NCBI RefSeq assembly: GCF_001465545.3
Contig: NZ_CP013480.3
Coordinates: 3,596,001 to 3,660,000, forward strand
Reading direction: 5' to 3'
DNA from: Pandoraea norimbergensis
Lineage (GTDB): Bacteria; Pseudomonadota; Gammaproteobacteria; Burkholderiales; Burkholderiaceae
DNA length: 64,000 nt
Below are positions 1-64,000 of this stretch, piece after piece (positions within the stretch are counted from its first letter, which is position 1; the number at the start of each line of letters is the position of its first letter). The position numbers and the translations under genes are program-made. The notes under the pieces are model-generated. The model was not told the DNA's origin. It ran no database searches and worked only from the letters and a program-made list of their open reading frames with translations.

Positions 1-158
1 ACGATGAAGCCCGTGCTCCAGATCAGGACGAACCACCAGGGCATGGTGGCCGCCCAGATTGCGGCGCGCCCGGTCGATGGTGTTGAGGAAGTCACGGGAG
101 TAACGGGAGTAACGCCCGCGCGTGGCGCCACGCTCTGGCCTGCCTGTCGCTCGGTCAT
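1..158 (-). CDS. EamA/DMT-family transporter, N-terminal fragment
   Basis: Only the first 52 codons are in the window; the gene continues past the left edge. The frame begins at an ATG (158-156) that overlaps the stop codon of the deacetylase gene in an ATGA arrangement. After a polar Thr/Pro/Ser-rich stretch of about 35 residues it enters a hydrophobic segment reading PWWFVLIWSTGFIV, which resembles the first helix of EamA (drug/metabolite transporter) proteins. Internal GTG (95-93) and ATG (44-42) codons are alternative starts; homologues often begin close to the last. The 4-nt overlap suggests translational coupling with the upstream gene. The family call rests on one helix. Confidence 0.6.
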   Translation of the reverse strand, partial: MTERQAGQSVAPRAGVTPVTPVTSSTPSTGRAAIWAATMPWWFVLIWSTGFI

Positions 159-1096
159 ACGAGAATGTCGTGCACGGACACGTCCTGAAGACGGCGGCCG
201 GTGCGCTGGAACTGGCTGGCCAGCCGGAGGGTAGCGAAATGGGCGGCGACGGTCTGTTCGATGTCGCGCCCGTAACCGCCGGCCATCGCAATGGCGACGG
301 GCAAGCCGCGCTCGACACAAGCCGTCAGCACCTTGCGGTCACGGGCGAGCAGACCGTCATGCGAAAGCGCCAGGCGCCCAAGCCGATCGTTTTCCAGGGG
401 ATCGGCCCCGGCGAGATAAATCACGAGCGACGGCGTGAATTGCGCGAACAGGTCCGTCAACGCGTGGCCAAGCGCAATCAGATACTCGTCGTCGCCGCAG
501 CGGTCGGGCAATGCCACGTCGAGATCGCCGCGGGCCTTGTGAAACGGGTAATTGTGTTCGCCGTGCATCGACAAGGTGAATACGCTGGCGTCGTGTTCGA
601 ATATCGCCGCCGTACCGTTGCCCTGATGGACGTCGAGGTCAATGATCGCAACGCGGGTGCCGGGACCGAGCTCGGCCTGCATGGCACGGGCGGCAACCGC
701 GGCGTCGTTGAACACGCAGAACCCTTCGCCACGATCAGCGTAGGCATGATGGGTGCCACCGGCCAGATTCGCTGCGACGCCGTCGATCAGCGCCGCCCGG
801 CACGCGGCGACCGTCGCCCCGGCGGAACGGCGCGAGCGCTCGACCATCTGCGTCGACCACGGGAAGCCGATATCGCGTTGTTCTTTGGCATCGAGTGCCC
901 CGGTGCTGACACGGGCCACGTATTCGGCCGAGTGCACCCTGCGCAACATCGTGTCGTCGGCGGGCAGCGCTTCCGCCAGCGTCACGTGCGGCAACTCAGA
1001 CGCTACGCGCTCACGCAGTCGCGCGTACTTCTGCATGGGGAAGCGGTGCCCGGGGGGCAGAGGCAGGACAAAATGGTCGCTGTAAAACGCTTGCAT
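155..1096 (-). CDS. Histone deacetylase family protein (class II / acetoin-utilisation-like)
   Basis: A 313-residue zinc-dependent deacetylase of the arginase/deacetylase fold. The sequence shows GGTHHAYADRGEGFCVFND and the metal-site motif IIDLDVHQGNGTA, followed by GADP and a C-terminal GGY, in the family order. I chose the ATG at 1096 (MQAFYSDHF) because conserved similarity starts there; the reading frame is open further upstream but that part is low-quality, arginine-rich sequence. Bacterial members act on small acetylated substrates or acetyl-lysine; the substrate here is unknown. The stop overlaps the start of the EamA-type gene. Confidence 0.88.
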   Translation of the reverse strand: MQAFYSDHFVLPLPPGHRFPMQKYARLRERVASELPHVTLAEALPADDTMLRRVHSAEYVARVSTGALDAKEQRDIGFPWSTQMVERSRRSAGATVAACRAALIDGVAANLAGGTHHAYADRGEGFCVFNDAAVAARAMQAELGPGTRVAIIDLDVHQGNGTAAIFEHDASVFTLSMHGEHNYPFHKARGDLDVALPDRCGDDEYLIALGHALTDLFAQFTPSLVIYLAGADPLENDRLGRLALSHDGLLARDRKVLTACVERGLPVAIAMAGGYGRDIEQTVAAHFATLRLASQFQRTGRRLQDVSVHDILV

Positions 1097-1392
1097 CGAC
1101 ACGATTGGCCGACAGACGCGGCACGCAAAAGGCGTTGAACGACATCGGCACCGGCGCGCGATACCCCGCCGCCGATTAGAAAAACCCTTCGGATTTTTGC
1201 CGCGAGTGACCGCTCCGCCAGTGCCGGAACCCGACGATAGTACCATCGCCGCGCCGGGTTCGCCGCGCCCCCAATCGGTGCAAAGCCGCACCAATTAAGG
1301 CTCTCCAAGGAGATCCCGGATTTCGCCGCAGCGCGGTGTCATGCAACTGTCACGCGCGTCTCAAGCGTTTGATTTAGTAAGCTTTTGTTGAA
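1097..1392. other. Intergenic region between divergent deacetylase and phasin genes
   Basis: No convincing gene. It must hold the promoter of the deacetylase gene on the minus strand, but I see no clear -10/-35 pair. The right part becomes AT-richer as it approaches the phasin control region. Confidence 0.6.
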
Positions 1393-1408
1393 TTGTTGCG
1401 CCGCACAA
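1393..1408. promoter_or_regulatory. Dyad operator 1 upstream of phasin -35 (PhaR-like site)
   Basis: The 16-mer TTGTTGCGCCGCACAA has dyad symmetry TTGT-GC...GC-ACAA. Its reverse complement matches the second site at 1449-1464 at 14 of 16 positions. It lies 7 nt upstream of the -35 hexamer. In PHB-producing betaproteobacteria the repressor PhaR is known to bind the phasin promoter at two places; assignment to PhaR here is inference. Confidence 0.6.
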
Positions 1409-1415
1409 AAAAGAC

Positions 1416-1443
1416 TTGACAGCGACAAAAATATCTCTAAACT
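1416..1443 (+). promoter_or_regulatory. Sigma-70-type promoter of phasin gene
   Basis: A perfect -35 TTGACA (1416-1421), a 16-bp spacer and -10 TAAACT (1438-1443). The only gene downstream on this strand is the phasin at 1582, which would have a leader of about 130 nt. Paired dyads sit on either side. Confidence 0.6.
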
Positions 1444-1448
1444 TGCAA

Positions 1449-1464
1449 TTGTGCGATGCAACAA
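1449..1464. promoter_or_regulatory. Dyad operator 2 over the phasin transcription start
   Basis: TTGTGCGATGCAACAA, the inverted near-copy of the site at 1393-1408. Its position a few bases downstream of the -10 would let a bound protein block initiation. Confidence 0.6.
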
Positions 1465-1581
1465 AGAACATTGCACCACTTGAGAAGGCCCCAACCGTGT
1501 TTTCACCGAAATAAGGTGAGAACCAACAAAGCGAACACGGAGTGGGTCGATATGTTGTGTATGACACCATAGGAGAACGCC

Positions 1582-2145
1582 ATGTCGTTTCTGACCCCCG
1601 AGCAACTCGCTGCCGCCCACAAGGCCAACCTTGAAACCCTGTTTGGCCTGACCAACAAAGCCTTTGAAGGCGTTGAAAAGCTCGTCGAACTGAACCTGCA
1701 AGCCGTGAAGGCATCGCTGGCAGAATCCGCTTCGACCGCGCAAAAGGCTTTCGCTGTGAAGGACGCGCAGGAATTGCTCGCTCTGCAAGCTAACCTGGTC
1801 CAGCCGGCTGCCGAAAAGGCACTCGCCTACGGCCGTCACCTGTATGAAATCGCTTCGTCGACGCAAGCCGAAGTGACCAAGGTGGCCGAAGCCCAACTGG
1901 CAGAAAGCTCGCAGAATGTGCAAGCGCTGTTCGACAACCTGGCCAAGAACGCACCGGCCGGTTCGGAGTCGGCAGTTGCACTCGCCAAGTCGGCCCTGTC
2001 CGCTGCCAACAGCGCATTCGACAGCGTGCAGAAGGCAACCAAGCAAGCCGTTGAAATCGCTGAAACGAACTTTGCTGCCGCGACCAACGTTGCAACGAAG
2101 GCTGCTGCTCAAGCCTCGCGCGCCGCGACCGCTGCCAAGAAGTAA
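1582..2145 (+). CDS. phaP: Phasin family protein (PHA granule-associated)
   Basis: A 187-residue, Ala-rich, fully helical amphipathic protein starting [20 protein letters not shown], typical of the Phasin_2 family that coats polyhydroxyalkanoate granules. It has no signal peptide. The C-terminus is an Ala/Lys-rich tail ending AAKK, as in Burkholderia and Cupriavidus phasins. The AGGAGAACGCC just before the ATG is a good ribosome binding site. It is monocistronic: a hairpin with a U-run follows and the next gene is convergent. Regulation by a PhaR-type repressor is suggested by the two dyads around its promoter. Confidence 0.92.
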
Positions 2146-2252
2146 TCGTCTGCGTCCTGTCTGTAGCACGAGGGGCGTTTGAGAATTGATCGCGGTAGTC
2201 CCAACGGACGCCGCGACACCAGTTGTCTCCTCGGTACCGCAGGTACCTTTCG

Positions 2253-2280
2253 AACCCGGCCCCGCGCCGGGTTTTCTTTT
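2253..2280 (+). terminator. Rho-independent terminator of phasin gene
   Basis: An 8-bp stem AACCCGGC/GCCGGGTT with a 5-nt loop, followed by TTCTTTT. Confidence 0.65.
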
Positions 2281-2298
2281 TGCGGTGCCCTGAAAGAG

Positions 2299-2336
2299 AA
2301 AACCGCCACCCTCAAAAGAGGCGTGGCGGTTTTTTT
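2299..2336. terminator. Bidirectional terminator between phasin and lpdA
   Basis: A long hairpin, ACCGCCAC-CCTC/GAGG-(bulged C)-GTGGCGGT with an AAAA loop, flanked by A's on the left and seven T's on the right. It can end lpdA transcripts (minus strand) and phasin read-through (plus strand). Confidence 0.75.
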
Positions 2337-2381
2337 CGGCCCGGCATTCAAGCCGTTGGCCCGACTACCTTCCCTGCTACC

Positions 2382-4163
2382 TTACTTCTTGCGCGGCGGC
2401 GGCACGTCGGTGCAGACACCTTCGTAGATCTCGGCGGCCATACCCACCGACTCCGACAGCGTCGGGTGCGGGTGGATCGTCTTGCCGATATCCACCGCGT
2501 CGGCGCCCATCTCGACAGCCAGACAGAGTTCGCCGATCAGGTCGCCTGCGTGCGTCCCGACAATCGCGCCACCGACGATGCGATGCGTTTCTTCATCGAA
2601 CAGCACCTTGGTGAAGCCTTCGTCGCGACCGTTGGCAATCGCACGACCCGACGCAGCCCACGGGAACACGGCCTTACCGTACTTCACGCCTTCCGCCTTC
2701 AACTGGTCTTCGGTCTTGCCGGCCCATGCCACTTCCGGATCGGTGTAAGCCACCGACGGAATCTGAATGGCGTCGAAGTAAGCCTTCTCGCCCGCAGCAG
2801 CCTCGGCAGCCACGTGCGCTTCGTGCACGGCCTTATGCGCCAGCATCGGCTGACCGACGACGTCGCCGATCGCGAAGATGTTCGGCACATTCGTGCGCAT
2901 CTGCTTGTCGACCGAAATGAAACCGCGATCGCCCACCGACACGCCTGCCTTTTCGGCACCGATCTTCTTGCCGTTCGGACTGCGGCCGACGGCCACCAGC
3001 ACGAGGTCGTAACGCTGCGGTTCGGCCGGTGCGGCCTCGCCTTCGAACTTGACGTAAATCCCGTCAGCCTTGGCTTCCGCGCCCACCGTCTTGGTCTTGA
3101 GCATGACGCGGCCGAAGCGCTTCGCGTTCATCTTTTCCCAAACCTTGACCAGATCGCGGTCGGCGCCTTGCATCAGGCCGTCGAGCATTTCGACAACATC
3201 GATTTCAGTGCCGAGTGCGCTGTACACCGTGGCCATTTCCAGCCCGATGATGCCGCCGCCGATGACCAGCATCTTCTTTGGCAACTGGCGCAGTTCCAGT
3301 GCACCCGTCGAATCGACGATGCGCGGATCTTCCGGCAGGAACGGCAGCTTCACGGCTTGCGAGCCGGCTGCGATGATCGCCTGAGCGAACTTCACCACGC
3401 GCTTGCTGCCGTCGGCCGCGACCACTTCGATATGGTTCGGGTCAAGGAACGTGCCCACGCCGTGCAGCACTTCGACCTTACGCATCTTGGCCATGCCGGC
3501 CAGACCGCCCGTGAGCTTGCCGACCACGCTGTCCTTGTACGCACGCAGCTTGTCGAGATCGACTTCCGGCTTGGCGAACGAAATGCCGTGGTGACCCAGC
3601 GACTGTGCCTCTTCGAGAACTGCCGCCGTGTGCAGCAGTGCCTTCGAGGGAATGCAGCCTACGTTCAGGCACACGCCACCGAGCGTTGCGTAACGTTCGA
3701 TCAGCACGGTCTTGCGACCCAGATCAGCCGAACGGAATGCTGCCGAGTAGCCGCCGGGGCCAGCGCCCAGCACGACCACTTCGCACTCGGTGTCGGCGCC
3801 GCCGCTATGCGAGGCGGCCGCCGGAGCCGGGGCCGGTGCAGCGGGCGCTGCGGGTGCGGCCGGTGCTGCTGCGGGAGCGGCCTTGGCGGGTGCGGCTGCC
3901 GGTGCAGCGGCTTTCGCAGCGCCTGCATCTTCGGCTTCGATGATAGCGATCAGCGTGCCCTGGCTCGCCTTGTCGCCCACCTTGATCTTCACTTCCTTGA
4001 CCGTGCCCGACACTTCCGAGGGCACTTCCATGGAGGCCTTGTCGGACTCCAGCGTGATGAGTGACGCATCCTTGGCGACCTTGTCGCCGGGCTTGATCAT
4101 CACTTCGATGACATCCACGCCCTCTGCGCCGATATCCGGCACCTTGACTTCAATGAGACTCAT
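2382..4163 (-). CDS. lpdA: Dihydrolipoyl dehydrogenase (E3) with N-terminal lipoyl domain
   Basis: E3 of the pyruvate dehydrogenase complex, reoxidising dihydrolipoamide with FAD and NAD+. The 593-residue protein has a lipoyl domain (about 1-77, lipoylated Lys42 in ESDKASME), an Ala/Pro-rich swinging linker (about 80-120), then the flavoprotein: FAD motif GAGPGGY near 133, redox pair Cys165/Cys170 in [13 protein letters not shown], a second Rossmann motif GGGIIGLE, and the His-Glu pair in HPHPTLSE near the C-terminus. The fused lipoyl domain is common in betaproteobacterial PDH E3 enzymes. The start ([12 protein letters not shown]) was set by the lipoyl domain. It is the last gene of aceE-aceF-BPH-lpdA. 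Confidence 0.96.
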
Positions 4164-4183
4164 GCGGGGTCTCCCTGTCGCAT

Positions 4184-4765
4184 TTATGACTTGATGGTGG
4201 TATCGATCGGAAACGTGTGCACCTGAAACGGGCCGGCAGAACTCTTGTCGAATTCTGCGCCCGCCTTGACGCCGGCCTCGGCGATGGCGCTTGCGCTCAG
4301 ATCCTGATCGTAGAGGGCATACATGGCACCGAGCGCATAGTTGCGTCCCGAGCCGATGCCCCAGAAGCGATCGAAAACAAACACTTCCCGGTAGGAATAA
4401 ACGCCGTAGATACCGGTCGGATTCGCAATCACGCAAGTGATCTGCGACGACTCGTACGGATCGTCTTCTTCCTCCTTCGTATTGAGGAAATACTCTTCCT
4501 TGAGCTTCTGATGGACGCGGCAGAACGTGCGGAACACCTCATCGCGCGAGTGCAGACGGCACTCGTCGCTCATGCCCGAGAGAATGGCACGCATGACCGG
4601 GAAATGCGCCGTCGTACCGGCCAGCCCGATATACGAGTCGCCCACGAGAAACACCTTGCGGTTTTCCTCGTACGACTGCGACAGTCGCGTGTCGCCGAAC
4701 GTCACGAGTGAATCGGCGGCAATCGCGATTTCACCCGCTTTCCTGACGACTACCACGGTGGTCAT
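4184..4765 (-). CDS. Proteasome-like Ntn hydrolase, betaproteobacterial proteasome homologue (BPH) type
   Basis: A 193-residue protein starting [19 protein letters not shown]. Removal of Met exposes Thr1-Thr2, as in HslV and proteasome beta subunits. Asp17 of the mature protein is in the canonical place, and Lys36 (ENRKVFLVG) can serve as the Lys33 equivalent. A later [13 protein letters not shown] matches the glycine/serine turn of the fold. There is no propeptide. Such genes have been described as BPH, a self-assembling proteasome-like particle in betaproteobacteria; automated annotation often mislabels them as transporters, but there are no membrane segments. It sits 20 nt upstream of lpdA and 179 nt downstream of aceF. 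No partner ATPase is next to it. Substrate and role are unknown. Confidence 0.75.
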
Positions 4766-4812
4766 GGTGCCCCTCCTCGTCCAGATTCCGAAGCTTGCGC
4801 TTGCCTTGATGG

Positions 4813-4860
4813 CGTAGTGCGGCGTAGTGCTGCGTATTGCTACGTGCTGCTACGTGTTGG
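4813..4860. repeat. Degenerate 10-bp tandem repeat
   Basis: About five units of the form CGTAGTGCKR / CGTATTGCTA / CGTGCTGCTA in the aceF-BPH gap. The first two 10-mers (4811-4820 and 4821-4830, ggcgtagtgc) are identical; later copies drift. It would lie in the 5' untranslated stretch between two co-transcribed genes. Confidence 0.7.
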
Positions 4861-4944
4861 CTACGCTGTGGTGCCTGACAGCGACTTGACTGCCCGGCAA
4901 CCGACTGCCGGCGTACGCTTGCGCGTGGCCGGCAGCACAGGCCA

Positions 4945-6636
4945 TTACAGCATTGCGCGACGGAAGTCCGCCAACAGTTGGCCCAGGTAAGCATTGAAGC
5001 GAGCCGCCTCTGCGCCATCGATCACGCGGTGATCGTAGGACAGCGACAACGGCAGCGTCAGTTGCGGCAGGAACTGTTGCTTGCGGTCATCCCACACAGG
5101 CTTCTGATACGAACGCGACAGACCCAGAATGGCCACTTCGGGCGCATTGATGATCGGCGTGAACGTGGTGCCGCCAATACCGCCGAGCGACGAGATCGAG
5201 AAGCAACCGCCTTGCATCTGATCCGGCTTGAGCTTGCCTTCGCGGGCGAGCTTGGCCAGGTCCGACGTCTCGCGGGCGATTTCGAACACGCCCTTCTTGT
5301 CGGCATCGCGCACGACCGGCACGACCAGACCATTCGGCGTGTCGGCCGCGAAGCCCACATGGAAGTACTGCTTGAAGACGAGGTTGTCGCCGTCGAGACT
5401 TGCGTTGAACGTCGGGAATTTCTTCAGGGCCATCACGACGGCCTTGATGACGAACGCCAGCATCGTGACCTTGACGCCAGCCTTCTCGTTTTCCTTGTTC
5501 AGTTGCACGCGGAAGGCTTCGAGTTCGGTGATGTCCGCTTCGTCGTTGTTCGTGACGTGCGGGATCATGACCCAGTTGCGATGCAGGTTCGCACCCGAAA
5601 TCTTCTTGATGCGCGAGAGTGCCTTCGGCTCGACCGGACCGAACTTCGAGAAGTCGATCTTCGGCCACGGCAGCAGGTTCAGCTCGCCACCGCCTGCGGG
5701 TGCACCACCCGCGGCCGCCGCACGATTACCACCGGCCAGCGCGCTCTTGATAAAGTTGCGCACGTCGTCGACGGTCACACGGCCCTTCGGACCGGTTCCC
5801 TTGACCTGCGTGACTTCCACACCCAGCTCGCGCGCAAACTTGCGCACCGACGGGCTGGCGTGGCTAATCGGCTGGCTACCCGATTGGGGTGCCGGGGCTG
5901 CGGCAGCCGCCGGGGCGGGTGCCGGGGCAGCAGGTGCAGGTGCAGGCGCCGGGGCCGGGGCAGCGGCTTGCGGTGCGGGGGCCGGGGCAGCAGCGGCCTT
6001 GGCCGGTGCGGCAGCAGCACCTTCGAGCACCACGATCAACGAACCTTCGGAGACCTTGTCGCCGACATTGACCTTGATTTCCTTGACCACGCCAGCGGCC
6101 GGGCTCGGCACGTCCATCGACGCCTTGTCCGATTCCAGCGTGACCAGCGATTGCTCAGCCGTCACGGTGTCGCCCACCTTGACCAGCACTTCGATCACGG
6201 GCACATCGTCGTAGCCGCCGATATCCGGCACCTTCACGTCGATCTTGCTCGTGCCGCCAGCGGCAGCCGGCGCGGCCGGTGCTGCGGGTGCCGGCGCAGC
6301 TACCGGCGCCGAAGCGGCGGCAGGTGCGGCTTGCGGTGCAGCGGCAGGTGCGGCTGCCGGGGCAGCAGCGCCGTTGGCTTGTGCGCCCGACCCGTTGACG
6401 GTCTCGAGCGTCAGGATCAGCGAACCTTCCGACACTTCATCGCCAACTTTCAGGCTCAGTGCCTTGATAACACCGGCAACCGGGCTCGGCACATCCATCG
6501 TGGCCTTGTCCGACTCCAGGGTGATCAGCGCCTGCTCGGCGTCGATCTTGTCACCCGCCTTGACCAGTACTTCGATCACGGGCAAGTCCTTGAAGTCGCC
6601 GATGTCCGGGACTTTCACTTCGATCACTTGACTCAT
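4945..6636 (-). CDS. aceF: Dihydrolipoyllysine acetyltransferase, PDH E2
   Basis: The 563-residue core of the pyruvate dehydrogenase complex, moving acetyl groups from E1 to CoA. It has two lipoyl domains (about 1-78 with Lys44, and 130-206 with Lys171), both in ESDKA(T/S)MDVPSP, joined by long Ala/Pro linkers. A peripheral subunit-binding domain follows (about 258-297, SPSVRKFARELGV...GPKGRV). The catalytic domain ends with SLSYDHRVIDGAEAARF, containing the active-site His and Asp. It lies 97 nt downstream of aceE with a GAGGAG-type ribosome site. Confidence 0.96.
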   Translation of the reverse strand: MSQVIEVKVPDIGDFKDLPVIEVLVKAGDKIDAEQALITLESDKATMDVPSPVAGVIKALSLKVGDEVSEGSLILTLETVNGSGAQANGAAAPAAAPAAAPQAAPAAASAPVAAPAPAAPAAPAAAGGTSKIDVKVPDIGGYDDVPVIEVLVKVGDTVTAEQSLVTLESDKASMDVPSPAAGVVKEIKVNVGDKVSEGSLIVVLEGAAAAPAKAAAAPAPAPQAAAPAPAPAPAPAAPAPAPAAAAAPAPQSGSQPISHASPSVRKFARELGVEVTQVKGTGPKGRVTVDDVRNFIKSALAGGNRAAAAGGAPAGGGELNLLPWPKIDFSKFGPVEPKALSRIKKISGANLHRNWVMIPHVTNNDEADITELEAFRVQLNKENEKAGVKVTMLAFVIKAVVMALKKFPTFNASLDGDNLVFKQYFHVGFAADTPNGLVVPVVRDADKKGVFEIARETSDLAKLAREGKLKPDQMQGGCFSISSLGGIGGTTFTPIINAPEVAILGLSRSYQKPVWDDRKQQFLPQLTLPLSLSYDHRVIDGAEAARFNAYLGQLLADFRRAML

Positions 6637-6733
6637 TTTCCACAGTCTCCTCGAGGCTGCGCTTGTCGTGCGGCGCGCGTCCGCCTGCCGCTGGGGGGCG
6701 GCTGGCGGACACTTCTACCGCGCGAAGCGGCCT

Positions 6734-9421
6734 TTAGACGGTCATCGGGTTGGGTTTATTCGGATCCAGGTTGTACTTGGCAATCGCTTCGGCAACCTTG
6801 CTTGCCGGCAGCGTGCCTTCGTCGGCCAGCGCCTTGAGCGCAGCGACCGTCACCCAGTTACGATCCACCTCGAAGAAGTGACGCAGCTTCTCACGCGTAT
6901 CCGAGCGGCCATAGCCGTCGGTACCGAGCACCACGTAACGACCGCGCACGAACGGACGAATTTGATCCGCATACGTACGGATGTAGTCGGTCGATGCGAT
7001 GACCGGACCCCGCGTATCGTTCAGGCACTTCTCGACGTGCGACAGGCGCGGCGTCTCGGTCGGGTGCAGAAGATTGTAGCGTGCCACGTCATTGCCTTCG
7101 CGCGACAGCTCGGTGAAGCTCGGGCAGCTCCACAGATCCGATTCGACGCCCCAGTCGTTCTTGAGCATCTCGGCCGCAGCAATCACTTCATTGAAGATCG
7201 TGCCCGAACCCAGCAGTTGCACACGCGGTGCCTTGCTGTTGTCCACGCCGCGGCGGAACGCATACATCCCCTTCAGGATGTCTTGCTCCACGCCTTCCGG
7301 CATGGCCGGGTGTGCGTAGTTCTCGTTCATCACGGTCAGGTAGTAGTACACGTCTTCCTGATCCTGCACCATGCGGCGCAGACCGTCCTGAACGATCACG
7401 GCGAGTTCGAAGGCGAACGTCGGATCGTACGGCAGGCAGTTCGGGATCGACGACGCCCACAGCAGCGAGTGGCCGTCTTCGTGTTGCAGGCCTTCACCGT
7501 TGAGCGTGGTGCGACCGGCGGTACCGCCGATCAGGAAACCACGAGCGCGCATGTCGCCCGCGGCCCATGCCAGATCGCCGATGCGCTGGAAGCCGAACAT
7601 CGAGTAGAAGATGTAGAACGGGATCATCGTCTCGCCGTGCGTCGAGTACGACGTCGCGGCAGCGATCCAGTCGCACATGCCACCGGCTTCGTTGATGCCT
7701 TCCTGAAGGATCTGACCGCTCTCCGACTCGCGGTAGAACATCAGTTGATCCTGATCCTGCGGGATGTAGCGCTGGCCGACCTGACTCCAGATACCGATCT
7801 GGCGGAACAGGCCTTCCATACCGAACGTACGCGACTCATCCGGCACGATCGGCACAATACGCTGACCCAGCGCCTTGTCCTTGAGCAGCACGTTGAGAAT
7901 ACGCACGAACGCCATCGTCGTCGAAATCTCACGGCCTTCGGCTGTCGCCTTGAGCAGTGCGTCGAAGGCGGTCAGGGCCGGCACCGGCAGCGAAGCGGCC
8001 TTGGTGCGGCGCTGCGGCAGGTAGCCACCGAGTTCCATGCGGCGCGCGCGCATGTACTCGAGTTCCTTCGAACCTTCTTCGAACTTGACGTACGGCACGT
8101 CGGCAATTTCGTCGTCGGTGAGCGGCAGCTTGAATTGGTCGCGGAATTTCTTGAGCGACTCCACCGGCATCTTCTTCTGCTGGTGGGTGATGTTCATGGC
8201 CTGACCGGCTTCGCCCATGCCATAGCCCTTAATGGTCTTGGCCAGGATGACGGTCGGTTGACCCTTGTGCTGCGTTGCCGACTGGTAGGCCGCGTAAATC
8301 TTGTGCGGATCGTGACCGCCGCGATTCAGCGCCCAGATGTCTTCGTCGGAATAGTCGGCCACCATGGCCTTCAGCTCAGGCGTGTTGAAGAAGTTCTCGC
8401 GCACATAGGCGCCGTCCTTCGACTTGTACGTCTGATACTCGCCGTCCACGCATTCCATCATGCGCTTCATCAGCAGGCCCTTGCGATCGCGGGCGAGCAG
8501 CGAATCCCAGCGGCTGCCCCAAATGACCTTGATGACGTTCCAGCCGGCACCACGGAACTCCGATTCGAGTTCCTGGATGATCTTGCCGTTACCGCGCACC
8601 GGACCGTCCAGGCGCTGCAAGTTGCAGTTGATCACGAACACGAGGTTATCGAGACGCTCGCGCCCGGCCATGCCGATCGCGCCCAGCGATTCCGGCTCGT
8701 CCGTTTCGCCATCGCCCAGGAAGGCCCAGACCTTGCGGCCTTCGGTCTTCACGATGTTGCGCGACTCGATGTACTTCATGAAGCGAGCCTGATAGATCGC
8801 CATGATCGGGCCCAGGCCCATCGACACCGTCGGGAACTGCCAGAAATCGGGCATCAGCCACGGGTGCGGGTACGACGACAAACCGCCACCGTCGACTTCC
8901 TGACGGAAGTTCTCGAGCTGGCTCATCTCCAGACGGCCGAGCAGGTACGCGCGGCTGTAGACGCCCGGCGACGAGTGACCTTGCACGAACACCAGGTCGC
9001 CACCGTGCTTGTCCGACGGGGCGTGCCAGAAGTGGTTGAAACCGACGTCATACAGCGTCGCGGCCGAGGCGAACGAGGCGATGTGGCCGCCGACGTTCGT
9101 GTCCTTGCCGGCACGCAGCACCATCGCGATCGCATTCCAGCGGGTGTACGAGCGGATCTTGTGCTCGATTTCCTGGTCGCCCGGAATACGGGCTTGCTGG
9201 TCGACGGGGATGGTGTTGATGTAGGGGGTGTTCGCCGAGAACGGGAGATGTTCGCCATTGATACGGGCGAATTCAATCAACTTCTCGAGCAGGTAGTGGG
9301 CACGGTCCGGGCCCTCCGCAGCCAGCACGCCTTCGAGCGAGGCCAGCCATTCTTGCGTTTCTTGGGGATCGGCGTCCGCAGGGGACACGATCTTGAGGGC
9401 TTCTTCAGGTACGGCGGACAT
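6734..9421 (-). CDS. aceE: Pyruvate dehydrogenase E1 component (homodimeric type)
   Basis: An 895-residue thiamine-diphosphate enzyme decarboxylating pyruvate and acetylating the lipoyl groups of E2. The TPP motif GDGETDEPES begins near residue 235, and the chain has the full length of the homodimeric E1 family. It carries an AAGGAGACACC ribosome site. It is the first gene of the PDH operon, behind a promoter and AT-rich dyads at 9507-9577. The divergent neighbour is a two-component system that may sense a related carbon source (inference). Confidence 0.97.
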   Translation of the reverse strand: MSAVPEEALKIVSPADADPQETQEWLASLEGVLAAEGPDRAHYLLEKLIEFARINGEHLPFSANTPYINTIPVDQQARIPGDQEIEHKIRSYTRWNAIAMVLRAGKDTNVGGHIASFASAATLYDVGFNHFWHAPSDKHGGDLVFVQGHSSPGVYSRAYLLGRLEMSQLENFRQEVDGGGLSSYPHPWLMPDFWQFPTVSMGLGPIMAIYQARFMKYIESRNIVKTEGRKVWAFLGDGETDEPESLGAIGMAGRERLDNLVFVINCNLQRLDGPVRGNGKIIQELESEFRGAGWNVIKVIWGSRWDSLLARDRKGLLMKRMMECVDGEYQTYKSKDGAYVRENFFNTPELKAMVADYSDEDIWALNRGGHDPHKIYAAYQSATQHKGQPTVILAKTIKGYGMGEAGQAMNITHQQKKMPVESLKKFRDQFKLPLTDDEIADVPYVKFEEGSKELEYMRARRMELGGYLPQRRTKAASLPVPALTAFDALLKATAEGREISTTMAFVRILNVLLKDKALGQRIVPIVPDESRTFGMEGLFRQIGIWSQVGQRYIPQDQDQLMFYRESESGQILQEGINEAGGMCDWIAAATSYSTHGETMIPFYIFYSMFGFQRIGDLAWAAGDMRARGFLIGGTAGRTTLNGEGLQHEDGHSLLWASSIPNCLPYDPTFAFELAVIVQDGLRRMVQDQEDVYYYLTVMNENYAHPAMPEGVEQDILKGMYAFRRGVDNSKAPRVQLLGSGTIFNEVIAAAEMLKNDWGVESDLWSCPSFTELSREGNDVARYNLLHPTETPRLSHVEKCLNDTRGPVIASTDYIRTYADQIRPFVRGRYVVLGTDGYGRSDTREKLRHFFEVDRNWVTVAALKALADEGTLPASKVAEAIAKYNLDPNKPNPMTV

Positions 9422-9506
9422 GGTGTCTCCTTGTCTGTCGTTAGCGGGTTGGCGTAATGGTCGATACCCGCTTCATGGACGGGCCCACCGGCATTTTTAC
9501 CGGGGC

Positions 9507-9536
9507 ATTGTACGAAGGATATTCCTGCCTTCGCAA
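9507..9536 (-). promoter_or_regulatory. Predicted sigma-70 promoter of the aceE operon
   Basis: On the minus strand, -35 TTGCGA (9536-9531), an 18-bp spacer and -10 TACAAT (9512-9507). It lies about 85 nt upstream of the aceE start. Confidence 0.5.
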
Positions 9537-9538
9537 GC

Positions 9539-9577
9539 GAAATTTCAGATTACGATAGTAAATTTCATAGTGCGAAA
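9539..9577. promoter_or_regulatory. AT-rich dyad cluster, candidate operator upstream of aceE
   Basis: It contains the perfect 8-bp palindrome GAAATTTC (9539-9546), an AAATTTC copy (9560-9566) and the imperfect dyad TTTCATAGTGCGAAA (9563-9577). It lies directly upstream of the predicted aceE -35. Placement suits an activator or a looping repressor; the last dyad resembles sites bound by IclR-family proteins (inference). Confidence 0.4.
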
Positions 9578-9763
9578 TTCTGTTGCAGTGCACATAAAAT
9601 CAAGGGCTTGGAGATGCCATCTCAACACGGTTTGATGGCGTACCGATCGGTCTCAGTGGCGTTTTGAGCGGGCTTCTTACCGAAAACCTCGGACGCTTCC
9701 GAAAAGCAGCGCTTGCAAGGGCAAAGGCGCAGGAAACCGGCCGGCCTGCGCTACAATCTCGGC
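9578..9763. other. Intergenic region upstream of sensor kinase
   Basis: No gene recognised. The divergent promoter for the kinase should lie here, but I see no convincing hexamer pair. Confidence 0.5.
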
Positions 9764-12247
9764 ATGCTTTCGCCACGCCTCGCCAACTCCGCCCCACCGT
9801 CCCGGACCGCCACCACGCCCGCCCGCTCGAACCGCTGGCTGCAAGGGTTCGCGGAGTCGCACTACTACTTGCTGGTGCCGCTGGTCTCCATTGTGATCTT
9901 CCTCGTGGTGATGAGTCTGATCCTGTGGAGCCTGAATCGTCGCGAGACCGAACAGCAACAGGACACCCTCTACCGCAATGTGGCATGGGCGCAGCAGCAG
10001 ATACGCCTGAACATGCTGGCCATTCAGGACCAGATCAGTTCCCTTGCGCGTGACACCGCCGCCAAGCCTCAGGACATTGCGCACTTCCAGAACACGGCCA
10101 GCGAGCTGATGCAGAATCATGCAGACATCGTCTTCATGAACTGGCTCGATGCGGGGCAACGCCCGAAGTGGGCCGTGCCCGCCGACTCGCCGTTTGCCTC
10201 GCGCTTACAGGGCACCGCGCAACATCCGATGGAGGATGAGTTGCTGGTGGCGTTTCGCGCCGCGCGAGACTCCCGGCGCTCGGCCTACTCCACGTTGATC
10301 TACGACGCTTCGGGGGCGAGCTATATCGTCGTGCAGGTGCCGGTGCTGCGAGAGCGCGAGTTTCTCGGCACGATCAGCGCGGTCTATTCGGTGGAAGGCC
10401 TGCTGATCCACGAATTACCGCAAGAGCTTGGCGACAAGTTCAAGGTGTCGTTCATCGACACGCACAACAACGAACTCGCAACGACATCGACCCGTCCGCC
10501 CTTGCCGCGCGACGTCTCCTACGAATTGCTGCTCGACCCGCCCGGCCACAGCCTCGCGGTGCGTATTTATTCGTATCCGGCGGTCGGCAACTTCGTCAAC
10601 AACACACTGGTCTGGCTCATTGCCGGGCTGTCGTGCTTCGTGCTGTGGAGCCTCTGGAGTCTGTGGCGGCACACGCGCCAGCGCTTCGAAGCCCAGCAGG
10701 CACTGTTCAACGAGACGTCTTTCCGGCGCGCGATGGAAAACTCCATCGTGATCGGCATGCGCGTACTCGATTTGCAAGGCCACATTACCTATGTGAATCC
10801 GGCGTTTTGCCGCATGACGGGCTGGGATGAGCCCGACCTCATGAACCGTGCGCCGCCATATCCGTACTGGCCGAAAGACGATATTCACGAGATGCAGCGG
10901 CGCATCGACATGACGCTGCGCGGCAAGGCGCCCTCTCACGGATTTGAAATTCGTGTGCAGCGCAAGGACGGCACGATCTTCTACGCGCGTATGTTCGTCT
11001 CCCCGCTCGTGGACGCGCACGGCCGCCAGACCGGCTGGATGTCGTCGCTGACCGACATCAGCGAGCCCAAGCGTGCCCGAGAGGAACTCGCCGCCGCACA
11101 CGAACGCTTTACGACCGTGCTGGAAAGCCTCGATGCGTCGGTGTCCGTGCTTGCCGTCGACAAGGCGGAGTTGTTGTTCGCCAACCGCTATTACCGCCAG
11201 TTGTTCGGTACACGCCCGGAAGGTCACCTCGAACTGTCGGGTGGCGGCGAGTTGTCGCCGACCTCGCTCGATCACATCGACATGGTCGATGCGTTCGCCG
11301 GATTGCCAGCGGCATCGCTGACCGATACGGCAGCAGAAACGCAGGAAATCTATCTGCCGACGCATCAGAAATGGTTCGAAGTGCGCCGCCAGTACATCCA
11401 GTGGGTGGACGGCCATCTGGCCCAGTTGCAGGTCGCGACGGACATTACTGCGCGCCGCCATGCAGAAGAATTGGCACGTCAGGAGGAGGAACGGTTACAG
11501 TTCACTGGCCGCCTGACGACCATGGGCGAAATGGCCTCGTCGCTCGCACACGAACTGAACCAACCGCTCGCGGCGATCAACAACTACTGCATGGGCACAG
11601 CCGCCCTGGTACGCGCGGGTCGCACGTCGCCGGAAACGCTGTTGCCGGCGCTGGAAAAGACGTCACAGCAAGCGGTTCGGGCAGGCATGATCATCAAGCG
11701 CATTCGCGCTTTCGTGAAACGTAGCGAGCCGAAGCGTCAACCGTCATCAATCTATGAGATCGTGGCGGATGCCGTGGGCCTCGCCGAGATCGAGGCGCGC
11801 AAGCGCCGGGTGCGCATCGTGACCGAGCTGCCGGCAGGACTGCCACAGATTTACGTCGACCCGGTGTTGATCGAACAGGTGCTGGTGAACCTGTTGAAGA
11901 ATGCCGCAGAAGCGATGCACGGCTATACGCCGCCGCCCGGCCAGCGACGCGACCTGACGGTGCGTCTGCACGTTGAGCGACGCGACAAGTCGATTGAATT
12001 TCAAGTGTCCGACCACGGCCCAGGCGTGGACGAAGCCACCATCGAACGGTTGTTTGAACCGTTCTTCAGTACCAAATCGGACGGCATGGGCATGGGCCTG
12101 AACATCTGCCGCTCGATCATCGAATCGCATCACGGCCGTCTGTGGGTAGAAAACAATGAAGTCGACGGCGTGCGGAATGGTTGTACTTTTTGTATTCTGT
12201 TACCGTTAGAAGGCGATACGACATCCGGATCCGGGGGAGGACTATGA
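9764..12247 (+). CDS. PAS-containing membrane sensor histidine kinase (DctS/MctS/FixL-like)
   Basis: An 827-residue sensor. Transmembrane helices at about 34-57 and 279-301 enclose a periplasmic sensing region of some 220 residues. Then come two PAS domains (about 318-437 and 448-565), a HisKA domain with the phospho-acceptor His596 (SSLAHELNQPLAAINNY) and a HATPase with N, G1 (DHGPGVDE) and G2 (GMGMGLNICRSI) boxes. The start was placed at ATG 9764; the upstream extension is basic and poorly conserved. It overlaps its response-regulator gene by 4 nt. DctS and MctS systems, of this layout, sense C4-dicarboxylates or monocarboxylates. The ligand here is unknown, but the position next to aceE suggests an organic acid. 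Confidence 0.88.
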   Translation: MLSPRLANSAPPSRTATTPARSNRWLQGFAESHYYLLVPLVSIVIFLVVMSLILWSLNRRETEQQQDTLYRNVAWAQQQIRLNMLAIQDQISSLARDTAAKPQDIAHFQNTASELMQNHADIVFMNWLDAGQRPKWAVPADSPFASRLQGTAQHPMEDELLVAFRAARDSRRSAYSTLIYDASGASYIVVQVPVLREREFLGTISAVYSVEGLLIHELPQELGDKFKVSFIDTHNNELATTSTRPPLPRDVSYELLLDPPGHSLAVRIYSYPAVGNFVNNTLVWLIAGLSCFVLWSLWSLWRHTRQRFEAQQALFNETSFRRAMENSIVIGMRVLDLQGHITYVNPAFCRMTGWDEPDLMNRAPPYPYWPKDDIHEMQRRIDMTLRGKAPSHGFEIRVQRKDGTIFYARMFVSPLVDAHGRQTGWMSSLTDISEPKRAREELAAAHERFTTVLESLDASVSVLAVDKAELLFANRYYRQLFGTRPEGHLELSGGGELSPTSLDHIDMVDAFAGLPAASLTDTAAETQEIYLPTHQKWFEVRRQYIQWVDGHLAQLQVATDITARRHAEELARQEEERLQFTGRLTTMGEMASSLAHELNQPLAAINNYCMGTAALVRAGRTSPETLLPALEKTSQQAVRAGMIIKRIRAFVKRSEPKRQPSSIYEIVADAVGLAEIEARKRRVRIVTELPAGLPQIYVDPVLIEQVLVNLLKNAAEAMHGYTPPPGQRRDLTVRLHVERRDKSIEFQVSDHGPGVDEATIERLFEPFFSTKSDGMGMGLNICRSIIESHHGRLWVENNEVDGVRNGCTFCILLPLEGDTTSGSGGGL

Positions 12248-12870
12248 CGACACCAAACACCAATATCGATCAAGAAACTGTCTTTGTTGTCGATGACGAC
12301 GAGGCAGTGCGCGATTCGCTGCGCTGGCTACTTGAAGCCAATGGCTACCACGTGCGCGGCTTTGAGAGCGCCGAACAGTTTCTTTCGCACTACGACCGAC
12401 GTCAGGTAGGCTGCCTGATTCTCGACGTGCGGATGGCCGGCATGAGCGGCCTGGAGCTTCAGGAACAGTTGATCGCGCAGAAGATCAACATCCCCACGAT
12501 CTTCGTGACAGGCCACGGCGATGTGCCGATGGCCGTCAACACGATGAAGAAAGGCGCGATGGACTTCATCGAAAAGCCTTTCGACGAGGCGGAACTGCGG
12601 GCCTTGGTGGAGCGCATGCTCTCGAAAGCCCGGCAGGACGCCAGCAGCCAACGCGAGCAACAACAAGCCGAGGAACTGCTCTCGCGCCTCACCGGCCGCG
12701 AACAGCAAGTGCTGGAACGGATCATCGCGGGTCGCCTCAACAAGCAGATTGCCGACGACCTGGGCATCAGCATCAAGACGGTCGAGGCTCACCGGGCCAA
12801 CATCATGGAGAAGCTGAACGTCAACACGGTCGCCGACCTGCTGCGTCTCGCCCTGTCCAAACGCTCGTGA
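12244..12870 (+). CDS. FixJ/DctR-type response regulator
   Basis: A 208-residue regulator with a receiver domain (about 12-128; acidic pocket VVDDDE, phospho-acceptor Asp61 in LILDVRM, conserved Lys in EKPFD) and a C-terminal LuxR-type helix-turn-helix (about 145-203: LTGREQQVLERIIAGRLNKQ, then IKTVEAHRANIMEKL). It starts with ATG inside the kinase stop (ATGA), with GGGGAGG ahead. It is the partner of the upstream kinase. Its target genes cannot be told from this window; the divergent PDH operon is one candidate. Confidence 0.92.
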   Translation: MTTPNTNIDQETVFVVDDDEAVRDSLRWLLEANGYHVRGFESAEQFLSHYDRRQVGCLILDVRMAGMSGLELQEQLIAQKINIPTIFVTGHGDVPMAVNTMKKGAMDFIEKPFDEAELRALVERMLSKARQDASSQREQQQAEELLSRLTGREQQVLERIIAGRLNKQIADDLGISIKTVEAHRANIMEKLNVNTVADLLRLALSKRS

Positions 12871-13190
12871 GTCCCGCCTGACAAGGGCTTTCTGAGTGCA
12901 CCTCTGCCCCGCCGCCCACCCGGCGGGCAGTCAGCGGCAACGATACCCACCTTGCATTCCCCCAAGGGCCGGCACACCACCGGCTCGCGCAAGGTGGCCT
13001 ACGACTTACCGCACCGATTCCGGGGGTCGCTCCCGCGAGTTGCATCCCAAGCGGCTGACACTGCTGCCCCTCCCGCCGCCATCGGCGCGCCGCTATAATA
13101 CGGTCTTTGCCGTCTGCCACCTGCCTTGGCCGACGCTGCCGTATCCGGCCCCTCAGGCCAGCCCCCTTCTTCACACGATACCCACGCACC
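12871..13190. other. Intergenic region between response regulator and folD
   Basis: No gene seen. A GC-rich inverted repeat around 12908-12928 (CCCGCC...GGCGGG) could be a weak terminator for the two-component operon but has no U-tract. A TATAAT at 13094-13099 is a plausible -10 for folD; no good -35 accompanies it. Confidence 0.5.
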
Positions 13191-14045
13191 ATGACCGCCA
13201 CCCTCATCGACGGCAACGCCCTCGCCAAACGCATTCGCGCGGAAGTTGCCACGCGCGCCGCCGCCCTCACCGCCCGAGGCCATCAGCCCGGCCTCGCCGT
13301 CGTTCTGGTCGGCGAAGATCCGGCCAGCCAGGTCTACGTGCGCAACAAGGTCAAGGCCTGCGAAGACAACGGCCTCTATTCGTCGCTCGACCGCTACCCC
13401 GCCGACCTGACCGAGACGGCCCTGCTCGCCCGCATCGATGAGCTCAACCGCGATCCGAAGATCAACGGCATTCTGGTGCAACTGCCGCTGCCGAAGCACA
13501 TCGACAGCCACAAGGTGCTCGAAGCCATCGCGCCGGAGAAGGACGTGGACGGTTTTCACGTCTCGAACGCTGGCGCATTGATGACGGGCGCGCCGCTGTT
13601 CCGCCCGTGCACGCCTTATGGCTGCATGAAGATGCTGGAGTCGGTCGACTTCCCGCTGCGCGGCGCGGTGGCTGTCGTGATCGGTGCATCGAACATCGTC
13701 GGCAAGCCGATGGCCATGATGCTGCTGCAAGCCGGCGCCACCGTTACGATCTGCAACAGCAAGACGAAGGATCTGGCCGCGCACACCCGCAACGCCGATG
13801 TGATCGTTGCCGCCGTCGGCAAACGCAACATCGTCACCGCCGATATGGTCAAGCCGGGCGCCGCCGTGATCGACGTCGGCATGAACCGCGACGACGCCGG
13901 CAAGCTGTGCGGCGATGTCGACTTCAACGGCGTCAAGGACGTGGCGGGTTTCATTACGCCGGTGCCCGGCGGTGTCGGCCCGATGACCATCACGATGCTG
14001 CTCGTCAACACGATCGAAGCCGCCGAGCGCGCGCTGGGCGCCTGA
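13191..14045 (+). CDS. folD: Bifunctional methylenetetrahydrofolate dehydrogenase/cyclohydrolase
   Basis: A 284-residue FolD interconverting 5,10-methylene-THF and 10-formyl-THF with NADP+. Visible signatures are [10 protein letters not shown] (with the catalytic Lys), [11 protein letters not shown], the NADP-binding stretch [11 protein letters not shown] and the C-terminal PGGVGPMT. The ATG at 13191 (MTATLIDG) matches the usual family start. It is probably transcribed alone from a TATAAT-containing promoter. Confidence 0.96.
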
Positions 14046-14211
14046 GCGTCTGGCTGCCCCGCTTGAGGGGCTTGCGAAGGAACGTGGTTGACGGCCCCGT
14101 ACGCCGTCCGCCATGGCAATCCCCAATCAATCCAGTTGAAAAAAACGACTGGAAAAATCGCAGGGATGCCCCCACACTCTTCGTAAGCCCCTTCAAGTGG
14201 ACATCGATCGC

Positions 14212-16290
14212 ATGAATACGCCGCAAACCAATCCCTTGCTTGATACCGAAGGACTCCCCCGCTTCGCCGATATTCGCCCCGAGCACGTGACGCCCGCCGT
14301 CGACGTTCTGCTCGAGCAGGCGCGTGCCGCGGTGGACCGGGCGGCGGATCCGTCAACGCCGGCGACATGGGCCAACATTCTCGACGCCGTGGAAGACGGC
14401 ACCGAGGGCCTTGGCCGCGCCTGGGAAATTGTCGGACACCTGAACGCCGTTGCCGATACGCCGGAACTGCGCGCGGCCTACAGCGACAACCTGCCGCGCG
14501 TCACCGAGTTTTCGGCCAGCGTTGGTCAGAACCTCGCCCTGTTCGACAAGTACAAGGCCATCGCCGCCGGCCCCGAATTTGCCGGTCTCTCGACCGCTCG
14601 CAAGAAGATTCTCGATAACGAGATGCGTGGCTTCCGCCTGGGTGGCGCCGAACTGCCCGAGGACCAAAAGCCGCGTTTTGCCGAGATTCAGGAAGAACAA
14701 GCTCACCTTGGCAAGGCCTTCTCCGATCACGTGCTCGACGCGACGAACAAGTTCTCGCTGGTGATCACCGACGAGCAGGAAATCGCCGGGGTGCCTGAAG
14801 ACGACAAGGCCGCTGCACGCGCCGCCGCCGAGCGCGACGGGGTCGAAGGCTGGAAATTCACCCTGCATTTCCCCTCGTATTTCCCGGTGCTTCAATACGC
14901 CGACAACCGCGCATTGCGCGAGACGCTGTACCGCGCCAACGTGACACGTGCCTCGGAGCTTGGCCCGCAATACGGCGAGGGCGAGGCCGAGTGGGACAAC
15001 ACCAAGATCGTGGTGGAGCAACTTGCCCTGCGCCGCGAAGAAGCGCAGATGCTCGGCTTCAAGAACTACGCCGAAGTGTCGCTTGAGCCAAAAATGGCCG
15101 AGTCCCCGGCCCAAGTGCTCGAATTCCTTGAGGATCTGGCCAAGCGCGCGCGTCCTTACGCCGAGAAGGATTGGGCGGAGTTACAGGACTTTGCCGCCAA
15201 GTCGCTCGGCATCGACAAGCTCGAACCGTGGGACACGGCTTACGCTTCCGAAAAACTGCGCCAACAGCGCTACGCCTTCTCGGAGACGGAAGTTCGCCAG
15301 TATTTCCCGCTGCCGAAGGTCCTCGATGGGCTCTTCCGCGTGGCCGGCACCTTGTTTGGCGTGACCATACGCCCGCAAGACGCCGAGACGTGGCACCCGG
15401 ATGTGCGCTTCTTCCGCATTGAGCGCGACGGCGAACTGGTGGCCCAGTTCTACATGGATCTGTTTGCACGCGAAGGCAAACGCGGCGGCGCATGGATGGA
15501 CAGCGCCCGCACACGCAAGCGCCTGCACGACGGCCAGTTGCAAACGCCGGTCGCTTATCTCGTCTGCAACTTCCCGGCACCCGTGGGCGACAAGCCCGCG
15601 CTCTTGCCGCACGACGACGTCATCACGCTGTTCCATGAGTTCGGTCACGGCCTGCATCACATGCTCACGCAAGTGGAAGACGCAGGCGTTGCCGGTATCA
15701 ACGGGGTGGAGTGGGATGCCGTCGAGTTGCCGTCGCAATTCATGGAAAACTTCTGCTGGGAATGGGATGTGCTCGAGCACATGACCGCCCATGTCGACAC
15801 CGGTGCACCGCTGCCGCGCACGCTGTTCGACAAGATGATCGCCGCACGCAACTTCCAGAGCGGCCTGATGATGCTGCGCCAGGTGGTGTTCTCTGACTTC
15901 GACATGCATCTGCACTATGACTTCGACCCGCGTGGTCCGGAGTCGGTGCTCGACGTTTCGCGTCGTATCAACGACCGCCTGCACGTCACGCCGCAAGCCG
16001 AGATTTCACGCTGGCCGAATACGTTCAGCCACATCTTTGCCGGCGGGTATGCCGCAGGCTACTACAGCTACAAGTGGGCGGAAGTGCTCTCGGCGGATGT
16101 GTATGCTGCGTTCGAGGAAGCTGCCAAGGTCAGCGGCACGGTGCTCGACACCGCGACGGGGACGCGCTATCGCGACGAGATTCTCGCCGTCGGTGGCAGC
16201 CGCGAAGCGATGGAATCGTTCATCGCGTTCCGTGGCCGCGCGCCGCAAGTCGACGCGCTGCTGCGTCACAGCGGTATGTCGGCAAGCTGA
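14212..16290 (+). CDS. prlC: Oligopeptidase A (M3 family metallopeptidase)
   Basis: A 692-residue cytosolic zinc oligopeptidase that degrades signal peptides and short peptides. The zinc motif HEFGH occupies residues 475-479 (LFHEFGHGLHHML), with the downstream Glu in the NGVEWDAVELPSQFMENF block. The ATG at 14212 was preferred to an in-frame GTG five codons upstream (14197); neither has a strong ribosome site. It is single, with a terminator at 16341-16377. Confidence 0.95.
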   Translation: MNTPQTNPLLDTEGLPRFADIRPEHVTPAVDVLLEQARAAVDRAADPSTPATWANILDAVEDGTEGLGRAWEIVGHLNAVADTPELRAAYSDNLPRVTEFSASVGQNLALFDKYKAIAAGPEFAGLSTARKKILDNEMRGFRLGGAELPEDQKPRFAEIQEEQAHLGKAFSDHVLDATNKFSLVITDEQEIAGVPEDDKAAARAAAERDGVEGWKFTLHFPSYFPVLQYADNRALRETLYRANVTRASELGPQYGEGEAEWDNTKIVVEQLALRREEAQMLGFKNYAEVSLEPKMAESPAQVLEFLEDLAKRARPYAEKDWAELQDFAAKSLGIDKLEPWDTAYASEKLRQQRYAFSETEVRQYFPLPKVLDGLFRVAGTLFGVTIRPQDAETWHPDVRFFRIERDGELVAQFYMDLFAREGKRGGAWMDSARTRKRLHDGQLQTPVAYLVCNFPAPVGDKPALLPHDDVITLFHEFGHGLHHMLTQVEDAGVAGINGVEWDAVELPSQFMENFCWEWDVLEHMTAHVDTGAPLPRTLFDKMIAARNFQSGLMMLRQVVFSDFDMHLHYDFDPRGPESVLDVSRRINDRLHVTPQAEISRWPNTFSHIFAGGYAAGYYSYKWAEVLSADVYAAFEEAAKVSGTVLDTATGTRYRDEILAVGGSREAMESFIAFRGRAPQVDALLRHSGMSAS

Positions 16291-16340
16291 TGAAAATTGC
16301 GCTGGTTTGACTTGACTGACGTCTGATCGGTAGTGTCTTG

Positions 16341-16377
16341 CGGGCCGGTTCCTTCACAGGATCCGGCCCGTTTCATT
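16341..16377 (+). terminator. Terminator of prlC, between convergent genes
   Basis: CGGGCCGG and CCGGCCCG arms (16341-16348 and 16363-16370) with an inner CCT/AGG pairing, followed by TTTCATTT. Confidence 0.6.
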
Positions 16378-16414
16378 TGCGGCTAGCGCCCCCGCTTTGA
16401 AGCGCACGTGCGCT

Positions 16415-17050
16415 TCAACTATCGTCATCGCAACCGTTCGGGCGCCACACATAGCTGTTGGTCTCCCGATCAAGACATCGTGCCGCCTGAAACCGCACGG
16501 TACAGCCATTCTCGTACGTCCGCACGCACTCGCCGTTGTTACAGCGCGTCTGCATGCGCACCACCTGCCCTGTGGGAATCCGGCACTGCGGCTGGGGTGC
16601 CTGAGCCGCTTGCGGCGCGGGTGGGCGTTTGCCGGGGCGCTGCCCGCTGTCATACCAGATCTGTGCGTTGTCAATTGCGCAATCGCCGCCGCGCTGGCAG
16701 ACCACGAAGGCATCTTGCACCGCGGCCGCCTTCTCGTCGCCAAGTGCCACGCCGATCTCGCCGTTGCTCGCATGCACGACCGACCAATAGGCCGGCCCGT
16801 TGCCCGCCATGATGATCTCGCAACGCCCACCCCGTCGGCCCGGTGCAAGCTGGCTACGACACTTGTCGAGCGCCACCAACTTGGCCTTCGCCATGGACGT
16901 CTGATTGCCCACGAAGACGTAGCGCAGCGTCCCTCCCGAGCGGATGCCGGCGACGGCAGCCGCAGCGAAGCTCTGCGTGCTGGCGAGTGCCATCACACAG
17001 CCCAACATTGGGAGACTGATCAGGGAAAGGAAGCGAAACCACATCGTCAT
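16415..17050 (-). CDS. Secreted Cys-rich protein, DUF4189-like
   Basis: A 211-residue protein with an N-terminal signal peptide (MTMWFRFLSLISLPMLGCV to about residue 30, cleavage near SFAAA). The middle (AKAKLVALDKC...CEIIMAGNGPAYWSVVHASNG...GVALGDEKAAAVQDAFVVC) has the spacing of Cys, Trp and repeated Ala-rich helices seen in DUF4189 proteins. The C-terminal third is Pro/Gln-rich and then Cys-rich (CRIP, TRCNNGEC, NGCTVRF, RCLD), likely disulfide-bonded. Function unknown. Convergent with prlC. DUF assignment is by eye. Confidence 0.6.
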   Translation of the reverse strand: MTMWFRFLSLISLPMLGCVMALASTQSFAAAAVAGIRSGGTLRYVFVGNQTSMAKAKLVALDKCRSQLAPGRRGGRCEIIMAGNGPAYWSVVHASNGEIGVALGDEKAAAVQDAFVVCQRGGDCAIDNAQIWYDSGQRPGKRPPAPQAAQAPQPQCRIPTGQVVRMQTRCNNGECVRTYENGCTVRFQAARCLDRETNSYVWRPNGCDDDS

Positions 17051-17345
17051 GACGGTGCCGCGGGTGCCGCTGACGCGGCGTCTGCGTTGACTGAATCGAT
17101 AGCGTCATCAGACCACAGCCATGGGGCGCACGATGCGCCGAGCAGAAGGGAGTTTCGTCGCTGTTTTTGCGATTTCCCGGTCGCCTCGGGCCACCGTCCA
17201 CGTATCTGCGGCGCACCGCCGGGCCACCCATCCTCGCCCCACAAAGCAAAACAGGCGGCGCACCTTTCGGTGCCACCGCCTGCATCGCGAAGCATCAGCC
17301 TCGCCGGAAACGCCTCTCGGCATCTCTGCTCACACGTTCAAACGC
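17051..17345. other. Intergenic region downstream of the phosphoribosyltransferase
   Basis: No gene recognised. It holds the terminator at 17244-17282 for the upstream minus-strand genes and must hold the promoter of the DUF4189-like gene. Confidence 0.6.
17244..17282 (-). terminator. Terminator after purA-phosphoribosyltransferase unit
   Basis: On the minus strand a hairpin built on CAGGCGG...CCGCCTG with inner GCACC/GGTGC pairing and a GAAA loop, followed by TTTTGCTTT. Confidence 0.6.
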
Positions 17346-17882
17346 TCAGGTACCGCGCTTGATCCACGCCGACAGATTGTGCGGGCGCAGCGTGTCGTAC
17401 TCTTCGAACGGCTGGTGAATCCAGGGGTTCGTCGCCAGAAAATCGACGGCGTAGTCCGGTGCCACCTTCGAGCACGCCTTGTGCCACAGCACGGCCGAGC
17501 GCACGTCGGTCACCTTCGGGAAACGCTCCTTCAGGTGGCTGCCCACGCGCTCGAGCGTCACGCCCGAATCGACCAGATCGTCGACCAGCAGCACACGGCC
17601 TTCCAGCTCGCCGCGCGTGATGGTGATGTACTGAGCAATGTCGAGGTCGCCGCGCACGGTGCCTTCGGCCTCACGATACGAGCTCGTCGCCAGAATCGCG
17701 AGGGGCACGTCGTAGATGCGTGCGAGCTGGTCGCCCACACGCAAGCCACCACGGGCCAGACACAGGATCTTGTCGAATTTCCAGTTGGACTCATAGACCT
17801 TGAGCGCCAGGCGCTCGATCAGTCGATGGTATTCGTCCCACGAAACCCAGAGGTTCTTATCGTCGTTTTGGGGCAGATTCAT
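17346..17882 (-). CDS. Purine-type phosphoribosyltransferase
   Basis: A 178-residue type I phosphoribosyltransferase with the PRPP-binding motif VLLVDDLVDSGVTLE at residues 97-111 and a CLARGGLRVGDQLA segment near 41-54. It resembles the xanthine/hypoxanthine salvage enzymes annotated as hypoxanthine or xanthine-guanine phosphoribosyltransferase in Burkholderiales. It follows purA by 27 nt on the same strand, so purine salvage and de novo AMP synthesis are probably co-expressed. I chose ATG 17882 (MNLPQNDD), 5 codons inside the longest frame. Base specificity cannot be read from the sequence. Confidence 0.85.
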   Translation of the reverse strand: MNLPQNDDKNLWVSWDEYHRLIERLALKVYESNWKFDKILCLARGGLRVGDQLARIYDVPLAILATSSYREAEGTVRGDLDIAQYITITRGELEGRVLLVDDLVDSGVTLERVGSHLKERFPKVTDVRSAVLWHKACSKVAPDYAVDFLATNPWIHQPFEEYDTLRPHNLSAWIKRGT

Positions 17883-17909
17883 GGTGTGCCGTTCCAATCC
17901 TACGGGGTC

Positions 17910-19280
<1,371 letters not shown>

Positions 19281-19323
19281 CTACCCGTGTTGGGGTACGC
19301 TAGTGCCGCTTTTTTCAGCGGAT

Positions 19324-20484
19324 TCACCGGGGTGTCACAACCCACTGGCCATCTTTCTCAACGAGAACGCGGTCTCCCGTGAACTCCTCGAAGTCTTGAT
19401 CGTGGCCCGGCAGCATGCGGATGACCACCTCACCGGCGTCGCGCAGGCTTTCGATCTTGGCACGCAGCCCCGGCACGTCGTCCGCAGGCGCCAAAATCGC
19501 GTTACTACGTGCTTCTACCGGCGAAATTGCCGCCAACTCACGCAAATCCAGCGAAAAACCGGTTGCCGGACGGTCGCGCCCGAACGCCTGACCGACCTTG
19601 TCGTAACGGCCGCCGCGCGCGATCGCGTTCGGGATGCCATCGACGTACGCCGCGAACATCACGCCGCTGTGGTACTGGTAGCCGCGCAAATCAGCCAGAT
19701 CGATCGACAGCTCGGCCTGACCGTCTTTGCTCTGCGACGCCGCCAGATAGTCCAGATCGTCCAAGGCGGCCTTCACGCCCGGCAGGTCGGGCAACGCCTT
19801 ACGGGCACGCGCCAGCGTCTCAGCGGGCTCGCCGTACAGCGTGGTGAGCGCCAACAGCGCGTCGCGCACGTGGGCCGGCAAATCTTGCGTCAGCGCTTGA
19901 AGCTGGGGGACATCCTTCGTCGCCAGCGCGCCAAACAACTCGCTTTCCCGCGCCTCGGCCACCGGCACGCTGTCGATCAGCGCCTCAAGCACGCCCGCGT
20001 GGCAAAGGTCGATACGGATTTGCTTGAGACCTGCCAAACGCAGGCAGAACAGCAGCAACTCCTGAATCTCGAGATCCGCTTCCAGCCCGCCATGGCCGAA
20101 GATTTCCGCGCCAATCTGGAACGGCTCACGCGTGGCGAGCAAGTTACGCGGACGCGTGAACAGCACGCTGCCGGCATAGCACAAGCGCGTCACGCCCTTG
20201 CGGTTGAGCAAGTGGGCGTCGATACGGGCAATCTGCGGCGTGATGTCGGCGCGAAGCCCCATCGTGCGGCCAGAGAGCTGGTCGACCAGCTTGAACGTGC
20301 GCAGATCGAGGTCGTGACCGGTGCCGGTGAGCAGCGATTCGACGTACTCGAGCATCGGCGGCATGACGAGTTCATAGCCGTAGGTGCGGAAACGATCGAG
20401 CATGAGCCGGCGCAGATCTTCGATCTTGCGCGCCTCGGACGGCAGCACGTCGGCGATATTTTCAGGGAGTAGCCAGTTCGGCAT
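19324..20484 (-). CDS. hisZ: ATP phosphoribosyltransferase regulatory subunit
   Basis: A 386-residue histidyl-tRNA-synthetase-like protein with no anticodon-binding domain; it activates short-form HisG in histidine synthesis. It begins [15 protein letters not shown] and has HisRS-like motif 1 ([15 protein letters not shown]) and motif 2 ([15 protein letters not shown]), but lacks the classic histidine A catalytic signatures seen in hisS (28257-29633). Its presence implies a short HisG elsewhere in the genome. Confidence 0.93.
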
Positions 20485-20523
20485 GGGTATTTCGGTATTC
20501 AGACGGCGCGCAAAGCGCACCTT

Positions 20524-20715
20524 TTAGTGATCGGCCAGCAGCATCAGAATCAGCCCCAGCGACACGGCGGCCAGGCCGAAAAAGCGGATCTGGCCGGACG
20601 GCATTTCCGTTATTTTACGAAAACTTTGCCGCCACCGGTCCGGGGCGACGAACGGAAACAAACCCTCGACAATCAGCATGAGGGCTAAAGCGAGAATGAG
20701 GGTGCTGCTGGTCAC
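20524..20715 (-). CDS. DUF2065 family small membrane protein (YjeT-like)
   Basis: 63 residues with two hydrophobic helices (TLILALALMLIVEGLFPFV and FFGLAAVSLGLILMLL) around a PDRWRQSFRKI loop, the DUF2065 pattern. I chose the GTG at 20715 because similarity begins there; no ATG is nearby and the ribosome site is weak. Its place between hflC and purA is conserved in many proteobacteria. Function unknown. Confidence 0.8.
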   Translation of the reverse strand: MTSSTLILALALMLIVEGLFPFVAPDRWRQSFRKITEMPSGQIRFFGLAAVSLGLILMLLADH

Positions 20716-20730
20716 GGGGGGGACTCGGCC

Positions 20731-20766
20731 AAAATGCCACCGCCCGCGGTTGACGCGGGCGGTGGC
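20731..20766 (-). terminator. Hairpin terminator between hflC and DUF2065 gene
   Basis: A perfect 13-bp stem (GCCACCGCCCGCG paired with CGCGGGCGGTGGC) and a 5-nt loop. On the minus strand it is followed by ATTTTGG. It sits 22 nt past the hflC stop and may separate hflKC from purA expression. Confidence 0.65.
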
Positions 20767-20788
20767 GGCTACTCGGGTGTCAAGGGGG

Positions 20789-21688
20789 CTATTTTCCCGC
20801 TTTTCCGGCTGTCGCGCCAGCACCGCCCGAACTCCGCATGAAACGGAAGAAATCGCTGTTCGGATCGGCAATGATCACGTCCTTCTTGTCACGGAAGGTC
20901 GCCTTGTACGCTTCGAGGCTCTGGTAGAACTGAGCAAACTGCGGGTCACGGCCAAACGCTTGCGCATAGATGTTGGCGGCGGCAGCATCGCCCTCGCCCT
21001 TCACCTGCTGCGCCTTGGCGTAGGCTTCGGCCACGACGACGTCACGTTGACGGTCGGCATCGGCACGAATCTGCTCGGCTTCTGCGGCACCGGTCGAACG
21101 CAACTCGTTCGCCACGCGCTTGCGCTCGGCAGCCATCCGGCTGTACACCGAATCGCTGATGCCTGCCGCCAGATCCACACGACGCATCCGCACGTCGACG
21201 ATCTCGATACCCACTTGCGCGGCATCCTCGCCAACCTTCTGCTTGACCCACTGCATCACCTGCTCACGCTGCGACGACACAACTTCGGTCACCGTGCGCT
21301 TGGTAAAGGCTTCCTGCAAGGCCGAGCGAATTTGCTGCGTCAGACGATCCTGCGCCAGACGGTTGTCGCCCTTGAAGCTCACATAGAACTTACGCGGGTC
21401 GACGATGCGCCACTTCACATACGAGTCGACGATCAGGTTCTTCTTCTCGGCCGTGATGAAGCGCTCCGGCTCCGGGTTGTCGATGGTCATGATGCGCTTG
21501 TCCAGATACAGCACAGTCTGGAGCGGCGGCGGCAACTTGAACTTCAGGCCCGGCTGGCCGTAGACATCCTTGATTTCGCCGAGCGAAAACACGACGGCAT
21601 AACGACGCTGATCCACCACGAACATGGTCGAGGCAAGCACGATCAGCAAGACGATCAGCGCGACAATAATGGTTCCAATACGGTTCAT
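20789..21688 (-). CDS. hflC: HflC, SPFH-domain modulator of FtsH
   Basis: 299 residues with one N-terminal transmembrane helix (IGTIIVALIVLLIVLASTMFVV) followed by an SPFH/band-7 domain (VVDQRRYAVVFSLGEI through EIVDVRMRRVDLA) and an Ala/Glu-rich coiled region. With HflK it forms the periplasmic cage around the FtsH protease. Its start lies 12 nt downstream of the hflK stop, implying co-translation. Confidence 0.95.
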   Translation of the reverse strand: MNRIGTIIVALIVLLIVLASTMFVVDQRRYAVVFSLGEIKDVYGQPGLKFKLPPPLQTVLYLDKRIMTIDNPEPERFITAEKKNLIVDSYVKWRIVDPRKFYVSFKGDNRLAQDRLTQQIRSALQEAFTKRTVTEVVSSQREQVMQWVKQKVGEDAAQVGIEIVDVRMRRVDLAAGISDSVYSRMAAERKRVANELRSTGAAEAEQIRADADRQRDVVVAEAYAKAQQVKGEGDAAAANIYAQAFGRDPQFAQFYQSLEAYKATFRDKKDVIIADPNSDFFRFMRSSGGAGATAGKAGK

Positions 21689-21700
21689 GCGCTTATCCCC

Positions 21701-23038
21701 TTAGCGTGAATCGCGGTCGCGGTTGCGCAGTGCCGCGCGCGATCGATCATGGTCGATATCCGTGGCATCGTCGGCAGCCGCCGAGCCCGTCGCAGCGTTC
21801 GTGCCCGCACCTGAGGCCGGTGCCGGGGTCGACGCATCGCTGCGTGTGCGATCCATGATCTTGTCCAACGGCAAATACAACAGGCTGTTGTTCTTCGAAT
21901 CCACCATGATCTTCGTGGTGCGCGAGTAGATCTGCTGCATCGTATCGAGATACATACGCTCGCGAATCACGCCAGGTGCCTTGGCATAGGCTTCCTGCAC
22001 CGACTTGAAGCGATCGGCATCACCCTGCGCCTGCGACACGACGCGTGCCTTGTAACCGGCCGCCTCTTCGGTCAGACGCGACGCGGTACCCTTGGCACGC
22101 GGAATCACGTCGTTGGCATATGCCTGTGCTTCGTTCTTGGAGCGCTCCAGATCCTGACCGGCCTTCACGGCATCGTCGAACGCGGCTTGCACCTGCTCCG
22201 GCGGCTGCACGCTTTGCATCGTCACGCTCGTGACGAGAATGCCCGTCTTGTACATGTCGAGAATGCGTTGAATCGACGTGACCAGTTCGTTGGCGATTTC
22301 TTCGCGGCCGGAGTACAGCACGAAGTCCATCTTGTTCTTGCCCACGATTTCGCGCACGGCGGTTTGCGCGGCAAGATTCACCGACGATTCGGCGTCCACG
22401 TTATTGAACAGGAACTCGGTCGCATCTTTGATCCGGTACTGCACGGCAAAGCGCACGTCGATGATGTTCTCATCGCCGGTGAGCATCGACGAATCCTTCA
22501 GTGCGGTATCGCGAACGGTGCTCGAGCGGCCAACTTCGACCGATCGGATCTGCGACATGTTCACGATCTCGACCGCTTGGATCGGATACGGCAGGCGCCA
22601 CTGAATACCCGAGGTCGTCGTGTATTTGTACTTGCCGAATTGCGTGACGACGCCGACCTGCCCTTCCTGCACGATGAACACGCCGGTGGCGAGCCAGATC
22701 AGGAAAGCGATGGCGACGACGATGCCGACACCGATACCCGAGCCGCGCGAGCCGCCCGTGTAGTTATTGGAACCGCCACCATTACCGCCTCCGCCGCCCT
22801 TGCGGCCGAAGATACGGTTCAGACGGCGATTGAAGTCGCGCCAAAGTTCGTCGAGATCAGGCGGACCATCCTGCTGCGGGCCTTGCGGTCCACGCGGGGG
22901 TTCTTTCTGATCTTGAGGATTCGGATTGTTTGAACGGTCGGGCCGATTCGGCTCCTGATTGCCGGACGGCGTATCGCCGCCGCCGTCCCGCCCCCAGCGC
23001 GGGTCGTTCAGGGAGAAAGTCAAGCCAACTCGTCGCAT
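21701..23038 (-). CDS. hflK: HflK, SPFH-domain modulator of FtsH
   Basis: 445 residues. A Gly/Pro/Asn-rich cytoplasmic N-terminus (SLNDPRWGRDGGGDT) leads into one transmembrane helix (GIGVGIVVAIAFLIWLATGVFIV) and an SPFH domain. The C-terminal tail is Asp/Arg-rich. I placed the start at the ATG at 23038 because AAGAG lies at proper spacing before it; an ATG six codons earlier lacks a ribosome site. Partner of hflC. Confidence 0.94.
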   Translation of the reverse strand: MRRVGLTFSLNDPRWGRDGGGDTPSGNQEPNRPDRSNNPNPQDQKEPPRGPQGPQQDGPPDLDELWRDFNRRLNRIFGRKGGGGGNGGGSNNYTGGSRGSGIGVGIVVAIAFLIWLATGVFIVQEGQVGVVTQFGKYKYTTTSGIQWRLPYPIQAVEIVNMSQIRSVEVGRSSTVRDTALKDSSMLTGDENIIDVRFAVQYRIKDATEFLFNNVDAESSVNLAAQTAVREIVGKNKMDFVLYSGREEIANELVTSIQRILDMYKTGILVTSVTMQSVQPPEQVQAAFDDAVKAGQDLERSKNEAQAYANDVIPRAKGTASRLTEEAAGYKARVVSQAQGDADRFKSVQEAYAKAPGVIRERMYLDTMQQIYSRTTKIMVDSKNNSLLYLPLDKIMDRTRSDASTPAPASGAGTNAATGSAAADDATDIDHDRSRAALRNRDRDSR

Positions 23039-23275
23039 CAAAGCTCTTGGAAGCATAGGTAGAAGCGTGGTGACTGAAGCGGTCTTGGCGTTGCGACCGG
23101 CGCGCCGCGTTTCGGAGCGCGCGTGTTGCCGGTTGCGCGTGGTTCCCGAATCTGGTGTGCCGATCGGCGGCCTTGCCCGGCCTCCGTCTAGTCTCTTGCC
23201 AGTTCGTCACCCGTTTCAGGCGGTGCTGCCAGTGTTCCCCGCGGCAGCCGCACCATCACGGTGTGACGTCTCGTG

Positions 23276-24481
23276 TTATCTGTCTTCTGCGCGCGGCACA
23301 TCGTCCCAACGGTCGATGAGCCGGACATCGGGCGCTTCGTGCTGCGATTGTAACCCAGCAGTGCCGGCCACAACCGCCTCGGTAATGGCCTCACGCAGCA
23401 GGTCGAGGCCCTGACCGGTACGCGCGCTCAAAAATACGCGCGTGATGCGTCCGCTCTCGTCCCGTTCGATTCTCGGCCCTTGTGCGGCCAGTTCCGGCAC
23501 CGCGTCGATCTTGTTCCAGACGAGAATCTGCGGGATGTTCGCTGCATCGATCTCCGCCAGCACGGCGTTGACCTCGGCCATCTGCTCCTTGCGCACCTGA
23601 CTCGAGGCATCCACCACATGCAGCAGCATGTCGGCGTGTACCGTCTCCTCAAGCGTCGCCCGGAATGCCGCCACCAACTGGTGAGGCAACTCGCGGATGA
23701 ATCCGACAGTATCCGATAGCACGATGTTCCCGACTTCTCCCAGATAAACGCGACGCGACGTCGTGTCGAGCGTCGCGAAAAGCTGGTCAGCCGCGTAGGC
23801 ATTGGCCTTGGTCATCGCGTTGAACAGCGTCGATTTGCCCGCGTTCGTATAGCCGACGAGCGAAATCGACATCGTGCCGCTGCGCTGACGCGCCCGGCGC
23901 TGCGTATCGTGCTGACGCTTGAGCCGGTCCAGCCGGATACCCAGCGACTTCACGCGCTCGCCGAGCAGACGGCGGTCGGTCTCGAGCTGCGTTTCGCCAG
24001 GGCCGCGCAGGCCGATACCGCCCTTCTGACGTTCCAGGTGAGTCCAGGCGCGCACGAGGCGCGTGGACAGGTACTGCAACTGCGCGAGCTCGACCTGCAG
24101 CTTGCCTTCGTGACTCTTCGCACGTTGGGCGAAGATATCGAGAATCAGGCTGGTGCGGTCGACGACGCGCGTTTGCAGAAGATGTTCGAGGTTACGCTGC
24201 TGACCCGGTGTCAGGGCGTGATTGAAAATGACCAGATCGACGTCGTGCTCTTCGATCGCAGCGCGCAGTTCTTCGGCTTTACCGCTACCGATAAACAGCT
24301 TCGCATCTGGGCTATGGCGACGACCGGTAATGCTGACGACAGGCTTGGCGCCTGCGGATTTCGTCAGAAGGTCAAGTTCCTGGAGACTGGCTTCGAAATC
24401 GAGCTTGCCGAAATCGATGCCGACGAGGGCGGCGTTTGTGATCAAACTACGCAGGGGATGGGTTTCGTGGCTGTTGGACAA
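23276..24481 (-). CDS. hflX: Ribosome-associated GTPase HflX
   Basis: 401 residues: an N-terminal HflX domain (glycine-rich loop GGIGLRGPGETQLETDRR), then a G domain with GYTNAGKSTLFNAMT (P-loop), DTVGFIRELP (G3) and NKID (G4). HflX splits and rescues stalled ribosomes. The start appears to be TTG (24481-24479), without a strong ribosome site; homologues begin near the LITNAALVGIDFG segment, so a second TTG at 24445 is possible. It lies between hfq and hflK, as in the classic hfq-hflXKC operon. Confidence 0.94.
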   Translation of the reverse strand: MSNSHETHPLRSLITNAALVGIDFGKLDFEASLQELDLLTKSAGAKPVVSITGRRHSPDAKLFIGSGKAEELRAAIEEHDVDLVIFNHALTPGQQRNLEHLLQTRVVDRTSLILDIFAQRAKSHEGKLQVELAQLQYLSTRLVRAWTHLERQKGGIGLRGPGETQLETDRRLLGERVKSLGIRLDRLKRQHDTQRRARQRSGTMSISLVGYTNAGKSTLFNAMTKANAYAADQLFATLDTTSRRVYLGEVGNIVLSDTVGFIRELPHQLVAAFRATLEETVHADMLLHVVDASSQVRKEQMAEVNAVLAEIDAANIPQILVWNKIDAVPELAAQGPRIERDESGRITRVFLSARTGQGLDLLREAITEAVVAGTAGLQSQHEAPDVRLIDRWDDVPRAEDR

Positions 24482-24506
24482 GAGCGGGATGGCGGGAAGA
24501 GAAATT

Positions 24507-24536
24507 CGCCCGGCCGGAGTGACTCCCGGTCGGGCG
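24507..24536 (-). terminator. Hairpin between hfq and hflX
   Basis: CGCCCGGCCGG and CCGGTCGGGCG arms around GAGTCACT, 9 nt after the hfq stop; only AATTTCTC follows on the minus strand, so termination is probably partial. Confidence 0.45.
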
Positions 24537-24544
24537 AGCCTGAA

Positions 24545-24781
24545 TCAGGACTGCTCGGCTTCCGGATGGAAATTCACCGGACGCGCAGGCACGACCGTCG
24601 AAATGGCGTGCTTATAAACCATTTGGGTGACCGTGTTACGCAGCAGGACGACATACTGGTCAAACGACTCGATGTTTCCCTGCAGCTTGATACCGTTGAC
24701 CAGATAGATCGAGACGGGAACATGCTCCTTACGCAAGGCGTTCAGAAACGGGTCTTGTAGAAGTTGCCCTTTGTTGCTCAT
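24545..24781 (-). CDS. hfq: RNA chaperone Hfq
   Basis: 78 residues with the Sm1 ([27 protein letters not shown]) and Sm2 ([12 protein letters not shown]) motifs of Hfq and a short C-terminal tail. It pairs small RNAs with mRNAs. First gene of the hfq-hflX part of the cluster; GGAGTAACTT precedes the ATG. Confidence 0.97.
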
Positions 24782-24906
24782 AAGTTACTCCATTGTATTT
24801 TTAGCAAATGACCGTAGCCAGGGCGTGTGCGCGCTTCCCACCCTGACTCCCACACTATAGCCGATTTTGCTAGCGTCGCCAGCAAAACCCCGCCCCGGAC
24901 GGGCTT

Positions 24907-26244
24907 TCACTCGCCCTTGGCGTAAGGGTTCGCGCTGTTCCGGAACTCTATGCGTAATGGAGTCCCCTTCAACTTAAAAGTTTCGCGGAAACGGTTTTCT
25001 AAGTAACGGCGATAGCTGTCAGTCACCCCATCGAGATTGTTCCCGTGGATGATGATGATCGGCGGATTCGAGCCCCCCTGGTGCGCATAACGCAGCTTGG
25101 GACGCGAGAAGCCAGAGCGGCGCGGTTGCTGGTGCTCCACGGCCTCTTCCAAGGCACGCGTGAGCTTTGGCGTAGGCAGCTTGCTCATGGCCGCGGCATA
25201 CGCTTCGTCCACCGAGCGCATCAGTGCACCGATACCGGTCGCACGCACCGCTGAAATGAAGTGGAAGCTGGCGAAGCCCAGGAATTTGAGCTTGCGCTCC
25301 AATTCCTGCTTGGTCTGGTCACGCGTGTACTCGTCCAGACCGTCCCACTTGTTCACACCCACCACCAGCGCACGGCCCGATTCGACGATGAAGCCAGCGA
25401 TGTGGGCATCCTGATCGGAGATGTCCTGGCGGGCATCCAGCATCAGAATCACCACGTTGGCGTCGGCAATCGATTGAAGTGTTTTCACAACCGAGAACTT
25501 CTCAACGGCCTCAAACACCTTGCCGCGACGGCGCAGACCCGCCGTGTCGATCAGCGTGTAATTCTTGCCCTGCCGCTCGAATTCGATATGGATCGAATCG
25601 CGCGTGGTCCCCGGCATGTCGAACGCGATCACGCGCTCTTCGCCGAGCAGCGTGTTCACAAGTGTCGACTTACCGACGTTCGGACGGCCGACGATGGCGA
25701 TTCGCACGCGGCCATCGCCCTTCTCTTCCGTCTCGTTCTCGTCCTGATTGGCGTAGAACGGTGCCAGTGCCTCGTCGATGACTTCGCGAACGCCGTCGCC
25801 GTGGGCGGCCGAAATCGCCAGCGGATCGCCCAGACCGAGTTCGTAGAAATCGTTGGCGACGGTCGTGTACTTCATGCCCTCGGCCTTGTTGACCACGAGC
25901 ATGATCTTGCGACCGGTCTTGCGCAGATACTCGGCAATGATCTGGTCTTGCGGCGTCAGGCCCTGACGGCCGTCGACGATGTAGATCACCACGTCGGCTT
26001 CGACCACGGCCTGGCGCGTCTGCTTGGCCATCTCGTGGTAAATGCCGTCTTTGGCGACCGGTTCGAAACCGCCGGTATCGATGACCAGATACGGATGCTC
26101 GCCAACACGCCCCTCGCCATAGTGACGGTCGCGCGTGAGCCCGGGCATATCGGCGACGAGGGCGTCGCGCGAGCGGGTCAAACGGTTGAATAGCGTCGAT
26201 TTGCCGACGTTGGGGCGCCCTACGAGCGCGATCACGGGTTTCAT
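24907..26244 (-). CDS. der: Ribosome biogenesis GTPase Der (EngA)
   Basis: 445 residues with two tandem G domains, each with GRPNVGKST (residues 8-16 and about 183-191), DTAGL/DTGGF and NK(W)D motifs, and a C-terminal KH-like domain. Der is needed for 50S subunit assembly. It lies downstream of bamB, with a hairpin between. Confidence 0.96.
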
Positions 26245-26254
26245 GAATAAGCCC

Positions 26255-26288
26255 TAAAAACGAATACGGCCGGCGCGCTGCCGGCCGT
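26255..26288 (-). terminator. Terminator between bamB and der
   Basis: On the minus strand ACGGCCGGC/GCCGGCCGT with a 5-nt loop, then ATTCGTTTTTAG. A 9-bp perfect stem. Confidence 0.6.
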
Positions 26289-26322
26289 TCCCGGAAAATG
26301 CCCGGGTGCTGCCGATAACCGG

Positions 26323-27540
26323 TTAATCCGGTCGGAAGCCGTAGATGTTGCCGTCGCGCGTTTGCACAACCAGCGTCTGGCCGGCGATGACCGGCTGTAC
26401 GCTGATCGCACCGCTCAACTTCACGCGGGCGAGGATATCGCCGTTGTCACGCGACAGGAAATGCAGATAGCCCTGCTTGTCGCCTACCACCACCACACGG
26501 CCGAGGGCCAGCGGTGCCGACAGATCACGGTACTTGAGTTTGTCGTTCTGCCACAGTGTACTGCCATCGGCAGCGTTGAACGCGTAGACGGCACCGTCGG
26601 TATTGACCGCTGCCACCACACGCTCGTCTTGCGTCACGCCGTTCGGCGACGAGAAGTCACGCGCCCACAGGCCGTTACCCGTCTGCACGTCCGCACAGCC
26701 CACACGGCCCTGGAACGTTGCACCGCACACCTGACGCCCGAACACGACCGGCGAACCGGTCACGTCGTTCACACGCTCGACTTCGGTCACGCCCTTCGGA
26801 TACGACAGCGGCGTCACCCACAGCGGGTTGCCGGTGTTTGCATCGAGCGCCACCATCTTGCCGCCCGGGAAACCCGTCACGACCGCACGGTCACCCAGGA
26901 AGGTCATGCCCGTGCCGGTGCGCAGCGTCAGCGTCGTCGAAGGTTGCGAGTACGACCAGCGTACCGAACCCGTGCCCGAATCGAACGCCGTCACACGGTT
27001 GTTGATCGCTCGCACGACCACCAGACCACGCCCCACCAGCGGTGCGGTCAGCACTTCGCTGCCTGCATTCGCTTTCCACGACTGCTTGCCGTCGTGATCG
27101 AACGCGATCACGTCGCCCTTCTGCGTGGCGACAACCGTCGTCTCGCCGTCGCTGCCCGGGCCGGCCGTGATGCTGCTGTCAGCCTTGGCCGTCCAGTTCG
27201 AGGCGCCGGTATCGGCGTCCAAACGCACGATGCTGCCATTGGCGCCTGCCGCAAACACGGCATTCCCTACCGCCACCGGTGCAAAGCTGTAGTCGCCCGC
27301 CTTGCCCACGCTTGCCGTCCAGATTTGCTTGACGGTCAGCGCCTGCTTGATCTCCGTCAGCGGCGTCGGCTCATGCGGCGGCTTGCTGCTGAAGATGCCA
27401 CAACCACCCAGCGTGCCGAGCACCGCAAGCGTCAGCACCGCGCTGCCTGCGCGCTGGGAAAGACCACGGCGCGAGCCACGGCGCGCCGCGTCGGACTGCG
27501 TGTTCGACATCGATCGACGGAAGTCGTTAAGGATCATCAT
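26323..27540 (-). CDS. bamB: Outer-membrane protein assembly lipoprotein BamB
   Basis: 405 residues in the longest form. A signal peptide with lipobox (VLGTLGGC) is followed by a PQQ/WD40-like eight-bladed propeller with repeated W...A/DG units (IVRLDADTGASNWTAKAD, VIAFDHDGKQSWKA, MVALDANTGNPLWV). BamB is a periplasmic lipoprotein of the BAM complex. Start uncertain: two ATGs at 27540/27537 have a weak CCGGG, while ATG 27510 (MSNTQSDA) is also possible. Gene order hisS-yfgM-bamB-der is conserved in proteobacteria. Confidence 0.93.
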   Translation of the reverse strand: MMILNDFRRSMSNTQSDAARRGSRRGLSQRAGSAVLTLAVLGTLGGCGIFSSKPPHEPTPLTEIKQALTVKQIWTASVGKAGDYSFAPVAVGNAVFAAGANGSIVRLDADTGASNWTAKADSSITAGPGSDGETTVVATQKGDVIAFDHDGKQSWKANAGSEVLTAPLVGRGLVVVRAINNRVTAFDSGTGSVRWSYSQPSTTLTLRTGTGMTFLGDRAVVTGFPGGKMVALDANTGNPLWVTPLSYPKGVTEVERVNDVTGSPVVFGRQVCGATFQGRVGCADVQTGNGLWARDFSSPNGVTQDERVVAAVNTDGAVYAFNAADGSTLWQNDKLKYRDLSAPLALGRVVVVGDKQGYLHFLSRDNGDILARVKLSGAISVQPVIAGQTLVVQTRDGNIYGFRPD

Positions 27541-27594
27541 GTACCCGGTTATGCGTTATGAGAGGGTCAACTGCCAATGAAATTCCGGCGCGCT

Positions 27595-28224
27595 TCAGGC
27601 GCCCAGCGCGTCGAGCTTGAACTGCACGAACTGGCGCATGCCCGAATCCTGCTTGTCGAGCTTGTCGAGTGCCAGCTTGTAAGCGGTACGTGCGTCGGCC
27701 ACCTTGCTCTGCGCAACGAGCACGTCGCCACGACGATCGGCAAACAGCCCCTCATACGGTGCCGGCGGACTGTCGAGCATCTTGAGCGCTTCGTCGTACG
27801 CCTTCTCGTCGAGCAGCACACCGGCCAGACGCAGCTTGGCCAGTTGCTTGTACTCGTCGTCCTTGGCGTTCGACACCGCCCACTGCAACTGCGCCTTCGC
27901 GCCCGCCGCATCACCCGCGTCGGAGAGCGACTTGGCGGCCAGCAGCGCGGTCATTTGCGCGTACGGCGTGCCACTGAACTTGCTCTCCATGTCCGACGCG
28001 ATACGCGACACCTTCGCCTTGTCTTTCGCGTCGATGGCCGTAGCCAGCTCGCCGTACAGCACACCTGCCTCGACCGTCTGCTTGCGCTCGTAATAGCGCC
28101 ACAGATTCCAGCCGCCATAGGCCAGCATGATGACGACCAGCGTCCAGATAACGTAATTGCCGTACTGCTTCCACCAGGCCTTTACGTTCTCGATCTGTTC
28201 CTGTTCCTCGTGATAGCTGCTCAT
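27595..28224 (-). CDS. YfgM-like TPR membrane protein
   Basis: 209 residues. One transmembrane helix near residues 24-43 (YVIWTLVVIMLAYGGWNLW) follows a short cytoplasmic stretch (MSSYHEEQEQIENVKAWWKQ). The periplasmic part has TPR-like helical repeats rich in Ala and Leu. It matches the YfgM family, an ancillary SecYEG/periplasmic chaperone-network component, and lies between hisS and bamB as in E. coli. Confidence 0.88.
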   Translation of the reverse strand: MSSYHEEQEQIENVKAWWKQYGNYVIWTLVVIMLAYGGWNLWRYYERKQTVEAGVLYGELATAIDAKDKAKVSRIASDMESKFSGTPYAQMTALLAAKSLSDAGDAAGAKAQLQWAVSNAKDDEYKQLAKLRLAGVLLDEKAYDEALKMLDSPPAPYEGLFADRRGDVLVAQSKVADARTAYKLALDKLDKQDSGMRQFVQFKLDALGA

Positions 28225-28256
28225 TCGCCGGGGCTCTCCGTGTCTGGCGTCTTGGA

Positions 28257-29633
28257 TTAGTGAATCGTTTCGTTGCCCGCGCCATTGCTGGTCAGGCTTT
28301 CATTCACGCTTTCGTCGGCACTCGCGACGATGGCATCGATCAGGTGTTCGGCGAGGCCTTCAAACGGCACGCTCGTCTGATTGTTCGACGGATCGGCCGC
28401 ACGCAGGTGCTTGACCACCGCCGTGCCCGCGGCCACTTCGTTCTCACCGACGATGATCGCGAAGCTTGCACCGCTCGCGTCCGCACGCTTCATCTGCGAC
28501 TTGAAGCTGCTGCCCTTGCCATCCGGGCTGCAATGGAACACGACGTTCAGGCCAGCATCGCGCATGCGTTCTGCGGCGATCAGTGCCGGCGCCACGGCAG
28601 CTTCGCCCTGGTGCACCACATACACGTCGGCGCCTTCCGCCTGCGGCACGAGATCGTCTTCGCGCAGCAGCTCGAGAATGCGCTCCACCCCCATCGCCCA
28701 ACCGCACGCCGGCGTGGCATCGCCACCGAGTTGTTCGACCAGCGGGTCGTAACGACCGCCACCCGCCACCGTCCCCTGGGCGCCGAGCTTGTCGGTCACC
28801 CACTCGAACACGGTCAGATTGTAGTAGTCGAGACCACGCACCAGTCGGGGGTTGATAGTAAAGGGAATGTTGTTCGCCTTGAGCAGCGATTGCACACCTT
28901 CGAAATGCTTGATCGAGTCTTCGCCGAGGTAGTCGATCAACTTCGGTGCAGCTTCGACCATCGCCTGCATCGCCGGGTTCTTCGTGTCGAGCACGCGCAG
29001 CGGGTTGGTGTAAAGACGGCGCTTGCCATCTTCATCGAGCAGGTCGACGTGCTTCTCGAGGTAGGCGATCAGATCGGCACGGTGACGTGCGCGCTCTTCG
29101 CCCTGCCCCAGCGAATTCAGTTGCAGATGGATGCCCGTCAGGCCGAGGTCGTCCCACAGGCGCTGGCACATCAGAATAATTTCGACGTCCGCATCGGGGC
29201 CCGCCAGACCAAGCGCTTCCACGCCGACCTGATGGAACTGACGATAACGGCCGCGTTGCGGCTTTTCATGACGGAACATCGGGCCGAAGTACCACAGGCG
29301 CTTCGGGCCGCTGTACAGCAGATTGTGCTCAAGCGTGGCGCGCACCGCTGCGGCCGTACCTTCCGGACGCATCGTGAGCTGCTCGCCGTTGAGCGAATCC
29401 GTAAAGCTGTACATCTCTTTCTCGACGATATCGGTCACTTCGCCGATGCCGCGCGTGAACAGCTGCGTGTGTTCGAGAATCGGCGTACGGATCTGTTGAT
29501 AGCCGTAAGCGCGCAACATGGCACGCACCGATTCTTCGAAAAACTCCCACAGGGCTTCGTCCTGCGGAAGGATGTCATTCATGCCCTTGACCCCAGCCAG
29601 CTTGGCGGGGCGCTTCTTCTTTTCTTCAGTCAT
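28257..29633 (-). CDS. hisS: Histidyl-tRNA synthetase
   Basis: 458 residues, class II aminoacyl-tRNA synthetase. Motif 1 region [16 protein letters not shown], motif 2 [13 protein letters not shown] and [17 protein letters not shown], the histidine A signature [15 protein letters not shown] and motif 3 [13 protein letters not shown] are visible, with an anticodon-binding domain at the C-terminus. The ATG at 29633 ([11 protein letters not shown]) has AAAGAGAA before it and was preferred to one 14 codons upstream. Confidence 0.96.
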
Positions 29634-29695
29634 ATTCTCTTTGTCCTGCCCGCTTGATCCCGCGTCCATCTTCACTTGAATCGATCTCGATCGAC

Positions 29696-30976
29696 TCAGG
29701 CGGCGACGGCACCTTCGGTCTGTGCGTAGCGGGTCTTCACATAGTCGTCGACGATCTGCTGGAACTCTTCCGCGATATGGTCGCCGCGCAGGGTACGCAC
29801 TTTCTCACCATCGACGAACACTGGCGCCGCCGGCGATTCGCCCGAACCCGGCAAGCTGATGCCGATGTTCGCGTGCTTCGATTCGCCCGGGCCATTCACG
29901 ATGCAGCCCATGACCGCCACGTTCATGTTCTCGACGCCCGGATATTGCGCCTTCCACACCGGCATTTGTTCACGCAGGTACGACTGAATCTTCGAGGCCA
30001 GTTCCTGGAACACCGTGCTCGTGGTGCGGCCGCAACCCGGGCAAGCGATGACCATCGGCGCAAACGCGCGCAGGCCCATCGTTTGCAGGATTTCCTGCGC
30101 CACCACCACTTCGCCCGTGCGTGCACCGCCCGGTTCCGGCGTCAGCGAAATACGGATCGTGTCGCCAATGCCTTCCTGCAACAGCACGGCCAGTGCAGCC
30201 GTCGAGGCCACGATGCCCTTCGATCCCATACCCGCTTCGGTCAGCCCCAGATGCAACGCATAGTCGCAACGCTTGGCCAGTTCGCGGTACACCGCGATCA
30301 GGTCCTGCACGGCGCTCACCTTGCACGACAGCAGAATCTTGTCGGCCGACAGACCGACACGCTGCGCCAGCTCAGCCGACTCGAGTGCCGACGTGATCAG
30401 CGCTTCGTACATCACGCTCTGCGCTTCCCACGGCGTGGCGCGCGAGGCGTTCTCGTCCATGATGCGGGCGAGCAGCGACTGGTCGAGACTGCCCCAGTTC
30501 ACGCCGATACGCACTGGCTTGTCGTACTTGCAGGCCGCTTCGATCATCTGCGCGAATTGCGTGTCGCGCTTGGCGCCCTGACCGACGTTACCCGGGTTGA
30601 TACGGTACTTCGACAGCGCTTCGGCGCATGCCGGATAGTCGTTGAGCAGCTTGTGACCGTTGTAGTGGAAGTCGCCCACCAGCGGCACCATCACGCCCAT
30701 ACGATCGAGCTGATCGCGAATCGCCGGTACCGCCGCCGCCGCTTCCGGCGTGTTGACGGTGATGCGCACCAGTTCGGACCCGGCTTGCGCCAGTTCCTTC
30801 ACCTGAATGGCCGTGCCGATCGCGTCTGCGGTGTCGGTGTTGGTCATCGATTGCACGCGAATCGGCGAATCGCCGCCGACCGTCACGAGCTGGCCACCCC
30901 AACGAATCGCGACTTTACGCGACTGACGGCGCGGTGCCGGACCGCCAATGATCGGCATGCATTCTACAGAAGCCAT
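29696..30976 (-). CDS. ispG: 4-hydroxy-3-methylbut-2-enyl-diphosphate synthase (flavodoxin)
   Basis: 426 residues. The MEP-pathway enzyme making HMBPP from MEcPP using a [4Fe-4S] cluster. Visible: [23 protein letters not shown] start (here [20 protein letters not shown]), [15 protein letters not shown], and cluster-cysteine motifs CPGCGRTT and CIVNGPGE. Neighbours rodZ and hisS give the usual rlmN-rodZ-ispG-hisS order. Confidence 0.96.
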
Positions 30977-30994
30977 GATTACCCTCTTTCGGTC

Positions 30995-32074
30995 TTACTG
31001 GAGCGTCAGACGCGCCACGTTGCCCGCGTTACGGGACTTGATCTCGACCGGTTGACCGTTGAACTCCAGCGACTCGACGCCCGCGACGTTACCCACAACG
31101 ATCTTGAACGGCGCTTCGCCCGTAATTTCCTGTTCGGCACCTGCACGCATCAACTGGGAGTACAGCACCTTGCCGTCCTTCGCACGCACTTCGACCCAGC
31201 TATCTGCTTTCAGATGCAACGCAATCTTGCCATTACCTGCTGCGCCCGGCGCACCAGCTGCCGAGGCGGTGACTGCCGGTGCCGGTACTGCGGCCTTGGC
31301 AGCCGAGGCTGCCGCGTTCGCGATGCCCGCCACGACATGCGTCGGATCGACCGCGGCGATCAGGCCGGCACCGGCCGTAGCCGAGCTCGCCGTCGCGGTG
31401 TTGACGGTGCTTTCCGTGTTGCCGTTGTTGGCAGCGGTGTTCACATTGTTGGTGCCATCGGCACCCGGCGGCGTGCCGTTCGCATCGGCCACGACCGGCT
31501 GACTGGCCGGCTCGGCGGCTTCCGCCCCCGGCGCCGACGCGGCACTCGCCAGATCGGCGGGCTCGGTCGACCCACGGGTCGGCTTGTGGACATTGCCGAA
31601 GTACCACGCGGCACCCGCAATCACCACGAGTGCAGCCAGCGCCCAAGGCCATTTGGCCTGCGACGCGGCGACCGGCGAGCGGAAACGCACAGGGCTCTTC
31701 GGAATACTGGGCTGCCCCGTCGGCGCCTGCGGAACATCGATCGGTGCGGTGCGGCCAAAACGGCGCAGCGGCTCGATCATCGGTTCCGGGTCACCTCCGA
31801 GCATGCGCGCGTAACTGCGCACGACCCCTTGAATAAACGGCATTTCCGGCAAGGCATCCCACTGGCCGGATTCCAGACGTTGCAGCTTCTGCACCGAGAC
31901 TTTCAGACGCGCCGACACATCTTCGATCGACATGCCGCGCTTCTCGCGCAATGCGGCCAGTTGCGCACCCACCTGCGCGCCCAGCTCAGCCAATCCGGCG
32001 GCCGATCCCGACGGCGTTCCCTGGCCCTGAGCCCCGGTTTGCCCGCCTGCGTCCGCCTGATTCTGGTTATCCAT
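30995..32074 (-). CDS. rodZ: RodZ-like cytoskeletal/HTH membrane protein
   Basis: 359 residues. A cytoplasmic XRE-type HTH (about 34-95, LAALREKRGMSIEDVSARLKVS...), one transmembrane helix (about 142-160) and an Ala/Thr/Asn-rich periplasmic linker lead to a C-terminal DUF4115 domain (LHLKADSWVEVRAKDGKVLYSQ). RodZ links MreB to the cell-wall machinery. The ATG at 32074 has GGGGGCG before it. It lies 18 nt upstream of ispG. Confidence 0.88.
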   Translation of the reverse strand: MDNQNQADAGGQTGAQGQGTPSGSAAGLAELGAQVGAQLAALREKRGMSIEDVSARLKVSVQKLQRLESGQWDALPEMPFIQGVVRSYARMLGGDPEPMIEPLRRFGRTAPIDVPQAPTGQPSIPKSPVRFRSPVAASQAKWPWALAALVVIAGAAWYFGNVHKPTRGSTEPADLASAASAPGAEAAEPASQPVVADANGTPPGADGTNNVNTAANNGNTESTVNTATASSATAGAGLIAAVDPTHVVAGIANAAASAAKAAVPAPAVTASAAGAPGAAGNGKIALHLKADSWVEVRAKDGKVLYSQLMRAGAEQEITGEAPFKIVVGNVAGVESLEFNGQPVEIKSRNAGNVARLTLQ

Positions 32075-32335
32075 CGATACGCCCCCGTTCGTAAGCAGCC
32101 GCACGCAGCGGCTGAGGATATGCTGGCGACAGCGCCATCACGTCACCGTCCTTGCGCGCGGCGTGAAGATCTGCGCGACGCTTCGGACGATTCGATGAGG
32201 GACTGACGAAATCGCGCGAAGCATCGACGATGCTCCGCGCGAGGAATGCTGTAGTGCGTGACTGATCCGCCGGGCAGCATGGCGCGCGCCGGGCCGACGG
32301 CCCTCGCCACGGTCCACGCCCGCCCATGCGCAACC
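32075..32335. other. Gap between rlmN and rodZ, no gene seen
   Basis: 261 nt with no supportable reading frame. In many betaproteobacteria a TPR gene for type IV pilus assembly (pilF/pilW) lies here; no TPR-like coding remnant is evident. Confidence 0.6.
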
Positions 32336-33469
32336 TCATACGGTACGCACCTCGACCGCGATTTTCCCGAACTTGCCGCGCTGTGCGAGCCGCGTGCGAT
32401 CCTGCACTTCGCCGGCGAGCTGACCACACGCCGCGTCGATGTCATCGCCGCGCGTCTTGCGCACGGTCGTGACGAGGCCTGCGTCGAGCAGAATCTGCGC
32501 AAACCGCTTGATTTGCGGATCCTTCGAGCGCAGCAGGCCCGATTCGGGAAACGGATTGAACGGAATCAGATTGAACTTGCACGGCACGTCGCGGGTTAGG
32601 GCGACAAGCTCGCGCGCATGCGCTTCGGTGTCATTCACACCGTCGAGCATGCAGTACTCGAACGTGATGAAATCGCGCGGGGCCACTTCGAGGTAGCGCT
32701 CGCACGCGCCCATCAGTTCGCGTAACGGATATTTCTTATTGAGCGGCACGAGCACATCGCGCAGCGCATCGTTCGGTGCGTGCAGCGAGACGGCCAACGC
32801 CACGGGCAGCTCCTGGCCCAGGCGATCCATCATCGGCACCACGCCGGACGTCGACAACGTCACGCGGCGACGCGACAGCCCGTAGGCGTTGTCGTCGAGC
32901 ATGAGGCGCATGGCGCCCACCACGTTCTCGAAATTGAGCAGCGGCTCGCCCATGCCCATCATCACCACATTGCTGATGACGCGCTCGTTCTTGCCTTCGC
33001 GCCCGAGATCGCGGCGCAACGCAAATTCGGCCATCCACAACTGGCCGATGATCTCGCCGAGCGAGAGATTGCGTGAAAAACCCTGCTTGCCGGTCGAACA
33101 GAACCGGCAGTTGACAGCGCAGCCCGCCTGCGATGAAACGCACAGCGTGCCACGCGTCTCCTCAGGGATGTAGACGGTTTCCACGGCATTGCCGTTACCC
33201 ACATCCAGCAGCCATTTGCGCGTGCCATCGGTCGACACATGGTCGGTGATAGCCGTCGGCGCAGCGATCATTGCACGTGTCTGCAATTTTTCGCGCAACG
33301 ACTTGGCCAGATCGGTCATGCAGCCAAAATCGGCAGCACCCATCTGGTGGATCCAACGCTGGAGCTGGCGCGCACGGAACGGTTTTTCACCGAGCGTGCC
33401 GCAATAGGCGGCCAGACCGTCCGGATCGTAATCAAGCAGATTCGTGAGGTTGGTCATGGCCTGGTCCAT
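32336..33469 (-). CDS. rlmN: Dual-specificity rRNA/tRNA adenine C2-methyltransferase RlmN
   Basis: 377 residues, radical SAM enzyme methylating A2503 of 23S rRNA and A37 of tRNAs. The cluster-binding CxxxCxxC is at Cys117, Cys121 and Cys124 ([16 protein letters not shown]), with a later Cys near the C-terminus ([11 protein letters not shown] region upstream, CGQLAGE downstream). I placed the start at ATG 33469 because GAAGGG sits 6 nt ahead; neighbouring ATGs at 33475 and 33457 are alternatives. Confidence 0.95.
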
Positions 33470-33515
33470 CAACATCCCTTCGGTAACTTCTTGCGACTGA
33501 TCGACTAAACGCGCA

Positions 33516-33941
33516 TTAGCGCGCGTAGACGTTCAGGCCAGCGAAGAAGAACGACACTTCAACGGCAGCCGTTTCAACGGCGTCCGAACCGTGCACGGCG
33601 TTCGCGTCGATGCTGTCGGCGAAATCGGCGCGAATCGTGCCCTTCTCGGCCTTCTTCGGATCGGTAGCGCCCATCAGGTCGCGGTTCTTCAGAACAGCGC
33701 CTTCACCTTCGAGCACTTGAATCATGACCGGACCCGAGATCATGAAATCGACCAGGTCCTTGAAGAACGGGCGTTCCTTGTGAACACCGTAGAACTGTTC
33801 GGCTTCGGCGCGCGACAGTTGCACGAGCTTGGCAGCAACGATCTTCAGGCCCGCGCCTTCGAAACGGCTGTAAATCTGGCCGATCACGTTCTTGGCAACG
33901 GCATCGGGCTTGATAATCGAAAGAGTGCGTTCGACTGCCAT
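33516..33941 (-). CDS. ndk: Nucleoside diphosphate kinase
   Basis: 141 residues, transfers phosphate between nucleoside triphosphates and diphosphates. The phospho-His is His117 in [12 protein letters not shown]; the N-terminus [18 protein letters not shown] is typical. ATG 33941 has GGAG 6 nt ahead. It precedes rlmN on the same strand. Confidence 0.97.
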
Positions 33942-34349
33942 GAAAAACTCCAAAAAATTAAGCAGTTATATAACCAACATGAACCCGTAATTGTAGCACG
34001 AAGGCTGTTATTATGGTGATGGAACCTACAGTGCGCGCACCGCTCAAACGCAGGACGGCCGGGACTGTCCGGCTTGTTGGCGAGATTCGCGCAGCAGCAG
34101 GATTCCTCACCTTCCCGCCATGGAAAGGTTGACGGCATCCCGCCGACTTGAATTTTCGGGCATTTGCCCAAACATTCTCGGCATCTTCTGAGCGCATTCC
34201 GGGACATCTTTCGATATCCTGTGACATCGACGACAAGCCAGACCAACGGCTGCGGGGGATAAACCGGCGCACGCCGGTCATCGTAAAAAGCGTCACACGA
34301 CGCCTGCCGGCCCCGCTGGCGGGCACAATGACCACGGAGAACACCATAT
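33942..34349. other. Divergent intergenic region between ndk and BI-1 gene
   Basis: No gene seen in 408 nt. On the minus strand TACAAT (33995-33990) is a plausible -10 for ndk; I see no clear promoter for the plus-strand membrane-protein gene. Confidence 0.5.
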
Positions 34350-35048
34350 ATGAACCAGGATTTCCAACGTTTCGGCTACGGCGGGCAAGGCGCGACGACC
34401 GTACAGGTGCGCAACAAGGTGCTGCGCAATACGTATTGGCTGCTCGCGCTGTCGATGCTGCCGACGATTGCGGGAGCCTGGCTGGGCGTGACCTACGGCT
34501 TCGCGCTCTTCGCGGGCAGCCCGATGGTCAGCGTCATTGCCTTCCTTGCGATCGCTTTCGGCTTCATGTTCGCCATCCAGCGCTATAAGGACAGCGGCGT
34601 GGGGGTGGCCTTGCTGCTCGGCTTCACGTTCTTCATGGGCCTGATGCTCACGCGCATGCTGAGCTTTGTGCTGGGCTTCTCGAACGGCGCGTCGCTCATC
34701 ATGCTGGCGTTCGGTGGCACCGCGGTGATCTTCGGCGTGATGGCCACGGTTGCTACGGTCAGCAAGCGTGACTTCAGCGGTCTGGGCAAGTGGCTGTTCA
34801 TGGGCGTGCTGGTGATCATCGTCGCCTCGATCGCCAACATCTGGCTGCAACTGCCGGCCCTGATGCTGACGGTCTCGGTGCTCGCCATCGCGATCTTCTC
34901 GGCCTACATCCTGTTCGACGTGCAGCGCGTGGTGAACGGCGGCGAAACGAACTATGTGACCGCCACGCTCGCGATCTACCTCGACCTGTACAACATCTTC
35001 ACCAACCTGCTCGCCATCCTCGGCGTGCTGGGCGGCAACCGCAACTGA
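34350..35048 (+). CDS. Bax inhibitor-1 / YccA family membrane protein
   Basis: 232 residues with seven predicted transmembrane segments, starting MNQDFQRFGYGGQGATTVQVRNKVLRNTYW. The conserved stretch FDVQRVVNGGETNYVTATLAIYLDLYNIF is the BI-1 (UPF0005) signature, including the C-terminal acidic residues. Bacterial members are putative pH-sensitive calcium leak channels; in E. coli YccA modulates FtsH. Monocistronic, closed by a strong terminator. Confidence 0.92.
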   Translation: MNQDFQRFGYGGQGATTVQVRNKVLRNTYWLLALSMLPTIAGAWLGVTYGFALFAGSPMVSVIAFLAIAFGFMFAIQRYKDSGVGVALLLGFTFFMGLMLTRMLSFVLGFSNGASLIMLAFGGTAVIFGVMATVATVSKRDFSGLGKWLFMGVLVIIVASIANIWLQLPALMLTVSVLAIAIFSAYILFDVQRVVNGGETNYVTATLAIYLDLYNIFTNLLAILGVLGGNRN

Positions 35049-35117
35049 TCGCGGTGGATGATTGAAGAGCCCCGACGGGCGTCACGCCCGTCCCGGCCTT
35101 AGGTTGCCAAGCGGTAC

Positions 35118-35149
35118 AAAAAAGCCAGTCCCTCGGGACTGGCTTTTTC
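35118..35149. terminator. Bidirectional terminator between BI-1 gene and rlmD
   Basis: AAAAAA-GCCAGTCC-CTCG-GGACTGGC-TTTTT: an 8-bp stem with tetraloop, A-run on one side and T-run on the other. Confidence 0.85.
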
Positions 35150-35244
35150 TTTGGCTGGACGCGGATAACACCTCAGCGACAATCAGCCCCGTGTCTTGGC
35201 AGACGACGGCTTGTGCGTGCCGCCCGCCAATTCACACGATCGGA

Positions 35245-36780
35245 TCAGACGTCTTCGTGAATCACGCCGTCACCGTCTACCGCACCGGCGATGGCTTCCA
35301 CACCCACGTCAGCCTCGCCCGCCTGGGCGTCCGCATCTGCCTCGGACACGCGCACAAGCGGCACCCACGGCTGACCGATGCTCTCATGCTCGAACACGGC
35401 CATCGACTCAACGTGCGACGTGTGCGGGAACATGTTCACCACCCCTGCCTGCGTCAGGCGATAGCCCGCTTCGTGCACCAGCAGGCCCGCGTCGCGCGCC
35501 AGCGTTGCCGGGCTGCACGACACATAGACGATACGCTTAGGCAGCCCTTCATAGCCTTGCTGGGCCAACTCGGCGAGCGCCTTCGATACGGCGAGTGCAC
35601 CTTCGCGCGGCGGATCGATCAGATAGCGGTCGAAAGCGCCCAGCGCGCGGATGTCCTCCGCCGTGATGTCGAACAGGTTGCGGCAGGCGAATTCCGTGTG
35701 TGCCGCGACACCGTTGCGCTCGGCATTGGCGAGCGCGCGCTCGGTCAGCGCCGTGCTGCCTTCGATACCCATCACCGTGCCGGCACGACGTGCGAGCGGC
35801 AGCGTGAAGTTGCCCAGACCGCAGAACAGATCAAGCACGCGCTCGGTCGACTCAGGCGCGAGCAGTCGCAGCGCACGGTGCACGAGCACCCGATTGATCT
35901 GGTGATTGACCTGTGTGAAGTCCGTCGGCTTGAACGGCATCCGGATCTGGTATTCCGGCAGCGTGTAGTGCAGTTCCGGCGCCAGCGGATAGAACGGCAC
36001 CGCGGTGTCCGGCCCCTTGGTCTGCAACCAGAACTGGACCGCGTTCGCATCGGCAAACGTGCGCAGAATATCCTCGTCCGCCGGCGTGAGCGGCTCGAGA
36101 ATACGCAGCACGAGGGCCGTCACGTCGGCACCGATGGCCAGCTCGATCTGCGGCAGGCGCTCCCGAATCGACAGCGACTCGACCAACCGGCGCAGCGGCA
36201 CCAGCATGTCGGAAATACGTCGCGGCAGCACTTCGCACGAATCCATATCGGCGACGTAGCTGCTCTTGCGTTCGTGGAAGCCAATCAGCACACCACCCTT
36301 CTTGGGCACGTAGCGCACCGTCAGGCGGGCACGGAAACGATATCCCCAGTCCGGCCCCTGAATCGGGCGCAGCATCGTCTCGGCCTTGACCTTGCCCAGA
36401 CGGGCCAGATTGTCTTCGAGCACACGTTGCTTGATGGCGATCTGGGCGCGCGGCTCCAGATGCTGCATCGAGCAGCCGCCGCATTTGCCGAAATGCGGAC
36501 ATTGCGGCTTGGCACGGATCGAGCTGGAACGCAGCACTTCCAGCGTGTCAGCCTGTTCGAACTTGGGTTTGCGGCGATAGCTCAGGTATTTGACACGCTC
36601 CCCGGGCAGCGCACCTTCGACGAAGATGACTTTGCCGGGTTTGTATTCCGGCGTGCCAGGTTCACCTTCGGGAGCGGTGCGGCCAACGCCGCGCGCTTCC
36701 ATGTCGAGCGAGTCGATATCGATAATGCCGGGCTCGGCACTCGGCCGGCCGCGCGAGGAGTTTCGGGAGGAGCGGGTCAC
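35245..36780 (-). CDS. rlmD: 23S rRNA (uracil-1939-C5)-methyltransferase RlmD
   Basis: 511 residues in the frame from a GTG at 36780. An N-terminal TRAM domain, a [4Fe-4S] cysteine set ([14 protein letters not shown] plus a later Cys), SAM-binding [24 protein letters not shown], and the catalytic Cys in [12 protein letters not shown] are present. The C-terminus has an extra acidic tail ([17 protein letters not shown]...), longer than in many homologues. Last gene on this strand before the terminator. Confidence 0.93.
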
Positions 36781-36850
36781 GTCTTTGTTCTCATAGCGAC
36801 AGCAAACCCAGCATTTTAATCGATTCGCGCGCGCCTTCCCACTTGTCGCA

Positions 36851-37627
36851 TCAAACCCACGCGTCGAGATATTCCTTCCAGTGCGGTGCCGCCTCGTCGC
36901 CCAGCGAGCGCTTCACGAACTCGATTTCCTGCTCGTATTCCGCCTGACGCAGACCACCGCGCATCAATTGAAAGCGGCAGTACACCAGATACGTGTTCAC
37001 GACGTCGGTCTCGCAGTAATTGCGGATCTCTTCGAGCTTGCCGTCGCGATACGCTTCCCACACCTTGCTGCCATCCATGCCCAGCTTGCCGGGAAAGCCG
37101 CACAGTTTCGCCAGATCGTCGAGCGGTGCGTTGGCACGTGCCTGATACATCGCCAGCAGATCCATCAGGTCGAGATGACGTTGGTGATAGCGGCTGATGT
37201 AGTTGTTCCACTTGAACTCGCGGTCGTCTTCGCCCATGTCCCAATACCGCGGGGCGGCGACACCGTGAATCATCGCGCGGTAATGCAGTACGGGCAGATC
37301 GAAGCCGCCGCCGTTCCACGATACCAACTGCGGCGCGTACTTTTCGATGGTGCGATAGAAACCCGACACCAGCGCCGCCTCACCGTCTTCCAGTGTGCCG
37401 AGCGACTTCACCCGAAAGCCGTCGCGGTCCCGAAAGACGCACGAAATCGCAGCGATCCGGTGCAGATGCAAGGGCAGAAAATCGTGTCCGACCTTGGCGC
37501 GCCGGGCGGCGAACGCGGCTTCGGCCACCTCGTCGTCGGTCATGCCGGCATACGCCGGTTCGAGTCGGCGCAAACCGTCGACGTCGGGAATCGTTTCAAT
37601 ATCGAAGACGAGTACGGGAGATGCCAT
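36851..37627 (-). CDS. Predicted 3'-5' exonuclease (PolB-like exo2, PF10108 type)
   Basis: 258 residues, DnaQ-like fold: exo I motif FDIETIPD at residues 7-14, exo II in [14 protein letters not shown], exo III in [14 protein letters not shown] (Tyr-type). This family is annotated as predicted 3'-5' exonuclease related to DNA polymerase B. ATG 37627 ([14 protein letters not shown]) fits the family start. It lies 76 nt downstream of rpoS on the same strand. Confidence 0.85.
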
Positions 37628-37703
37628 GATGAGAATCGGGAAAGGAATGGAAAAGGCGGCCGCACATGACGCGGCGACCGGCAGCGCCGCCCGCACCAAC
37701 GAC

Positions 37704-38810
37704 TCAGAGCACCGCGTCCTTGCGCACGCCGTTCGACGCGAAATAGCGCTTGAGCTTGACGAGCGCCTCCTGCTGAATCTGGCGCACGCGCTCGCGAGTC
37801 AGCCCCATTTCGTCGGCGAGCTCTTCGAGCGTGGCGGGCTCAACGCGATTGAGGCCGAAGCGGCGCTCGATCACATAGCGATGTTTGGTCGACAGCCGTG
37901 ACAGCCAAAGGCGCATGAGGTCTTCCAGCTCGCGATGCTGGACTTCCTGCTCAGGCGCCACGCCATGATCGTCAGACAGCAAATCCAGCAGGCTGCTGCC
38001 GGGATCGATCTCAAGCGGTGCGTCGAGCGAAGCCACGTGCTCGTTAAGCGCCAGAATGTCGGTAATTTCGTCGGGGGTCTTGCCGGTCAGATCGGCAATG
38101 TCTTCGATACTCGCATCACGCTGCTCGCCGCCGTCGACGTATGCCGCGCTCTTTTCCAGATGGCGCTTGGCGCGCAGCACCTGATTGAGCTCGCGGATCA
38201 CGTGCACCGGCAAACGCACCGTGCGTGCCTGATTCATGATGGCGCGCTCGATGCTCTGGCGAATCCACCACGTGGCGTAAGTTGAGAAGCGGAAGCCGCG
38301 GCCCGGGTCGAATTTCTCGATCGCATGCATGAGGCCGAGATTGCCCTCTTCGATGAGATCGAGCAGCGGCACACCGCGGTTGAGATATCCCTTGGCGATG
38401 CTGACGACCAAGCGCAGATTGCGCTCGATCATCACCTGCCGCGCGGCAAACTCGCCGGCTTGCGCGCGCGTCGAGTAATCGAGTTCCTCGGCGGGCGTAA
38501 GCAGCGGCTTGACGCTGATGCGATTGAGATAGTGCTGGACGGTATCGGCAGTGAGTTCGGCCTGAAGCACCGTGCCGAAATCGTCGCCATCGGCAGCTTT
38601 GCGCTTGCGTCCGCCAGACGATGTCTCACTAGTACCTTCGCCGCTGCCCTCTTCGTCGGATGACGGGGCGTCATCCTCCTCCGCCTCGCGCTCGTCGAAA
38701 GCGTCGTCCACGTCCTCTTCCTGCCGGGATTGCCGATCGTCGACTTCCTGATCGGGCTCCGGGGCAGCGAGGTCTTCCTCTTGCGAAGTACGACGCTTTC
38801 TCTTGAGCAT
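37704..38810 (-). CDS. rpoS: RNA polymerase sigma factor RpoS
   Basis: 368 residues, stationary-phase/general stress sigma factor. After a very acidic N-terminal extension (about 1-75), region 1.2 ([21 protein letters not shown]), region 2 ([60 protein letters not shown]), region 3 and region 4 ([23 protein letters not shown]) follow. The acidic extension is typical of Burkholderiales RpoS. It follows nlpD by 15 nt; main rpoS promoters usually lie inside nlpD. Confidence 0.95.
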
Positions 38811-38825
38811 TCGACCCTGCCTTGT

Positions 38826-39665
38826 TTATTGAGGCGGCAAATACTTCATCGGATCCACAGGTTTGCCATCACGGCGCACCTCGAAATGCAACATGACACG
38901 ATCGGCATCGGAGTTGCCCATTTCGGCAATTTTCTGACCGCGCGTGACGCTGTCGCCTTCCTTGACCAACAGTGTGCGGTTGTGCGCATACGCCGTCAAG
39001 AAGGTCGAGTCGTGCTTGATGATCACCAGGTTGCCGTAACCACGCAGACCGGCACCCGAGTACACCACCTTGCCCGCGCCCGCGGCATACACCGGGTCAC
39101 CGACATTGCCCGCGATGTTCAACCCCTTGTTCTTCGAATCGTCGAAGCGGCCGACCACACTGCCCTTGGCCGGCCACGACAGGGCCAGATCACCGCTCGA
39201 CACTGCGCTCGGTGCGGCCGATGCTGCCGAACTGCTCGGCGGCGGCACCACCGCAGGTGGCACCGAAGCCGGATTGGGGCTCGTGGTTGCCGTCGATGGT
39301 GTGGTGCCAATCGGTGCCGGCAGCGGCGTGCCGGTATCGCCCGCAGGCGGCTTCACACGCAGCACCTGACCGACTTCGATCTGGTCCGGATTCTGAATGT
39401 TGTTCCAGCGCGCGATATCGCGATAATTCTGACCGTTTTCCAGCGCGATCCGATAGAGACGATCGCCCGGCTTGACGCGGTAGAAGCCCGGTGGCACCGG
39501 CGTATTGTCGATGACGGGAGCCCCCGTCACGCTGCTGTCGGTCGTTGTACCGCCTACGGTACGGTCAACGACCGGTGCGCCGACCTGTCGCGATGCGCAT
39601 GCTGCCAGCATGCTAAGCAACAGAACACTGGCGACGCGTTGTTGAATACCCGCTCGCAAATTCAC
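38826..39665 (-). CDS. nlpD: NlpD-like lipoprotein (LysM + LytM/M23 domain)
   Basis: 279 residues from a GTG with GGAGGAATT before it. Lipobox LSMLAAC (Cys23), a LysM domain (about 61-105, GFYRVKPGDRLYRIALENG), a Pro/Ser/Ala linker, and a C-terminal M23-type domain from about 165. The zinc-ligand residues of active M23 peptidases are altered (AHNRTLLVKEGDSV; LHFEVRRDG), so it is likely an activator of amidases rather than a peptidase. Between pcm and rpoS as usual. Confidence 0.93.
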   Translation of the reverse strand: MNLRAGIQQRVASVLLLSMLAACASRQVGAPVVDRTVGGTTTDSSVTGAPVIDNTPVPPGFYRVKPGDRLYRIALENGQNYRDIARWNNIQNPDQIEVGQVLRVKPPAGDTGTPLPAPIGTTPSTATTSPNPASVPPAVVPPPSSSAASAAPSAVSSGDLALSWPAKGSVVGRFDDSKNKGLNIAGNVGDPVYAAGAGKVVYSGAGLRGYGNLVIIKHDSTFLTAYAHNRTLLVKEGDSVTRGQKIAEMGNSDADRVMLHFEVRRDGKPVDPMKYLPPQ

Positions 39666-39696
39666 TCAATTCCTCCGCAGAATAGGCCCGACGGGC

Positions 39697-40848
39697 TTAG
39701 ATGATGCCCGATTTTAAGGGGACGAATAACACCCTATCAAGCTGCGTCTCGCGCCACTGGCGCGTACCGACACGCTCGATGAGGGTCAAAATCTGTTGCT
39801 CGCCGCCCACCGGGGCAACGAGACGTGCGCCGACGGCGAGCTGATCGAGCAGCGCATCCGGAATCTCAAGTCCGGCGGCAGCGATCACAATGCCGTCGAA
39901 CGGCGCCACGGCCGGCAGACCGAGCCGGCCATCGCCGTAGTGCAACCGGATGTTCGGCACACGCAACGGCCGCAGGTTGGCTTTCGCCCGTTCATGCAGC
40001 GGACGCACCCGTTCGATTGAGTAGACGTCGCGTGCCACACAAGACAGCACCGCCGCCTGATAGCCGCAACCGGTGCCGATTTCCAGCACCTTCTCCAGCG
40101 GACGGCCACTCGCGAGCAGCAACTCGATCATGCGACCGACCACCGACGGCTTCGAAATCGTCTGGCCATGTCCAATGGGCAACGCCGCATCTTCATAGGC
40201 CTGATTGGCCAGCCCCGCATCGACAAAGCCGTGGCGCGGCACCGTCGCGAGCGCTGCCAGCACACCCGCGTGTTTGACGCCCGATGCGGCAACGCGTTCA
40301 GCCATCCGGCCCCGCACGCGCTCCGAGGTAAGACCAATACCGTCCGGCGAAGGGAGCGGCGCCGACTTCGCGTGACGCGTGGTGTTGCCTGTCGAAACTT
40401 TCACCGGTGCCGCGGGCCCTTTGCCTTGCACCAGACGCGGCGCCGTTTTCACCGCTTGCCCGGCCCCATGAGGCGCAGGCTGCGCGTGCGGCGCACTGGC
40501 CGGCCGTGCCAGCCCCTTCGGGGTGACAGGGCGCGGTGCCGCCGAGCCCGCCGGACGCGCCGATGCCCCTGCCATCGTTGTCGCCGCCGGGCGCAGCCCG
40601 TGATGTTGAGTCGGCGTGTGACTGGCCGAAGCGGTTTTCCCTGTCGCTGGCTTGCCCGATGCCGCCGGCTTCACCTGTGTCGTCGGCGTTGTCGACTTTG
40701 CCGGTGTCGCCGCCGCACGCGTCATCGCGGCAGGCGGTGCACCAGCGGGGCTTGCCCGAGTTGCCTTGTCGAGCGCCGGCGCCTGGCGTTGGCGACGGGT
40801 CATGACTTCGGACAGCGGCAGGGGAAAACGCTTCGGCGGTGTCGTCAT
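39697..40848 (-). CDS. pcm: Protein-L-isoaspartate O-methyltransferase with long N-terminal extension
   Basis: 383 residues. The catalytic PIMT domain is residues 172-383 ([13 protein letters not shown]..., [13 protein letters not shown] motif [16 protein letters not shown]). The first 170 residues are Ala/Pro/Thr/Lys-rich, basic and probably disordered, nearly doubling the length of the usual enzyme. Translation could also start downstream, but the ATG at 40848 overlaps the surE stop (ATGA), which supports the long form. It repairs isoaspartyl residues in aged proteins. Confidence 0.9.
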
Positions 40849-41606
40849 TGTCCGGCCACCCCTGCGCTGGCCAGCCAGTCATGCACGACACCGAGTCGTG
40901 CGTTATGCGTGAGATCCAGTTGCAAGGGGGTGACCGAGACGTAATCGTGCGCCACGGCGTGAAAATCGGTGCCTTCGCTGCTATCGCGCGCGTCGCCGGC
41001 CGGACCGATCCAGTAGATGGTGTCGCCGCGCGGGCTTTCCTGACGGATCACCGGCTGCGACTGATGCCGCTTGCCCAGACGCGTCGCTTGCGCGCCCTTG
41101 AGCTGGTCGTACGGCAAATTCGGAATATTGACGTTGAGGAGAATCGGCGCGCCAAGCGGCCGCTCCATATAGCGCTCGATCACGTCGCGCGCCACACGTG
41201 CGGCGCTGTCGAGGTGATCCCAGCCCTTATGTACCTGAGAGAAGGCGAACGACGGAATACCGAAGAGAAAGCCTTCGGTGGCCGCCGCGACGGTGCCGGA
41301 ATACAGCGTGTCTTCGCCCATGTTCTGGCCGTTGTTGATGCCGGAGACCACAATGTCGGGCCGCTCGTCGAGCAGCCCGGTCAGCGCAACGTGAACACAA
41401 TCGGTCGGCGTGCCGTTGATGAAAGTGAACCCGTTGCTGCCTTTGAAGACCGACAGCGGCCGTTGGAGGGTCAGAGAATTGGACGCACCGCTACAGTTCT
41501 GTTCGGGCGCCACCACGGTAATGTCACCAAGCGGGGCCAGCGCTTCGTAGAGCGCGGCCAGGCCTGGCGCCTGATACCCATCGTCGTTGCTGAGCAGGAT
41601 TCGCAT
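40845..41606 (-). CDS. surE: 5'/3'-nucleotidase SurE
   Basis: 253 residues, metal-dependent nucleotidase. N-terminal [15 protein letters not shown] carries the metal-binding Asp pair; [22 protein letters not shown] is the second conserved block. ATG 41606 was chosen because the family begins exactly at this motif. It overlaps pcm by 4 nt and heads the surE-pcm-nlpD-rpoS cluster. Confidence 0.96.
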
Positions 41607-41665
41607 GTGGGCAATTGTAACCGAGGAAAGGTCCCCGGATATGACGCTCACGAGGCGTCGGATGC

Positions 41666-42484
41666 CTACATCTTCTCCGTTTCACCCGCCTGCGGCTGCC
41701 AGACCAGCAGTCGCTTCTCCACCACACCGACGAGCCCGTCGAGCACCAGCGCGAACGCCGTCAGAATCAGCACCCCGGCAATCACGGCGTTGATGTCGAA
41801 CGTGCCTTCCGCTTGCAGAATCAGGTAGCCCACGCCACGCGCCGACCCCAGATACTCGCCCACGACGGCACCGACGAACGCGAGCCCCACCGAGTTGTGC
41901 AAACTGGAGAACACCCAGCTCGTCGCGCTCGGCAGATAGACCCGGCGCAGCAACTGGCGTTGATTCGCTCCCAGCATGCGTGCATTGGCGAGCACCACCG
42001 GGCTGACTTCCTTCACGCCCTGATAGACGTTGAAGAACACGATGAAGAACACCAGCGTGACGCCGAGTGCCACCTTCGACCAGATACCGAGCCCGAACCA
42101 CACCCCGAAGATCGGCGCGAGAATCACGCGCGGCATCGAGTTGGCGGCCTTGATATACGGGTCAAGCAACGCACCGGCGGCGGGCGAAAGCGCAAGCCAC
42201 AGCCCGACAGCCAGCCCGGCCACCGTGCCAATGGCAAATGCGAGCACAGTCTCGAGCAACGTCACCCCGAGGTGAAGATAGATCTCCCCGCTGGCGAACC
42301 ACTGCCAGATCTGCCACAGCACCTTCTGCGGTTCTCCGAAGAAGAAGGCGGCCTTGTCGGGACTATCGAAGTAGAACGCCGGCAGCAGTGTGGGGCTGGT
42401 CAGGACATACCAGACCAGAAAACTCACTACCAGCAGCAGCCATTGCCACAACCGCAAATGGCGCATGATCGAACGATTACGCAT
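41666..42484 (-). CDS. ABC transporter permease (SsuC/TauC type)
   Basis: 272 residues with about six transmembrane helices. The EAA-like loop [22 protein letters not shown] is the ATPase contact of binding-protein-dependent permeases. It belongs with the ATPase and binding protein upstream, from which it is separated by a 176-nt gap. Confidence 0.9.
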
Positions 42485-42505
42485 GACGAACGAATTCCGG
42501 GAATA

Positions 42506-42655
42506 TCAGACAAGCCAATCGAACCAGCCGAAGATGTCGGGCAAATCGAAGCAATCCATCCAGTCGAACCACTGAACCCAGCCGCACCCGATGTTCAGGG
42601 GGGCCAACGTGATCTGGTGGCTCACGAAGCTCAGGAAAGTCACGATTTGTCCCAT
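42506..42655 (-). CDS. Possible small aromatic-rich ORF between ATPase and permease genes
   Basis: A 49-codon frame from ATG 42655, 6 nt past the ATPase stop. The product is Trp/Phe/Asp-rich at its C-terminus (WVQWFDWMDCFDLPDIFGW...), built on repeated TTCGA(C/T)TGG units. No family recognised and no strong ribosome site. It may be a chance frame filling an otherwise unexplained 176-nt gap in the operon. Confidence 0.2.
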   Translation of the reverse strand: MGQIVTFLSFVSHQITLAPLNIGCGWVQWFDWMDCFDLPDIFGWFDWLV

Positions 42656-42660
42656 GACGC

Positions 42661-43476
42661 TCAGACGGCCTTGAGCTGTTGGGCGTAACCCTTCAACACT
42701 TCTTCGCGCAACACATCCCATATCTGGGCATGCAGCTCGGTGAAGCGCGGCAGGTTCCGAATCTCGGCCACATCGCGCGGACGCGGCAGGTCGATGCGGA
42801 ACTCGCCGATCGGATGGGTGCCCGGCCCGGCGGCCAGCACCACCACCCGGTCGGACAGCGCAATCGCCTCGTCCAGATCGTGCGTGATGAAGAGCACGGC
42901 GCGACGCTTGGCGGCCCACAGTTCGAGCAGTTCGTTCTCCATCAACTGACGCGTCTGGATGTCGAGCGCCGAGAACGGTTCGTCCATCAGAATGATGTCC
43001 GGATCGAGAATCAGCGTCTGCGCCATGGCCACACGCTTGCGCATGCCGCCCGAGAGCTGATGCGGATACCGGTCGCCAAACCCGCCCAACCCAACGCGCT
43101 TGAGCCATTCGTCCCCGCGCGCCCTCGCCTCTTCCGGCGCGACACCCCGGAACTCCAGCCCGGCGGTCACGTTGTCGATCGCGTTGCGCCAAGGCATCAG
43201 CGCTTCGGCCTGAAACATATAGCCCGCGCGCGAGTTGATCCCCGTGAGCGGTTCGCCGAACACTTTCACCGTGCCCGACGACGGCATCAGCAGCCCCGCC
43301 GCGACGTTGAGCAGCGTCGACTTGCCGCAACCGGTCGGGCCAACGACCGACACGAACTCGCCCGGCGCAATGTCGAGCGAGGTGTCGGCCACGGCCGTGT
43401 AGCGCTGACGACGATCGTCGCGCGCGACGAACGTGCAGGTAATGCTGTCAAAACTCAGAGCCGGCGCAGTCATCAT
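42661..43476 (-). CDS. ABC transporter ATP-binding protein (SsuB/TauB type)
   Basis: 271 residues with Walker A GPTGCGKST, Q-loop, signature LSGGMRKRVAMAQ, Walker B ILMDEPFSALD and the switch His (THDLDEAI). The start overlaps the stop of the binding-protein gene (ATGA). The family imports sulfonates, taurine, nitrate or pyrimidine-like compounds. Confidence 0.93.
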   Translation of the reverse strand: MMTAPALSFDSITCTFVARDDRRQRYTAVADTSLDIAPGEFVSVVGPTGCGKSTLLNVAAGLLMPSSGTVKVFGEPLTGINSRAGYMFQAEALMPWRNAIDNVTAGLEFRGVAPEEARARGDEWLKRVGLGGFGDRYPHQLSGGMRKRVAMAQTLILDPDIILMDEPFSALDIQTRQLMENELLELWAAKRRAVLFITHDLDEAIALSDRVVVLAAGPGTHPIGEFRIDLPRPRDVAEIRNLPRFTELHAQIWDVLREEVLKGYAQQLKAV

Positions 43477-44504
43477 TTGTACTTGGCGTCGGCCTTCTTG
43501 GTGAACTCGTTCGTGAACGTCTTCGCCAGATCGATCGGGCGGCCCTTCACGGTCTCATCGAATGCCTGCAACGTGCGCAGCGCCGTCGCGGGGCCATCGG
43601 CGGGAATGATGCCGTCCGGCGAGATGGCTTCCTTCACGCGGCTCCATGCATCGAGGTACAACGCGCGGTCGCCGAGCAGATACGCTTCGGGCACCGTCTT
43701 GATCAGATCCGAGGGGCCTGCCGTCTGCAACCAGCGCAGCGCACGCACCATCGCATTGGCGAGGGCCTGCGTGGTGTTCGGATTTTTCTGGATGAACGAC
43801 TCGTTCGTGTAAAGACAGCCGGCCGGCATATTGCCGCCGAACACCGACACCGTTTCCTTGAGCGTGCGCGTATCCGAGATCACGCGGATCTCCTTGTCGC
43901 GCTCGAGCATCGTGATGACCGGGTCGAGGTTGACGATCGCGTCGATGTTGCCCGAGCGAATTGCCGCGAGCGCACCCGACGAGGCACCGACACCGACGAA
44001 CGCCACTTCATTGGGTTTCACGCCGCCCTTGGCGAGCACGAAGTTCGCCATGATGTTCGTCGACGAGCCCGGTGCCGTCACACCGATCTTCTTGCCGCGC
44101 AGGTCGGCGAGCGACTTGTAATTCGGCATCGTCTTGTTCGACACGCCGAACACGATCTGCGGCGCGCGGCCTTGCAATACGAAGGCGCGGATGAACTGAT
44201 TCTTGGCCTGCAACAGAATGGTGTGCTCGTAAGCCCCCGAGACCACATCGGCGCTGCCGCCGACGAGTGCCTGAAGCGCTTTCGAGCCGCCCGCGAAGTC
44301 GGAGATTTCGACGTCGAGGCCTTCGTCCTTGAAGTAGTTCAGGCGCTCGGCAATCGTGAGCGGCAGGTAATAGAACAGGTTCTTGCCGCCAACGGCGATA
44401 GCGATCTTGGTCTTTTCAAGTTTGGCTTGTGCGAAGCCCTGGCGAATGCCTGCGCTCAGCAGACCGGTGGCGGCAAGAGCCGTCACGAACTGACGTCGTT
44501 GCAT
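43473..44504 (-). CDS. ABC substrate-binding protein (NMT1/THI5/SsuA-like)
   Basis: 343 residues. The signal peptide has a twin-arginine-like start (MQRRQFVTALAATGLLSAG) and cleavage near GFAQA. The mature part is a periplasmic binding fold: KIAIAVGGKNLFYYLPLTIAERL, GGSKALQALVGGSADVVSG and GKKIGVTAPGSSTN are typical of the SsuA/NMT1 class. Substrate unknown; the neighbouring CoA-transferase gene suggests an organic acid (inference). GGAGACAATCACC precedes the ATG. Confidence 0.9.
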   Translation of the reverse strand: MQRRQFVTALAATGLLSAGIRQGFAQAKLEKTKIAIAVGGKNLFYYLPLTIAERLNYFKDEGLDVEISDFAGGSKALQALVGGSADVVSGAYEHTILLQAKNQFIRAFVLQGRAPQIVFGVSNKTMPNYKSLADLRGKKIGVTAPGSSTNIMANFVLAKGGVKPNEVAFVGVGASSGALAAIRSGNIDAIVNLDPVITMLERDKEIRVISDTRTLKETVSVFGGNMPAGCLYTNESFIQKNPNTTQALANAMVRALRWLQTAGPSDLIKTVPEAYLLGDRALYLDAWSRVKEAISPDGIIPADGPATALRTLQAFDETVKGRPIDLAKTFTNEFTKKADAKYK

Positions 44505-44655
44505 GGTGATTGTCTCCGTGGTTGCAGCGTTCTTTCTTTATTCGACGTGCTTTATTCACGAGACGCCTGCGCGAGCCGTCCGACCTTGCCCCGGTCACAC
44601 CGGGCGAAGTCGGCACCGTCGGCACGGCACCCCGTGATCCTGCGCCAGCGATCAC

Positions 44656-45993
44656 TCAAATGATCTTGTTCTCGCGCAGGGTCTTGATTTGCCCGGCATC
44701 ATAACCCAGTTGCCCAAGCACCTCATCCGTGTGTTCGCCCAGCGCCGGGCCGAGCCACTGGGTCTCGCCCGGGGTATCGGATAGCTTGGGCGTAATGTTC
44801 GGCAGGTCGATCGGCGTGCCATCCGGAAAACGGTAACGCTGGATCATCTGGCGCGCAGCAAACTGCGGGTCCTGGAACATGTCGGCCACCGTGTAGATTC
44901 GGCTCGCGGGCACGTCGGCGCCCTGCAAGACGGTGAGCGCTTCATCGATAGGACGCGCGCGAGTCCACCCGCCAATCGCGTCGTCGATTTCCTGCGTGCG
45001 CGGCACACGGCCATCGTTGTGCGCGAGGCCCGGGTCTTCCGCAAGATCGGCGCGGCCGATGGCATGCATCAGCCGTTTAAAAATCGGATCGCTGTTGCCG
45101 CCGACGACGATCATGCCGTCTGCGCACGGGTAGGTGTTCGACGGCACGATGCCCGGCAGCGAGGCACCGGTGCGCTCACGCACCATGCCCGCCACGCTGT
45201 ATTCGGGCACCACGCTCTCCATCAGGTTGAACACGGCTTCATACAGCGCGACGTCGACCACCTGCCCTCGCCCGCCGTTCACGTTGCGGTGATGCAGCGC
45301 CATCATCGCGCCGATCACACCGTGCAACGCCGCAATCGAATCGCCAATCGAGATGCCGATGCGCGGCGGCGGCAGGTCGGGATAGCCGGTGATATGACGC
45401 AAGCCGCCCATCGATTCGGCAATCGCACCGAAGCCGGGCCGGTCGCGATAGGGGCCGGTCTGGCCGTAGCCCGAGAGGCGCACCATCACCAGCCCCGGAT
45501 TGTCGGCCGAGAGTTGTTCGTAACCGAGCCCGAAACGCTCAAGCAAACCGGGGCGGAAGTTCTCGACCACGATATCGGCTTGCGCCGCGAGCTTGCGCAC
45601 GATGGCCTGCCCTTCCGGTGCCTTGAGATTGACCGTCACCGACTTTTTGTTGCGAGCCTGCACGGCCCACCAGAGCGATGTGCCGCCCGCATCGGGATGC
45701 ATCTTGCGCCACTTGCGCAACGGGTCGCCGTGCTCCGGATCTTCGATCTTGATGACTTCGGCACCAAACTCGCCGAGCATGCGTGCGGCGAACGGCCCGG
45801 CGATGAGCGTGCCCAGTTCAAGCACCTTCACACCGGCGAGCGCGCCCTTGCCCGGCAAGCCGGAAGCACCGGCAGCACCGGCAGCACCTGCGGAAGCCGT
45901 GGAATCGGGAGGCACTTGGGAGGAAGACGTACCGGCAGCGGTGTTGGCCTGAGCGGCCTGCGGTGAGCGCGAAGCTTCGAACGACTTGGACAA
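44656..45993 (-). CDS. Class III CoA-transferase (CaiB/BaiF family)
   Basis: 445 residues from a TTG start at 45993. The catalytic fold starts at about residue 50 with ALAGVKVLELGTLIAGPFAARMLGEFGAEVIKIE, then NKKSVTVNLK, VENFRPG and the central AESMGGLRHITG region. Start choice: AGGAG lies 6 nt before this TTG, whereas the TTG 13 codons upstream (46032) has GGAG immediately adjacent with no spacing. The first 50 residues are Ala/Gly/Ser-rich low complexity with a DNA repeat of GGCAGCACC. It transfers CoA between carboxylic acids. The ABC importer lies 151 nt downstream on the same strand. Confidence 0.9.
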   Translation of the reverse strand: MSKSFEASRSPQAAQANTAAGTSSSQVPPDSTASAGAAGAAGASGLPGKGALAGVKVLELGTLIAGPFAARMLGEFGAEVIKIEDPEHGDPLRKWRKMHPDAGGTSLWWAVQARNKKSVTVNLKAPEGQAIVRKLAAQADIVVENFRPGLLERFGLGYEQLSADNPGLVMVRLSGYGQTGPYRDRPGFGAIAESMGGLRHITGYPDLPPPRIGISIGDSIAALHGVIGAMMALHHRNVNGGRGQVVDVALYEAVFNLMESVVPEYSVAGMVRERTGASLPGIVPSNTYPCADGMIVVGGNSDPIFKRLMHAIGRADLAEDPGLAHNDGRVPRTQEIDDAIGGWTRARPIDEALTVLQGADVPASRIYTVADMFQDPQFAARQMIQRYRFPDGTPIDLPNITPKLSDTPGETQWLGPALGEHTDEVLGQLGYDAGQIKTLRENKII

Positions 45994-46103
45994 CGTGGAC
46001 TCCTGTGCTTCATCGACGGGCGTTGCCGTCAACTCCGGCGCCCTGCCCGCAAGCAGGACACCTCAAAAATGGGCTGCCAAACTTTACAAACGCGTCTACG
46101 AAT

Positions 46104-46148
46104 GCGTTCGCAAACGAACGCCTATGGTAATGCGAGTGCGTGCACTCG
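46104..46148. promoter_or_regulatory. Two palindromes upstream of the CoA-transferase gene
   Basis: GCGTTCG-caaa-CGAACGC (46104-46121) and CGAGTGC-gt-GCACTCG (46133-46148), both perfect 7-bp arms, in the control region of the CoA-transferase/ABC operon and just downstream of the LuxR-type gene stop. They look like operators; neither has a U-tract. Confidence 0.4.
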
Positions 46149-46229
46149 GCCATCCGCATGAGTACTATCCGGTGGGGGCGTTGTTTTGCGGTACGAAATA
46201 GAGGCGACAGATAAGGACGGGCGCGTCGG

Positions 46230-46955
46230 TCACGTCTCGAAGAGATGCCGCGCGCCGCGCTGTGCCGCGATGTAGATGGCCTCGCCGCGGTTGCGCGCCC
46301 CGAGCCGCCGGTACAAGGCCGAGACATGCGTCTTGGCGGTGCCCTCGGAGATCACCAGTTGCTGGCAGATGGTCTTGATCGACAACCCGCGCGAGAGCAG
46401 CGCGAGAATTTCGTACTGGCGCTGTGAGATGCCCAATAACGCCGACTCGGCGAGTTGCGTGGCCTTGTCGCCGCCGAGCGGAAACACCGGCATGCGAGAC
46501 AGCGGCAATGCTTCGCCCAGTGCCTCCTGACGCCAGAGCACGAGCAACGCGGAGAGCGCCTCTTCGGGCACGTAACGGCCGCCCGAAAACGCCATATCGA
46601 AGACCGAACGAATGCGTGCAAGCGAGTTCGGCCACGGCAGGCATGCGGTGACGCCCGCCTGAAGCCAGCGAATGATTTCGTCGGGAAAACCCGCATCGCC
46701 GACGACGATCACCGGCACCGGCGGGGTGCATTCACTCGCTACCGCGCACAAGGTGTCGACGGCCGGTGTGCGCGCAATCGTCTCGTCGAGCACGAGCGCA
46801 CGCCGCGACGGCAGCTCGCGCAGCCAAAGCCAGTCTTGTCCCGTGACATCGTCCACGTGACGCAGGACTGGTGGCGTCGCGTTCGCCTCGGTTTGCAACG
46901 CGACTTGCAGGCCGCTCAGCCAGGTGGCAGCCTCACCCACGACCAGCACACGCAT
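46230..46955 (-). CDS. LuxR/NarL-type regulator with degenerate receiver
   Basis: 241 residues. The C-terminal LuxR HTH is clear (about 174-235: GISQRQYEILALLSRGLSIK..., SEGTAKTHVSALYRRLGARNRGEA). The N-terminal half has receiver-like length, but the usual acidic pocket after the first strand is missing (VLVVGEAATWL) and only one Asp (ALVLDET) resembles a phospho-site. It may work without phosphorylation. ATG 46955 has AGGGGAAACC ahead. It is divergent from the LWDE-motif gene at 47370 and precedes the CoA-transferase unit on its own strand; either could be a target. Confidence 0.85.
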   Translation of the reverse strand: MRVLVVGEAATWLSGLQVALQTEANATPPVLRHVDDVTGQDWLWLRELPSRRALVLDETIARTPAVDTLCAVASECTPPVPVIVVGDAGFPDEIIRWLQAGVTACLPWPNSLARIRSVFDMAFSGGRYVPEEALSALLVLWRQEALGEALPLSRMPVFPLGGDKATQLAESALLGISQRQYEILALLSRGLSIKTICQQLVISEGTAKTHVSALYRRLGARNRGEAIYIAAQRGARHLFET

Positions 46956-47369
46956 GGTTTCCCCTGTCGATCCGGTCGGCCTCTGCGCCGCCGTTCCCCA
47001 CTTCCCGTTTCCCGCTAATTTTGTGACGCCTGTCGTTTTGTCATGTTTTCTACGGACTGCGGCCCATCTTGCGGGCCGCGCCGCCAGCAAAAAACCGAAG
47101 AAGTCTTCAGTCTTTTGTCATCCGGTTTTACGTATCAGGCATCACCTCGTTGTTCGAGCAGTTTATGCGTGAAGCCCGCGTAACGGCGCGCCGGCGGACC
47201 TGTGACGCCCATCGATGTTGCCTTTGCGCGACAAAACGCAGTTTGCGTAAATTAATTACTCAAACAAGCGAAAGCAAGCTATTACTTTTTTCCCCTTTCC
47301 TTTCTGTAAACGCGCAATAAAATACAGCCAGTATCGCGAGAACAGCATGCGGAGGCCGGGGGGCACGCC
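46956..47369. other. Divergent intergenic region with AT-rich core
   Basis: 414 nt without a gene. It contains an inverted repeat GCGGCCC...GGGCCGC (47058-47078) and an AT-rich stretch (47245-47325) where base composition falls well below the surroundings. TAAAAT at 47318-47323 is a possible -10 for the plus-strand gene; no -35 or sigma-54 site was found. Confidence 0.5.
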
Positions 47370-47771
47370 ATGTCACACATCTTCGACAGCAAGACGCGCA
47401 CTGCCATGTTTTGCGTGGCCGTTGCGTGCATCACCTCACCGGCTTATGCCGACTCGCTGGACGTTGGCGCCGTGCCGGTCGCTGTGAGCGATGCGCTGCT
47501 CAACAGCACTCGCGCGACCAACGCTCAACGCACCCTTGTCGTGACCAACGTACCCGGCGGCGCCGCTTCGGCGATTGCCCCGGTCAACGCGACCATGACA
47601 ACGGCGAACAACGTGCGCCTGTGGGATGAAGTGATCCCGCCCGTCCCGTCGCCGAAACCCACACAAGTCTCGACGTCGAACCTGCCGCGCACCGTGGTGG
47701 CCAGTGCGCAAAACAATCTGCAAAGAACCAGCCTGAACATCAACGCCACATCGTCGCGGTTGCCGCGCTGA
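47370..47771 (+). CDS. Small secreted LWDE-motif protein at the edge of the Fap-like locus
   Basis: 133 residues. Signal peptide (TAMFCVAVACITSPAYA|DS). The mature protein is polar, Asn/Thr/Pro-rich and lacks Cys. Residues 76-95 (TMTTANNVRLWDEVIPPVPS) align with residues 154-173 of the first fap-operon product (TLANGVTLWDEL region), sharing T-x-AN-x-V-x-LWDE and a following Pro-rich tail, so the two are paralogues. GGAGG lies about 14 nt before the ATG. Function unknown; likely exported and connected to the amyloid system. Confidence 0.65.
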   Translation: MSHIFDSKTRTAMFCVAVACITSPAYADSLDVGAVPVAVSDALLNSTRATNAQRTLVVTNVPGGAASAIAPVNATMTTANNVRLWDEVIPPVPSPKPTQVSTSNLPRTVVASAQNNLQRTSLNINATSSRLPR

Positions 47772-47838
47772 AAATGCGCTGAGTCAGCACCCGCCCGCCG
47801 ACGTCGAACTTACCGCTTCACCCCATCACCATCAAAAC

Positions 47839-47867
47839 AGCCCGGCCAACATCGGCCGGGCTTTTTC
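47839..47867. terminator. Bidirectional terminator between LWDE gene and fapF
   Basis: AGCCCGGCC-aacatc-GGCCGGGCT followed by TTTTT; convergent genes end on both sides. Confidence 0.85.
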
Positions 47868-47872
47868 CGTCA

Positions 47873-49204
47873 TCAGAACGTGTACGGGAAACGCACCCCG
47901 ATCACGTAGTTCGGGGCATCCGGCGACATGCCGGCGTTGACGTAGCCGTTGATCGTCCAGTGCTTGTCGATCGCGTAGTTGATGCCGAAGTTGAGCGACG
48001 CCGCGTTGGTCGTGCTGCCCGCGACCGTGGTGTAGCTCCCGCCCGGCGACGCGGTCTTCGTGGCACGCGAGATGGCCGTCGAGTACGAAATCGACAGTGC
48101 AGTTTTGTCGTTGAGCGCCAACGCCATCCCGGCCCCCACCTGCACGATGTCGCCAAGCTTGACCTTCGCCGGCGTGGTCGTGCCTTCGATCGTCGAGATG
48201 TCGTCGAACGTACGAGCCATGTTGTACGTGTAAGCCACGTTGGCGAACAACACGATCGGATCGTAGGTGCGCAGGAACGACAACCCGGCGGTGAACGCCC
48301 AGATGCCGTTACCCGTGGGCAAACGCGACGGCGTGGTCAGGTTGTTGTTCGTGGGGTCGGGCGTGCCGAGTTTGATGCCGAACGGCGAGGTGCCGGTCGG
48401 TGCCGTCACCCGGAACGACCCGACAATGTCGGGCCAGTTCTGCGATTCCTTGACGAACTGGTAATACAGCGACGCGTTCACGTCGCCGATGTTCGCCGAG
48501 TTCTTGCTGATATCGCTGATCGCCGATGACGCGCCGCCCACCCCGCCCGAAATGAAGTCGGAGTTGCGATACAGATACGGCACGTCGAACGCCACGCTCA
48601 ATCGGTCGTTGATCCCGTAGCGCGTGTTGACGTCGAACGTCCACACGTTGGCTTTGGTTTCGCCGAGATTCAACTGACCGAGAAAGATGGCATCGAGCGC
48701 GAGAAAGCCGCTCAGCACGAGTTGCCGGCGATCGTAGTAGCTGTAGCTGATACCGGCGTCGATGGTGAGCTTGCGATCGAAGAGCGGCGCGTGCTGCGCC
48801 TGCACCACCGCCTCTTCAGCCGGCGTGCGTTGCGAGTCGCTCGTGCTCTTTTGCATCTGCTGCGTTTCGCCGATCGGCGTGGCGGACGTCGGGCCAGCCG
48901 CCCCCGCCGCGCCACCGCCCGGCGTACCTGCCGAGCCGGCGGCGGAGCCGTCACCGGGTGAGACTTGCGCGATCTGCGCGGTGTCCCAGGCAGTGAGCCC
49001 GCGACCGCGTTGCGCCATCTCGATGTCGGTCAGGCGTTGCTTCAGAGAAGAAATTTCCCGCTGCTGCCGGTCAACCATGTCCATCAACATCTGGAGACGG
49101 TTATCCGGCGATGGGTCCGTATGCTCCTGAGCCTGGGCCGATAGCGTGAAAAGCAGTACACCCCAAGTAATGGCGGCAACGGGAAAAAAACGGTGAGTCT
49201 TCAT
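47873..49204 (-). CDS. fapF: FapF-like outer-membrane barrel with N-terminal coiled coil
   Basis: 443 residues. Signal peptide (about 1-26, ending SAQA), a coiled coil at about 35-65 (LQMLMDMVDRQQREISSLKQ...), a Gly/Ala/Ser linker, then a C-terminal beta-barrel from about residue 140 with alternating amphipathic strands and a terminal Phe (RFPYTF). This is the layout of FapF, the trimeric pore that exports Fap amyloid subunits. ATG 49204 has GGGGGGG ahead. It is the last gene of the cluster and 381 nt from fapE, more than any other spacing here. Confidence 0.75.
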   Translation of the reverse strand: MKTHRFFPVAAITWGVLLFTLSAQAQEHTDPSPDNRLQMLMDMVDRQQREISSLKQRLTDIEMAQRGRGLTAWDTAQIAQVSPGDGSAAGSAGTPGGGAAGAAGPTSATPIGETQQMQKSTSDSQRTPAEEAVVQAQHAPLFDRKLTIDAGISYSYYDRRQLVLSGFLALDAIFLGQLNLGETKANVWTFDVNTRYGINDRLSVAFDVPYLYRNSDFISGGVGGASSAISDISKNSANIGDVNASLYYQFVKESQNWPDIVGSFRVTAPTGTSPFGIKLGTPDPTNNNLTTPSRLPTGNGIWAFTAGLSFLRTYDPIVLFANVAYTYNMARTFDDISTIEGTTTPAKVKLGDIVQVGAGMALALNDKTALSISYSTAISRATKTASPGGSYTTVAGSTTNAASLNFGINYAIDKHWTINGYVNAGMSPDAPNYVIGVRFPYTF

Positions 49205-49585
49205 GATCCCCCCCGGGTAAAAGTGCGGCGAGCGCCTCGCGACGTCGTGCCGCGCGCAATCCAACAAACACGTGTTTCCAAACGACGGTTGTCCTTGCTG
49301 CTCGACTGCGGAGCGACGCGTGCAGGGGGTTGCTTTACCGTTGTTGCCACCCTGCCGACGTCACCCTTTTGTGCGCCACGTGCCTGCCGACCGATGCCAC
49401 CGATGCCACCAATCAACCCCGCTGGGATCGCGGGTCAGCATCGCTTGCCGGCTTCAACTGCTACGCGGCGTTGCCCCTTGGTTGTCATGGCGCCCGCGAC
49501 CTGCTTCCGGGCGCTGCCGGCTTCTCGTTGCCGTTACTGTTACCGTTTCGTAACGTTACGGCGGCAACGAGAGCCACCTGCTTAT
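49205..49585. other. fapE-fapF intergenic region
   Basis: No gene seen. It holds a stem-loop right after fapE (49524-49571), a perfect 12-bp palindrome AAACACGTGTTT (49266-49277) and, next to it on the minus strand, a GG-N10-GC pair (49263-49248) that could be a weak sigma-54 promoter for fapF. Confidence 0.5.
49524..49571 (-). terminator. Stem-loop after fapE
   Basis: Outer perfect 10-bp stem CTCGTTGCCG/CGGCAACGAG, an internal loop, and an inner GTTAC/GTAAC stem. It begins 15 nt past the fapE stop. There is no U-tract, so it may stabilise the upstream mRNA or pause polymerase rather than terminate. Confidence 0.5.
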
Positions 49586-50353
49586 TCAGCGACGCACAGC
49601 GACCATGTTCGCCATTGCGTTCTGAACACCGACCTGTCGAAGGGCGTTCGACGTGAGCGGATTCGTTTGCAGATTCAATTGCAGCGTGTTCATCACCTGC
49701 TGCGCGTTGCCTGCGACCTGTACGACCTGCATGATCTGATTCATCGCACCACCGGCACCGCCGGCGACGCTCTGCCCGAGGTTGCCGTTAGGCGTATTCA
49801 AAGCAATTTGCATGCCCGCCGAGGTGATCGCCACACTGGCGCTCAGGTTGCCCACGGTGGTTTGAGAGTTGCTCTGCCCTTGGGCGCTGGTTGGCACCAG
49901 CATCGACAGCGAGACGCCCGGGGCGTACTGAATGGTGGCTTTGTTGAGCGCGTTGTTCGCGTCACCCGCCACCTGCGTGACCTGTGCCACACCATTGACC
50001 AGCACGCTCGCGGCACCCGCGACAGCCTGCGTGATCGGGGTTGTCGCGTTCACCAGACCGGGGATAATGCCGGTCGCGGCAGCGGTCTGGACCTGATAAC
50101 CCGTGTTATTGGCGTTCTGGCTCACACCGAGCACGCCGGTCGCCGCAAGACTGGCGCCGGTCGGCATTTGCCATTGCGACTGCATCACGAGCTGAAAGCC
50201 CGTGATCATGTTTTGCTGCGCGTATTTGCCGGTGGCTTGTGCGAGCACGTCGTCACCGACGGCCTGCCAGCTATCGGGCACCACGCTCGACGCAACTGCC
50301 GGCACGGCACTCACGAGGAACGGGATGGCCAGCATCGGGACGTAACGGTTCAT
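49586..50353 (-). CDS. fapE: FapE-like secreted protein
   Basis: 255 residues. Signal peptide (MNRYVPMLAIPFLVSAVPAVA|SS). The mature protein is Gln/Asn/Ala/Val-rich with regularly spaced amphipathic beta-type segments (GVAQVTQVAGDANNALNKATI, MNQIMQVVQVAGNAQQVMNTL) and no Cys. In Pseudomonas fap operons the gene between the C39 peptidase and the barrel is fapE, a minor fibre component; assignment here is by position and composition. It starts 12 nt after the fapD stop. Confidence 0.6.
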   Translation of the reverse strand: MNRYVPMLAIPFLVSAVPAVASSVVPDSWQAVGDDVLAQATGKYAQQNMITGFQLVMQSQWQMPTGASLAATGVLGVSQNANNTGYQVQTAAATGIIPGLVNATTPITQAVAGAASVLVNGVAQVTQVAGDANNALNKATIQYAPGVSLSMLVPTSAQGQSNSQTTVGNLSASVAITSAGMQIALNTPNGNLGQSVAGGAGGAMNQIMQVVQVAGNAQQVMNTLQLNLQTNPLTSNALRQVGVQNAMANMVAVRR

Positions 50354-50365
50354 GATGTTCTGGTC

Positions 50366-51076
50366 TCAAAACAGGTTCGACCGGATGATGCCGAAGTCCA
50401 CCATCGGGGTCGCTGTCGTCCCGGTCGTCAAGGCGCTGTCGCGCAACTTGACCGCCAGGGACTCGTTTCCTTTGAGTAGCGGAGAATCCTCCAGGAACGG
50501 CTTGCCGATGACCGCCAGGACCAAGCCATTCCACTGCTTGGCAAAATCGGCTTGCTCGATAATTCGGTTGCCCAGCGCGGGGTCGGACACGAAGATGCGC
50601 CCGTCTCTAGCCGCCTTGATGAGCACGAAATGCTGGTACCCGTTGACATCGATGAGCGCAATGACCGGGATCTTCAGGTCATACAGCGCGTTGATGTCCA
50701 CCTTGAAGCCACGCCCCTCGAGTCCGAGCGTCTCGACGAATTTCTTCATGTCGAGCATCGAGAACCCGTTCTTGATGACGGTCTCCGGATTGGAGAAGAC
50801 CATCATCTTCTTGATCATTTCCGGCTCGGGGATGTCGATCCCGTAGCCGTATCGCAGCAGTGTCGCCAGTGCTGCGGAACCACAACTGAAGTCGTATTCC
50901 TGCTGGACCAGATTCACGTAGTGCATCGACTTGAACGAACGCATCGTCTTGACCGCCGGTACGCCAGTCGAAGACTCCAGGTTCACCGATGCATACTGCG
51001 CGTGCCCGGCCCCGCTTGCGCACGCCAGAGCGCAAACAGTAGCGATCCTCACTGCGGCACGACGCGCATCATTCAT
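50366..51076 (-). CDS. fapD: C39-family peptidase, FapD-like
   Basis: 236 residues. N-terminal signal peptide (VRIATVCALACASGAGHA), then a C39 papain-like domain with catalytic Cys65 (QEYDFSCGSAALATLLRYG), His149 (GYQHFVLIK) and Asp165 (FVSDPALGN). FapD in Pseudomonas is a periplasmic C39 protein required for Fap secretion. ATG 51076 has GAGGTG 4 nt ahead; an ATG four codons upstream is less well placed. It follows a strong hairpin after the subunit gene. Confidence 0.85.
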   Translation of the reverse strand: MNDARRAAVRIATVCALACASGAGHAQYASVNLESSTGVPAVKTMRSFKSMHYVNLVQQEYDFSCGSAALATLLRYGYGIDIPEPEMIKKMMVFSNPETVIKNGFSMLDMKKFVETLGLEGRGFKVDINALYDLKIPVIALIDVNGYQHFVLIKAARDGRIFVSDPALGNRIIEQADFAKQWNGLVLAVIGKPFLEDSPLLKGNESLAVKLRDSALTTGTTATPMVDFGIIRSNLF

Positions 51077-51090
51077 GACACACCTCATGA

Positions 51091-51122
51091 AAAAACCGGT
51101 CCGGGGAGACCCCGGACCGGTT
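51091..51122 (-). terminator. Perfect hairpin with U-tract between fapC and fapD
   Basis: A 13-bp perfect stem (AACCGGTCCGGGG with CCCCGGACCGGTT) and a 3-nt loop, followed on the minus strand by a T-run leading straight into the fapD ribosome site. It is 7 nt past the fapC stop. It should terminate most transcripts after the subunit gene and allow limited read-through. Confidence 0.8.
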
Positions 51123-51129
51123 GCACACC

Positions 51130-52509
51130 TTACTTGATTGCCGAGATGGCAAGGCTGTTGCTCTGGACGTTGCCGATGCCCGAAGCCACGTTCACGCCGA
51201 TGTTGCCGCTAGCCCAGGCGAGTGCACCTGCGCCCAGCGAAGCATTGGCGATGAAGTCGCCCGAGGCCTTCATGCCAGCCGTTTGGTCGGTTTGGGCCGT
51301 CGAATTGGCCGCGCCGCCCTTGTACCAGCCGGTCGCCCCTTGCGAGACTGCCGCAGCCAGACCGTTTTGCTGCACGTTGCCGACACCCGAAGCCACGTTC
51401 ACGCCGACGTTCCCGGTCGCACCGGCGAGGGCACCATCACCCACGCTCGAGTTGACATAGAACTGCGACAGGCTGGCCGAACCCTTCGACGACTGGTTCG
51501 CAAACACTTGTGCCGAGGCATACACCGGCTGAGCGTTGAGCGAAGCGATCGCGACGTTGTTCGCCTGCGCGTTGTCGGCACCTGCGGCCACGTTCACGCC
51601 GATGTTGCCGTTGGCGTTAGCCAGCGCACCACCACCCAGCGTCGCACCCATCGTTTGATAGACCGCGGTGTTGGTATGGAACGTGATAGCGCCCTTTTCC
51701 CACGTGGTTGCCATCGTGTAGGTGTTCGAGAAGCCCCACAGAGCACCGGCGGCGATCGAAGCCGAGTTCGTCGTCGCGCTGCCGTAGTCCACATTCGAGT
51801 GGAACGCGGCGTCGAAGCTCTTCTGGGTATTCAGGAAGCCACCTGCGAGGAAGCCACCGGCCGACTGCGATTGCTGACCGTAGGCGTATCCACCCCAGAT
51901 CGAACCTTGACCGGCACCGGCATTGCCGACGATGTAGCCACCGTACAGAGCGAGACCACCCGGCAGCGGGATAACGCCGCCACCGATGATGCCGCCAGCG
52001 GCTGCAATGTTGGAATACTGATACCCGCCACCGGCGATGAAGCCGCCCGAGCCGGAGTTGGACTGACCGGCAACATAACCGGCGCCTGCCTGGAAGGACT
52101 GATTCGTGTTGAGGTGGCCGCTCGCCGTTGCGTTGACCCACGAGTCCGTATTGCTATACGTCTTCGTCGTCACGCCGCCGATGAGGTAGGCACCACCGGT
52201 GTCAGACACCGTCGTGGTCTTCGCGTCGACGCCATACGTCACGTGACCCGTCGTGTAGTTGCCGAGCAGCGGCCCCTTCAGGTTCACGTGGTGGACGTCT
52301 ACGCTCTGGTTGCTTTGCACGACGGCGTTGCCGGTGTTATCCACCGTGACGCAGCCGCGAATGCCGACCAGACCGAAAATGCCGACCAGGTTGAGCACGT
52401 TGGTTTCATTGCCGATGAACGAGAAGCTATATTGCTGGTGATTGGGTGACGCCATAGCGGTACCCGTAGCTACCAGCAGTGCAGCCGCTGCAATTGCTTT
52501 CGTTTTCAT
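51130..52509 (-). CDS. fapC: FapC-like amyloid subunit with three imperfect repeats
   Basis: 459 residues. Signal peptide (KAIAAAALLVATGTAMA|SP). An N-terminal region (about 22-130) is followed by a long Gly/Tyr/Ala/Ser-rich segment (GGYIVGNAG, GSIWGGYAYGQQ). Three imperfect repeats occur at about 294-324, 359-389 and 428-457, each of the form GALA-xA-xGN-(I/V)-GVNVA-(A/S)-G-x2-N-x-Q-x-N. This matches the GNxGVNxAAGxxNQQxN-type repeats of FapB/FapC that form the amyloid core. Only one Cys is present (near residue 53) and no C-terminal CxxC. ATG 52509 has AAGGAGATGGTC ahead. Likely the major fibre subunit. Confidence 0.75.
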   Translation of the reverse strand: MKTKAIAAAALLVATGTAMASPNHQQYSFSFIGNETNVLNLVGIFGLVGIRGCVTVDNTGNAVVQSNQSVDVHHVNLKGPLLGNYTTGHVTYGVDAKTTTVSDTGGAYLIGGVTTKTYSNTDSWVNATASGHLNTNQSFQAGAGYVAGQSNSGSGGFIAGGGYQYSNIAAAGGIIGGGVIPLPGGLALYGGYIVGNAGAGQGSIWGGYAYGQQSQSAGGFLAGGFLNTQKSFDAAFHSNVDYGSATTNSASIAAGALWGFSNTYTMATTWEKGAITFHTNTAVYQTMGATLGGGALANANGNIGVNVAAGADNAQANNVAIASLNAQPVYASAQVFANQSSKGSASLSQFYVNSSVGDGALAGATGNVGVNVASGVGNVQQNGLAAAVSQGATGWYKGGAANSTAQTDQTAGMKASGDFIANASLGAGALAWASGNIGVNVASGIGNVQSNSLAISAIK

Positions 52510-52539
52510 GACCATCTCCTTGACGAGAGAGTTACCCAG

Positions 52540-53190
52540 TTAAAAAGCTGTGCCCGCCGGGGGACGGAGCACAAAAACATTTGCGGTTACATTGCCTATC
52601 CCAGCCGACTGGTTCACTTGCACCACCCCGCTCGCGCCCCGGAATGCGTCACCGGAAATCGACGCCGTACGGAACTGATCGTTGAGGTTGTCGTGCCCAG
52701 CCGGGCCACCCTTGGAGATCGCAGCGGATAGTGCCGTATCCGATACGCTCGCCACTCCAGCCGCATCGCCCATCACAATGACCGTAGCGTTGCGTTGAAG
52801 ATTGCCGGCACCGCTCGCCTGGTTCACCTGCACCAGTCCGGACGTGCCTGAAAATGCGTTGCCTTGAATTGCCGCGCTCGCGGCGCCTGTCGTGCTCGTG
52901 ACGACGGCTGCCTGATTGGTACTCGACGTGCCGACCGTGACGCTGCCACCGTTGGCAATCAGCGCGCTGTTGGCTTGGGCGTTGTTCAGCCCGGCCGCCT
53001 GATTCACGGTCAGCGCGCCGGTCGCGCCCACCGCGACGCCGCTCTCGACAGTTGCGCTCGTGCCGGCGAGCTGGCCGTTCACGATGTAGATGTCTTCCGC
53101 AGAAGCCGTCCCGGCAAAGCCGGCGGCGAGGGCCATGGCCACCACCAGCGGTGCGCCGTGCAGGCGTCGAATGTCGCGATACGCGCTCAT
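52540..53190 (-). CDS. fapB: FapB-like amyloid nucleator/minor subunit
   Basis: 216 residues. Signal peptide ending near FAGTASA|ED. Three repeats at about 55-80, 111-140 and 181-208 share (S/T)G-x-(V/L)-x-VNQ-(A/S)-(A/S)-G-x-x-N-x-x-x-N, the short VNQ variant of the Fap repeat. In Pseudomonas, FapB is proposed as the nucleator of FapC fibres. Its ATG overlaps the stop of the upstream gene (ATGA), and fapC follows after 30 nt. No Cys at all. Confidence 0.7.
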   Translation of the reverse strand: MSAYRDIRRLHGAPLVVAMALAAGFAGTASAEDIYIVNGQLAGTSATVESGVAVGATGALTVNQAAGLNNAQANSALIANGGSVTVGTSSTNQAAVVTSTTGAASAAIQGNAFSGTSGLVQVNQASGAGNLQRNATVIVMGDAAGVASVSDTALSAAISKGGPAGHDNLNDQFRTASISGDAFRGASGVVQVNQSAGIGNVTANVFVLRPPAGTAF

Positions 53191-53699
53191 TTGGCGACTC
53201 CCGCAGCACCCATGCTAGTGAGCGGCGCCAAGGCCGAGTTGATGACCGACGGCACCAGCGTGCCGATACTGCCGATACCGCCGCCACCGCCCGAGCCGCC
53301 GGCAAAACCGCCGCCGACGCCGTTCGAGGAATTCAACGCGTTGCCGCCACGGGCATTGCCCACCAGCACACCCATCACCGGATTGATGCCCGACTGTACG
53401 GCGCCGGTGATCAAGCCCACCGAAGCGCGCCCCGTCAACTCACCATCCGTGACTTGATTGACGGCGCCCATCGCGGTATTGAACGGGCCGGTCGGGAAAG
53501 CGGGGACCGAGATGCCAATCGGGTTCTCGACGCGCGGCAGTTGCCGTCCGACGTACTCCGGCCCGATGTTGCGCTCGATGACGATGTCTCCCGGCGGGGC
53601 CGGTTCGGCCCGGGCGGTGGCGGGAAGCAGCGCCGGGGCGACTGCCACGAGCATCGTGGCGATCGCGCTGGCAGCCTGCATCACTGAAGTGTTCATCAT
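53187..53699 (-). CDS. Secreted Gly-rich protein, second gene of fap-like operon
   Basis: 170 residues, no family recognised. Signal peptide (about 1-31, ending ATARA|EP). Residues 65-118 carry NTAMGAVNQVTDGELTGRAS and VQSGINPVMGVLVGNARGG, with VNQ and GN elements echoing the Fap repeat; a poly-Gly stretch (GGGFAGGSGGGGG) follows. It begins 5 nt after the preceding stop and overlaps fapB by 4 nt. By position it could stand in for FapA, the chaperone of Pseudomonas systems, or be another fibre component. ATG 53696 is an alternative start. Confidence 0.6.
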   Translation of the reverse strand: MMNTSVMQAASAIATMLVAVAPALLPATARAEPAPPGDIVIERNIGPEYVGRQLPRVENPIGISVPAFPTGPFNTAMGAVNQVTDGELTGRASVGLITGAVQSGINPVMGVLVGNARGGNALNSSNGVGGGFAGGSGGGGGIGSIGTLVPSVINSALAPLTSMGAAGVAK

Positions 53700-53704
53700 G
53701 TCGT

Positions 53705-54295
53705 TCACCGGGTGGTGTAGGTCACACGCATGACCTGGACGTTGTTCACACCGTTCGACAGTTGCTGCGGACGCGGCGTCGGCGTTACGGCGCCGGGCAG
53801 TTCGTCCCACAGCGTCACGCCATTCGCGAGTGTCATGCCGGGTGACTTGACCATCGTGCCGCCCTGCAAATTGCGGCCGCGCTGGTTGCCGAGTTGTTCG
53901 TCGTCGATGCGTGCGGCGGCAAGCGGTACCTTGCTCAGGCCAGCATCGTTGCTGCTGTTCGTATTGCTGTCGTCGCTGCTGGCAACGGCGGCCGATTCAT
54001 CGACCGGGGTTTGCACGGCGGTTTGTTCAGTGGCCGGGCCGGCCGACACCGCCACGTCAGCATCGCTGATCGGCGTTGTCGTCATCATGGCCGTCACAGG
54101 CGTCATGGAGGCCGACGGCGGCACCATGGAACCCGTGAGCATTGCAATCTGCATGAGCGGGGCGCGCAGTGCGGGGGCCGCATCCTGCGCCTGTGCCGGC
54201 GCAGCGCACAGACCGAGCGTCACGACGATGGCGGCGCCTATGGCGCCTGCGCCTTGTCGTACTCGGTATTGCATTTCGGTGGTGAGAATTCGCAT
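53705..54295 (-). CDS. Secreted LWDE-motif protein, first gene of fap-like operon
   Basis: 196 residues. Signal peptide (AIGAAIVVTLGLCAAPAQA|QD). A disordered Met/Thr/Ser/Asp-rich middle leads to DDEQLGNQRGRNLQGG at 131-146 and LWDEL at 162-166 with a Pro-rich tail. The LWDE block is shared with the protein at 47370-47771. The DEQLGNQRGR...GG stretch vaguely resembles double-glycine recognition sequences handled by C39 peptidases (speculative). AAGGAGG 8 nt before ATG 54295 fixes the start; a sigma-54 promoter lies 30 nt upstream. No family recognised. Confidence 0.65.
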   Translation of the reverse strand: MRILTTEMQYRVRQGAGAIGAAIVVTLGLCAAPAQAQDAAPALRAPLMQIAMLTGSMVPPSASMTPVTAMMTTTPISDADVAVSAGPATEQTAVQTPVDESAAVASSDDSNTNSSNDAGLSKVPLAAARIDDEQLGNQRGRNLQGGTMVKSPGMTLANGVTLWDELPGAVTPTPRPQQLSNGVNNVQVMRVTYTTR

Positions 54296-54324
54296 CGCTG
54301 TGCCCTCCTTGCCCGAGTCTATAA

Positions 54325-54340
54325 AGCGACTTCCGTGCCA
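54325..54340 (-). promoter_or_regulatory. Sigma-54 promoter of the fap-like operon
   Basis: On the minus strand TGGCACG-GAAG-TCGCT (54340-54325). The -24 element is a perfect TGGCACG and the -12 GC is at exact GG-N10-GC spacing; TCGCT differs from TTGCW at one base. Predicted start about 54314, leaving a 19-nt leader with AAGGAGG. The nearest upstream gene encodes a sigma-54 activator. Confidence 0.75.
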
Positions 54341-54980
54341 CAACGCTCAAGTGCTTGAAAACATGAAGACTTTTATTTTTCACCCCCGTGCCCGACGGGT
54401 GCCGCGTTCGAAAACGTTTCAGCATTGATACGTGATGCGGTTCCTGCCACTTTTGTCACGCTTGCCGCGTCGCCGGCAGACATTCCGAACCGCGAGGGAT
54501 GTCGGCGTGGTCAGCGACGTCTTTCGGAAATGCCCTATACACAAGGGTCTTGCGTGACAGATTTGCGGCAGAATCCACCGCTCCCCCGCAAACGACATCG
54601 CAACGTCACACCCGGTGCTTTGCAACGCGAGGCCCGCCGATGCCCCGGATGTTTCATCTTTGATGTGTTCGCGGGACAACCCGTAGTGCCCGGACCGCCG
54701 AAACTTCGTACCCCTCGACATGACGGCAAGGTGGCAGCGCCGTGACACCCCTTTCGCCACGACGCGCCGACACTGCACCGCACAATCTCTCGCGCTTCGA
54801 GACAACGCATTGCGTACGACGGCGCGCATCGCCGGAATCGCTCGAAAGCCCCGTCGTTATTGACGATGGCAAGGCTCGCGAACGACGAGTACGCGTCGAA
54901 AACCACAGTAAATTTGGGGGGGAGAGATCGTGCAAAAGACGGGCCGATCATCAGGAAGAATCGGGAATAATCAGGAGCCC
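54341..54980. other. Upstream control region of the fap-like operon
   Basis: No supportable gene in about 640 nt; frames here have no ribosome sites or recognisable products. Candidate activator sites include AAACGTTT (54412-54419) and an imperfect dyad CACCCCCGT...ACGGGTG (54381-54401), 40-80 nt upstream of the -24 element, the usual range for an enhancer-binding protein. Confidence 0.45.
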
Positions 54981-55016
54981 AAAAAGAAACGACCGCCCTG
55001 CTCAACGCAGGACGGC
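54981..55016 (-). terminator. Terminator of the VpsR-like regulator gene
   Basis: On the minus strand GGCCGTCCTGC-GTTGA-GCAGGGCGGTC (two G-U pairs), then GTTTCTTTTT. Confidence 0.75.
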
Positions 55017-55039
55017 CGCCCTCTCTTCGCCAGAAGATA

Positions 55040-56401
55040 TCAGGCCGGCACGCCCGATTCATCACCACGCAATCCATATCGGCACATCAGTCGATACAGC
55101 GTAATACGCGAAATTCCCAACTCTGCCGCCACGTCGGTCAGACGATGGCAGTGACGCAACAAGGCCTGCTCGATGGCAATTCGTTCGGCTTCCGTACGAA
55201 TTTCTTCGAGCGTGCGTACCAGCGTCGGCACCCACGGCAACAGGTCCAGATCCTTCGCCGAAATCATGCGGCTGTCAGCCATCACGATGGCGCGGCGAAC
55301 CCGGTTGATGAGCTCACGGACATTGCCGGGCCAGTGATACTCATACATGGCTTGCACCGCACACTGCGTGAAGCCACGAATCTTGCGATGGTTATCGCCT
55401 TTGAAACGTTGCAGCACGTGATGGGCCAGAATTTCGATGTCCTGACCACGCGCACGCAGCGGTGGTTCGTCGACACGCAACACGCACAGGCGGTGATACA
55501 GGTCGACGCGGAAGCGTCCTTCTTTCACGGCCTCTTCGAGATCGACGTGCGTTGCGGACATCACCCGCACGTTCACCGGAATGACATCGTGGCCGCCGAG
55601 GCGCTCGATGGCCCCCTGTTGCAGAAAGCGCAGCAGGCTCGCCTGACTCTCGATCGGCAAGTCGCCGATTTCATCGAGGAACAGCGTGCCGCCGTTAGCC
55701 GCCTCTACCCGGCCGATCTTGCGGGCGTTGGCGCCTGTGAAAGCACCACGCTCATAGCCGAACAGTTCGGATTGCATCAAGTGCGGGGGAATGGCGCCGC
55801 AATTGATCGCCACGAACGGCCCCTTGGCACGCAAAGAGCGCTCATGAATCGCCACCGCGCTCAGTTCCTTGCCGGTGCCCGACTCGCCCGAGATGAACAC
55901 CGGCGCGTCGGTATTGGCCACTTTGCGGATGGTGCGGAATAGCAGTTGCATCGCCTCACAGGTGCCGACCATTTCCTGATCGCCACCGACTTGCGGCGTG
56001 AAGATGACGGGCACCTCGCACAGCGAGGCCATGCCCCAGGCGTGACCGATCGAGTGCGCGAGCTGATCGTTCGTGCACGGCACGTTCACGTAGTCGAAGC
56101 AATAGTCGCGAATCAGCCGGCGCACCGACGTCGTCGTGAGCTGTTGTGGATTCGTGGCAGCAACCCAGCCGACGGTCGCCGGCTGCATGCAGGACTCGAA
56201 CGCGCCGAGCTCGCGATCGGTATAACCGCTCGCCAAGTCGATGAGTGCTGCGCTGGTAACCCCGGGATTGAGAATGCGACCGACGTCGCTGGCGCTCTTG
56301 GCCGGCACAACTTGCCAGCCTTGCTCGCCCAAAAACGACAACAAACCGTCGTTGTGCTTTCGGGAAGCGTAAATCAGGGTGCGCCCGGTATCGTTAGCCA
56401 T
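55040..56401 (-). CDS. Sigma-54-dependent activator, VpsR-like
   Basis: 453 residues. The N-terminal 130 residues form a divergent receiver-like domain of the VpsR type ([14 protein letters not shown]...[12 protein letters not shown]). The AAA+ domain has Walker A GESGTGKE (172-179), an intact GAFTGA loop (219-224, [14 protein letters not shown]), Walker [11 protein letters not shown] (238-247) and an arginine finger region; a Fis-type HTH ends the protein ([19 protein letters not shown]). GAFTGA contacts sigma-54 and is lost in VpsR itself, so this protein should activate sigma-54 promoters. VpsR and BerB relatives bind c-di-GMP. Its neighbour downstream is the fap-like operon with a sigma-54 promoter. 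GGGAGTTAAGGT precedes the ATG. Confidence 0.88.
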
Positions 56402-56650
56402 ACCTTAACTCCCTGCCTAAGCAGTGCCTGTACGGGTGACCGGGTTTTTCGACCGGCTTGACGCAACAGGTATACGGCCCCACGCCGCTTGGGAGTTATG
56501 GTCTTCCCCGTGTTCTTTGGGTCCCCGAGTCGGCAGGTTCAGTCTAGAAGACGGGGGTATGCCCAGAAATAGCGAGAAACAGCTAATCCGATTGGATGAG
56601 AGGAGCAGTACCTACGCGCAAACACCCGTGGCGTCACGCGCTCGTCATGC

Positions 56651-57247
56651 TCAGAGCGTATGCCTGTCGAGGACGGCGCGGGCGATCGTGCCGGCGTCCA
56701 CGTACTCGAGTTCGCCGCCCACGGGCACGCCGCGAGCCAGCCGGCTCACGCGCAAACCACGGGCCTTGAGCATCTGCCCGAGGTAGTGGGCCGTGGCCTC
56801 GCCTTCGTTGGTGAAGTTAGTGGCCAGCACCACTTCCTTGACCACGCCGTCGGTGGCGCGGCGGATCAACTGTTCGAAATGAATCTCGCCCGGGCCCACG
56901 CCGTCGAGCGGCGAGAGATGGCCCATGAGCACGAAGTACAGACCCTTGAAGGTCATCGTCTGCTCGAGCATGTTCTGGTCGGCGGGGGTTTCCACCACAC
57001 ACAACAGGCTCGTGTCGCGCTCGGGATCGAGGCACGTCTCGCAGACTTCCACTTCGGTGAAGGTATTGCAGCGCGCGCAATGGCGAATCTGCTCCGACGC
57101 CTGCACCAGCGCCTCACCCAGGCGCACGGCGCCCTGACGGTCGCGTTGCAGCAGGTGATAGGCCATGCGTTGGGCGGACTTCGGCCCGACACCCGGCAAC
57201 GCGCGCAGGGCGTCGACGAGTTCCTGCAGGCTCGAAAGCTGGCGCAT
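56651..57247 (-). CDS. recR: Recombination protein RecR
   Basis: 198 residues: an N-terminal HhH ([17 protein letters not shown]), a zinc finger ([16 protein letters not shown]) and a Toprim domain ([17 protein letters not shown]). RecR loads RecA with RecF and RecO. Gene order dnaX-ybaB-recR is conserved; it starts 26 nt after the ybaB stop. Confidence 0.96.
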
Positions 57248-57273
57248 GCGTCGTCTTTCCTTCGCTTAGAACG

Positions 57274-57600
57274 TTAGAACGGCAGCTTGAAGCCCGGCGG
57301 CAGCGGCAGACCGGAGGTCATGCCCCCCATCTTCTCTTGCGCGGTCGCTTCGGCTTTGCGCACGGCATCGTTGAATGCGGCAGCCACGAGGTCTTCGAGC
57401 ATGTCCTTGTCGTCCGCGAGCAGGCTCGGGTCGATGGTCACGCGACGCACGTCGTTCTTGCAGGTCATCACAACCTTCACCAGACCGGCGCCCGACTGAC
57501 CCTCGACTTCAATCAGGGCCAGCTGCTCCTGCATCTTCTTCATGTTTTCCTGCATTTGCTGAGCTTGTTTCATCAAGCCCGCGATATTTCCTTTCAGCAT
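57274..57600 (-). CDS. YbaB/EbfC family nucleoid-associated protein
   Basis: 108 residues, [22 protein letters not shown] start, Met/Gln-rich coiled N-terminus and [19 protein letters not shown] core typical of the dimeric DNA-binding YbaB/EbfC family. I chose ATG 57600; the open frame upstream has no family similarity and runs into the dnaX end. Lies between dnaX and recR. Confidence 0.95.
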
Positions 57601-57697
57601 CTTGACTCCTGAGTCATGCGCACCGGGGCGCGTAGGGGCAATAGAGAGATTATTGGATGTATAGCGAATCGCGTCGACCTTGCGAATGCGAACCCGC

Positions 57698-59650
57698 TTA
57701 TTGTACCGGCCGAATGCTATTTGGCAGGATTTGAGCGTCGAATTCGTCGATGAGTTCACGCACCAGCGGATCGTCGGCAATGGCCTGTTCGGCCGCCCGT
57801 TGCCGGGCCGCCGCCGCTTCGGCGGCGAGCGATGCGGCGGTGGTGCCCACCTGCCCCAGTTCGACATTCACCTGGACGTCGCCGCCGAAGTGTTCGGACA
57901 ACACCTGCCGCAACTTGTCTGCGGTGGCCGAATCGGCCAACTGACGCAGCGGCACGCGCAAATGCAGCGCACGGCCCGCCACTTCGGTCAGTTCGCTCTG
58001 GAACGCCAGCTCCCGGGCCAGACCGCGCGCCGGCAATTCCGCCGCGAGCGCAGGCCACTCGCCGGTAAAGACGGGGGCGTTGCCGTCCGCTTCACGGTAG
58101 ACAACGGCGCGGGGTGCGGCCGGCGCCGCCGGGGCAGCAGCCGAGGCTGGGGTTATGCCGGCGGCAGCAGGCTCGGGCTCCGGATCAGCGCCCGCCGGGG
58201 CATCGTCTGCCGGGCGGAACTCATTGGCATTGACACTGCGACCGGCCGAGGCCGACGAGGCGCCGCTCGTGCCGCCCGACGTTCGCCCGCCAGTGCCCTT
58301 GCGCCCTGCATTGAGCGCCGCCAGTGCGGCACGGGCCGGCGACATCGGCGCGCCAGCGCCATCGGTCGGTGCCGTCGCACGCGCTGCCGGTGCTCGACGC
58401 ACCTCCGGCTGCGCGGCGGGTGCCTGAGATGCTTGGGGTGCCGCTGAACGCGGCGATTCCGGCGCAGAAGCCTGCGGCGCGCGCACCGCGGCAGGCGCAG
58501 CGGCGGGGGCTGCTGCACGGGGTGCCGCGTGGGGCGTCGGCGACTCGGCCAGCGTCCCGCCCGCGAGCAGCGGCGTAAACGCCGCCATGCGCAACAGCGC
58601 CATCGAGAAACCGGTGTATTCGTCGGGCGCGAGGCCCAACTCGCCGCGCGCGCGCGTTGCGATCTGGTAATAGAGCTGGACGGCTTCCGGCGAAATCGCT
58701 TCGGCGAGCCGGCGCACGTCGGCCGCTTCGGGCCAGTCGTCCGAGACGGCGTCCGGCGCGAACTGCGCGAGCGCGATCTTGTGGAGCAGACTGCCCAGAT
58801 CCTGCAAACCGGCGGCAAACGAGAAGCTGCGTTCGGCCATCTCGTCGGCCACGGCAATCAGGTCGGTACGCGAGCCGTCTTTCAATGCATCGAGCAGACG
58901 CACGAGCACACTCTGATCGATCGCGCCGAGCATGCCGCGCACCGCAACTTCGGTGAGCGGGCCCGCCGCATAGGCGATCGCCTGATCGGTCAGCGAAAGC
59001 GCATCGCGCATGCTGCCGCTGGCGGCTTTCGCGAGCAGACGCAGGGCCTGGGGCTCGTTGTCGATACCCTCTTCACCGAGAATGGTTGTGAGATGCGAGA
59101 CGATGTGCCCGGCCGGCATCTGCTTCAAGTTGAATTGCAGGCAGCGCGAAAGCACGGTGACCGGAATCTTTTGCGGATCGGTCGTCGCGAGAATGAATTT
59201 GACGTGCGCAGGCGGCTCTTCGAGCGTCTTGAGCATCGCGTTGAACGCGTGACCGGTGAGCATGTGCACTTCGTCGATCATGTAGACCTTGAAGCGCGCG
59301 TCTGCCGGCGCGTAGACCGCTTTTTCGAGCAGCGACGTCATCTCGTCGACGCCGCGATTCGAGGCCGCGTCCATCTCGACGTAGTCGACAAAGCGGCCTT
59401 CGTCGATGGCACGGCAGGCGCGGCATACGCCGCACGGCTGCGCCGTGATCCCCGTCTCGCAATTGAGCGCCTTGGCCAGAATGCGCGAGAGCGTTGTCTT
59501 GCCCACGCCGCGCGTGCCGGTAAACAGATAGGCGTGATGCAGGCGCTGTTGCTCGAGCGCGTGCGTCAACGCACGCACGACATGCTCCTGGCCCACCAGG
59601 GTCGAGAAGCCTTTGGGGCGCCATTTGCGCGCGAGTACTTGATAGGTCAT
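57698..59650 (-). CDS. dnaX: DNA polymerase III subunit tau/gamma
   Basis: 650 residues, clamp-loader ATPase. N-terminal [15 protein letters not shown], Walker [21 protein letters not shown], a zinc module with Cys residues ([16 protein letters not shown]), Walker B DEVHML and SRC motif ([10 protein letters not shown]). Residues about 370-530 are an Ala/Pro/Ser-rich linker, and the C-terminus is the tau-specific alpha-binding domain. I saw no A-AAA-AAG frameshift heptamer between the two, so a separate gamma is not evident. Start at ATG 59650. Confidence 0.95.
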
Positions 59651-59988
59651 GCCAAATTGTAACAGTTCGGCGGTGAGCTTCCGCACCGTTGGACGCCGCC
59701 CGATCAGGCGTCGATCCGGCTCGGAACGTCACCTCGTCGTGCGGTGAATGACGCCGGCGAATTGAGGAGACTATCGGTGCGATAGAAAAAAATGTTGCGC
59801 GATTCTACCGCGCCCGTCCGCCCTGCGCGAGGCGCATGAGAATGCATCGCATCGATAGCGGGAAAGCATGATCGACAGCGTGACGGCAAGCGAGCGCAAA
59901 ACCGTATTGCGGGCTTGAAACACATGACTTCGAGGGAGAGTACGATGCGCAGAACGCGCTGAGAACTTCGATAAAACAAGGAGGTAAG
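59651..59988. other. Leader region between ffs and dnaX
   Basis: No gene seen in 338 nt. A TAGAAT on the minus strand (59807-59802) is a possible -10 for dnaX without a clear -35. Confidence 0.5.
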
Positions 59989-60088
59989 GTGACGAGCCTG
60001 ACCCTCGGCACTGGTAGAAAACGGCTGTGGCTGCTTCGTTCCCGACCTGACCAGATTGGCCGCGCCACCATGCGAGGAGGCCCGTCAG
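59989..60088 (-). ncRNA. ffs: 4.5S RNA, bacterial small signal recognition particle RNA
   Basis: On the minus strand the SRP apical domain GGTCAGGTCGGGAACGAAGC-AGCCA is present, with its GGAA-type loop region and asymmetric loop. The ends pair as a long hairpin: 5' CTGACGGGCC with 3' GGCTCGTCA, and CCTCG with CGAGG inward. About 100 nt, the size of the Alu-less form that binds Ffh. A TAGAAT -10 lies 7 nt upstream of the inferred 5' end. Ends are inferred from pairing and may be off by a few bases. Confidence 0.88.
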
Positions 60089-60094
60089 GAAAAG

Positions 60095-60100
60095 ATTCTA
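60095..60100 (-). promoter_or_regulatory. -10 element of 4.5S RNA gene
   Basis: TAGAAT on the minus strand, 7 nt before the inferred RNA start. The -35 region (TTCTGT at 17-bp spacing) is weak. Confidence 0.5.
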
Positions 60101-60391
60101 CCAGAGTCGACGCGCCAACAGAAGCGCTATTCTTGCCGAACCGTCAGCGATACCCCTCTGGCGAGGGCGTTTTCCATATGGGGCGGCGCGCGCAAGCGTT
60201 GGCGATTTCCGTTAATATGACCGCAAACTGCAATGACGCGTCCTATTGAATCACGCTGTTGCAGCCTCCATATGGAGAATGAACGCCCGGACACAAGGCC
60301 GAGCGACATCTCCGGCGCAGGCGAAAACGAGGCACGAAGGTACCGTTTTCCCGAAGCGTTTCCGAATAGATAGACGAGGCGTAAAACACTC
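60101..60391. other. Intergenic region between ffs and trxA
   Basis: No gene seen. It must carry the trxA promoter; it also contains two CCATATGG palindromes (60174-60181, 60268-60275), the second within CTCCATATGGAG. Confidence 0.5.
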
Positions 60392-60718
60392 ATGAGCCAA
60401 AACATCAAACACATTTCCGACAACTCGTTCGAAGCGGACGTCATGCAATCGGACAAGCCGGTGCTGCTCGACTTCTGGGCAGAATGGTGCGGTCCGTGCA
60501 AGATGATTGCCCCGATCCTGGAAGAAGTGGCCAAGGAATACGGCGACAAGGTGCAGATCGCCAAGATCGACGTCGACGCCAACCAGGCCACCCCGGGCAA
60601 GTTCGGCATCCGCGGTATCCCGACGCTGATCCTGTTCAAGAACGGCGCTGTGGCTGGCCAGAAGGTCGGCGCACTGTCGAAATCGCAACTGACGGCGTTC
60701 CTCGACAACAACCTGTAA
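60392..60718 (+). CDS. trxA: Thioredoxin
   Basis: 108 residues with the redox motif WCGPC (Cys33, Cys36) in [14 protein letters not shown] and the cis-Pro loop [12 protein letters not shown] cytosolic disulfide reductase. It lies upstream of rho, the trxA-rho order common in proteobacteria, but with separate promoter signals for rho. Confidence 0.97.
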
Positions 60719-60737
60719 TCACGGGTTGATGGCAGCA

Positions 60738-60779
60738 GGTGCCGGGGCCTTTGTCGCCGCAGCGCGACAGCCCGGCACC
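60738..60779 (+). terminator. Large hairpin after trxA
   Basis: GGTGCCGGG and CCCGGCACC arms (60738-60746, 60771-60779) with inner TGTCGC/GCGACA pairing; no U-tract. Confidence 0.45.
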
Positions 60780-60797
60780 CCGCCGACGGCGCAACGC

Positions 60798-60825
60798 TTG
60801 CGCCTCGCGCTGCTTGCTATATAAT
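60798..60825 (+). promoter_or_regulatory. Predicted promoter of rho
   Basis: -35 TTGCGC (60798-60803), 16-bp spacer, perfect -10 TATAAT (60820-60825); rho starts at 60912, giving a leader of about 80 nt. Confidence 0.55.
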
Positions 60826-60911
60826 CCGCCACAAAGCATCCCAAAGTTCTTCGAGCGTTCGCTCACTTTTCCCTGATCCTTCACTTGTCGTCCAACGGAC
60901 GGCACCTCCGT

Positions 60912-62174
60912 ATGCATTTATCCGAACTAAAGTCCCAGCACGTCTCCGAGCTGCTAGAAATGGCGAACGGTCTCGAAATCGAGAACGCCAACCGCCTTCG
61001 CAAGCAGGAGCTGATGTTCGCCATTCTGAAGAAGCGCGCAAAGACCGGCGAAACCATCTATGGCGACGGGACGCTCGAAGTGCTGCCGGATGGCTTCGGT
61101 TTCCTCCGCTCGCCTGAGACGTCGTATCTGGCCAGCACGGACGATATCTATATCAGCCCGTCGCAGATCCGCCGCTTCAACCTGCATACCGGCGACACGA
61201 TCGAAGGGGAAGTGCGCACGCCGAAGGACGGCGAACGCTATTTCGCGCTCGTGAAGGTGGACAAGGTCAACGACCACCCGCCCGAGGCCTCGAAACATAA
61301 GATCATGTTCGAGAACCTCACGCCGCTGCACCCGAACAAGCCGCTGCTGCTCGAGCGCGACATTCGCGGTGAAGAGAACGTGACGGGCCGCATCATCGAC
61401 ATGATTGCCCCGATCGGTAAGGGCCAGCGCGGCCTGCTCGTGGCCTCGCCGAAGTCCGGCAAGACCGTGATGCTGCAACACATCGCGCACGCCATCGCCA
61501 CCAACCACCCGGAAGCCAAGCTTTTCGTGCTGCTCATCGACGAGCGCCCGGAAGAAGTGACCGAAATGCAGCGTTCGGTGAAGGGCGAAGTGATCGCCTC
61601 GACGTTCGACGAACCGGCCACGCGTCACGTGCAGGTCGCCGAAATGGTGATCGAGAAGGCCAAGCGCCTGATCGAAATGAAGCAGGACGTGATCATTCTG
61701 CTCGACTCGATCACGCGTCTGGCACGCGCCTACAACACCGTGATCCCGGCGTCGGGCAAGGTGCTGACCGGCGGTGTCGATGCCAACGCGCTGCAACGCC
61801 CGAAGCGTTTCTTCGGCGCAGCCCGTAACGTCGAAGAAGGTGGCTCGCTCACGATCATCGCCACCGCGCTGATCGAAACCGGCAGCCGCATGGACGACGT
61901 GATCTACGAAGAATTCAAGGGCACGGGCAATATGGAAGTGCACCTCGAGCGCCGTCTCGCGGAAAAGCGCGTCTACCCGTCGATCAACCTGAACAAGTCC
62001 GGCACGCGTCGCGAAGAGCTGCTGATCAAGCCCGAGATCCTGCAAAAGATCTGGGTGCTTCGCAAGCTGATCTACGACATGGACGAGGCCGAAGCGATGG
62101 AATTCCTGCTTGGCAAGATCAAGCAGACGAAGAACAACGCCGAGTTCTTCGATCTGATGCGCCGCGGCGGCTGA
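60912..62174 (+). CDS. rho: Transcription termination factor Rho
   Basis: 420 residues. [20 protein letters not shown] starts the N-terminal domain; the OSB RNA-binding fold ([24 protein letters not shown]), Walker A region ([21 protein letters not shown]), Walker B ([16 protein letters not shown]) and Q/R-loops ([20 protein letters not shown]) follow. Full length. The ATG at 60912 is the family start. Confidence 0.97.
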
Positions 62175-62195
62175 TAGCCCGACGCGCATCACGTC

Positions 62196-62229
62196 AAAAA
62201 GCCGCGACACCCGTCGCGGCTTTTTTATT
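62196..62229 (+). terminator. Terminator of rho
   Basis: AAAAA-GCCGCGAC-ACCC-GTCGCGGC-TTTTTTATTT. Confidence 0.85.
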
Positions 62230-62325
62230 TCGCACCGTCCTCCACGACCGCCCGGCATGCTTCGGGCTGTCACGAACCCTGTTATATGATGGGCGCAATC
62301 CCCACGCCCCCATGGAGAATCTGCC

Positions 62326-63360
62326 ATGTCTGAACAAGACGATCTGTCGAACGACCTGATAGCCGAAGCGGCCAACCACCTTGAGGCCGGGGACCCCGAG
62401 TCTGCGCTGGAAATCGGCAAGCAGCTCGAATCGATGAAGCACCTGAGCGGCTATGAGATTCAGGCAGCCGCCTATGCCGAAATGGACGAGATGGAACAGG
62501 CAGTGTCCGTGCTCGAGTCAGGCGTCGCCCAAGCAGAAGTCGGCGCATCGGGCCTTTGGCGTCTGTGGCAATTGCTCGGTAACTTTCGGGCCGACCTCGA
62601 CCGCTTCCCCGCCGCCGTCGACGCGTACGAAGCCGCCGGCAATGCCGCCCCCGACGAAGATGTCGTCATCATCGACTTCAACCACGCCAACGCCCTCTCG
62701 CGTCACGGGGACCGCGAGGCCGCGCATCTTCGTCTAGACCGCGTCTTCGAGAGCCCCTATCTGGCGCAGAACGGCCATGCGTTCATCGAAGCCGCTATCG
62801 CGCTGCGCATGCATCTGTTCAATGCGCAGGGTGACGCCCAAGCCGCCATCGACACCTTCAACGCGCTGCACAATCACGAAGGCGATGAAGAGGGCAGCAA
62901 CGAATCCATGGCCGGCGTCTACGCCGAACTGTCGCTCGCCTACAAGCAGTCGGGCGACGACGCGAAGGCGCTTGCCGCCGCCCAGGACGCCGTGCAGCTT
63001 TACAAGTGGAGCGAGCTCGTCCTCTGGTCGCTGCGTGCGGCGCGTGGCGAGCAATCGGACACGGCCAAGGCCATGCATCTGATCGTCGAAGGCCAGTGGT
63101 ACGAGCCACTCGAAGATGAAGACCCCGACGGCCCTGCCCCTGAATTCGTCACCACGTACGACGTGGTCGCCGAGAACGAGGAAGAAGCCCTGCGCCTGAT
63201 CGCCGAGTGCGAGCCGCCGCAAGTCCGCGCGTCGCTGCGCATCGCCGAGACGCATCCGGTCGATCACGACGACGAATCGCCGACGCCGTACAAGGGCGTG
63301 TACGCGACCGGCGACTATCACATGTACCAACCGGGCGACGAAGACGAAGAAGTCGACTGA
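62326..63360 (+). CDS. TPR-repeat protein of unknown function
   Basis: 344 residues, acidic, no signal peptide. Helical TPR-like repeats cover about 8-250 (AANHLEAGDPESALEIGKQLE, AVSVLESGVAQAEV, AAVDAYEAAGNAAPDEDVV, AGVYAELSLAYKQSGDDAKA). The C-terminal 80 residues are a distinct domain rich in Glu/Asp ending GDYHMYQPGDEDEE. Cytosolic scaffold-like; no function assigned. GGAGAATCTGCC precedes the ATG. Confidence 0.8.
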   Translation: MSEQDDLSNDLIAEAANHLEAGDPESALEIGKQLESMKHLSGYEIQAAAYAEMDEMEQAVSVLESGVAQAEVGASGLWRLWQLLGNFRADLDRFPAAVDAYEAAGNAAPDEDVVIIDFNHANALSRHGDREAAHLRLDRVFESPYLAQNGHAFIEAAIALRMHLFNAQGDAQAAIDTFNALHNHEGDEEGSNESMAGVYAELSLAYKQSGDDAKALAAAQDAVQLYKWSELVLWSLRAARGEQSDTAKAMHLIVEGQWYEPLEDEDPDGPAPEFVTTYDVVAENEEEALRLIAECEPPQVRASLRIAETHPVDHDDESPTPYKGVYATGDYHMYQPGDEDEEVD

Positions 63361-63368
63361 GCTTCGCG

Positions 63369-63404
63369 ATCGGTATCAGTATCGGTATCGGTATCGGTAT
63401 CGGC
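63369..63404. repeat. Hexanucleotide tandem repeat (ATCGGT)6
   Basis: Six units: ATCGGT, ATCAGT, three ATCGGT and ATCGGC, starting 8 nt after the TPR gene stop, outside any gene. Confidence 0.9.
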
Positions 63405-63442
63405 GTCGAGGACGGCAATGCCTCACGCCGATGCACGATAAA

Positions 63443-63475
63443 CAAAGGGCGCCGGAGATCCTCCGGCGCCCTTTG
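63443..63475. terminator. Bidirectional terminator between TPR and iron-transport genes
   Basis: A perfect 15-bp stem (CAAAGGGCGCCGGAG with CTCCGGCGCCCTTTG) and a 3-nt loop, between convergent genes. Confidence 0.75.
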
Positions 63476-63519
63476 CATTTTGCAGGCCGTCAACGCGTCA
63501 ACCGCGACGCGCCACCGTA

Positions 63520-64000
63520 TTACTTGTAGCCCGCGCGATCGAGAATACGCTGCGCTTCCGGCAGGTTCTTCGCGATGGTGCCAATGGGCACCGTCTCGGC
63601 CTTGAAGTCGCCCAGCGAGGCGAGTGCCGGGTTATCGACCTTCGTCGTCGGCACGGCCGGCCATTCGTTGTTGCCGTTGGCAAAGTATTGCTGCGCTTCG
63701 TCGCTGGCAAGGTATTCGAGGAATTTCACGGCGTTGTCGCGGTTCGGTGCGTGCTTGGCTACACCAGCACCCGCAACGTTCACGTGCGTGCCCGCCCCTG
63801 CCTGATCCGGCCACAGGAAGCCCACCTTCGACATCAGCGCCTTGTCTTCCGGCTTGTCTGAGCGCGCCATGCGCACGTAGTAATACGAGTTGGCGAGCGC
63901 CACCCCGCATTCGCCCGTCGCGACCGCCTTGATCTGATCGGTATCGCCACCGCGCGGTGCACGCGCGAAATTCGCGACCATGCCTTCCGCCCACTTCGTG
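63520..64000 (-). CDS. Iron(III)-type ABC substrate-binding protein, C-terminal part
   Basis: The last 159 residues of a gene running off the right end. TGECGVALANSYYYVRMARS includes the consecutive Tyr residues used to hold Fe3+ in FbpA/AfuA proteins; GFLWPDQAGAGTHVNVAGAGVAKHAPN, FLEYLASDEAQQYFANGNNEWP and VPIGTIAKNLPEAQRILDRAGY also match the family C-terminus. A periplasmic Fe3+-binding component; the permease and ATPase genes are probably outside the window. Confidence 0.88.
   Translation of the reverse strand, partial: TKWAEGMVANFARAPRGGDTDQIKAVATGECGVALANSYYYVRMARSDKPEDKALMSKVGFLWPDQAGAGTHVNVAGAGVAKHAPNRDNAVKFLEYLASDEAQQYFANGNNEWPAVPTTKVDNPALASLGDFKAETVPIGTIAKNLPEAQRILDRAGYK

Follow-up and report, generated by a model that had tools for sequence, protein, structure and literature searches.

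A complete, divergent fap operon in Pandoraea norimbergensis with an additional exported gene, X, and a leader motif common to X and FapE that suggests what FapD cuts

The functional-amyloid operon fapABCDEF of Pseudomonas (UK4, PAO1 and PF07) encodes six products, including the C39 peptidase FapD, and many of the Pseudomonas loci have a hairpin in the gap between fapC and fapD. FapD is described as catalytically required for Fap, with its target called unclear in a 2017 paper (PMC5557850) and undetermined in a 2018 review (PMC6173800); a 2025 review goes no further than naming FapE and FapF as its presumed targets (PMC12822426). BrfA of Pseudomonas fluorescens PF07 is described as an RpoN-dependent, c-di-GMP-responsive activator encoded next to fap (PMC9207406, PMC13101488). 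In Burkholderia cenocepacia, the sigma-54 activator BerB also binds c-di-GMP, and its description places it beside the bep exopolysaccharide cluster, not fap (PMC5552954). C39 peptidases are also found in peptidase-containing ABC transporters, whose double-glycine leaders have hydrophobic residues at -12 and -7 and a glycine at -2 (positions as given in PMC7018657).

Here, we analyzed a window of 64,000 nucleotides from Pandoraea norimbergensis (contig NZ_CP013480.3, positions 3,596,001 to 3,660,000). See Table 1 for the coordinates of all features. The NCBIfam FapA-F models match the products of the locus X-fapA-B-C-D-E-F in operon order, and by sequence comparison the locus is confirmed as a complete fap operon, for the building of amyloid fibers, with the same six products, order, and C39 FapD as in Pseudomonas. 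The initial annotation had read the locus as Fap in the order fapB-C-D-E-F, and every gene that it claimed is present: two signal-peptide proteins (X and FapA), two repeat proteins (FapB and FapC), a C39 peptidase with Cys, His, and Asp (FapD), a repeat-poor secreted protein (FapE), and a coiled-coil plus barrel protein (FapF), together with the sigma-54 activator beside the operon, an internal hairpin, and a paralogue at the far end (Y). The operon order, with FapA and FapE in place, is kept in 20/20 fetched Pandoraea loci. The barrel and the repeats, on which the Fap reading had been staked, match solved structures: FapF 5o65 covers residues 145-445 of the window's FapF (E = 1.4e-77), in agreement with a coiled coil plus 12-stranded barrel, and FapC structures 9nqd and 9u4u match FapC at ~1e-11. 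Together with the model matches, this places FapB and FapC among the amyloid-repeat proteins; the repeats of FapC start at residues 293, 358, and 427. FapD residues C69, H153, and D169, which we take to be the active-site residues, are invariant in a nine-row alignment. As in many Pseudomonas loci, the fapC-fapD gap holds a hairpin, with at least eight perfect pairs in 17/21 Pandoraea rows. All operon products fall below the NCBIfam curated cut-offs (e.g., 372.5 versus 700 bits for FapF), so these are divergent members of the Fap families. The FapF cut-off is exceeded in 0/249 family genomes, and the Fap models thus look tuned to narrower groups. The 2018 review does name Fap in Pandoraea (PMC6173800).

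Table 1. Features of the fap locus, in window coordinates
Feature	Coordinates	Strand	Basis
Gene Y, LWDE-containing X paralogue in convergent orientation to fapF; degenerate leader, VSDALLNSTRAT	47370..47771	+	Own-genome profile match, E 7.2e-6
fapF-Y two-way terminator-like hairpin	47839..47862	.	Hairpin search
fapF, coiled coil + outer-membrane barrel	47873..49210	-	NF058560 2.3e-111; PDB FapF 5o65 1.4e-77
fapE	49586..50353	-	NF058559 1e-15
Leader motif of FapE, VGDDVLAQATGK, residues 32-43	50225..50260	-	Pattern in 138/138 loci
fapD, C39 peptidase + signal peptide	50366..51088	-	NF058616 3.2e-58; Pfam 2.8e-25
fapC-fapD hairpin + T run, intra-operon	51094..51122	-	13-bp perfect stem
fapC, major amyloid subunit, three repeats	51130..52515	-	NF058558 3.5e-16; PDB FapC 9.2e-12
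fapB, nucleator-type amyloid repeat protein	52540..53190	-	NF058557 7.4e-25
fapA	53187..53699	-	NF058617 chaperone_FapA 3.7e-9
Gene X, 196-aa exported protein, operon head, LWDE family	53705..54295	-	No Pfam/NCBIfam family
LWDE of X	53801..53812	-	No variation in alignments A1 and A3
Predicted FapD site of X, leader motif IDDEQLGNQRGR at residues 130-141	53873..53908	-	FapE-trained matrix 21.8 bits
Sigma-54 -24/-12 promoter, TGGCACGGAAGTCGCT	54325..54340	-	Same place upstream of X in window and 20/20 fetched Pandoraea loci
Candidate activator dyad, ACGTATCAATGCTGAAACGT, ~90 bp upstream of sigma-54 site	54414..54433	-	66/66 family promoters
Second candidate activator site, ATCAAAGATGAAAC (Pandoraea), ~-324 of sigma-54 site	54651..54664	-	Conserved in Pandoraea rows
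Terminator-like hairpin after activator gene	54987..55021	-	15-pair stem + T run
BrfA-type sigma-54 activator: VpsR domain, AAA+ with GAFTGA, Fis-type HTH	55040..56401	-	Pfam VpsR 3e-21; Sigma54_activat 1.5e-67

Compared with Pseudomonas fapABCDEF, the Pandoraea locus has an extra head gene, X, and the convergent paralogue Y. The operon head had been said to differ and to have no obvious FapA. The unfamiliar head gene is real, and is X; the absence of FapA is not, as the second product matches the FapA model. X itself had been noticed only as a missing FapA. Our searches indicate that X is an uncatalogued exported family, additional to fapA-F: the window's X has no family in Pfam or NCBIfam, 33 X rows gave only scattered weak matches to these two collections, and the best match to solved structures (E = 0.17) was not convincing. 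Relatives are present in 78/139 anchored fap loci (67 distinct sequences); they were sought within 2.3 kb of fapB, so that their position near fapB is partly by construction, and this search found none in the Pseudomonas loci. X also carries a V-x-LWDE motif, and its tail has N.Q or Q.N in 66/67 distinct sequences (mean of 19.3 in shuffles). Y, which was picked up with a profile of X and its relatives, is present in 20/20 fetched Pandoraea loci.

A motif in X, [LIV]xDxxLxxxxG[RGTK], has the register of a double-glycine leader. The strict pattern is found in 66/67 distinct X (mean of 0.085 over 200 shuffles) and in only 1/21 Y. A similar motif is present in FapE in 138/138 pooled loci with a FapE match, rows that were not chosen by the motif. 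Over 33 X rows, likewise not chosen by the leader, L at -7 and G at -2 are invariant. When read with a pattern allowing L/I/V/A/M at -12, L/I/V/M/F at -7, and G/A at -2, the 67 distinct X all have L/I/V at -12 and L at -7, and 66 have G at -2. Both X and FapE, then, have the hydrophobic -12 and -7 residues and the -2 glycine of double-glycine leaders. A hydrophobic residue at -4 and G/A/S at -1 are not the rule in X: position -4 is Q, a non-hydrophobic residue, in 55/67, and only 29/67 have G at -1, with R/K/T there in 38/67. R is usual at -3. The strict leader pattern and the promoter dyad described below were both written after the sequences had been seen, and the species counts are not phylogenetically independent.

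We then scored X with a matrix trained only on FapE from other families. The score of the window's X was reached by 0/500 shuffles, as was the real score in 16/19 X rows tested; the matrix fails on remote X (168/500 shuffles in locus L137, 46/500 in L139, and 4/500 in L098). Its performance is weak for FapE of the window itself (4.7 bits, 5/300 shuffles) and for Y (11/500). Among the other products, the window's FapA was rejected as a leader protein (64/100 shuffles), although FapA of L087 scores 6.7 bits (0/100). FapF was also considered as a clear third leader protein and rejected: FapF of the Burkholderiaceae and Lysobacter types shares a conserved RGRG behind the coiled coil, but its register is off by one residue. 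Only in L093, L094, L095, L101, L192, and L193 does a loose leader pattern match this RGRG; in L143 the pattern matches a different RGR. Most FapF of Pseudomonas have no leader, with loose matches lacking RG in L131, L134, L230, and L234. In the structure models, the leader is a predicted helix in both proteins, with modest confidence: residues 132-141 in X (block pLDDT ~72) and 34-41 in FapE (58-59), where strands begin at residue 48. A fold search with the FapE model gave no match at E 0.001. In published mass spectra, FapE peptides are reported as missing over about the first 70 residues (PMC5557850), and a cut near residue 40 would not account for the whole of this stretch.

In most Pseudomonas loci, the 2.6 kb upstream of fapB gave no match to our sigma-54 pattern, although a -24/-12 promoter has been reported for PF07; pattern or anchor is too strict for these loci. 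In 66/66 distinct family promoters, a TTTCA-N4-TGAAA dyad (with no more than 2 of its 10 positions mismatched) starts between -97 and -81 of the sigma-54 site, exactly at -90 in 62 rows. The activator has the features of a BrfA-type protein: an AAA+ domain with GAFTGA, a VpsR-type N-domain, and linkage to fap. GAFTGA is present in 110/115 fap-linked activators. In a tree that took in 5 of 8 own-genome paralogues, the window's activator groups with 28 other fap-linked activators (support 93/93), apart from these paralogues. We did not assign it as BerB, which adjoins bep. The initial annotation had counted the regulator among the departures from known Fap; this does not hold, as a fap-adjacent sigma-54 activator is not new, the BrfA type being already described in Pseudomonas (PMC9207406, PMC13101488). 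We liken the activator to BrfA from that description, in which BrfA is encoded downstream and in reverse, whereas here the activator is upstream and co-directional.

The explanation that we consider probable is that FapE and X are substrates of FapD in a sigma-54-controlled, probably c-di-GMP-responsive Fap operon. X-fapA-B-C-D-E-F would be one transcription unit from a single sigma-54 promoter, most likely switched on by the neighboring activator via the candidate dyad. FapA-F would act as in Pseudomonas, with Sec export, FapA as chaperone, FapF as pore, and a FapC fiber nucleated by FapB. In the periplasm, FapD would recognize the short helical leader in its -12/-7/-2 register, after the Sec signal of FapE and X, and cut behind it. 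Cut X would yield a ~55-residue peptide with V-x-LWDE and the N/Q-containing tail, and this peptide may exit together with the fiber. The leader would thus differ from those of ABC transporters in following a Sec signal and being cut in the periplasm, and it differs in having R/K often at -1 and Q at -4 in most Burkholderiaceae X.

A less likely reading, to which we give roughly one chance in five, takes the fap operon as ordinary and X as an accessory secreted protein specific to the lineage, with the leader-like motif serving as a structural or fiber-binding element and not as a protease site. The start of the FapC repeat, VGDGALAGATGN, resembles the FapE motif VGDDVLAQATGK and shares its register, FapB of L093 scores high on the FapE matrix (16.8 bits, 0/100 shuffles), and both the N/Q tail, as in amyloid repeats, and the Q at -4 would fit such a role. 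However, the FapE motif follows the signal region in a predicted helix that ends at the glycine, the motif of X, unlike the repeats, usually has R at -3 and invariably one of R/K/G/T at -1, and forms with RGG are present next to other C39 genes. We consider it improbable that X belongs to the activator and not to the fiber, being brought along with fap as an exported partner of a BrfA/VpsR-type regulon. In 15/15 LWDE loci without fapA-F, the activator, the LWDE gene, the dyad, and the sigma-54 promoter are all kept; but there the LWDE protein lacks the leader in 15/15 (versus 1/67 distinct X with fap) and keeps the N/Q tail in only 4/15, so that X is also tuned to Fap. That the locus is curli or another exported repeat family is scarcely credible: repeat-rich exported proteins by themselves are compatible with several systems, but the ordered FapA-F models and the PDB FapF and FapC matches contradict this, and no curli family is among the Pfam/NCBIfam matches of the nine products.

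FapD cleavage of X and FapE, which we favor, may have a wider counterpart. Fil-like C39-plus-barrel systems, a second, paralogous type (L102-L107), have a FapD-like and FapF-like pair as here, and proteins encoded next to their C39 gene carry RGG leaders. In these systems, tblastn with this operon's products found no FapA, FapB, or FapC, and we saw no LWDE protein beside the C39 gene. A joint proposal, which we rate at even odds, is that proteins exported by Sec can have a further leader, of the double-glycine type, that a free periplasmic C39 peptidase removes, a general two-step export code common to Fap (FapE and X) and these sister systems, and that X is the founding member of an uncatalogued LWDE family of matrix proteins, which stays under control of this sigma-54 activator even in loci lacking the amyloid genes.

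By its sequence, the leader common to X and FapE, a probable cut site, suggests what FapD cuts, and its conservation gives precise predicted cut sites for a peptidase that is essential for Fap secretion. The fixed-position dyad offers a candidate activator site for the control of fap in Burkholderiaceae, and X calls the six-gene inventory of Fap into question.

The locus is almost certainly a fap-type amyloid operon. NCBIfam models matched its products in operon order (FapA, 3.7e-9; FapB, 7.4e-25; FapC, 3.5e-16; FapD, 3.2e-58; FapE, 1e-15; FapF, 2.3e-111), all scoring under the curated cut-offs; that of FapF was reached by 0 of 249 Burkholderiaceae genomes. The solved FapF structure 5o65 matched the window FapF at 1.4e-77, and FapC fibre structures matched its FapC at about 1e-11. 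Because these models and structures match, the Fap identity given in the initial annotation stands; the absence of FapA reported there was not borne out. Fap has been published previously in Burkholderia and Pandoraea (PMC3792158 and PMC6173800, available portions). The genome is a single contig of 6.17 Mb. The closest named FapD (99%) belongs to Pandoraea iniqua, which puts the genome in the genus Pandoraea.

Features of the fap locus and its surroundings (window positions)
Feature	Position	Strand	Remark
Whole stretch under study	47370-56401	both
Sigma-54 activator	55040-56401	minus
Gene X	53705-54295	minus	196 residues
fapA, B, C, D, E, F	ending at 47873	minus	in that order after X
fapC	51130-52515	minus
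Hairpin	51094-51122		fapC-fapD gap
fapF	47873-49210	minus
Gene Y	47370-47771	plus	convergent to fap operon
Possible LuxR-type ORF	46230-47090	opposite to Y	adjoins Y
Small SRP RNA	59988-60086		Rfam RF00169

The activator combines VpsR, AAA+, and Fis domains, and in a tree it clusters with 28 other fap-linked activators (support 93/93). Five of the eight paralogues from its own genome were entered, and all fell outside the fap-linked group, several on long branches. It is very probably of the BrfA type; in P. fluorescens, BrfA is an RpoN-dependent activator that senses c-di-GMP and adjoins fap (PMC9207406 and PMC13101488, in the parts accessible). The sigma-54 pattern by itself is chance-prone, with 33 window matches against 36 expected, so the promoter claim rests on position and conservation. 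A TTTCA-N4-TGAAA dyad, defined on the same data and counted when no more than 2 of its 10 positions mismatched, starts between -97 and -81 in all 66 distinct Burkholderiaceae promoters with 450 bases upstream, and exactly at -90 in 62 rows. The next most frequent offset, -325, is the second Pandoraea site and was seen in 18 rows; those after it had at most 5 rows, and the rest averaged 0.06 rows. A hairpin, often terminator-like, lies in the fapC-fapD gap in 17 of 21 Pandoraea rows; many Pseudomonas loci have one in the same place with a different sequence. This hairpin is consistent with damping of the genes downstream of the major subunit. Elsewhere in the window, the ORF adjoining Y, the convergent paralogue of X, has by its look a LuxR-type response-regulator-like C-terminal part, and an ordinary SRP RNA lies near ORFs that by eye are dnaX-like and recR-like.

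X heads the operon in all 20 fetched Pandoraea loci, and no family was found for the window X in Pfam or NCBIfam. Searches of open-access literature, with few subscription papers covered, found no named seventh fap gene, LWDE family, or FapE leader motif. We searched 139 pooled loci, some species being present twice, for an ORF with V-x-LWDE no more than 2.3 kb upstream of a fapA or fapB anchor. X was present in 78 (67 distinct): by our own sorting, 69 of 76 Burkholderiaceae loci versus 9 of 63 others. Every named locus from Pandoraea, Paraburkholderia, Burkholderia, and Trinickia (32/32) carries it. The nine outside Burkholderiaceae are from Acidiferrobacterales (L194, L195), Methylotenera (L223), and Halomonas eurihalina (L228), plus L137, L139, and L154-L156; the Pseudomonas, Lysobacter, Luteimonas, Ralstonia, and Aquitalea loci examined yielded no X. 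Burkholderiaceae loci with X have it between the promoter and fapA, and in five without it the sigma-54 promoter is close to fapA (41-73 bp in L093, L094, L095, and L101; 94 bp in L100). In L156, L194, and L195 the order is rearranged to activator, fapC, X, (fapA), fapB, fapD, fapE, fapF.

From N- to C-terminus, X comprises a signal peptide, a variable low-complexity stretch, the motif [LIV]xDxxL-x4-G-[RGTK], a 14-26-residue spacer, V-x-LWDE, a Pro- or Gly-rich stretch, and a tail containing N.Q or Q.N (66/67 distinct X; shuffle mean 19.3). An alignment of 33 X rows, selected independently of the leader, is invariant at the start Met, motif L-7 and G-2, a V, LWDE, and a single Q of the tail. 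The AlphaFold model is mostly disordered (mean pLDDT 51.5); helix 132-141, which is the motif, is the only one besides the signal helix, and strands are confined to the tail.

C39 peptidases contact double-glycine leaders, which end in GG, GA, or GS, via positions -4, -7, -12, and -15 (PMC7018657, available text). FapE has a motif of the same register, placed C-terminal to the signal peptide. This motif, [LIVA]x[DEP]xx[LIVM]x4G[KR], occurs in 138/138 pooled loci in the frame of the FapE match and was not a selection criterion; in the predicted FapE model it forms helix 34-41 (pLDDT about 58), immediately ahead of the beta-rich part. A matrix built on 14 distinct FapE leaders from other families gave the window X 21.8 bits, reached by 0/500 shuffles; among the 47 greedy longest window ORFs, X not included, the top scores were FapF (7.7), an unrelated ORF (5.8), and FapE (4.7 bits). 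The real score was unmatched by 500 shuffles in 16 of 19 X rows, and the matrix failed on L137 (168/500 shuffles), L139 (46/500), and L098 (4/500). FapB of L093 scored 16.8 bits and Y only 2.5. A strict leader pattern, drawn up post hoc from sequences already inspected, occurs in 66/67 distinct X (exception L154), against a shuffle mean of 0.085 and a maximum of 1. FapE is likely a substrate of FapD, the C39 peptidase, and X is probably a second. Our guess is that the X peptide associates with the fibre through its tail. Against this leader reading, X differs from the canonical leader at -4 and -1, the start of the FapC repeat resembles the FapE motif, and the mass-spectral gap published for FapE exceeds what the predicted cut would explain (PMC5557850, accessible portion).

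FapC amyloid-repeat starts, for example VGDGALAGATGNVGVN, have the L-x4-G register in common with the FapE leader; common origin or FapD docking is possible. FapF has RGRG immediately after its coiled coil, kept in Burkholderiaceae and Lysobacter-type FapF, near the leader register but mostly out of it. L137 has two FapE-like genes at one locus. Six Burkholderiaceae loci (L102-L107) encode a second system built from FapD-like and FapF-like proteins, the latter matching the FapF model at about 1e-40. RGG-ending motifs occur in the first 160 residues of the protein encoded upstream of the C39 gene (6/6), of the one encoded downstream (5/6), and of the barrel, after its coiled coil (4/6). Several of these loci have a repeat-rich protein upstream.

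Searching with the X alignment as a profile gave LWDE proteins in 51 of 130 Burkholderiaceae genomes, 16 of them without FapF of this operon's type (G113 has the second type only). We examined the loci of all 16 (L250, L251, L280-L293); 15 have an LWDE ORF by our filter, and L292 does not. The activator adjoins this ORF in all 15 (tblastn E 0.0). At E 1e-5, the only fap product to match within the fetched stretch was FapB, in L280. The TCGCT-type sigma-54 site is retained in 15/15; the dyad near -90 is perfect in 14, the remaining one having a single mismatch. A dfrA-like ORF, named by eye, adjoins 16/16 fap-less loci and 12 of 15 fap loci tested and is absent there in Pandoraea; therefore, most of these loci occupy one chromosomal site. 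N/Q tails were found in 4/15 fap-less LWDE proteins. Strict leaders were found in 0/15, and in L280 the -2 glycine is by eye lost. The leader thus goes with FapD, with the counts coming from related species, so that Fisher values on them exaggerate certainty.
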